The notes under the pieces were generated by a model. That model made no database searches. It was not told the origin of the DNA and saw nothing but the letters and a program-made list of their open reading frames with translations. This document shows positions 1 through 29,984 of a DNA stretch of 29,984 nt, in pieces. The first letter of the stretch is position 1, and the number at the start of each line of letters is the position of its first letter. A program made the position numbers and the translations under genes. This DNA is from a virus, in the IMG/VR virus record IMGVR_UViG_3300032893_000222, positions 1 through 29,984 of that record, one strand, 5' to 3'.

Positions 1-1383
1 GTCTATATATCGCATAATCTCACGATTAAGCATATTTTCAAAGAATGTCAAAAGAGGAACAAGACCTTTATCCCTGGAAGCTTTAAGTCTTAGTTCTGAT
101 TTAGACTCAAATACCGCCCCCTGACCAGTGGCGGAAGTTTGAGACGAAAAGTTAATTTCTTCTGGAGCAATCTGATAAACCGCACAGGCAACCTTAATCA
201 AGAAATCATTATATTTAGCAAACTCCATTTCCCTGTTCGTTTGTTGCATATTAACGAATTCAAGTCCGCCTTCGGCGGCTACGATTGGAGTTCTCCAAGA
301 ACCAGAAAGACCAGAAAGCTGGGCTAACCAAGCCTTTTTAAAACCGTCCATTTGGGCCTGATTCATGTTTGCTTTTACGTTCAAAACACCTTTGGGGCTT
401 GAACCAACAGAAAAGAATCTACGGTTATATTCACTGGCGAATAGAATGGCGGTAATTGTTTGAACTAGTTGTTCTATTTCGGAAAAACCATATCCAGCTA
501 CGTTCACATCTGTTCTTGGCCAAGCTGTTACGAAGGCCATTTCATCAGAAGTATATTCACGAACAATCTGTCCGTTCATGACCTGAACAAAAGCTCTCTC
601 TAGGTCTGGAACTTGAAAGGGGGCCGTGATATTATTGCGCTGTACAGGGTCATAAACGACATTGGCGTCGAGAGCTGTACTGGATTTAGGCATCAATCCA
701 GAATCTAAATATTTACGAAGGGCTATACGAATAGTTGCTGAATCTACAGCTACTATCTCATGAAGTTTATTTCCGAATGTAAATACACGCTCAAAGTTAA
801 CTTGGTCAACAACCAAACGGTCACGTGCTATTTTTTTAATGAACTGCTCAAAATAGTCACGAACATGGGATGCGGAGCCAACTCCGCAATTAAGAATGAA
901 TTCTTCGTAGCTTTGAGCTTTCTTCTTCTCGCTCTCCGTCATACGAACGGAGCCTTTTTTCTTCACATTAAAACCAATGGCGTATTTAGAACGAGGGACT
1001 CTGGCGAAAGAAGATACTTGATTTAGGCGAGTATTTATTATGGCCGAAATGATTTGAGACTGCTTAACCATTTCATGCATAGTAAAATAAGTGAGGCCAC
1101 GAATGAAAAAAGGATGATTAGCAGTATCACTGTACTGCATAGGATTATAAAGAAAAGACTTAGGACGAATTTTCTCTTCTTTGTCCATTTGAGCGGATTT
1201 TTGCAAATCCTGTAAAGTCTCAATGACTTCTCGTTCGGATGGTAAAGCCAAGGAAGCTGTATCATTGACACTCTTTATTAACTTATCTTGAGTTTCTGAA
1301 TCTTTAACTATTTCAGGGACGACTTCCTGAGCGATTTGAACAATACGCTTATGATTTGGCGTCCTTTCGAAAGATGGAGGCAT
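1..1383 (-). CDS. Phage portal protein (3' end outside window)
   Basis: The frame is open for 461 codons from an ATG at 1383 and is still open at base 1. The product is the dodecameric ring at the capsid vertex through which DNA is packaged and ejected. Family likeness is in the overall pattern: a region predicted to carry repeated residue runs such as SSFARVPRSKYAIGF, a segment reading YGFSEIEQLVQTITAILFAS followed by RRFFSVGSSPKGVL, and near the window edge VYQIAPEEINFSSQT. These are typical of HK97-type/SPP1-type portals, where 'YG.S..' and 'G..P.G.L' precede the stem and clip. The upstream AAGGG is a Shine-Dalgarno site. It lies 57 nt after the large terminase gene, the classic terminase-portal order. 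Family call is strong; subfamily is not determined. Confidence 0.88.
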   Translation of the reverse strand, partial: MPPSFERTPNHKRIVQIAQEVVPEIVKDSETQDKLIKSVNDTASLALPSEREVIETLQDLQKSAQMDKEEKIRPKSFLYNPMQYSDTANHPFFIRGLTYFTMHEMVKQSQIISAIINTRLNQVSSFARVPRSKYAIGFNVKKKGSVRMTESEKKKAQSYEEFILNCGVGSASHVRDYFEQFIKKIARDRLVVDQVNFERVFTFGNKLHEIVAVDSATIRIALRKYLDSGLMPKSSTALDANVVYDPVQRNNITAPFQVPDLERAFVQVMNGQIVREYTSDEMAFVTAWPRTDVNVAGYGFSEIEQLVQTITAILFASEYNRRFFSVGSSPKGVLNVKANMNQAQMDGFKKAWLAQLSGLSGSWRTPIVAAEGGLEFVNMQQTNREMEFAKYNDFLIKVACAVYQIAPEEINFSSQTSATGQGAVFESKSELRLKASRDKGLVPLLTFFENMLNREIMRYID

Positions 1384-1440
1384 GTATTTTTTCCCTTAGA
1401 TGGTTTTGAGTCATAATATCCCAAAATTTGAGGCATTCCC

Positions 1441-3330
1441 CTATAGAAACCATCTAAAACTGCCAGTAGAATCCGGATTAGGGGGAACTTGCGGGTCTTC
1501 CGGATTTCTAAGCAATTCGAGGGTATTTGGCAATGCTTCTGCAGGTAGGGGGATACTTGGTTTGACATCTTCCGGATTTAAATCTCCAAAAATACGATTA
1601 TCCATAAAAGAATAAATCATGGTACTTTGGGCCTTGGCTAGTCCACTAGCGATGGCCCTTACAACCCCACAAACACTATCACATATGTCTTTTGAATAGA
1701 TAGGTAAGTGGTCAACCCTCTTTCCATCATAAATCAATCTCCGAATTTCAAACAAGAATTTCTCATGTTCTGGATAAGAAATGCCACCGGCCCAGAGCAT
1801 ATTACGCATTAAATAATAGTCCTTATCCCGAATATTATGCTTTTCGGAAACGATACCATCTCGAAGAAGTTTTTCAAGAACATACTGGGACTGATATTGG
1901 TCATAAGAAACATATTGGCATCCTGTTAGAGCAATAAGCTGTTCTATAACTTCATCGACATTAACATGGCTAACAACGACATGCTGTTTTATTTGCGGTT
2001 CCCAAGTTATAATTTGGTCTATAACAACCCTGGTCTGTAGAGTCTTTAATTCTTGCTTTCCGTCCTCAGTGATGAACGTTGACTGCATATTACAAGGCTC
2101 TCCATGACCTATAACTACAGTCGTAGAGTCCCCAGATACGCTAAGGTCTACATGAATGGCGTAAGCTTTACTTTTATCAATCCTTCTTGTAGCGGTTATC
2201 TTTTTTATGGCATATTTAACCTTTTTACCTTGCCCATCAAATATTTCTTCTATCTGGCTAGTTACATCTACAAGAGGAAGAATATTTGTGTCGATAGCGG
2301 ATTGAATACGTTCGTCATTATAAAAGAACCTATTAAGAGTAATCGGTGGAACCGTGCAAAATTTCATACGAGAGTCTGCAGGGTCGTTTTCGAATTGTTT
2401 TCTTAGCTTGATTGGAACATCCCACTCTTCAAACTTAAAGGTAGGCATTCCTTTATAAATTGGATTGAAATCCCAGGTGCAACCACGACGACCTACCAGC
2501 ATACAATCTAGGTCGTCCTTTGTATCCTCGTACTCTTTATATTTACGCATGATAAAATCATCTGTACGACGAGGGAAACTAATAAGGACTCCAAGCCACG
2601 GCAAATTACGTGAAGCGGCGGAGGTTACTAGGGTATTGTAAATAATGTCGGCTTTACCAACATTAATTATTTCATCGCCATCAATGACAGTTTCAAACTT
2701 ATCGTCAAATTCCGCAATTTCGTCTCCGCAGAAGAACAAGACGTTATAACCTTCGAAATTACCAGCTTCACTATGAAGACTATTACACCGGATATTGCTG
2801 GATGTTTCAACAGCAGTGTCCGTAATACGAATCTCCATGCGTGTTCCCTTGGAATTCCTGAGGACCTTGCCTTTTTCAACAACGTGAAAGTTATCTGTCA
2901 GCCATTTCCAGTTACGGATACGGCTAGTGAATTTACTAAAGAAAATTTTACGGGCCTGGGCCGCTGTCGGGGCCACATTCATAATATCGATATTTTCTTC
3001 TTTTGGGAAGTTGAAATATTCATGGGGGTCTTTCATGCACAATAGAATATGCATGAGATAGGCCTGAAGGACGGAGGTAACATAATCTTTCCCAGAACCT
3101 TTTCCCCAGAGCCAAACACCTACGTGCTTTTTGCGGTCTGTGGAAAATACCTTAAGTGGGTCAGTACCGATGAGGGAATATACAGCTTCATACTGACGCT
3201 CAGAAAATGGACGTAAATTGAGCTGGTACTTGTTAGTTACAAAATCGTCGAACTGGCATGGTTTGCACCAATAGTCTACCTGCCAATCTTCGTCTTTTGT
3301 GAATAAAATAGAATCTAGTAAATTTGTCAT
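1441..3330 (-). CDS. terL: Terminase large subunit (ATPase-nuclease packaging motor)
   Basis: This 629-residue protein has both TerL modules. The ATPase has a Walker A GKGSGKD at residues 76-82 (Asp replaces the usual Ser/Thr, as in many phage terminases), a Walker B VLFFCGDE at 197-204 with the catalytic Glu, and a coupling segment LVTSAAS near 234-240. The RNase H-like nuclease has Asp395 in AIHVDLSVSGD, Asp477 in VSYDQYQ, and Asp548/Asp551 in YSKDICDSV. Length is usual for the family. It cuts concatemers and pumps DNA through the portal encoded next. The start is an ATG right after the stop of a 57-aa gene. All catalytic positions seem intact. The mode of end formation (pac, cos or headful) cannot be told from sequence alone. 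Confidence 0.95.
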   Translation of the reverse strand: MTNLLDSILFTKDEDWQVDYWCKPCQFDDFVTNKYQLNLRPFSERQYEAVYSLIGTDPLKVFSTDRKKHVGVWLWGKGSGKDYVTSVLQAYLMHILLCMKDPHEYFNFPKEENIDIMNVAPTAAQARKIFFSKFTSRIRNWKWLTDNFHVVEKGKVLRNSKGTRMEIRITDTAVETSSNIRCNSLHSEAGNFEGYNVLFFCGDEIAEFDDKFETVIDGDEIINVGKADIIYNTLVTSAASRNLPWLGVLISFPRRTDDFIMRKYKEYEDTKDDLDCMLVGRRGCTWDFNPIYKGMPTFKFEEWDVPIKLRKQFENDPADSRMKFCTVPPITLNRFFYNDERIQSAIDTNILPLVDVTSQIEEIFDGQGKKVKYAIKKITATRRIDKSKAYAIHVDLSVSGDSTTVVIGHGEPCNMQSTFITEDGKQELKTLQTRVVIDQIITWEPQIKQHVVVSHVNVDEVIEQLIALTGCQYVSYDQYQSQYVLEKLLRDGIVSEKHNIRDKDYYLMRNMLWAGGISYPEHEKFLFEIRRLIYDGKRVDHLPIYSKDICDSVCGVVRAIASGLAKAQSTMIYSFMDNRIFGDLNPEDVKPSIPLPAEALPNTLELLRNPEDPQVPPNPDSTGSFRWFL

Positions 3331-3333
3331 TTA

Positions 3334-3507
3334 CTACACTTCCGAGTAAAGACTTTTGACAGTAAGTTCCTCTAAACAATTAAAACGTCTCCAAAGAACC
3401 CCAATGGCCCCTCTTAGAGATATTCTTACTAAATCTACAGTTTTGCTTTTACTGTCTTCAAAATATGCTTTTGTTTGAGGAATAAATTTAAGAGTTAGAT
3501 TTTCCAC
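3334..3507 (-). CDS. 57-aa hypothetical protein, GTG start, between TerS-like and TerL
   Basis: A 57-codon frame fills the gap between the small-terminase candidate and TerL. It starts at GTG 3507, overlaps the upstream gene by 20 nt, and ends in TAG and TAA 4 nt before the terminase ATG. The product reads like a real small protein: charged N-terminal half (KFIPQTKAYFEDSKSK), then VDLVRISLRGAIGVLWRRF and an acidic end. No family is recognised. AGAGA lies about 8-12 nt upstream as a weak Shine-Dalgarno site. Its place in the packaging operon suggests a packaging or capsid accessory role, but that is inference only. Confidence 0.6.
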   Translation of the reverse strand: MENLTLKFIPQTKAYFEDSKSKTVDLVRISLRGAIGVLWRRFNCLEELTVKSLYSEV

Positions 3508-4189
3508 TCTTCATCTCTTTTTCGAAGATATCTTTAAGAGTGGTTGATTTCCTGATTAGGAAGGCCATTTCATTGAAAAACTTTTCTTTTAAAATTGGGT
3601 CTTCTATGGTATTTTCAAAAGCTTGACGGACCATTACCAAGAGTTCAACAACTCGTTCACCTTCTCCACCCACAATATTGACACTCATAGAGGGCGAGGT
3701 GAGGGACTTGCTTAATTCAATATATCCGGCCAGACTTTCACGAATCTTATCTCGAACACTAAGAACCAAAGCTTTATTCTTTGGCCCAACCGCCATTTCC
3801 AGCAATTCATCGGAATTGTTCAAATCTTCCATAGCTGAAGCTACAATATTATCAAGCATCTCACGGTTCTTGGCCGTTGTGCCTAGAAAATCATCGAAAC
3901 CTTTACTACGAGTGTCGTTGGTTTTTTCCAACGATGTATTATTTCCATTTGAGGATAAGTCGGGGATTTCAAGAAGTGCCGAAGGAACAGCTCTCAAAAG
4001 ATGCTTCTTATGAGCAAATAAGCTCATTTGAGTCAGCGGTTTAGATTTGTTTGTGAAATGCCCGGAAAATCTAGCCAATACTTCATCAACTGGAGTCTCA
4101 TTCAACAACTCCTTATCCATACTGGCTACGATTTCATCGTTGGGATGTTCGCAAACCCGGCACTTTGAAACCTTCAGATAAGAATACAT
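3488..4189 (-). CDS. Putative terminase small subunit (zinc-HTH type)
   Basis: This 233-residue protein has an N-terminal CxxC (Cys10, Cys13) and a matching HxxH (His60, His63) flanking a helical stretch with DEIVASMDKELLNETPVDEV. This C2H2-bounded helix-turn-helix layout is common in phage DNA-binding proteins encoded just before TerL. The middle and C-terminal parts are helical and charged, as in small terminases that form rings. It starts at ATG 4189 in a TAATG overlap with the gene upstream and lies just before the 57-aa gene and TerL. Family assignment rests on position plus the zinc-HTH pattern, not on a recognised signature. It could instead be a transcription regulator. Confidence 0.5.
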   Translation of the reverse strand: MYSYLKVSKCRVCEHPNDEIVASMDKELLNETPVDEVLARFSGHFTNKSKPLTQMSLFAHKKHLLRAVPSALLEIPDLSSNGNNTSLEKTNDTRSKGFDDFLGTTAKNREMLDNIVASAMEDLNNSDELLEMAVGPKNKALVLSVRDKIRESLAGYIELSKSLTSPSMSVNIVGGEGERVVELLVMVRQAFENTIEDPILKEKFFNEMAFLIRKSTTLKDIFEKEMKSGKSNS

Positions 4190-5031
4190 TAGGGTTGATT
4201 AGGCTGTGGCTTAGGCTTATTCTTCGAGCCTTTTGGACGGCCTTTAATACCCTTCCTACTTCCTGGCGCAGGTTGATTTCCCTCTTGGGCGGGAGTGTTT
4301 GCACCCTCAGCTTCAGGGGCCGGAGCAACGGCTGGTTGATTGGCGGTACCGGCATAAGGGTCGAATAAAACTCCGGCTTTCATCATCTTTTGGGCTGTTG
4401 CAGAATCAACTACAACAATATTGCCTTCTTTGTTACGAAAGGCGGCTTTACGCTTATTACCTTCAAAGAACTTATCAAACTCGTCCTTTTGAATGGGCTT
4501 TACTGAATTTGCTGGTCTTGCGGAATCCATAGACTTCTCCAATTCTTTGGCGTTTTTTGTAGTAATCAGTTGTTTTCCAACCACATACTTACCTTTTTGA
4601 ACGCCATCATGTGCCGTATTTGAATTACGAACACGTTTTAATTTACCCTTGGCTGTATCAGACAAGGCCTTGACTTGAATTTCTTTTTGAATATAGGCTT
4701 CTGGACGCTCACCATCCGTCCAAAGTTCACGGAAACCTTTATAATTTACGACCTTATTTCCATCCTTATCTTCACTTTGAATGTAAGGAACACACGTGCA
4801 GATAATTGGAATCGTAAATGTTTGTGTGCCAATCATCTTTTGAACGGCACTTTTTAACCCATTCTTGCAATTTTTGCAACTCTTATCACGGTGGTCAAAC
4901 AGAAATTTATCGAATTCGATAACACTGCCTGTACCTACCGGAATGGCGTATTTACGTTCGGTCGATTTATCCTTTTCTTTATTTGCGGCTTTCGCCTTAG
5001 CTTCTTTTGTCGAAGGGTCGAACATCTTCAT
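4189..5031 (-). CDS. Hypothetical protein with Cys cluster and AT-hook-like tail
   Basis: This 280-residue protein is not recognised. The first 30 residues are Lys/Ala-rich and probably disordered. A CxxC at 52/55 and a CxC at 78/80 could bind one zinc. The middle is basic and the last 60 residues are Pro/Ala-rich, ending in GRPKGSKNKPK, the minor-groove-binding AT-hook-type motif seen in many phage DNA-binding proteins. Both ends overlap neighbours as TAATG, so it is translated with the 117-aa gene before it and the TerS-like gene after it. A role in DNA packaging or late-gene control fits the position, as inference. Confidence 0.8.
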   Translation of the reverse strand: MKMFDPSTKEAKAKAANKEKDKSTERKYAIPVGTGSVIEFDKFLFDHRDKSCKNCKNGLKSAVQKMIGTQTFTIPIICTCVPYIQSEDKDGNKVVNYKGFRELWTDGERPEAYIQKEIQVKALSDTAKGKLKRVRNSNTAHDGVQKGKYVVGKQLITTKNAKELEKSMDSARPANSVKPIQKDEFDKFFEGNKRKAAFRNKEGNIVVVDSATAQKMMKAGVLFDPYAGTANQPAVAPAPEAEGANTPAQEGNQPAPGSRKGIKGRPKGSKNKPKPQPNQP

Positions 5032-5384
5032 TACCTCTTTTTAAATATTTTTTCTAACCACCACTTTATTTCATATCTCAGCTTCCTAAAAAAACTGGGT
5101 GGCGTCCAGATTCTAAGCTGTGAATAATTGAATAAAATCAAATCTTTTTCATCCAGCTCTTTATCGTCTAAATCGATGAACTGGACAGTGTTCAAATCAA
5201 GAACACCGCTTAATTTATCCCCGTTATTTCCATCATAATAAAAAACATAGATTGGTTCTTCAGCTCTCTTCATAAAACAAGCGTACAGCCCTAAGATTTC
5301 CTGCTTATTGAGCAGGACAGTCTTTTTGTAGCCATTCGCCAAGTGTATGTTCACCAATCTGTACTTTATAGAGTCTTCTGGCAT
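5031..5384 (-). CDS. 117-aa hypothetical protein overlapping its upstream gene by 80 nt
   Basis: No family is recognised. The N-terminal half looks like a small beta-rich domain (IKYRLVNIHLANGYKK, PIYVFYYDG), with an acidic patch (DLDDKELDEKDL) and a Trp-rich basic end (WWLEKIFKKR). The ATG at 5384 has a GAGG Shine-Dalgarno site 8 nt upstream, so the unusual 80-nt out-of-frame overlap with the preceding helix-turn-helix gene seems genuine. Internal TTG/GTG candidates lack such a site. The stop overlaps the next ATG as TAATG. Confidence 0.75.
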   Translation of the reverse strand: MPEDSIKYRLVNIHLANGYKKTVLLNKQEILGLYACFMKRAEEPIYVFYYDGNNGDKLSGVLDLNTVQFIDLDDKELDEKDLILFNYSQLRIWTPPSFFRKLRYEIKWWLEKIFKKR

Positions 5385-5898
5385 CCTTTTTTCCTCGACT
5401 AATATCTTTGATATTCAAATATGGGATATCATCAAAAGCTTTCATGCATTCTTTTAAATCTGGTCGTGCATCAATCTCTTTTTCCAGGATATCCCTTACA
5501 GAGTGGATGATTCTCTGCACCGTGAAATGCTTAATCTTAAGTATCTGAGATATTTCTTTTAAAGTTTTTAATTCCACGTAATACAAGAGAAGGCACTTGA
5601 ATTTATCCGGTGGTAGTATATTGACGGAGAACCGTAAAAATTCGATGTAGTCCAGCTTGTAATGGTACGTATAAACAACCTTGACTTTTCTTGAAATAAT
5701 CTTCCTGCGGCGTACCACTTCGCAAGGAAGAAGTTCTAATAGTTCCGCAATCTCCGCCGTTCGTCTTTTGTGGATAATCAAAGCCACAAAATCACGCTCT
5801 AAAGGCGTTAAATAAATATCAGAGATGGTTAGCAATAAGTCGTGGGATATCTCTCTTGAAATATCCTGTATGTCTTCTGCCGTTTCAGCTGTCTGCAT
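5305..5898 (-). CDS. Transcription-factor-like protein with two sigma-region-4-like HTH segments
   Basis: In this 197-residue protein two segments look like sigma-70 region 4. Residues 31-70 (LTPLERDFVALIIHKRRTAE) and residues 96-140 (PPDKFKCLLLYYVELKTLKE then ISQILKIKHFTVQRIIHSVR) both show the 'L.p..r.v..l....g.s..EIA..L.is...V' pattern. No region 2 (core-binding, -10 recognition) can be seen. It may be a region-4-only activator or anti-sigma partner, or a DNA-binding regulator of late genes. The ATG has AAAGG upstream. It sits after a NusG-like gene in transcription order, so this group may serve late transcription. Function is inferred from the fold pattern only. Confidence 0.65.
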   Translation of the reverse strand: MQTAETAEDIQDISREISHDLLLTISDIYLTPLERDFVALIIHKRRTAEIAELLELLPCEVVRRRKIISRKVKVVYTYHYKLDYIEFLRFSVNILPPDKFKCLLLYYVELKTLKEISQILKIKHFTVQRIIHSVRDILEKEIDARPDLKECMKAFDDIPYLNIKDISRGKKDARRLYKVQIGEHTLGEWLQKDCPAQ

Positions 5899-5970
5899 TG
5901 ATTACCTTTGCAGAGGTCTATCGATTGTAAAGGCTCCAAATAGAGGTATATTAATACCCAAAATTTAAGC

Positions 5971-6477
5971 TTATTCCCGCAAATCTTTCGAAATATGCGG
6001 TATCGCAACCCATCTTTTCACGGTTCTGTTGGGCAAATCAACGGCTACTTGAGCCATTAATCCACGCTTTCTTAAGACTTTCCCAATGAATCCGTTCAGG
6101 ATGCCTTCCAGCACTTTAACTCTATCTCCAATCTTTATCACGCTCTTTTTTGATGAAACGCTATTCTTGAAAGTTTTTATTTGGTCTTCTGGAATATCAT
6201 AAGGTAACCCATTTTTACCTAAATTAAAGAAAATGCCAATGCGGCTCTTTTTTATAACCGCCATAATCTCTCGAATCTTTTTATCATTGATTTTAAGAAG
6301 AATATACCCTTGAAGAAGACTTTTATCTTCTTCGAGTTTTAGGGTATCTTGTTTGAATTCAAAAATCAGTATATTATTAATAATCTTACTTTTCATGTCA
6401 TATCCAGCCTTCTTCAATTCTGCGAGAAGGTCTTCTTTGGTCACAGTTTGACTTTGGATAGCGTACCACTTATACAT
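5971..6477 (-). CDS. NusG-like transcription elongation/antitermination factor
   Basis: This 168-residue protein opens with MYKWYAIQSQTVTKEDLL, typical of the NusG N-terminal (NGN) domain that binds the RNA polymerase clamp. It ends in a KOW module at about 116-160, with IGDRVKVLEGILNGFIGKV matching the 'GD.V.V..G.F.G..G.V' signature. Length is close to bacterial NusG (about 180). The ATG at 6477 is preferred over the upstream in-frame ATG because it has AAAGG 8 nt upstream and overlaps the previous stop by only 8 nt. A phage copy probably modifies host polymerase processivity, in the manner of RfaH/NusG paralogues. Confidence 0.8.
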   Translation of the reverse strand: MYKWYAIQSQTVTKEDLLAELKKAGYDMKSKIINNILIFEFKQDTLKLEEDKSLLQGYILLKINDKKIREIMAVIKKSRIGIFFNLGKNGLPYDIPEDQIKTFKNSVSSKKSVIKIGDRVKVLEGILNGFIGKVLRKRGLMAQVAVDLPNRTVKRWVAIPHISKDLRE

Positions 6478-6901
6478 TGATTTTACCTTTATTTTTATCC
6501 ATGAAAATTTTAAAGGCTTCTTTGGATAATTTAAGGGCATTTTCATAATCAGTTATAACAAAAACATTGATGCACCCGCCGATTTCAGGGTCATGTGGTA
6601 TAACATCGTTAAATTTATGTACATAGCAACATGTATCTTCGATTCTTTTATCCCCGGTTTCGTGTCGGATAAGCTCTCCGGTCTGTTTAAAGTAAAACTG
6701 GTGCCAGGGAGCGAATTTAGTTTCTTTTGTACAAAGTTCGTGTTCTTTTATTGGCATAACTTCATAATGAGAAAGAGAAGAATCTTGCTTATCGACTAAA
6801 CTTTGATAACATTCCTGAGCTTTTTCTTTATCATTCCAAATAGAATGGATATATAAATCATCCGAATCGTCATTTTTTAAAGTTATAAGATATACTAGCA
6901 T
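6470..6901 (-). CDS. 143-aa hypothetical protein
   Basis: No family is recognised. The N-terminus MLVYLITLKNDDSDDLYIHSI resembles small alpha/beta proteins of phage operons. Several Cys/His occur (Cys near 57, a CC pair near 91-92, a Cys near 110) but not in a regular zinc pattern. The start is ATG 6901 in a TAATG overlap with the Rad50 C-lobe gene, and the end overlaps the NusG-like gene by 8 nt. It is thus translated with the recombination and transcription genes. Confidence 0.75.
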   Translation of the reverse strand: MLVYLITLKNDDSDDLYIHSIWNDKEKAQECYQSLVDKQDSSLSHYEVMPIKEHELCTKETKFAPWHQFYFKQTGELIRHETGDKRIEDTCCYVHKFNDVIPHDPEIGGCINVFVITDYENALKLSKEAFKIFMDKNKGKINV

Positions 6902-7515
6902 TATCGAATCCTATTGAATACTGTTGAGTTTCCAGACTTAGAAAGTTCATATCCATGTGTTGCCACATCTAAAAATGTACTTTGATGTGTCACAAGAAGG
7001 AATTTCATGTTTAATTGGGCCGAAAGAGACTTCAGTAGAGCGGCCACTTTGGGCACATATTCCTCACTTACGTGGGCAAAACTTTCATCCATGAACATAA
7101 CTGATTGGCGTCTTGGACGAATAGAGGCCAACATCAAAGCTTTCAATACAAAGGCCACTACGTCAACAATCCCACCACCACAGCTCTCCATGATATCCAA
7201 TTCCATACCGTCCGGCTTAATTAGCTTGAACTTGGTTAGAACCCTCTTTTCAGAGGACACTTCAATTGAGAATTTATAGTCAAAGCCAAATACTTCATTG
7301 ATAGCCATAGTAATGACACGCTCAAACATCTCGATGGTAGCTTTCTTCTTCTGTTCGCCTATTCGTTTCATTGTTTCGCCAGCGATAGATAAGATTTGAA
7401 GTTGGTCTGTAACAGACTCTAAATCAGCCCGTGTTTTATCCAAAAGCTCTTTATTGGCTTTAATGCCATATTGGAGATTAAGAATAGAACGCTCTAGCTG
7501 TTTCAGGTCTGTCAC
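6901..7515 (-). CDS. Rad50/SbcC-like ATPase, C-terminal lobe as a separate protein
   Basis: This 204-residue protein is the second half of an SMC-type ATPase. Residues 1-60 form a coiled coil. The signature is ESCGGG at 110-115, Walker B SVMFMDE at 138-144 with Glu144, and the H-loop LLVTHQ with His177. The 'GGG' version of the LSGGE signature is familiar in phage Rad50-like ATPases. There is no Walker A, so it must pair with the N-lobe protein encoded at 9784-10851 to form active sites. It starts with GTG 7515, overlapping the coiled-coil gene's stop as GTGA, with GGAG 7 nt upstream. With SbcD it would process double-strand ends for recombination-dependent replication. Confidence 0.85.
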   Translation of the reverse strand: MTDLKQLERSILNLQYGIKANKELLDKTRADLESVTDQLQILSIAGETMKRIGEQKKKATIEMFERVITMAINEVFGFDYKFSIEVSSEKRVLTKFKLIKPDGMELDIMESCGGGIVDVVAFVLKALMLASIRPRRQSVMFMDESFAHVSEEYVPKVAALLKSLSAQLNMKFLLVTHQSTFLDVATHGYELSKSGNSTVFNRIR

Positions 7516-7802
7516 AGAGTAACTCCGGTTGTGACTTTTCCAGCCACCTTATCTTCAAGGTCTTTGACCATACTTTCTACTTTAGTCAAAGATTCTCCAA
7601 ATTTTACTTCCAATTCTCCAATACTCTTTTCCTCTGCCTCAATCGCTAATTTAAGTTGGTCCGCATCTTTAATTCCAGCGTATTCAAGTTCTTTCAGAAT
7701 AGCTTTCTTCTTCTCGTCATTTTCCTTTTGCTTATATTTAAGGATTTCAATCTTTGATTGAAGAGATGTTAATCTTCCTTGTAAAAGGTCATTATTTCCC
7801 AT
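7512..7802 (-). CDS. 96-aa coiled-coil protein, probable Rad50 coil segment
   Basis: Nearly the whole chain is a heptad-type coiled coil rich in Glu/Lys (SLQSKIEILKYKQKENDEKK and ELEVKFGESLTKVESMVKDL). No cysteines, so no zinc hook. It lies directly before the Rad50 C-lobe gene and overlaps it by 4 nt (GTGA). Its coil plus the 60-residue coil of the C-lobe roughly equals the ascending coil of the N-lobe protein, which suggests it supplies the missing descending coil. The start is ATG 7802 (AGGAG 8 nt upstream), 1 nt after the nuclease stop, in preference to a TTG ten codons earlier. Function is inferred. Confidence 0.75.
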   Translation of the reverse strand: MGNNDLLQGRLTSLQSKIEILKYKQKENDEKKKAILKELEYAGIKDADQLKLAIEAEEKSIGELEVKFGESLTKVESMVKDLEDKVAGKVTTGVTL

Positions 7803-7803
7803 A

Positions 7804-8619
7804 TTATCGTCTCCTGGGCGAATAATCGCCAAAAGTTATTTCATTGCTCTTATTTTTGAAGTAAGAATGAGGACATGTGCTTCTGAAAACACATTCCCCG
7901 CATATTTTACTTGACGGCGTAGCTTTAAAGTTACCGGCATTCACCGCTTCATTAACTTCCGAAAACATTTGAAGTACCGTATGCTGTAATTCGGAAGTTA
8001 TAGTAACACCAAATTTAGCTCCCGAACGAAACATCAGATAAAAGGCGTCAGTTATAGGTTTATTAAATTTCTTTTTTAAAACCAGGGAGTAAAGAATGAG
8101 TTGAATCGGAGTAATATAAGTAGTATCTTTACTCGTCTTAAAATCACAGATAATGATGCCATTATCCGTTTCACGTAGCCAATCCACACTTCCTTGTACA
8201 TAAAGTCCTTTCTCTAATTCGAATGGTTCTTCATAGGTTCCAATAGAATATTCATTCTTAAAGTCTCCTACATCCATTCCTAATTTTTTAATAACATTAA
8301 CAGCTGTTGTTAAAACCTGTCTGCTTTTTACTTTTATCGCTTCTTTATTCTCGCCATGAACAAAAAGAATAACTCCATTTTTTAATTTGTCTTGGTAAAC
8401 CTTTTCGAACATTCTATCAAAAATAGAATCGATATATGCTGTATCGATTGGCCTAGCATGTTTAAACGCCTCTTCGAGGCATTCGTGAACCACGGACCCC
8501 TCAATAAAAAATCTATTATTCTGTGGAATAGAAGATTTAGCTCGGTCTATATACTTCAATTTGAAGAAATACGGGCAAGCCTTATAATTTGTGAATGAAG
8601 TGTAAGAAAGAGCTATCAT
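7804..8619 (-). CDS. PD-(D/E)XK nuclease, Cas4/AddB-like with Fe-S cysteines
   Basis: This roughly 271-residue protein is a RecB-family nuclease. Catalytic residues: His45 in GSVVHECLE, Asp146 in GSVDWL, Asp159 and Lys161 in ICDFKTSK, and a following Gln/Tyr helix (PIQLILYSLVL). Four cysteines are placed as in AddB/Cas4: Cys15 in YKACPYFF and Cys239, Cys242, Cys248 in CGECVFRSTC, which usually hold a 4Fe-4S cluster. It probably resects DNA ends as 5'-3' or 3'-5' exonuclease. It sits inside the split Rad50/SbcD operon. No CRISPR genes or arrays are present, so a Cas4 adaptation role is not implied. Start ATG 8619 overlaps the previous stop as ATGA. Confidence 0.88.
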   Translation of the reverse strand: MIALSYTSFTNYKACPYFFKLKYIDRAKSSIPQNNRFFIEGSVVHECLEEAFKHARPIDTAYIDSIFDRMFEKVYQDKLKNGVILFVHGENKEAIKVKSRQVLTTAVNVIKKLGMDVGDFKNEYSIGTYEEPFELEKGLYVQGSVDWLRETDNGIIICDFKTSKDTTYITPIQLILYSLVLKKKFNKPITDAFYLMFRSGAKFGVTITSELQHTVLQMFSEVNEAVNAGNFKATPSSKICGECVFRSTCPHSYFKNKSNEITFGDYSPRRR

Positions 8620-8801
8620 TCGACCTCACGTGTTGCCAATAATTGTTTCAAATAAAGATTTCCATTACCTTCCGCATTTTTAGAAAGGCGCTCAGGTTCC
8701 CAGTAATAATACAGCCAAAGAGCGTGTAATATATTCTCAGTCCACATGTGCTTAGTGGCCTCTATTGCACGATGCGTTTCCACAGCTTTTTCTAAAATCA
8801 T
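8616..8801 (-). CDS. 61-aa hypothetical protein in the recombination operon
   Basis: A small, mostly helical protein with several aromatic residues (ILHALWLYYYWEPERL). Both ends are ATGA overlaps, with SbcD before and the Fe-S nuclease after, so all three are probably coupled. No family recognised. It may be an adaptor or modulator of the nuclease complex, as inference from position. Confidence 0.7.
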   Translation of the reverse strand: MILEKAVETHRAIEATKHMWTENILHALWLYYYWEPERLSKNAEGNGNLYLKQLLATREVE

Positions 8802-9787
8802 ACAGCCTCTTCCGCTCGGTCAAGAAGTTCATAAATCTTTGTTTTCACGGGTTCTTTAATTGAGTTAAGTTCTTTAACCATATGCCGAATACTCTCTGGC
8901 CCCGACAATTCTACATTCTGCGATTCGTGCCGGATAAGTTCTCCCAACTTATTAATCTCAGCCTCGGCCTGTTCGCTTTCCGCTCTCTTTTTAAGGTCGA
9001 AGACTTTCTCTGGAGGAAGAGCGGATTTCAACGGAAAATACTTTAAAGTCTTAGTATCCGTATCTAATAAAGTCACAGTAATTTTTCGATTTATATTGCT
9101 CTCAGTTAAAGACCCACGAGTCATTGACCCACGGTTAATTATCCTAGTCTTGGAATTTACCTTAATCTCGCCTAAATCATCGTGTACATGTCCATTAAAA
9201 TGAAAATCAACAGTACTTCCAGCCAGCCTCGAATATAAAGTATACGGTTCATAAACAGGTGGATTTGGATATAAATCCCCATGACTCATGTGTATATGAA
9301 CCCCCTTAAATGTATCCCCTGCTTTAAGTTCCTGACTAAGGTCTATAATCGGAATATAATTAGTTATATCGGCCTCATAATTGTCTGTCTTCGGAGCCCC
9401 AGTTATGATGACCTGATTCCAATGATTGAATACTTCACCTTTATTCAAAAGTTTTAATTTGGAAGCCTTGCAAAGAGTAGAGAGAGGCTGTCTCGCCAAG
9501 CTATCTGCGTTCCTGTCAGGAAGGTCGTGGTCCCCAAAGATACCAATCGTATCGCATGGGAGGGAGTTAAAATAATCGATAAGTCTGTTGGTAAGAGAAT
9601 AAGGGTTTCGCATCCAGCTTTTGAGGTGGAAGAAATCTCCCGAACAGAGTATAATATCGACTTTTTCTTTTTTGGCAATATCTCTGATTTCATCGAGTTT
9701 CCTAAAGCAGGTGGCTTGGTAGTCGTCTATCCTAGACGCAGGAGCCACCGCAGAAAAATGTGGGTCCGTAAAATGAAGAATCTTCAA
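8798..9787 (-). CDS. sbcD: SbcD/Mre11-like metallophosphoesterase nuclease
   Basis: Counted from TTG 9787, the motifs of the calcineurin-like nuclease family are present: Asp8/His10 (FTDPHF), Asp51 in SGDFFH, GDHD at 85-88, His169 in MSHGD, and GHVH at 199-202. The third motif is GDHD instead of the usual GNHD. The last 60 residues are helical and may bind the Rad50 coil. TTG 9787 is chosen because GGGAGG lies 5 nt upstream and TTGA overlaps the stop of the Rad50 N-lobe gene. A TTG five codons earlier has no such site. It forms the Mre11-type nuclease partner of the split Rad50 proteins. Length is about 329 residues. Confidence 0.9.
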   Translation of the reverse strand: MKILHFTDPHFSAVAPASRIDDYQATCFRKLDEIRDIAKKEKVDIILCSGDFFHLKSWMRNPYSLTNRLIDYFNSLPCDTIGIFGDHDLPDRNADSLARQPLSTLCKASKLKLLNKGEVFNHWNQVIITGAPKTDNYEADITNYIPIIDLSQELKAGDTFKGVHIHMSHGDLYPNPPVYEPYTLYSRLAGSTVDFHFNGHVHDDLGEIKVNSKTRIINRGSMTRGSLTESNINRKITVTLLDTDTKTLKYFPLKSALPPEKVFDLKKRAESEQAEAEINKLGELIRHESQNVELSGPESIRHMVKELNSIKEPVKTKIYELLDRAEEAV

Positions 9788-10851
9788 AGCGGCCTCCCAC
9801 AAGCTTCACATATTTTAATCTGTGATTTAATTTCAGCATATTCGTCTTCCGCTTTATACTGTTCGGCACAGTGATTGGTATTTTGAACTTCTATTTCATT
9901 TAGAATGCTGAGAGCGCTTTTTAGTTTGGCCAGCTTATCCCATTTTTCTGAGATAATTGTTTGAACATAGGCCAATTTTTCTACGCTACTACCAAGATTA
10001 GTTATATTATCCGTGTATTCTTGTGTGAGCGTAAATTCAGAAATACCAAAGAGTTTATCTTTACATGCTTTTAGGGAGTCTCTTCGACTATAGGATTTTT
10101 TAAGATTCTCCTGTAAGTCGGTGACCACCTTGTAATGTTTGTCCAACGAAGAACTATCAATAGTCCGATGTTCAAGTGACAATAACTCTCTATACTGGCT
10201 TTTTTTGGATATATTTTCAGATTGAGTTTTTTCAATGTTTTCTCCGAGAACTGTCAAACTCTCAAAAAGTTTCTTTACCTGTTCCGACTCAAGATATAGG
10301 TGGTCATACTTAAGAAGCCCCTTTATAGACTCAGTGAGAACATCGCCTTTCGCCTTTAACTTCTGGGCCTCCGAATTAGCTTCTCGGATAGCCGAATAAA
10401 GGATATTAATTCCGGAAAGACTGCTTATGGCCTTGGTTACTACTGACGATGAATCAGCCAAAAGAAACGGAGAATCAAATTGACCCGAAAAATTCAAATC
10501 TAGAGTTAAATCTTTATCGAGAGCGAGTTCATCGGTCCTAAGATAGTTGGCAACCTCAGGAGGAATTTCTTTTCCAATTTTGCTGAGGACTTTTGACCCA
10601 GCATAGTATGTATTCTGTCCTCGACCTTTTGCGATTGCAACAGTAGTGCCGTCATCCGAATTTTGTTGAATGTATAATCCACCTGTACCATGTTTAACCA
10701 ACTCCAATCCACCAGAGTTTCTGTGTAACAAGCGCAGAGCCCGGATAACAGCCGATTTACCAACATCGGATTGACCCACCAATACTGTCAATGGGCCAAT
10801 CTCGATATCAGCTTCGGCAATACTCTGGAAGTTCTTTATATTGAGCTTCAT
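9784..10851 (-). CDS. Rad50/SbcC-like ATPase, N-terminal lobe ending in a zinc-hook motif
   Basis: This 355-residue protein starts as a typical SMC-like N-lobe: MKLNIKNFQSIAEADIEIGP, Walker A GQSDVGKS at 26-33 and Q-loop Gln124 in FSGQFD. Residues about 175-345 form a coiled coil. The chain ends KICEACGRPL and stops; CxxCGRPL is the zinc-hook sequence normally found at the apex of Rad50 coils, with a second coil following. Here the descending coil and C-lobe are encoded elsewhere (6901-7802). AAGG lies 6 nt upstream of ATG 10851, 8 nt after recA. It is the recombination-nuclease ATPase acting with SbcD. Confidence 0.88.
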   Translation of the reverse strand: MKLNIKNFQSIAEADIEIGPLTVLVGQSDVGKSAVIRALRLLHRNSGGLELVKHGTGGLYIQQNSDDGTTVAIAKGRGQNTYYAGSKVLSKIGKEIPPEVANYLRTDELALDKDLTLDLNFSGQFDSPFLLADSSSVVTKAISSLSGINILYSAIREANSEAQKLKAKGDVLTESIKGLLKYDHLYLESEQVKKLFESLTVLGENIEKTQSENISKKSQYRELLSLEHRTIDSSSLDKHYKVVTDLQENLKKSYSRRDSLKACKDKLFGISEFTLTQEYTDNITNLGSSVEKLAYVQTIISEKWDKLAKLKSALSILNEIEVQNTNHCAEQYKAEDEYAEIKSQIKICEACGRPL

Positions 10852-10859
10852 TAAGAGCC

Positions 10860-12053
10860 TTAGAGTGAGATACTATCACCTGATGCTACTTTTTCATCTT
10901 CCTCTGAGAACTCTTCCTCTTCAACTCCAACATCCGAGGCTTTTAGCGTCTTATTTGCACCACTCAAATCAAAATCTTTGGAATCGAACTTAACGGCTTT
11001 ACCATTAAGCTTAGCGATTATATTCTGTGTCAATTTAGGGTTAACCGAGAGCAAATTCCAGAAATTAAGATAAGACGAAGCCTTGATTGTCTTGTCATCC
11101 TTCAAGTAATGTTCTCCGCCCTTTTCAGCGATGATAGTGCCATCAGCAATGCCACGTTTAATGGCACTGGTGATAATATCAAAGCCTTTACCATTACGGA
11201 GGGTCATAATTCCTTCACCAAAAGGCTCACCGACCCGGTTCTTAATGAATTTAACTTTGATTTCCCGACCAATCTTAACATTAACTTTTTTCTTGGCGTC
11301 CTTCTCAGAAGCTACCTGTTGAGTAATATAGCCTTGAGGTTTCAAGCTAATACGAAGGTCACAATGATGTTTCAAAGCACGGCCACCTGGAGTATCTTCA
11401 GGCTCACCTAAAGCTAGGAAGGCTGGGCCTTTTTGAACCTTGGACATAAGATGATTGATGAAAATGACTACAGCTCCCGATTTACGAAAGTCGGGGCCAT
11501 AGACACGGAGAGTTTTGCTCAGGACTTTGGCTTTGAGCATCATGTCGTTGCCTTCAAGTCCCTTTTCTTCCACGCTTTCCAATTCAGCCTTTGGCACCAT
11601 TGTGGCAAGAGAATCGGCAATGGCCCCACAAAAGGCTCCAGTAGACAAGAGCTTTTTCATGATTTCCATACCATCTTCGAGAGAAGCATCTTCTGGAAGG
11701 GCGAAAATAACCTCTTCAACCGGAACACCTAATTTACGTAGATAATCCTTAGAGGTAGCCATTTCATAGTCCAAGAACAAAATCTTCTTTTTAGTGGCCC
11801 TAGCTAGCTGAGATAGAATTTGCCATGCCAATGTAGTTTTACCGCTGGATTCAGGCCCGGAAATCTCTACAATCTTGCCCATAGGCATACCACCTAGATT
11901 TGTAGCCTTATTAAATTCATAGAAATCTGTCGGAATAACTTCAACTTCAACCTGTTGGTCAAAAGTACGAACTGTGTCTTTTCCATATTCCGCCTTAACT
12001 TCCGCTAAAGCATTGCTCAAACTTTCATTAAAATCACTAGTCTTCTTTGCCAT
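10860..12053 (-). CDS. recA: RecA-like recombinase
   Basis: This 397-residue protein has the RecA core: Walker A GPESSGKT at about 66-73, the segment KKILFLDYEMATS, a Walker B-like AIADSLA, and the L1/L2 region around INHLMSK. N-terminal residues 1-35 and a Lys/Asp-rich acidic tail resemble bacterial RecA. It pairs homologous strands during recombination-dependent phage replication. Start: ATG 12053, with GGAGG 8 nt upstream; an in-frame TTG 12 codons earlier is worse. It overlaps the previous gene by 17 nt and is followed by the Rad50/SbcD genes. Confidence 0.93.
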   Translation of the reverse strand: MAKKTSDFNESLSNALAEVKAEYGKDTVRTFDQQVEVEVIPTDFYEFNKATNLGGMPMGKIVEISGPESSGKTTLAWQILSQLARATKKKILFLDYEMATSKDYLRKLGVPVEEVIFALPEDASLEDGMEIMKKLLSTGAFCGAIADSLATMVPKAELESVEEKGLEGNDMMLKAKVLSKTLRVYGPDFRKSGAVVIFINHLMSKVQKGPAFLALGEPEDTPGGRALKHHCDLRISLKPQGYITQQVASEKDAKKKVNVKIGREIKVKFIKNRVGEPFGEGIMTLRNGKGFDIITSAIKRGIADGTIIAEKGGEHYLKDDKTIKASSYLNFWNLLSVNPKLTQNIIAKLNGKAVKFDSKDFDLSGANKTLKASDVGVEEEEFSEEDEKVASGDSISL

Positions 12054-12369
12054 TGTCTTTTCCTCCGTTTTCATCTGGTGGTAAATCAATACCTTTTTGT
12101 TTTATTTCATCTGTCTTTTCATCGTCCTTAAGGTCATCCAAAGAATCAACTTCTAGCTTCTCAACAAATTCACATCCTCCATCCATATCGTGTTCTGCTC
12201 CATCGGGACAAACAACAATAAGTTGATGTGTGCCAAAAGTCGGATAAATAGCTCTCAGTAAACTTTCGAGTGGAACTACGGTATCCATAAAGTCTTCGCC
12301 ACCCATGTCTGGGTTGTCGATATTATAAGTCCAGGTTTCTCCATTGATTTCGATGGTTATCTTAATCAT
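12037..12369 (-). CDS. 110-aa hypothetical acidic protein
   Basis: Begins MIKITIEINGETWTYNID, which suggests a small beta-rich domain, and ends in a very acidic, disordered tail (DDLKDDEKTDE). Cysteines occur but not in a metal pattern. It overlaps recA by 17 nt and the preceding 54-aa gene by an ATGA. It may help RecA or SSB; nothing in the sequence says which. Unrecognised. Confidence 0.75.
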   Translation of the reverse strand: MIKITIEINGETWTYNIDNPDMGGEDFMDTVVPLESLLRAIYPTFGTHQLIVVCPDGAEHDMDGGCEFVEKLEVDSLDDLKDDEKTDEIKQKGIDLPPDENGGKDNGKED

Positions 12370-12530
12370 TTAATACCAAACCATTTTTTTAATATGCCAA
12401 AACATGTTGGGCATAAGTCTTTCCAGCCCATACCATCTCTATCATCGTCGAATAAATCTCCAACTAAAACTTTTTCTGATTCCCCTTTAATTTCGTTGGA
12501 ACATTTATCACAATATAATTTGCTACTCAC
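12366..12530 (-). CDS. 54-aa zinc-ribbon microprotein, GTG start
   Basis: A complete small gene between the RuvC-like gene and the 110-aa gene. GTG 12530 overlaps the RuvC-like stop as GTGA; the stop overlaps the next ATG as ATGA. GAGG lies 6 nt upstream. The product has paired CxxC motifs (YCDKC at residues 7 and 10; LCPTC at 40 and 43), the arrangement of a zinc ribbon, and an acidic middle (GDLFDDDRD). It may be a small nucleic-acid- or polymerase-binding protein. The four Cys are well supported; function is not. Confidence 0.72.
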   Translation of the reverse strand: MSSKLYCDKCSNEIKGESEKVLVGDLFDDDRDGMGWKDLCPTCFGILKKWFGIK

Positions 12531-13207
12531 TTCTTTCCTCTTTTGAACATATAGAAATCATTGATTCGAGTACAAATTCCAAACTGTTTATCTGGTTGTG
12601 TCTTGTGCTTCTTCTTGACCGGGGCATTACCCCAAACAATTTGTTGCTGGAGCTCATTAAGTTCTTTCTTTAAAGCTTCTTGGTCTTTTTGCATATACCT
12701 CCAGCAATAAAGACCCACTTCAGCGAGAGCCACAGCATCTGTTTCATCATAAGATTCTATTGTTTTTTCTTCCAGACCGTCCTCTTCATACTTTTTAAAA
12801 AGAATACCTGCTATTTCTTCTTTTTCTGCATTTCCGTTACCTGTTACAAAGCTCTTTAATTTTTTAGGGCTTACAATAATTAAATCAGCTTTTGTCATAC
12901 AGAAAGTTGAATAAATACCGAAAACTCCGCCCCGTGCGGCGGCTTGTCCCATAGCTCCTGTGGCAACACCTTCAAGAGCTATAGAAGCAATGGGGCCAAA
13001 ATTTTTCTCTATTGTTTTTAAATCATCTTTGATGAATTTAAGATGTTCTAAAAGAGCAATAGCGTCCGAATAATGACCTAATTTAACAGTCGGGTGAAAT
13101 ACTGTTGAGCCCATGTAGGTAGTCTTTTTTGTGTCGGAGTCGTGTAGTAAAAATCCTCTTCCACTATTCGCAAAAGCTTGGTCATACCCAACATGGCAAG
13201 TAATCAT
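12527..13207 (-). CDS. RuvC-like Holliday-junction resolvase
   Basis: This 226-residue protein has the RNase H-fold RuvC pattern. Asp9 in VGYDQAF, Glu79 in ALEGVATG, the 'VTG.G.A.KE' helix at about 121-131 (as in RuvC, where it reads VTG.G.A.K), and Asp154/Asp157 in DETDAVALAEVGLY. These fit the four acidic residues that hold two metals. It cleaves four-way junctions before packaging or during recombination. The C-terminal 50 residues are basic and extra to the core. TAATG overlap with the 174-aa gene upstream and GTGA overlap with the zinc-ribbon gene downstream. Confidence 0.85.
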   Translation of the reverse strand: MITCHVGYDQAFANSGRGFLLHDSDTKKTTYMGSTVFHPTVKLGHYSDAIALLEHLKFIKDDLKTIEKNFGPIASIALEGVATGAMGQAAARGGVFGIYSTFCMTKADLIIVSPKKLKSFVTGNGNAEKEEIAGILFKKYEEDGLEEKTIESYDETDAVALAEVGLYCWRYMQKDQEALKKELNELQQQIVWGNAPVKKKHKTQPDKQFGICTRINDFYMFKRGKK

Positions 13208-13731
13208 TAATGGTCCGCTGGGGGAAATGTTTCCGTAGTTTCTTTTTGTGCCCGTACAGCATCTGCTTGAGTTTTACTAGCGGCTTCGGCCTCAGCTTTA
13301 GCTTTTTCCGCTTGTTCAAGCAATACTTTGGAATTCTTAATAAGTTCGTCTTCCGCCTTCTTTTTATATTCAGCGAAAGCTTCCAAAGCTCCTTCTTTCA
13401 GTAATCCGCTCTCAACCAAGAAAGACATGAAGGTCGCAAAATTCCAATGAACTTCCTTGAAATCAATGTCGATATGGACCAAAGAATTTTGAAGAAGACG
13501 GACAATTTCATTGTTGGCCTTATTAACTTCTTGGCCAAAAGCAAACAAATCGGCAATCCTGGCCACTCTCAGCATCTTTACGGATTCTGGATGTACTTCC
13601 CTACCTTGTGTATCTTTTCCGCTCTTTAGAATTGAGCGAATATCGGCACGGCTAGGAAGGTCTTGTACGGGTACATTTATTTTTACAACCGGCTCTGTTT
13701 CAGCTGTTTCTTGTTTCTGTTCTTCTGACAT
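13207..13731 (-). CDS. 174-aa hypothetical protein with coiled-coil C-terminus
   Basis: Not recognised. The N-terminal 60 residues are acidic and probably disordered; the middle is helical (VARIADLFAFGQEVNKANNE); residues about 120-165 are a Lys/Glu/Ala-rich coiled coil. The ATG has a GAGG Shine-Dalgarno site 5 nt upstream. It follows an SSB candidate and a terminator-like hairpin and precedes RuvC, so a recombination accessory role is possible. Confidence 0.75.
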   Translation of the reverse strand: MSEEQKQETAETEPVVKINVPVQDLPSRADIRSILKSGKDTQGREVHPESVKMLRVARIADLFAFGQEVNKANNEIVRLLQNSLVHIDIDFKEVHWNFATFMSFLVESGLLKEGALEAFAEYKKKAEDELIKNSKVLLEQAEKAKAEAEAASKTQADAVRAQKETTETFPPADH

Positions 13732-13749
13732 TTATTCCTCCAAATTTAT

Positions 13750-13786
13750 AAAAAGGGTGCCACCGAATCTCTCATTGCTCGGTGGC
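13750..13786 (-). terminator. Rho-independent terminator-like hairpin after the SSB candidate
   Basis: On the minus strand GCCACCGA pairs perfectly with TCGGTGGC around a 12-nt loop, followed by ACCC and five T. It lies about 40-75 nt after the SSB candidate's stop and before the next gene's Shine-Dalgarno site. Stem is 8 bp and GC-rich. The T run is short and offset, so it may only partly terminate. Confidence 0.45.
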
Positions 13787-13827
13787 CACACAATGGATTC
13801 CCAGGGAAGGTGTTCTGGGGGAGAGGT

Positions 13828-14610
13828 TTACAGAGAGATGCTTTCCATCAACTTCTTAGCTTCCTCGTCTTTTTGCGTAGGCGAAGCACTCGCAGGAGTG
13901 CTTACCGTAGCTTGAGAAGCTGGAGCGGAAGTTGCTGTAGCACTTGATGGGGTAGAAGTAGTCGGCTTAGAATCCCCATTTTTAGGGGCGTTGTTCCGAG
14001 TAATTTCACCATCAACGATTTTCTGCATTGTTTCGGCTGAAACTAATGGAGCGATTACCCGAAGAATATCCATTTCTTCGACTTTCTTGGTATAATCAGC
14101 TTTGATTTCAGCGAAATCGGTTGGGTTTGAAGCGGCCAATTTCTTCAATCCACAGTCGCCTGTGGGCAAGAAAGACAGCGTTTGAAATTTAGGATTAAGA
14201 CAGGATACAACGAAATCCTGCTGATACATCATGTCTCCAATAGTCTTATGAATACCATGAAGGATACTAAACGTACCATTACCCTTGCCATTTCCGAATA
14301 CAAAGGCTTTCACTGTATATCCAAAAGGCTTGGAAATAACACCATCAATATCTGTGTAATACTCCAAAACAACTGTACCAAACCTATCGGTTGGGCGCAT
14401 GCCTTTATTACACGCTGGGCAAGGTTCTCCAGAAGAGGCCAAACACCGCATATAACCATAACCCTCTTGATAGTGAACGGCTTCTTTCAAAACTTTTTTA
14501 GAAATGAACACAATACGCTTTTTACGATGCTGTTCATCATCTGAAAACTTAAATCTCTCGAACCGTACTCCTACGGCCTTATCGTCTCCAAAACTAGTTT
14601 CTAAACTCAT
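13828..14610 (-). CDS. Putative single-stranded DNA-binding protein
   Basis: This 260-residue protein resembles phage gp32-type SSBs in layout: a basic start, a cysteine cluster (Cys near 56, CPAC near 64-67) that could bind zinc, an aromatic OB-like middle (GTVVLEYYTDIDGVISKPFGY, then VKAFVFGNG), and a Ser/Thr/Ala/Pro-rich flexible linker (residues 205-245) ending in a short acidic tail. These are the parts needed to coat single strands and recruit partner proteins. GGAG lies 8 nt upstream of the ATG. Neighbours are polymerase, RecA and RuvC. No diagnostic SSB motif is certain, so this is a fold- and context-based call. Confidence 0.55.
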   Translation of the reverse strand: MSLETSFGDDKAVGVRFERFKFSDDEQHRKKRIVFISKKVLKEAVHYQEGYGYMRCLASSGEPCPACNKGMRPTDRFGTVVLEYYTDIDGVISKPFGYTVKAFVFGNGKGNGTFSILHGIHKTIGDMMYQQDFVVSCLNPKFQTLSFLPTGDCGLKKLAASNPTDFAEIKADYTKKVEEMDILRVIAPLVSAETMQKIVDGEITRNNAPKNGDSKPTTSTPSSATATSAPASQATVSTPASASPTQKDEEAKKLMESISL

Positions 14611-14632
14611 TTCTTTATCTCCATCTCTTTTT

Positions 14633-14656
14633 TATTTATACCCTTCTAAGGGTATA
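14633..14656 (-). promoter_or_regulatory. TATAAATA box with overlapping 20-bp palindrome before the SSB candidate
   Basis: TATAAATA on the minus strand (14640-14633) lies 22 nt upstream of the SSB start codon. It is fused to a perfect inverted repeat at 14637-14656, arms TATACCCTT and AAGGGTATA around two bases. The palindrome covers the -10 box and would suit repressor binding or an RNA hairpin. No -35 is evident. Promoter activity is inferred. Confidence 0.4.
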
Positions 14657-14660
14657 TAGC

Positions 14661-15275
14661 TTACAATGTTATTTGAGCCTCTCCGGTTTGAGCGGCAACT
14701 TTTTCAACTGAGGACAAAGTAGATTCTTGAAGGATACCTTTGGCAGTAAATCCATCAACTTGAATTTTCATTTGGCCGGTCAATACTTGATTCCTGATGA
14801 CTTGAATTTGAGCATGAACACTCATACCGGCGCTACTCAAATCCCGATATACCATTTCGACAGCCTCTTTAAAAGATTTTACGCTGTCGAGAATGGATTC
14901 CCATTCTTCCTTCTCTTTAATCGCTGGTACATATTCTCGAAGACGAAGCATCTTTTCTTCAAAGCTTTTGGCTTTTTCAATTATGGCGGCATGTGTCGTG
15001 AATGCCTTTCCTAGCTCGTCTTTTAAAACGATTTCCGAATTAGCCAAAAGACGTTTGACTTCCAATTCCAGGCCGATAGCCTGAACTAAAGAGGTACGCA
15101 CCCATTCCTGGTATCCACGAATTTTAGAAATAACCGAATGAAGTTCATTCAGGTCATCACCCGGATTAGCTGGAAGCTGAACCGTTCCTACTTGCTTAAG
15201 CCCATCAATAGTTTTAAGCATAGATTCTTGACGTTTTTCAATCCAGGAACTTGGAAGAACTCGAAGGTCACTCAT
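14661..15275 (-). CDS. 204-aa helical hypothetical protein
   Basis: Not recognised. The chain is almost entirely helical with long charged stretches (KSFEEKMLRLREYVPAIKEK). No cysteines or catalytic motifs. AAGGTG upstream of ATG 15275; its start overlaps the 50-aa gene's stop as ATGA. Position between the polymerase-side genes and the SSB candidate suggests a recombination mediator or SSB partner, by position only. Confidence 0.78.
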   Translation of the reverse strand: MSDLRVLPSSWIEKRQESMLKTIDGLKQVGTVQLPANPGDDLNELHSVISKIRGYQEWVRTSLVQAIGLELEVKRLLANSEIVLKDELGKAFTTHAAIIEKAKSFEEKMLRLREYVPAIKEKEEWESILDSVKSFKEAVEMVYRDLSSAGMSVHAQIQVIRNQVLTGQMKIQVDGFTAKGILQESTLSSVEKVAAQTGEAQITL

Positions 15276-15424
15276 TTTTTCACCTTTTTATTTAAAAGTA
15301 CATCTATAGCCGAATGATAAAGTTCTAGTTCTTTATTACTAAGAACTCCAATTCCATCAATCGAAGCACCGGCCCGTCTGACACAAAAACATTTAAATAC
15401 TTCTAGCGCTATTTCAGTGGACAT
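15272..15424 (-). CDS. 50-aa hypothetical protein between two larger genes
   Basis: ATG 15424 has AAGGA 8 nt upstream and overlaps the preceding gene by 11 nt; the stop overlaps the next ATG as ATGA. The product is helical (STEIALEVFKCFCVRRAGAS then NKELELYHSAIDVLLNKKVK), with Cys12 and Cys14. No family recognised. Ribosome site plus exact overlaps on both sides make it a credible gene. Confidence 0.62.
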   Translation of the reverse strand: MSTEIALEVFKCFCVRRAGASIDGIGVLSNKELELYHSAIDVLLNKKVKK

Positions 15425-15761
15425 TTGTTTTTTCCTTTTCGTTTGTCCCAGAATCCTTAAACATAAACGGTTTTCGTTTCATTACCTCAAGAAGACTATA
15501 ACCGACGATATCCATGAATGGATTCTCACCCATTAAGTCATTCTTGTTAGTTGAGATACGATTCAGCTTATCAATAATCCTGACTATGGTCAGTGCTGAA
15601 TCCATCTGGTCCGGCGATATACCGTTAGGGTATAGCACCTTCATTATTTGCGGTGCCTTAGAGAAAGAATCTCCGTAGGCTTTTTGCTTGTCCATTACCA
15701 GCTTACCAATATCTCGGCCTAGCGTTGAATAATCTGTATAATCGTAGTTTCTCTCGCCCAT
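15414..15761 (-). CDS. MazG/DUF1599-like nucleotide-associated protein
   Basis: About 115 residues. The core KQKAYGDSF, then DQMDSALTIVRIIDKLNRIS and ENPFMDIVGYSLL matches the pattern 'Y..K...YGd...D...R..DK..R......E....D..GYa', found in DUF1599 and MazG-like nucleotide pyrophosphohydrolase families. The enzyme would act on nucleotides, perhaps adjusting the dNTP pool. Metal-binding Glu residues of true MazG are only partly visible, so activity is unsure. AAGGGG precedes two adjacent ATGs; the second (15761) is spaced better (7 nt). It stands behind a TATAATA box. Confidence 0.6.
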   Translation of the reverse strand: MGERNYDYTDYSTLGRDIGKLVMDKQKAYGDSFSKAPQIMKVLYPNGISPDQMDSALTIVRIIDKLNRISTNKNDLMGENPFMDIVGYSLLEVMKRKPFMFKDSGTNEKEKTNVH

Positions 15762-15788
15762 CATACAACCCCTTGTATTATCTATAAG

Positions 15789-15800
15789 TATTATACACAA
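15789..15800 (-). promoter_or_regulatory. TTGTGTATAATA promoter-like box A
   Basis: Minus-strand 12-mer TTGTGTATAATA, identical to box B at 22779-22790. Its TATAAT lies 25-28 nt upstream of the MazG-like gene's ATG pair. No convincing -35 hexamer is found 16-18 nt upstream. Placed in the 43-nt gap before that gene, just past the polymerase stop. Confidence 0.5.
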
Positions 15801-15804
15801 GCCA

Positions 15805-18018
15805 TTAAGAAAATGAAACTTTTAATCCTAAAGATTCAATATTGCTTACTAAAGAACGCTTTGGAAATACCTTAACTGGTGTAACTTCGCCCGTTTCTTC
15901 ATCTACGTCTTCCGGCTCCATTAAAGTAGACCCCGCCCTAATAAAAGTAGCACATTCACCTTTATTGTTCTTGAATAGTTTTTTTAGCTCTGGTCCAGTT
16001 TTAATTAATATCTCAGGGCTTCCTATTATTGTCATCCTACTACCCAACGGAATATTATCCAGTGTCATCCCAGGCTCATAGTCGATAACGTCTCCCCAGC
16101 TATACCCAATGGCGGCATCAGCCACAATATCAACAAAACCATCAATTTTAAGTTCCATGCATTTTTTAATAAGTTCTACAGCTTCTGAAACAGGGATATT
16201 TTCATTCACTTCGAACAACAATTCATCATGTACTTGAAGCACCATATGAATATCTTTATCCTTAAGATGCTTATCCAAACGAATCATCGCAATCTTTAAA
16301 ATATCGGCGGCAGTTCCTTGAATTTTAGTATTAACAGCCTTACGTAAATCTTCCCCAATCTTTCCCCTATTCTCTTTTTCGTGTGGGTTTAGATAAAGAT
16401 TAACAAGATTTCGTTTGCGGCCATATTCTGTTTTCACAAACTTATTCTTACGGGCTTCATCTTTAATCTTATTAATCCAGGGCAAGACTCCTGGAATTTT
16501 TTTGAAATAATCATTCAACATATCTTCGGCTTCTTGTTCGGAACATTTAAGATTATTCGCTAAACTAATAGTTCCCATTCCATAGATAAGTCCGAAATTA
16601 AGCGTCTTGCCTTTATTTCTTAAATCTTTATTCACTTTATCGAGTGGGACTCCGAACAAAATTGAGGCTGTACCGGCATGAACATCTACACCATCTTTGA
16701 ACATTTTTAATAGATGCTGGTCTTTGCACATACTGGCCAAAAGACGATATTCAATCATTGAATAGTCGAAATCTAGGAGGTAATATCCTTTGTCGGCAAC
16801 GAATGCTTTACGAAGAACTGCGCTATTTTCGGCATCATCCTTAGCCTTGGGAATCTGTTGTAAATTGGGATGGTCCGATGTAAATCTTCCAGTAACTGCT
16901 CCGTAGGGATTAAGGTGCGTGTGTATGTGCCCATCGGACCCAAGATTCGATGAAAGCTTTCCAAGAAAGGCGGTGAGAAGTTTTTGGTTTTTCTTGTATT
17001 TGACAATGTAAGTAATAATTGGATGGTCGAGTTTAGCGAGGGCGTGTTTATCTGTACTTGGCGTATCACCATCTTCATTAGTCATTACTCCTACTGGAAG
17101 TCCTAACTTTTCATATAAAATTTTACCTAGTTGCTGTGGACTTCCGATATTAAATTGTTCTCCGGCAATCTCATAAATTTTTTGCTGGAGTTCTTTATTT
17201 TCTTCCAAAACTTTTTCTTTGGCCTGATTTAACGCATCTACATCAATTTTAATTCCCCGATATTCAATTTCAGCTACAATCGGAAGAAGGCGTGTTTCCA
17301 TATCATAAATAACACCCGTCATTTCTGTTTTCGCAAGATAGGCATTATAGAGCTTGATAGTAGCGTAAGCATCGGTGGCCGCATAAAGTTTACCAAGTTC
17401 TAATGGAGCTAGGGCAAAACTATAAACACCTTTACCAAGAATATCTTCAAGATTAAGCATATCAAGCCCAAACTCTTGCCTAAAAAGGTCTTTCAAAGTT
17501 CCATGTTTCAACTTTAAAAATTTGGCCTCATCGACACCGTCCAAAGGAAAAAGCTTCATAACTTGAACATCTGCGAGACATTTAGCGGTTATTCCAACGG
17601 CTCTTAAAAATTTATAGTCGAACCGGAAATTATAATATACGCAAGGTTGCTCGATAAGTGGTTTTAAAATGGAAAGAGTGACATGTGGAGGGATATTAAC
17701 TTTAGCTACATCAGATAAAATGGGGACATAAAAGGATACTGGCTCGTCATTTTCTACCCAGGCTACAGAAACGCCTACTAATTTATCAGTGCCGACCAAT
17801 AATCCAGTGGTTTCAGTGTCAACAGCTTTTGGAGTTGGGCATGCCAAGGCCCTATCAACAAAAGAACGTAATTCTGCTTCATTGTTTACGCAATATAATT
17901 TAGATGTATAAAGCCAATCAATAATTTTAGTCTTCTTGGCTTGCTCTAATCTACTTGTCAGTAGTTCCCCTTGGAACAAATCGACAATATCACCAGAGGC
18001 GGCTTTTTTTAAAACCAT
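15805..18018 (-). CDS. polA: Family A DNA polymerase with 3'-5' exonuclease
   Basis: The phage replicative polymerase, 737 residues. Exonuclease motifs: DTETTG (Asp67, Glu69), NFRFD (Asn130, Asp134), YAATD (Tyr212, Asp216). Polymerase motif A LDFDYSMIEYR (around 415-425); O-helix KGKTLNFGLIYG (Lys471, Phe475, Tyr479); motif C HDE at 597-599. No 5'-nuclease domain, as usual for phages. After the palm there is an unusual extra region of about 87 residues (650-737). The Phe in the O-helix predicts discrimination against dideoxynucleotides. ATG 18018 has a weak AGGG upstream. A TATAAATA box lies 26 nt upstream, inside the preceding small gene. Confidence 0.95.
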   Translation of the reverse strand: MVLKKAASGDIVDLFQGELLTSRLEQAKKTKIIDWLYTSKLYCVNNEAELRSFVDRALACPTPKAVDTETTGLLVGTDKLVGVSVAWVENDEPVSFYVPILSDVAKVNIPPHVTLSILKPLIEQPCVYYNFRFDYKFLRAVGITAKCLADVQVMKLFPLDGVDEAKFLKLKHGTLKDLFRQEFGLDMLNLEDILGKGVYSFALAPLELGKLYAATDAYATIKLYNAYLAKTEMTGVIYDMETRLLPIVAEIEYRGIKIDVDALNQAKEKVLEENKELQQKIYEIAGEQFNIGSPQQLGKILYEKLGLPVGVMTNEDGDTPSTDKHALAKLDHPIITYIVKYKKNQKLLTAFLGKLSSNLGSDGHIHTHLNPYGAVTGRFTSDHPNLQQIPKAKDDAENSAVLRKAFVADKGYYLLDFDYSMIEYRLLASMCKDQHLLKMFKDGVDVHAGTASILFGVPLDKVNKDLRNKGKTLNFGLIYGMGTISLANNLKCSEQEAEDMLNDYFKKIPGVLPWINKIKDEARKNKFVKTEYGRKRNLVNLYLNPHEKENRGKIGEDLRKAVNTKIQGTAADILKIAMIRLDKHLKDKDIHMVLQVHDELLFEVNENIPVSEAVELIKKCMELKIDGFVDIVADAAIGYSWGDVIDYEPGMTLDNIPLGSRMTIIGSPEILIKTGPELKKLFKNNKGECATFIRAGSTLMEPEDVDEETGEVTPVKVFPKRSLVSNIESLGLKVSFS

Positions 18019-18036
18019 TCTGTTTACCCTAAACTC

Positions 18037-18204
18037 TTACTTAGTATTTATACAGTTGTGAGGAACTATTTGACCGTTAATAACTTTAACTCTGCGTTTA
18101 CACTTGGGGCATTCTGCCGAAGTCAGGTCTTTACCAGGAGGAATTTTTGATTTTTGAAGTGGGGCAGATTCTTCGGCCCAATTTTCTCTAGAGAACTCAG
18201 TCAT
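18037..18204 (-). CDS. 55-aa zinc-ribbon microprotein before the polymerase gene
   Basis: ATG 18204 has an AGGA site 8 nt upstream and overlaps the previous stop by 8 nt. The product has ECPKC (Cys32, Cys35) and a following HNC (His49, Cys51), a CxxC...HxC zinc-ribbon-like pattern, with a basic hairpin between (KRRVKVING). It ends 18 nt before the polymerase ATG. Possibly a nucleic-acid or replisome accessory; no family recognised. The TATAAATA box D overlaps its last codons. Confidence 0.66.
   Translation of the reverse strand: MTEFSRENWAEESAPLQKSKIPPGKDLTSAECPKCKRRVKVINGQIVPHNCINTK
18045..18052 (-). promoter_or_regulatory. TATAAATA promoter-like box D before the DNA polymerase gene
   Basis: On the minus strand this reads TGTATAAATACT, close to the TGTATAATACT boxes at 15.8 and 26.9 kb with one extra A. 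It is 26 nt upstream of the polymerase start codon. It lies inside the last codons of the 55-aa zinc-ribbon gene, so chance likeness cannot be excluded. No -35. Confidence 0.3.
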
Positions 18205-18601
18205 GATGTTGTTCCTCGTCTTCTTCTAATCTATCTTCGGATTTTCTTGGAAATTTAGAGTTTTTACCCCAGTGTGTATATTTATTTATTTTTGTGGCTT
18301 CCGTCATTAGTTTTTGCTGTTCGGTGAATGCCTCTGTCATTATTTCAAAAGGACTTTCAAGTTCGGGTTCGACTTTATCAAAATCTCCGCATCTATCCGT
18401 GTTCCCTGTTTTTATTTTAAGAAGATTACAAATATTTGTTTCTTTGGAAAAGAAACTACAATTCTTGCAATATCCTATTCTTTGTATGATTTCATCATAC
18501 AGTTCTCGTCTTAAAGAAGATTGATTTTTAGTCTTATCGAATTGAAAAGATTCGATAGCGGACCATATTTTTTTATCTTCGTCATTATGAAAACTTGGCA
18601 T
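18197..18601 (-). CDS. 134-aa hypothetical protein with four-Cys cluster
   Basis: Not recognised. Cys positions YCKNCSFFSKETNIC and a later DRCGDF (about residues 45, 48, 58 and 71) look like a zinc or Fe-S site. The rest is charged and helical, ending in a disordered acidic tail. It overlaps the next small zinc-ribbon gene by 8 nt and the preceding 86-aa gene by 17 nt. A zinc-binding replication accessory is possible. Confidence 0.72.
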   Translation of the reverse strand: MPSFHNDEDKKIWSAIESFQFDKTKNQSSLRRELYDEIIQRIGYCKNCSFFSKETNICNLLKIKTGNTDRCGDFDKVEPELESPFEIMTEAFTEQQKLMTEATKINKYTHWGKNSKFPRKSEDRLEEDEEQHHD

Positions 18602-18845
18602 GGTCGTTTCGCATCCATTCGGCTATTTTTAAACGAAGAGAAGAAAGAGTCATTTTGGCAAAGACAATAATATTTGGATTTTTACTATCATTAGCTTCTT
18701 GAACAACACTAGCGGACCATGTTTGAATTAAAGTATAAAAATTAGCAACAACATTCAAAAATTTTGTTAATTTAACATAGCCTAAAGAATACATTTCTTG
18801 TTCGGAAAGTTGCTGTATTTTTTCTTTTAATTCCGGGTCAATCAT
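18585..18845 (-). CDS. 86-aa hypothetical helical protein
   Basis: Not recognised. Helical; begins MIDPELKEKIQQLSEQEMY and holds a mildly hydrophobic centre (KFLNVVANFYTLIQTW). The ATG overlaps the sigma-like gene's stop as ATGA, so it may be co-translated with it. A sigma partner or anti-sigma would fit by position; this is speculation. Confidence 0.7.
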   Translation of the reverse strand: MIDPELKEKIQQLSEQEMYSLGYVKLTKFLNVVANFYTLIQTWSASVVQEANDSKNPNIIVFAKMTLSSLRLKIAEWMRNDHAKFS

Positions 18846-19414
18846 TTTGTTAGGTCCTTCAACCAGCCTAATTGGCGAACAGCCTTTAAGGTTTTTTGTA
18901 TTTCATGCCTCTTGACTTTAAGAAGTCGTGCTATTTCAGGGATGGTATAACCTTGAATACACAATGTCAAAATTCTTTTTACGTAGTAGCTAGTATTATT
19001 TTTAAAGACTTTGGGACAACGAAACCGATTAAAATCGTGGACAATTTGGTCGATGATAAAATCAATTTGAATATTTTCATCAATATTACCGAATTTGTCT
19101 TCATTGCTAGAAAGTGTCTTATCGTAGTATACACTTAAATCGGAAAGGCTAACACAAGATTTATCGTAAATACGCTTTTTAGCTGTCATGTCCCTGCGAT
19201 AGTTAAAGATTAGGCTGTGAAGGAATGTATAGAGATAAGTTGAAAATTGAGCCTTCTTAGGGTCGTATTTTCCACAAAAATCTCTAGCCACCATACTCAA
19301 ATAGATGCTACTTTTCAAGTCTTGAGCATCTTCATAGCGAACTCCCGAATAAATAATTGTTGAGAATATTTTATTATCCCACTCTTTTACCACATAATCC
19401 ATATCTATCTTCAT
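18842..19414 (-). CDS. Phage sigma-70-like RNA polymerase factor
   Basis: About 190 residues. Residues 15-80 match sigma region 2: DAQDLKSSIYLSMVARDF, then KYDPKKAQFSTYLYTFLHSL and FNYRRDMTAKK. The 'FSTYL' and 'RR' residues are those that bind core and melt the -10. Residues 147-182 form a region-4-like helix-turn-helix (GYTIPEIARLLKVKRHEIQ). No region 1 or 3, as in short alternative or phage sigma factors. A phage late or middle sigma such as T4 gp55 is similar in size. ATG 19414 is favoured (GGAG 6 nt upstream); ATG 19426 four codons earlier is possible. It may read the TATAATA/TATAAATA boxes noted in this window. Confidence 0.72.
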   Translation of the reverse strand: MKIDMDYVVKEWDNKIFSTIIYSGVRYEDAQDLKSSIYLSMVARDFCGKYDPKKAQFSTYLYTFLHSLIFNYRRDMTAKKRIYDKSCVSLSDLSVYYDKTLSSNEDKFGNIDENIQIDFIIDQIVHDFNRFRCPKVFKNNTSYYVKRILTLCIQGYTIPEIARLLKVKRHEIQKTLKAVRQLGWLKDLTK

Positions 19415-19438
19415 CTCTATCTCCATTCACTCTGTATA

Positions 19439-19642
19439 CTAATCGTAATTTGGGTCAAAACCTTTTAATTCCGATTCGTCTATATCTTCATCATCGTCAT
19501 TTTCATAGTCATCGGCAAATTCAACTTCTTCTACTTCGACAATTCGTGTTTTTCCAACCGGGCGGTCTAAAAGTTCTTCCAGAACATCATCTTCATTGTC
19601 AAGTTTACTCTCAACAATCATTACAACTCGATAAAAAGGCAT
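19439..19642 (-). CDS. 67-aa acidic hypothetical protein
   Basis: A short N-terminal beta-like stretch (PFYRVVMIVESKL) is followed by about 40 very acidic residues (DDYENDDDEDIDE). It could be a DNA mimic or protein-interaction tail; no family recognised. One nucleotide separates its ATG from the primase stop, so it is translated right after the primase. Confidence 0.75.
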   Translation of the reverse strand: MPFYRVVMIVESKLDNEDDVLEELLDRPVGKTRIVEVEEVEFADDYENDDDEDIDESELKGFDPNYD

Positions 19643-19643
19643 A

Positions 19644-20651
19644 TCAGCTCCCTTCGTTTAATATATTCTCTAGATTTGATACTAGAGGATTTTCAACATG
19701 CTTTGATATATTTTCTTTGGATAAAAAATTAGCCACGGCTTCTCGGCCTTCTTTACACCAAAGGTCATTCCAATCCATACCCTTAGGGGGGTATACTGCT
19801 TTTAAGCCATTGCGTCTTCCGGCCTTATCGTTGTCTCCGGCGACTATAAATTCAATATTAGGCATTTCAGCTTTTAAAATATCATGAATGATATTAATAT
19901 TTTTTGCCGTAAAACAGACATACGTGGGTATTTCGGAAGCCATATACACTGAAGCGCCTGTTGCATAACCTTCGACCAAAAAAGCCATATCTGTAGGTTC
20001 TTCCCCAAGCCTAAAGAAACTTCCCTCAATTCTACAGTTTTTTTGAAAGGATTTTCCTCCATCTGGATAAATATATTGAACTCCCCATATTACCCCTTCT
20101 AAGTCGGTTAGGGGTATTACAAGGGCTGTTCCTTTATTAAATGTCCCAAAATGCTGTATTTGTTTATTAATCATATAGGGTGTTAGATGTTGGTGTTGTT
20201 TATAATCACTGACAATCTGTTGAGCGATTCGATTAGCCTCCAGCTGTTCGGCAATTTTGGAGGTTCTCCGAGATGATTCCGAAGAGCCATCGCTGTCCAA
20301 TATTGAACCCAGCGTATCCGCCAAATTGTTCGAGTATATCCTAGTTGTAACATCGACTGAGTACCTCTTTGCCAAGATTGAAATTGCTTCACCTAAAGAA
20401 CACCCTTCTTCAAAGGCTACAAAATTTATAAGGTCCCCATGTTTATCAGTACAAGCATGACAGTAAAAAAAGCCTTCTCCAGAATCAGTATCGCTTACCT
20501 GCATCGAAGCTGTGCTGTCTTCGTGAAATGGACAACGAATAAGTTTCTTTCCGGTCAGAGTTACGCCGTAATATTCCATAACTTGTCGAAGCGTTAGTTT
20601 GGATTTTAGAGCTTCAACCGATTTTTTAAAGTCTATTTTTTCAAAACTCAT
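19644..20651 (-). CDS. DNA primase with CHC2 zinc finger and Toprim domain
   Basis: About 335 residues from ATG 20651. Zinc ligands: Cys40 and His43 (RCPFHEDST), Cys64 and Cys67 (FYCHACTDK). A Toprim core follows: Glu227 in LVEGYATG and DND at 273-275 in VAGDNDKAG. It makes RNA primers for the lagging strand with the DnaB-like helicase encoded before it. ATG 20651, inside the helicase end, has AGGG 4 nt upstream; an ATG six codons earlier has no ribosome site. The order zinc finger-Toprim resembles short phage/plasmid primases rather than full bacterial DnaG. Confidence 0.92.
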   Translation of the reverse strand: MSFEKIDFKKSVEALKSKLTLRQVMEYYGVTLTGKKLIRCPFHEDSTASMQVSDTDSGEGFFYCHACTDKHGDLINFVAFEEGCSLGEAISILAKRYSVDVTTRIYSNNLADTLGSILDSDGSSESSRRTSKIAEQLEANRIAQQIVSDYKQHQHLTPYMINKQIQHFGTFNKGTALVIPLTDLEGVIWGVQYIYPDGGKSFQKNCRIEGSFFRLGEEPTDMAFLVEGYATGASVYMASEIPTYVCFTAKNINIIHDILKAEMPNIEFIVAGDNDKAGRRNGLKAVYPPKGMDWNDLWCKEGREAVANFLSKENISKHVENPLVSNLENILNEGS

Positions 20652-22071
20652 AAATCCCTGGTCCGCCATTTGATACTGTAATCATGGATTCCAACTTAGA
20701 GCAATCAAAATATTCACGGAGCATCCAATCAGGAGGAAGAGGCCCACGGCGAAATTGAGAAATCCCGCATTTAACTTCTCTGGCAACCGCCAGTTCTTCG
20801 GTTCTCAGAATCCAAGCACAGAGGTCGCTTGATTTTTCAACTTCAGAGCTATCACTCAAATAGCCACGGTCATACCGCTTATTTTCCATCTTATCGACGG
20901 CTTCTCGCTTTGCCCTGCTAATTTGATGAGCGGTACAAATTGGCAATCCCCTTCCATTGTCAAATGTTCTGGCCATTTCATGAAGCTCACGGTATATATC
21001 TGTTGTTTCTTGAACCGTGGTGTCTTTCGGACTATTTGGCTTAAGCAAGCTGGCATAGTCTAAGAATAAAGCGTCTATTGGAAAAAGAGAATTCAAATAA
21101 ATCATTTTATTTTGAAGAGTATAAAGATTGCTTCCGGAAGGTAACTGTAAATTGTAAAGAATTCCATAATTCGAACTTGTGGAAAGGTCATTAGTAACAA
21201 TGCGAAGTTTTTCTTCTTCGTCCGGTGTCAACCTTCCAGATGAAATAACGGTATCTTTAATACCATCAGGATTTCCAAATTTTAAATTAGTTGAGTGCAA
21301 AGAAACAAAAAGACGATTAACTTGGTCGAATGACATTTCTAACGAAACATAAATAACATTTTTACCTTGATTGATAGCGGCGTTATATGCATAATTTCTT
21401 AAAAATTGTGACTTGCCCTCTTTGGCGTAACCAGCAATCGTAAAAAGTTCGCCTCGTTTCATGCCTCTTGTATATTCATCAAATTCACGACTGAACCCAC
21501 ATTTAATTCCAGTATTTGGATTATTCTTTTCATCGTTATAAACGGACCAAAATCGGTCCATACTCTTAGTCAGTTCACCTTGAGGTGCTCCTGTCGGAGT
21601 TAACTTCTCTAGCCCGGCGAGACGAGTAATAAGAAACTTTTTAGCGTCCTCAACTCCCTGCGCTCTCTTTTTTCCTAGGTCAATACCATCTTTTAAAATA
21701 TGGGCCGTAGTAGTAAGAATTTCTCCGATGGACCTTGTATTTTCCTGCTCGATAAAGGCCGGAATTAGTTCTTTTAGTTTTTCCCTATCCGTTGAAGATT
21801 CTCTACAGGAAGCAAAAGCTATACGATATTGAATTTTCTCGTCTTCTTTTAATTGTCCTTTAGTAAGATAAGTTTCAAATATCTCACGGTCAAGAATGGC
21901 TTCTTTTGTGAATTGCTCTAGAACTGTCTCAAAAATAAACTTATATGGACCTGAGAAATAATTTGGCGTCAAATTGGATTCGATGGCAAGCTTTACTGAA
22001 GCGCTGACCTCTTCTTTATCCGAATTTGTTTTTGGGATTAATGCTGAAAGTATTGTTGCCTGATAATCCAT
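20641..22071 (-). CDS. dnaB: DnaB-type replicative helicase
   Basis: This 476-residue protein is the hexameric fork helicase. N-terminal helical domain to about 180; then the RecA-like motor: Walker A GYAKEGKS at 214-221, LEMS motif (YVSLEMSFDQ at 241-250), Walker B LFLDYASLL about 335-343, and an arginine-finger-like segment QFRRGP near 435. It is adjacent to loader and primase genes. TAATG overlap with the loader. The Walker A is slightly atypical (GYAKEGKS rather than G-P-G-G-K-T). Confidence 0.93.
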   Translation of the reverse strand: MDYQATILSALIPKTNSDKEEVSASVKLAIESNLTPNYFSGPYKFIFETVLEQFTKEAILDREIFETYLTKGQLKEDEKIQYRIAFASCRESSTDREKLKELIPAFIEQENTRSIGEILTTTAHILKDGIDLGKKRAQGVEDAKKFLITRLAGLEKLTPTGAPQGELTKSMDRFWSVYNDEKNNPNTGIKCGFSREFDEYTRGMKRGELFTIAGYAKEGKSQFLRNYAYNAAINQGKNVIYVSLEMSFDQVNRLFVSLHSTNLKFGNPDGIKDTVISSGRLTPDEEEKLRIVTNDLSTSSNYGILYNLQLPSGSNLYTLQNKMIYLNSLFPIDALFLDYASLLKPNSPKDTTVQETTDIYRELHEMARTFDNGRGLPICTAHQISRAKREAVDKMENKRYDRGYLSDSSEVEKSSDLCAWILRTEELAVAREVKCGISQFRRGPLPPDWMLREYFDCSKLESMITVSNGGPGIYEF

Positions 22072-22754
22072 TATTTCACCGTTGAAACGTACATAAAACG
22101 TTTATTTAATTTATCAATATCATAAGTTTCTTTTTCATACCGCTGAAAATAGGATAAAGCTTCCGGACCATACCGTTGTAAATCAACCATTGGTAAGTGA
22201 GTATGCACCATTAGACAATGCTTCCCAATATTAGCATTATGGGCACGGAGTAATTCAATTAAAAATGTAGCGGCAACTTTTGATTGTATCTCAGTGCCGA
22301 ATGAAATAACAAACAAATCTGTTTTATTAAATTCAGAAAGTAGAGAAAAGTCGGCTTCATCTTTATTAAAATATCTTTGAATAAGGTCGGACATACTTTG
22401 ATGATTTACACGCATTCCTGAATCAACAGCTTCTTTCAAAATACATTGGACCAAAAAATCTTTGGCTGAAGCTGGAGGCCCTTGTAAACACCACGATTGG
22501 CCTAAAAAACCTTTTTTATTTTTGAAATGGTTTACTAAAGCACTATAAATAAAAAGAGCGTCATCTTTGATTGGATGCGCTGGAAACTCTTTTTGGGCGT
22601 TTTCAATCTTAAGTTTTGAGGTATCAAAAGTAATTCCGGCTTTAGAGTAGCGTAATATTTTATCACGCTCAAATAAGCAAGAACACCTTACCCATCCACC
22701 CTCTTTAAGAACATGGCGGGTGTCTTTACAAATAGAACATTCGTATTGTGCCAT
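22071..22754 (-). CDS. DnaC-like helicase loader with altered Walker motifs
   Basis: About 227 residues from ATG 22754 (AAGGG 5-6 nt upstream). N-terminal zinc site: Cys6, Cys9, Cys24, Cys26 (CSICKDTRH, then RCSCLF), as in DnaC/DnaI-type loaders. An AAA+ core follows, but Walker A reads GPPASAKD (92-99), lacking the glycine before Lys and the Ser/Thr after it, and Walker B reads DLFVISFG instead of a DD/DE pair. It probably places the DnaB-type ring, encoded next, without ordinary ATP use, or has lost ATPase activity. Zinc pattern plus gene order support the call; the altered motifs leave room for a different role. Confidence 0.72.
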   Translation of the reverse strand: MAQYECSICKDTRHVLKEGGWVRCSCLFERDKILRYSKAGITFDTSKLKIENAQKEFPAHPIKDDALFIYSALVNHFKNKKGFLGQSWCLQGPPASAKDFLVQCILKEAVDSGMRVNHQSMSDLIQRYFNKDEADFSLLSEFNKTDLFVISFGTEIQSKVAATFLIELLRAHNANIGKHCLMVHTHLPMVDLQRYGPEALSYFQRYEKETYDIDKLNKRFMYVSTVK

Positions 22755-22778
22755 TATATCCCTTTTTACTCTATACCC

Positions 22779-22790
22779 TATTATACACAA
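22779..22790 (-). promoter_or_regulatory. TTGTGTATAATA promoter-like box B before the helicase loader
   Basis: The same 12-mer as box A at 15789-15800. TATAAT is 25 nt upstream of the loader's ATG, in the gap after the preceding gene. AGGGTATA next to it also occurs in the palindrome at 14637-14656. No -35 is evident. Confidence 0.5.
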
Positions 22791-22793
22791 ACT

Positions 22794-23222
22794 CTAAAAA
22801 ATCAGACCGTTTTTTCCATTTTTAAACATTTGGTCCGGGTCACTAGCTAATTTAAACTTTCTCACATCTCTAGGCTCAAATCTATATATAAAATCGAAGG
22901 GCACTTTTTTACCAAGTTTTTGCTGAAGCTCATAAAAAGCTCTTTTTGCTTCCGGGCACATGTCTGTACCCCCAACCTCGTTGGATTTACCTTGGGCTCT
23001 CCAACGGTCATCCGAATTAGAGTGCAACCACCAATATCCAGGGCATTTAATCAAAATACTATCGGTAAATCTCCAGCCTTCCGGCTCAGGAAGCTTAGTT
23101 ATTTGTTTATCGGGACCACCATCAACTTGTTCCCTTACAAGCTTATCGAGCTGGTCAAAAGAAACTTTCTTTTTCTGCTGTTCATCGTATTTTTTAAATC
23201 GTCCAAAATGATGCGAACTCAT
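22794..23222 (-). CDS. 142-aa hypothetical protein
   Basis: Not recognised. Charged start (SSHHFGRFKKYDEQQKKKV), then a Trp-rich middle (GYWWLHSNSDDRWRAQGK). No clear motif. Its ATG overlaps the previous stop as ATGA. It precedes the helicase loader promoter-like box. Confidence 0.72.
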   Translation of the reverse strand: MSSHHFGRFKKYDEQQKKKVSFDQLDKLVREQVDGGPDKQITKLPEPEGWRFTDSILIKCPGYWWLHSNSDDRWRAQGKSNEVGGTDMCPEAKRAFYELQQKLGKKVPFDFIYRFEPRDVRKFKLASDPDQMFKNGKNGLIF

Positions 23223-23425
23223 TGTTTTTTCTTTTTATCTCGTTCTAATTTTTCAAGTATGGCCTTATAAACCCAAAGAACTTTGACGGGGCGTCCCCGC
23301 AAAACCTCTATTTTATCAGAATCATATATAGCCGCTTCCAAAGCACTTAACTTCTTGTACGTAAGTTTTCCCCGAAAAGGGTCTTCTTTGAAGGCTTTTA
23401 CCTCTTCATTGAATCCTGCGCCCAT
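23219..23425 (-). CDS. 68-aa hypothetical protein
   Basis: Starts MGAGFNEEVKAFKEDPFRGK and ends in a Lys-rich tail. ATG 23425 is chosen because it overlaps the preceding stop as TAATG; a TTG 12 codons earlier lacks a ribosome site. Stop overlaps the next gene as ATGA. No family. Confidence 0.65.
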   Translation of the reverse strand: MGAGFNEEVKAFKEDPFRGKLTYKKLSALEAAIYDSDKIEVLRGRPVKVLWVYKAILEKLERDKKKKQ

Positions 23426-23622
23426 TAGCGAAAAGACCAACGACAAAAGTCGTTTGGACAACGGTCATTTATCGGGACGACATACTCACTGCAAGAAGGG
23501 CAGTATTCTTTGTAAACCTGCTCTGTCTTGATTGTAAACTTACTTTTGTCGATTGTAAACTTACTTTCAGCTGGCGTTAGAGACGGCACAGCCGTTATAG
23601 GTACAACTTTAAAGGAGTCCAT
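23425..23622 (-). CDS. 65-aa zinc-ribbon-like protein with tandem 7-residue repeat
   Basis: Carries CPSC (residues 41 and 44) and a later CxxxxC (RCPNDFC), a possible zinc site. Residues 20-31 contain SKFTIDKSKFTI, a 21-bp tandem duplication. A strong GGAGG lies 6 nt before the ATG. Otherwise unrecognised. Confidence 0.68.
   Translation of the reverse strand: MDSFKVVPITAVPSLTPAESKFTIDKSKFTIKTEQVYKEYCPSCSEYVVPINDRCPNDFCRWSFR
23530..23567 (-). repeat. 21-bp-period tandem repeat inside the 65-aa gene
   Basis: Two 17-bp copies (23530-23546 and 23551-23567) at a 21-bp period encode SKFTI twice, keeping the frame. Recent slippage or a functional duplicate motif are both possible. Confidence 0.7.
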
Positions 23623-23635
23623 GTTTGGCCTCCAG

Positions 23636-23719
23636 TTAAAGGTGTAGAGCTACCTGCTTAAATCGATATTTAACAACACCCCTAAAAATTTTGTTTAGTT
23701 TAGAAAATAAATTATTCAT
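23636..23719 (-). CDS. Possible 27-aa microprotein
   Basis: ATG 23719 overlaps the HAD phosphatase's end and has GAAGG 6 nt upstream. The 27-residue product is basic and mildly amphipathic (NNLFSKLNKIFRGVVKYRF). The start context GGCCAAACATG is identical to that of the next gene at 23622, which argues that both are used. It may instead be a translation leader for that gene. Very short, so tentative. Confidence 0.42.
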   Translation of the reverse strand: MNNLFSKLNKIFRGVVKYRFKQVALHL

Positions 23720-24092
23720 GTTTGGCCTTCTTTTCTTTCTTTTGCCAATGTTGGAAATCAGCGATTTGTTGGAGTGTTTTTGACCAATCACCTTCAAAAC
23801 GAATACAATTATCGTCGATGATTAAACCGATTGGTTTTGTTATTTGAATTTTATCGTAATATAAGTTGTGCTTTTCCATATAAGCTTCAATACCTTTGGC
23901 ACCTTCTTCCGTTTCAGCTCGAACAGAAAAAATAATAATTCTGAAACTATTTTTTAAAATGTCTAAGGCTTTTTTTACATCTTTAGTAGGAGGGTCTGGA
24001 ATATTATCAGGACCTTGCCATCCAGAGGCGTATGTCTGTATCGTGCCGTCAAAATCGACAACTAAATTAGGTTTGCGGGATTTCTTAGGCAT
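23712..24092 (-). CDS. HAD-superfamily phosphatase
   Basis: This 126-residue protein has the HAD core: Asp13 and Asp15 in VVDFDGTI (nucleophile and acid), a Ser in IIIFSVRAE (motif II), and IIDDN (motif IV metal ligands). A Lys sits before motif IV (QITKPIG). No cap domain, so it would act on accessible substrates such as nucleotides or polynucleotide ends, but the substrate is unknown. It has GGAAAG upstream and lies just after a long structured noncoding stretch. Confidence 0.82.
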   Translation of the reverse strand: MPKKSRKPNLVVDFDGTIQTYASGWQGPDNIPDPPTKDVKKALDILKNSFRIIIFSVRAETEEGAKGIEAYMEKHNLYYDKIQITKPIGLIIDDNCIRFEGDWSKTLQQIADFQHWQKKEKKAKHE

Positions 24093-24096
24093 ATAG

Positions 24097-24258
24097 ACTT
24101 TCCGTTTGGAGTGTATAGAACCCCAAAATTTAATTCTAAAAACTGCGTGGAATTAAAGCGGAAAGTGTCCAACAAGAGAGCCGTTCTACAAATATTAATT
24201 TGTAGTTGACCCGACTCTCTATGTGGACAGGAGACTACTTACTGGGCTGAGTAAGTAG
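24097..24258 (-). ncRNA. Multi-stem structured noncoding element (candidate)
   Basis: The 167-nt gap between the DUF932-like and HAD genes contains five perfect or near-perfect stems. P4: CTACTTACT/AGTAAGTAG (24235-24243 / 24250-24258). P3: nested arms TGTCCA/TGGACA (24166-24171 / 24224-24229), nine pairs 24175-24183 / 24212-24220, and CTACAAAT/ATTTGTAG (24186-24193 / 24198-24205). P1: ACTTTCCG/CGGAAAGT (24097-24104 / 24159-24166). P2 inside P1: TTTAATTC/GAATTAAA (24129-24136 / 24150-24157). The nine-pair arm is fully pairable only on the minus-strand RNA (G-U instead of C-A), the direction of transcription here. No reading frame covers it. Function unknown. Confidence 0.5.
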
Positions 24259-24259
24259 G

Positions 24260-25246
24260 TTAGTTCTTCACGGTTCCAAATTCGAGAAGAAGCTCACCAG
24301 CACTCTTCTCAAGAAGTTGGGCGGTAAACATATTGACCGAATCCCTTGCAGTTTCCGTAACAGTGTTATAAATATCATACACGGAAACTTGGGAACCCCG
24401 CTCAAGAATATCTTCTTCCATTTTGCGGAGAACTTCGGATACTTTACGACCACCGGCAACTTCACTTAGTTTATTCTTGACTTTGATAAAATTGGAAGCG
24501 TCAACTTTCTTGCCTTCCAATCGAATCAAGAACTCACTATCGATTTTGCTCATCTTGTCAAGAATACGGGCGTAGCTATCATCGAACATATTCCACACCG
24601 TCTCCTGATTTATGTTCTTCTGCAAGAAAGACACGCCCCCACCTAGGGAGGTGGGGAGGATAGTGCCGTTCGTGCATACCAAACGATACAGATAAGCATT
24701 TGCACTTAAACCGTATAAATTGGTGTCGCTTGTTTCTAAGGACACACCAATCTTGGAAATGTCTCCAACTTTTGAGGCTTTAACTTCACCGTGAGAGGTC
24801 AACTGAATCGTGACATTATCGCCATCGTACTGCATACGGGCCGGAATCAACCCGGCTTCTTTTGCAGTTTCGAGGCGCTTTACCAAATCGATAGAATCCA
24901 AAGGGATATAGGATGGGCTGAGAATCGCACGAACTTCATCATCTTGTGTGCGAACCAAAACTTCAAAGTCACCGTAAGTCTTACAAAGGCGATTGACAGA
25001 ATCATAAAAAAGGTCATTCGGGATTGAAGCGGCGTAACTTCCCGGCATTTTAATTTGATTGAGTAAACCCTTCATGCCATTCTGCCGAACAGCATAAGGC
25101 TTGCCCTGAATAAACATGCGGTCATCTTTGAGAGAGATATCCCCGATAAGGACATTCATGTCCTCGTTCTTGTGAGAATTTACCAGAGTATTTAGTTCAT
25201 CGATAGTTCCCGGACGTTTTGTTTCTGGCAAAACAATTTTAATCAT
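24260..25246 (-). CDS. DUF932-like protein
   Basis: The 328-residue protein shows the DUF932 pattern found in phage and plasmid proteins: an N-terminal targeting half, VRAILSPSYIPLDSIDLVKRL in the middle, LTSHGEV, and LYRLVCTNGTILPTS (the 'lyR.vCtNG' signature). DUF932 proteins are linked to ssDNA or recombination contexts, but their activity is not settled. The ATG has GAGG 6 nt upstream. It is followed on the transcript by the structured element at 24.1-24.26 kb. Confidence 0.7.
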   Translation of the reverse strand: MIKIVLPETKRPGTIDELNTLVNSHKNEDMNVLIGDISLKDDRMFIQGKPYAVRQNGMKGLLNQIKMPGSYAASIPNDLFYDSVNRLCKTYGDFEVLVRTQDDEVRAILSPSYIPLDSIDLVKRLETAKEAGLIPARMQYDGDNVTIQLTSHGEVKASKVGDISKIGVSLETSDTNLYGLSANAYLYRLVCTNGTILPTSLGGGVSFLQKNINQETVWNMFDDSYARILDKMSKIDSEFLIRLEGKKVDASNFIKVKNKLSEVAGGRKVSEVLRKMEEDILERGSQVSVYDIYNTVTETARDSVNMFTAQLLEKSAGELLLEFGTVKN

Positions 25247-25290
25247 CTCTGTCCTCTTTTCTTAAAATAGTACCGCAGGGCTTGTTTTGC

Positions 25291-25358
25291 GAGGCTTAGG
25301 GACTCGAACCCCACCTCCCGCTTAATGGCGGGTGTTCTACCACTTAAACTAGAGCCTC
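25291..25358 (-). tRNA. Aberrant tRNA-like gene, anticodon unclear
   Basis: About 68 nt. Acceptor GAGGCT/AGCCTC (six pairs), D-arm GTTTAAGTGGTAGAAC, a GC-rich anticodon stem CCCGC/GCGGG, and a normal T-loop TTCGAGT with a five-pair stem including one G-U. But the anticodon loop has six bases (CATTAA), position 33 is not U in the standard register, the variable loop is about three bases, and no CCA is encoded. Readings UUA or UAA are possible. It may be decayed or a tRNA mimic. It lies behind a sigma70-like promoter. Confidence 0.55.
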
Positions 25359-25427
25359 TACCTTTTCCCGTCTGGGCCTTTTATGTCCCATTCAGTGAAG
25401 GTTAAGATTCCCTGCGGATTGGGCATT

Positions 25428-25457
25428 AATATACTCGAAATTATTGTTAAAGTCAAC
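25428..25457 (-). promoter_or_regulatory. Sigma70-like promoter upstream of the tRNA-like and DUF932 genes
   Basis: Minus strand TTGACT (25457-25452), 18-nt spacer, TATATT (25433-25428); each hexamer matches the bacterial consensus at 5 of 6. It starts 3 nt after the stop of the ROS/MucR-like gene and faces the tRNA-like gene about 70 nt downstream. Confidence 0.65.
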
Positions 25458-25458
25458 C

Positions 25459-26238
25459 TTAAAGTTTTCTCAAAAGTCCAGCCATGCTCATTGCCCTATT
25501 CCAAGAACCGAAATGCCGAATATACGTATCTTTGGATGGATTACCCTTCTTGCCGTGAAAATCCCTGGACGTTGGAAGACGCCCCATCTTTTTTGGAAAA
25601 TTGCTAAGGACGAATAAGAGCTTGTCTTTGGTATAACTTTTTGGAATAATTCGAAGAGCCTCTTGAGTTTCTTTTGCCTTGAATTTATTCCAGCTCCCAT
25701 AGCGACGATAGACCGTAGCCAATGCCGCCCCATCATGCTCTTTGAGTTCTTCCTGGGATGGAAAGTGACCAACCAAATCAGCCACAACATGGACACGCCT
25801 GAGAAGTTGTTCCCGGCAGATATTCAGCTTATTGAGCTGACTTGCCGCCGCCATGTTCTTGGTTCGCATAGCCGCTCTTGCTTTAAAAAAAGCCTTGGTA
25901 TTAGGCATTCCTTCTCTGGCTTTTTCGATTAAGTTTTGGCTTAGGCAGGTTTGACGCCTTTGTTCAGAGAATTTCTTAGAGCAGAGAGGAAAACGGGAAG
26001 AAAACCCGAAAGTCTTTCGATACTGTTTTCCAGAAATTTTGTGAGCTTTCCAAACATGTGGCCCAATAATTTTGACCCATTTACCACAAATATGACATTG
26101 AACAAGGCCCGTATCTTTGTGCATCAAAAGAACACCAACATAGCCAAAAAATTTCTCAGGCAGTTTGGTATAAGGCGAATTATGCCCGGTCTTATAAAGA
26201 TTTTCGATTTCACTTTCGTTCGAAATTTGTTCAATCAT
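25459..26238 (-). CDS. ROS/MucR-like zinc-finger protein with homing-endonuclease-associated repeats
   Basis: This 259-residue protein has a C2H2 site of the ROS/MucR type: Cys48, Cys51, His61, His66 (QCHICGKWVKIIGPHVWKAH then QYRKTFG), a DNA-binding family otherwise mostly found in alphaproteobacteria and phages. After a helical region, two copies of the 'P....e......tvyr.yGSWn' repeat follow (about 157-190 and 221-255), as in homing-endonuclease DNA-binding repeats (HNH_repeat). No HNH nuclease motif is visible, so it may be a DNA-binding remnant of a homing enzyme or a regulator. TAATG overlap with the 53-aa gene. Confidence 0.72.
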   Translation of the reverse strand: MIEQISNESEIENLYKTGHNSPYTKLPEKFFGYVGVLLMHKDTGLVQCHICGKWVKIIGPHVWKAHKISGKQYRKTFGFSSRFPLCSKKFSEQRRQTCLSQNLIEKAREGMPNTKAFFKARAAMRTKNMAAASQLNKLNICREQLLRRVHVVADLVGHFPSQEELKEHDGAALATVYRRYGSWNKFKAKETQEALRIIPKSYTKDKLLFVLSNFPKKMGRLPTSRDFHGKKGNPSKDTYIRHFGSWNRAMSMAGLLRKL

Positions 26239-26399
26239 TAGTCTTTAAAAGCTCCGTTTTTATAGTCAACTTCCATATTGTGAATTAAATCCTGGATTTT
26301 CATATATGCAAACTTCTCTTGTTCTCGGTGGGCTTGGTCGGCTGACATTTCTTTAAGGCCTACTTGTCTCTTAAGCTCATCCCACATCTTTTGATTCAT
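26238..26399 (-). CDS. 53-aa hypothetical helical protein
   Basis: ATG 26399 has AAGGG 8-9 nt upstream; the stop overlaps the next gene as TAATG. Helical and charged (NQKMWDELKRQVGLKEMS). No family. Directly downstream of the sigma70-like promoter at 26463-26491. Confidence 0.65.
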   Translation of the reverse strand: MNQKMWDELKRQVGLKEMSADQAHREQEKFAYMKIQDLIHNMEVDYKNGAFKD

Positions 26400-26462
26400 G
26401 TTAGTTACCCTTTCTACAACCCACTGATTTTACATTCTTTGGGGGTTTTTTTCAACCTTTAT

Positions 26463-26491
26463 GTTATACTCTTAAAGAGTTAGCCCTTCAA
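26463..26491 (-). promoter_or_regulatory. Sigma70-like promoter with palindromic spacer
   Basis: Minus strand TTGAAG (26491-26486), exactly 17 nt, TATAAC (26468-26463). The spacer holds ACTCTTTAAGAGT, an inverted repeat that could bind a regulator, and the -35 is in the last codons of the winged-helix gene. About 64 nt upstream of the 53-aa gene's ATG. Confidence 0.55.
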
Positions 26492-26876
26492 TCTCAGATT
26501 GAGGCATTTTATGTGTATTTTTTTCATTTTGACTTTTTTTATCGTCGTACCTATCTCTAAAAGAGCTTCTATTCTGATATTTTATCCAGCCTGTTATCAC
26601 ATAATAGCCATCTTCTCTTGAAATAAGGCCATTTTCCAATAAAATATTAAAAGAATCAATAGATATTCTAACAGATTTACAGATATCCTCGGCAGTACAA
26701 GGATTTCCGAGAGTGTCTATTAGAGAACCATGCCCATGACAAGCTTCGGCAAAACAAAGCACTCTAAGAAAAGCTAATTCGGCGGCATCCCCTATTTTTT
26801 GTATTTTTTGGTCTTTTAACCATTGTTTTCCCCATATTTTGAACCATCCGCCCTTTTCTGCTGGCAATCTCGCCAT
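26472..26876 (-). CDS. Winged-helix replisome-organiser-like protein
   Basis: The 134-residue protein has 'GGWFKIWGKQWLKDQKIQKI', then AELAFLRVLCFAEACHGHGS and DGYYVITGWIKYQNRSSFRD. This is the layout of the DnaD/phage-replisome-organiser N-terminal winged helix ('w.k...........G...... dg...I.nw..yQ'). Such proteins bind origins and recruit the helicase loader. AGGAG lies 5 nt before the ATG. It stands immediately next to the repeat-rich candidate origin at 26.9-27.06 kb, which supports the call. The C-terminal organiser domain is missing, so a simple regulator remains possible. Confidence 0.62.
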   Translation of the reverse strand: MARLPAEKGGWFKIWGKQWLKDQKIQKIGDAAELAFLRVLCFAEACHGHGSLIDTLGNPCTAEDICKSVRISIDSFNILLENGLISREDGYYVITGWIKYQNRSSFRDRYDDKKSQNEKNTHKMPQSEIEGLTL

Positions 26877-26904
26877 AAAAACTCCTAAAATCTATATTTT
26901 AAAG

Positions 26905-26914
26905 TATTATACAC
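26905..26914 (-). promoter_or_regulatory. GTGTATAATA promoter-like box C
   Basis: The decamer GTGTATAATA matches boxes A and B and lies 29 nt upstream of the winged-helix gene's ATG, in AT-rich DNA beside the candidate origin. No -35. Confidence 0.5.
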
Positions 26915-26936
26915 GAATCAATTGATTAATTATTAA

Positions 26937-27075
26937 AAATTAATTAAAAACTAGTTTTTTTCTAGTTGTGTGCTTAGACTAAGACTTAGACTAAGACTCA
27001 GACTTAGACTAGTCTAAGCACGTAATTAGTTTTTTTCTAGTTACAAATTAATTAAAAACTAGTTTTTTTCTAGTT
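26937..27075. repeat. Repeat cluster: candidate replication origin
   Basis: Two identical 31-bp direct repeats (26937-26967 and 27045-27075), each with AACTAG-T7-CTAGTT, and a third partial copy of the T7-CTAGTT part at 27028-27042. Between them, a 12-bp perfect inverted repeat (26970-26981 / 27010-27021, arms GTGCTTAGACTA and its complement) encloses six hexamers CTNAGA (26973-27008). Flanked by AT-rich DNA (26912-26952). The last copy overlaps the end of the SNF2-type gene. Confidence 0.7.
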
Positions 27076-28582
27076 CTTCAGATAGAGATTCGTATGTATA
27101 ATCCAGGCTTTCCGGGTCTATCAGACTAACTCTCCGGCTTAAAAGCAATTCAATCTGATTGTCTGAAAGCTTATCAATTTCACCATCATCGTTGACATAT
27201 TTAGATAAAGCCCCTTTTCGCTCTAAGAGGGCCAAGACATTCTCTTCGATTGTATCCTCAGCAAATAGTTTGTAAATGAAAACGGTTTTATGCACTGAAT
27301 CCAAGCGTTTAATGCGGGACCGTATTTGATGCTGAAGGCTGGGATTATAGACGCTGTTTAATTCTATCAAATGCCTAGCATTTCCCCAGTTCTTGCCCCT
27401 AGCTCCCGCTTTAGTTATCAGAAGACAATCTATTTTTCCGTCAATAAAAGCATCCGAATGCTCTTCTCGGCTATTTGTATTAACTCCAGTATAAAAACCA
27501 ACCTTTAGACCCATGCTTTTAACGATTTTAGCCGCCGCCATAAGAGGGTCAATATAGCTCGAATATATAATAAACTGGTCACGGTCAAAAGAATCGACCA
27601 AATTCATTAGAGCTTCACCCTTGGCCGATACCCTCTCAGGTTTATCGACCTTTGACCAATCCTCCATCTTTCCATCACAAACACGCAAAAGATTATATAG
27701 CAAAGAAGCTGGCTTTATCTCTTTTTTGCGGAACTTCTTGACCAATTCGAGATATTCTTTTTTCTGACAATCTTTGAGGGCGACAGGAATGTTTTTAACA
27801 ATCTCAGCCGGGAGTTCAACCTCCACTTCATCATAAGAACGGCGTAAGTAGAACCTGCCCACTTTTTGTTTGAGTTGATGGACGGCATCCAACGATTTAG
27901 GCCCAACGACGACAATATTTGATTTGAGAGTGCGATATTTAGTTCGAAAGTATTTTGTCTCGGTTTCAGCGTAAGCATTTAAATATTCCTGGTAAGTCCC
28001 GAAGAAACCGGGTTGGATAAGCTCTCCCATTGCGAACATATCGGCAATACTATTTTCGATACTGGTGGCATTGCATATTAAAACACGGTTGGCTTTATCC
28101 GTCAACCTCTTGAGGGCCTGAAAGGTCTTGGATTCCGTATTCTTGACATAAGACGCTTCATCGACTATAATGGTCTGAAAATTGTGCTTTTCGAGAATGT
28201 CGGTTCTATTGAGAAGAGTATTAAAGCTGACAATAACAACATTGCTGTTTTTATTTAGAAAGTTACAATTACGGTCTTCGGAATATCCAATAACAGCCTT
28301 GAGCGGAGAGAACTTCTGTACGGCTTTCTGCCAATCCTCTTTCATTCCGTTAGGACAAACAACAAGGGTTGTTTTATTTGGAAGTTTATTGTGGTCGTAA
28401 AGAAGGCAAAGAGTAGCAATGGATTGGACAGTTTTACCCAAACCAGTGTTGTCACCAAGAATCATTCTTGGATGAAGGAAGGCGGCGGTCACGCCAATAC
28501 GCTGAAAACCTTTGAGTTCTCCACGAAACGAGGGAATTGTTAATTCAGGGTTCTTTATCAGCTTTAATTGTTGAATTTCCAT
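27059..28582 (-). CDS. SNF2-type DNA helicase/translocase
   Basis: This 507-residue protein has the SF2/SNF2 motifs: Walker A GDNTGLGKT at 43-51, DEAS at 141-144 (DExx box), a motif III-like CNATS near 170-174, and motif VI HQIRSRIKRLD at 418-428. It probably translocates on double-stranded DNA to remodel or repair it, or to help the replication fork. It differs from common SNF2 enzymes by DEAS rather than DEAH and by small size. ATG 28582 lacks a strong ribosome site and overlaps the HNH-like gene by 38 nt. Confidence 0.85.
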   Translation of the reverse strand: MEIQQLKLIKNPELTIPSFRGELKGFQRIGVTAAFLHPRMILGDNTGLGKTVQSIATLCLLYDHNKLPNKTTLVVCPNGMKEDWQKAVQKFSPLKAVIGYSEDRNCNFLNKNSNVVIVSFNTLLNRTDILEKHNFQTIIVDEASYVKNTESKTFQALKRLTDKANRVLICNATSIENSIADMFAMGELIQPGFFGTYQEYLNAYAETETKYFRTKYRTLKSNIVVVGPKSLDAVHQLKQKVGRFYLRRSYDEVEVELPAEIVKNIPVALKDCQKKEYLELVKKFRKKEIKPASLLYNLLRVCDGKMEDWSKVDKPERVSAKGEALMNLVDSFDRDQFIIYSSYIDPLMAAAKIVKSMGLKVGFYTGVNTNSREEHSDAFIDGKIDCLLITKAGARGKNWGNARHLIELNSVYNPSLQHQIRSRIKRLDSVHKTVFIYKLFAEDTIEENVLALLERKGALSKYVNDDGEIDKLSDNQIELLLSRRVSLIDPESLDYTYESLSEELEKN

Positions 28583-29114
28583 TTTTCTTTAACCACTCGC
28601 CTACTTTTAGTATCTCTTCGCTCGAAGCATTATTTTTAATCTGATTTGCTTTAAGACTTATAACAACTATGTTTCCACGTACGTAACCAAGTTCGGGTAT
28701 TACTCTATCAAGAGAAGGACTACAGTCTCCACAAGTATCCGTTCCTTTTTCTAATTTTAATCCTAGAATTGGGCAATACTCAGGAATGTTTATATCTTCT
28801 GGAAACCTAAGATTAAAAGGCAGTCCTTTTTTAATTGCTCTTTCTTTGGCCGCATGATATAGTCTATATTCTAATGTTCCCGACTGTCCGTGTTTTCGGC
28901 TGTTGTTTCCAGACTTATTCCAATCCTTAGCTAAACAGCCACAGCTTTTAGTATTTCCGTTTCGTAATGAGTTACTTCGAACATCAATTTCTTTGCCACA
29001 GGAGCAAACACACTTCCAAACTACGCCTCTATACCTTCTCAAAGGTATTTCTGCAGTAACTTTTAAACGGCCAAAAGTCTGGCCGATAAGATTGAGCTTA
29101 CTCATTTTTAACAT
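28545..29114 (-). CDS. HNH-type homing-endonuclease-like protein
   Basis: The 189-residue protein starts with LIGQTFGRLKVTAEIP, then WKCVCSCGKE and TKSCGC (Cys35, Cys37, Cys39, Cys58, Cys60), as in zinc-finger domains of phage homing proteins. The C-terminal half has CPILG (Cys114), TCGDC (Cys128, Cys131) and SLDRVIPELGYVRGNIVVIS, then KANQIKNNAS, typical of the HNH-like family found in free-standing phage endonucleases. Lacks an obvious classical HNH catalytic triad in a row, so activity is unsure. An ATG three codons later has GGA 8 nt upstream and may be the real start. Confidence 0.7.
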   Translation of the reverse strand: MLKMSKLNLIGQTFGRLKVTAEIPLRRYRGVVWKCVCSCGKEIDVRSNSLRNGNTKSCGCLAKDWNKSGNNSRKHGQSGTLEYRLYHAAKERAIKKGLPFNLRFPEDINIPEYCPILGLKLEKGTDTCGDCSPSLDRVIPELGYVRGNIVVISLKANQIKNNASSEEILKVGEWLKKNGNSTIKADKEP

Positions 29115-29121
29115 CCACTCA

Positions 29122-29984
29122 TTAGCTATTAAACGGCAACAACGTAGACAAATCCAAACTTGCTTGATTTGGTATCACAAAATCTGTAATTGTAATAAAT
29201 AGGGCCGGAGAACTAATTTCATAAGTTCCACCAATAATAAGAGGTAATGAAACAAATCCTGAAGAATCTGAAAACGCCTCAACATTATTTTTTGTAGCAA
29301 GCATGCTTAATCCAGGAGAGTAGGGGAAATTGGAAGTTAATTTAGCACGAACCATTTCACCAACAACAATATTTCCACTGGCATCCGTCAAGTAAGCGTA
29401 CAAGTTGCAAATTCCAGGCGTCGTAGAGGCTGGCTGAAAAGAAATGCAACTTTCATTAACAGCATATGAAGAAGTATTTGGAACAGTGATAACTTGTGGT
29501 AGTCCTGTAAAGGTATAAAAAGTTTTGTAATAAAGAACATTATAAGTCCCAGGATTCAATGCGACAAGAGCTTGACCATTAGTATTGGTGTAAGCGCCTG
29601 CCAAGGTAATAGACGAAGTTGAATTCTGAACTGTTATTTTTACATCCGGTACTGGATTCGAGTTTTGGTCCACAACTGTAAATGTTACGGCGACACTTCC
29701 AACTTGCGGTTGGATAGTCGAGATGATAGTATTAAGGTCATTGATAATCGTGGTCATGTATGAAGTGAGGCTGGCTTCAGTAGCCATACCCGCCAAAATA
29801 TTGTCCACATCGGTGGCGACTTCTTCAAGAGTTGTTTGTGAGGCGATATCGGCAGAATTAATTAGAATTGCCGGGTTGACCAAAATCTTAGAGGCGACAG
29901 CTTGAGCAATCGCCAAAGTATCGACTTCGGCTGTCTGGTTGTTGTAAATAAGTTCATCAACAGCGGCTCCGGGATAAGTTAAAC
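29122..29984 (-). CDS. Tail-type structural protein with Ig-like/CarboxypepD-reg-like domain (5' end outside window)
   Basis: The visible C-terminal 287 codons remain open at the window edge; an apparent start at 29916 is only a TTG inside the frame. It begins with a helical region, followed by an Ig-like domain (VAVTFTVVDQNSNPVPDVKI, typical of CarboxypepD_reg-like folds) and a second beta-rich domain (ICNLYAYLTDASGNIVVGEM). Such chains are used in tail fibres, baseplate wedges or adhesins. Host-recognition role is likely but not shown. It lies just before the HNH-like gene. Confidence 0.7.
   Translation of the reverse strand, partial: LTYPGAAVDELIYNNQTAEVDTLAIAQAVASKILVNPAILINSADIASQTTLEEVATDVDNILAGMATEASLTSYMTTIINDLNTIISTIQPQVGSVAVTFTVVDQNSNPVPDVKITVQNSTSSITLAGAYTNTNGQALVALNPGTYNVLYYKTFYTFTGLPQVITVPNTSSYAVNESCISFQPASTTPGICNLYAYLTDASGNIVVGEMVRAKLTSNFPYSPGLSMLATKNNVEAFSDSSGFVSLPLIIGGTYEISSPALFITITDFVIPNQASLDLSTLLPFNS

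Follow-up and report, generated by a model that had tools for sequence, protein, structure and literature searches.

Dense RNA structure between a DUF932-type and a HAD-like phage gene: a candidate cis-acting intercistronic mRNA element

What is the role of the densely base-paired, noncoding stretch that separates two genes of virus record IMGVR_UViG_3300032893_000222? The record comprises 29,984 bases and was analysed whole, as the window; its long genes are encoded by the minus strand. The upstream gene (24260..25246, minus strand) encodes a diverged DUF932-type phage protein of 328 aa, which matches phrog_1362 at 5e-17. This protein has no Pfam match itself; by tblastn (2e-8) it matches orf50 of Faecalibacterium phage Roos, and the orf50 product scores above the Pfam cut-off for DUF932. 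The downstream gene (23712..24092, minus strand) encodes a HAD-like phosphatase/nucleotidase of 126 aa, which matches phrog_1238/phrog_23773, carries the motifs DFDGT, SVR and IDD and gives a weak match, under the cut-off, to NCBIfam TIGR01689 (EcbF-BcbF). The gap runs from the DUF932-type stop codon (24262-24260) to the HAD-like start codon (24092). The initial annotation described a densely paired noncoding stretch here, and its coordinates and stems are correct; it also held that no protein is encoded, and the ORFs that overlap the gap are indeed chance ORFs of 32-66 codons, with no protein of note.

Comparison with dinucleotide-shuffled controls, which had been proposed in advance, gave a clear answer. 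On the minus (coding) strand the gap (24093-24259, 167 nt) folds at -57.7 kcal/mol, with a z of -6.5 against 200 shuffles and -7.2 against 1000, none of which was as stable (0/1000). Samples of 20-100 shuffles give a higher figure (-8.5) than the -6.5 to -7.2 obtained from 200-1000, and the latter values were adopted. By fold z the gap ranks first among 271 minus-strand windows across the record, and the remaining intergenic gaps, at +0.8 to -2.9 on the same strand, come nowhere near 24093-24259; the earlier statement that this gap is more structured than the others is thus borne out. The plus strand gives a z of -5.3 to -5.9, and strand asymmetry is weak evidence because the whole-gap energies of the two strands differ by 1.4 kcal/mol only. 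The earlier observation that a mismatch becomes G-U solely on the minus strand is true of the nine-pair tier, and given this small difference it was overstated as a strand argument. Rfam 15 returned no match for the gap at the gathering cut-off; below it, only two eukaryotic or viral families appeared, on the plus strand and at chance level. The gap RNA is a real and unclassified structured element.

The fold is built from three units, which we call H1, H2 and 3WJ. H1 (24235..24258, minus strand) is the 9-bp hairpin that had been annotated; it is perfect, has a 6-nt loop and starts 1 nt past the DUF932-type stop codon. Its arms on the minus-strand RNA are CUACUUACU/AGUAAGUAG (24258-24235), its z is -4.4 with 1/1000 shuffles as stable, and it is followed on the 3′ side by UCUCC, with no U-run. 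H2 (24167..24228, minus strand) is an irregular hairpin of ~62 nt with a z of -7.1 (0/1000 shuffles). The initial annotation had recognised this three-tier stem-loop (24228-24167) and counted 23 bp; the tiers are 7+9+8, giving 24 bp, and the hairpin also has an asymmetric 6/2-nt internal loop, a UAAU loop and the 3′ flank ACUUUCC. Taken alone, H2 is 5.2 kcal/mol more stable on the coding (minus) strand than on the plus strand. Its anatomy, intercistronic, of about two helical turns and with an internal loop, is that of a T7 R1.1-type site, and H2 is therefore a candidate RNase III-type processing site. A likeness to loop A of the hairpin ribozyme was considered for the H2 internal loop (GGUCAA facing AGAA) and rejected, since the loop sizes differ and a loop B domain is absent. 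An intrinsic terminator in the gap was likewise rejected; the coding strand has no terminator-like combination of hairpin and U-run there. We note separately a 9-bp GC-rich hairpin with a weak T-rich tail within the DUF932-type gene (24636-24657, minus strand), which is terminator-like by pattern.

The third unit, 3WJ (24097..24166, minus strand), lies next to the HAD-like gene and has a z of -4.1, with 2/1000 shuffles as stable. Its 8-bp closing stem (ACUUUCCG/CGGAAAGU) and inner 8-bp hairpin (UUUAAUUC/GAAUUAAA) had both been noticed earlier as an 8-bp stem and an internal 8-bp stem. A further 8-bp hairpin, UUUGGGGU/ACUCCAAA, had been missed, and its presence as a third helix makes the unit a three-way junction of three 8-bp helices. 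When the gap was folded with 100, 300 or 500 nt of flanking sequence, H1 and H2 were essentially unchanged in every fold; 3WJ was nearly whole with 300 nt and refolded with 100 and 500 nt. We therefore regard H1 and H2 as the firm parts of the element and 3WJ as provisional.

The putative Shine-Dalgarno (SD) sequence of the HAD-like gene, GGAAAG, belongs to CGGAAAGU, the 3′ arm of the closing stem, and is the sole SD-like sequence seen ahead of this gene. It is weak, with a duplex energy of -3.5 kcal/mol with the anti-SD. With 150/150 or 250/150 nt of context the SD region is more paired than that of any other of 32 gene starts (mean unpaired 0.08-0.09); in a 60/60 nt context it falls outside the eight most paired of the 32, and the cost of opening the HAD start region ranks fourth among them. 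A lid placed by 3WJ over the ribosome-binding site (RBS) at the HAD start is plausible from these predicted folds and not exceptional. Elsewhere in the record, 7371-7546 comes second to the gap in structure on the minus strand (z -5.4 to -5.5 from 200-1000 shuffles). A long stem there joins the region of the GTG start at 7515 to coding sequence ~100 nt downstream, and this GTG start is the most closed gene start in the record.

One reading built on 3WJ is that the junction is a ligand-responsive leader of the HAD gene, either a riboswitch or a protein-binding operator. That the RBS stem closes the junction, and that in two context sizes no other SD of the window is as strongly paired, would suit such a role, but the junction fold has a z of only -4.1 and is not robust, and no known riboswitch family matched. 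In addition, at two other loci (L008 and L011) the distant HAD relative comes straight after another gene or overlaps it, which leaves no conserved leader. We consider a leader of this kind distinctly unlikely.

Whether the gap is transcribed as part of a longer message was judged from its surroundings. On the coding strand nothing promoter-like was found within the gap or immediately ahead of it, and nothing terminator-like in the gap or behind the element. From these results and the same-strand genes, an operon transcript that carries the gap is the most likely setting. Ahead of the run formed by a tRNA-like gene, the DUF932-type gene, the element and the HAD-like gene lies a promoter-like TTGACT-17-TATATT (25428..25456, minus strand). 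It matches the consensus at 10/12 positions and is weak, because promoter-like matches are no commoner in this region than in its shuffles. The tRNA-like gene (25289..25358, minus strand) is 43 nt ahead of the DUF932 start; ARAGORN reports it as tRNA-???, the Rfam tRNA model scores 38.5 bits (E 5e-7), and the anticodon loop, CAUUAA, has 6 nt. It is a possible processing site on the 5′ side of the DUF932 message. Further along the record, 26877-27058 is a candidate origin or operator: it is AT-rich in places and contains partly palindromic TTAGTCTAAG-like repeats in tandem. This stretch precedes a gene (26472-26876) that has a weak phage replisome-organiser or DnaD-like match.

The initial annotation had left three roles side by side, namely a noncoding RNA of the phage, an element for processing or stability, and a cluster of operators. 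An independent small RNA encoded between the two genes could act in trans as a regulator, decoy or mimic. A long dense fold that encodes no protein, with a tRNA-like gene nearby, would be in keeping with this, and the tRNA region of T4 yields small RNAs of unknown role (PMC3014915). Against it, the coding strand shows no promoter-like site inside the gap or shortly ahead of it and no U-run terminator behind it; one stem also overlaps the RBS of the HAD-like gene, and Rfam gave no match. An independent ncRNA is thus less likely than a cis-acting element, and we consider it unlikely.

The remaining alternative of the three is at the level of DNA, where the inverted repeats could serve as operator palindromes, as an attachment or resolution site, or as a replication or packaging signal. 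Inverted repeats that fold on both strands and the presence of replication genes within a few kb would both fit. However, the palindromes are unlike each other and are not repeated beyond chance, which disfavours a DNA operator cluster; furthermore GC skew keeps its sign throughout the window, and H2 is more stable by 5.2 kcal/mol on the RNA-sense strand. We judge a DNA-level element to be improbable. A DNA pattern made from H1 had a single match in IMG/VR, in a 143.8-kb contig; this was taken to be chance, since by our estimate about one match is expected. Of the three roles the evidence favours the processing or stability element, because the gap belongs to a same-strand operon and lacks promoter-like or terminator-like sites, because the SD lies in its last stem, and because DUF932 gaps elsewhere carry hammerheads or hairpins (below).

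Relatives of the element and of the phage were sought widely. No related DNA was present in 50,697 phage records. IMG/VR scans with the DUF932, HAD, DNA polymerase, DnaB-like and SNF2 proteins found no close relative, and yielded only two HAD stretches of 44% identity that lack a structured leader. A single-sequence covariance model of the element, run on 171 loci, recovered only itself and one 12-bit chance match, and the YRLVCTNGT motif of the window, searched as a pattern, had no match. No homologue of the element was found among the IMG/VR loci searched, the phage records or the DUF932 loci of bacterial genomes. Among the sequences searched, the phage of this record is an orphan.

A profile of the DUF932-type protein brought in distant loci, 80 of them viral and 80 from bacterial genomes. 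Past the stop codon of 83 non-redundant DUF932 genes the first 65 nt are more structured (mean z -1.57) than the corresponding stretch behind 605 other genes in these loci (mean z -0.88; p 0.009), the hairpins after DUF932 including some ordinary terminators. In 33/80 viral DUF932 loci a locus-derived model detected 45 type II hammerheads (E below 0.001), 18 of which match by construction because the model was made from them. Two hammerheads pass the gathering score of Rfam RF02276 in the 18 loci scanned by Rfam. All 45 lie on the DUF932 coding strand, with up to three per locus; by our placement 26 are directly before the DUF932 start, 8 are within ~230 nt past the stop and 11 are elsewhere in the loci. 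Examples on that strand are L054:3843-3918, L075:3605-3679 together with 4748-4820, and L086:4745-4818.

Sister loci of the hammerhead clade have instead a short hairpin without a U-run after the DUF932 stop, followed by an AAGG-type SD. The hairpin covaries in 17 loci (L018, L019, L020, L022, L026, L028, L033, L035, L044, L049, L055, L060, L062, L066, L069, L076 and L084): 119/119 cells pair, with double-sided changes in 4/7 pairs, as against an average of 81% paired cells in shuffled controls and at most 52% in slid ones. Because L086, which has a hammerhead, shares a downstream gene family with L035/L041, which have the hairpin, hammerhead and hairpin replace each other at one site. These results suggest a wider pattern in which the gaps around DUF932 genes hold hammerheads or covarying hairpins in a large IMG/VR phage clade, and since the clade's gaps are occupied in this way, structured RNA at the DUF932 locus may be selected for processing of the DUF932 message. 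Our literature search found no paper tying type II hammerheads to phage DUF932 genes. Clustered hammerheads flanking single phage genes are already known, and cleavage of long transcripts into mRNAs of gene length has been put forward as their role (PMC3088659). The pattern offers a defined gene at which the purpose of phage hammerheads can be tested, and the hammerheads near DUF932 genes may be worth more than the gap element itself. The DUF932 protein of the window is very far from the hammerhead and hairpin clade (end branch 7.7, at most 24% identity). As it forms a very long branch outside the clade, the parallel is one of position and no evidence of descent.

The equivalent position raises the question of whether the gap itself is a self-cleaving ribozyme of an undescribed class, cutting the operon transcript where distant DUF932 phages carry hammerheads. 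The occupation of the equivalent gap by type II hammerheads in the distant clade and the clustering of hammerheads around single phage genes (PMC3088659) speak for the idea, and ribozymes are known to include three-way junctions and hairpins with an internal loop. However, the gap lacks the hammerhead core, no Rfam family matches, and with a single sequence no conserved core of another ribozyme is recognisable. This possibility is very unlikely in our estimate. We hold a related proposal to be just as doubtful: that in this lineage an undescribed class of ribozyme or of ligand-sensing junction has taken over the job done by hammerheads around DUF932 genes of other phages. As for a type II hammerhead proper, a search of the gap with the hammerhead model R2 and filters off gave only a partial 9.4-bit match on the plus strand, and the candidate was rejected. 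The best R2 match of the whole record (16763-16810, plus strand, 18.3 bits), also rejected, is without a CUGANGA core.

Our preferred reading, to which we give a probability of about 0.5, is that the gap is a cis-acting intercistronic element of the mRNA that would run from the DUF932-type to the HAD-like gene. The SD pairing, the same-strand operon, a fold beyond that of shuffles, the robustness of H1 and H2 and the distant DUF932 gaps count for it; the weak SD, the refolding of 3WJ, the distance of the clade and the lack of a homologue in the searches count against it. In this mechanism a host double-strand-specific RNase, of the RNase III type, would cut H2 and so separate the DUF932-type and HAD messages. 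H1, placed right after the stop codon, would then protect the 3′ end of the DUF932 message against exonucleases. 3WJ might hold the HAD RBS shut, to be opened by processing, by refolding, or by a ligand or protein. The outcome would be expression of the DUF932-type and HAD-like genes at different levels or times. Each of the three separate roles, H1 as barrier, H2 as processing site and 3WJ as lid, is put forward tentatively. If this reading is right, the locus is one more case of a phage operon transcript cut into separately controlled messages by structured gaps.

How the element compares with known systems depends on the unit considered. What the RF02276 hammerheads have in common with the gap is structured coding-strand RNA that separates a DUF932 gene from its neighbour; the gap differs in having another fold, without a CUGANGA or GAAA core. 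For 3WJ the closest parallel is SD sequestration, which is established for the T4 genes e, soc, 49 and I-TevI (PMC3014915). There too an SD-like sequence lies in a helix just ahead of the start codon; in the gap this helix is the closing stem of a three-way junction and comes after two hairpins. In contrast to the T4-type RBS-sequestering structures, no late promoter-like start was identified within the gap structure. For H2 the comparison is with the RNase III site R1.1 of T7, which lies between genes 1.0 and 1.1 and forms a hairpin of 60 nt whose internal loop is asymmetric (4/5; PMC6121014). Like R1.1, H2 is an irregular hairpin some 60 nt long, has an asymmetric internal loop and is located between cistrons of a same-strand phage operon. 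The loops differ in size (6/2 in H2, 4/5 in R1.1) and no likeness in sequence is expected. Action of RNase III on H2 is suggested by resemblance. Taken together, the element probably adds to the known intercistronic RNA elements of phages.
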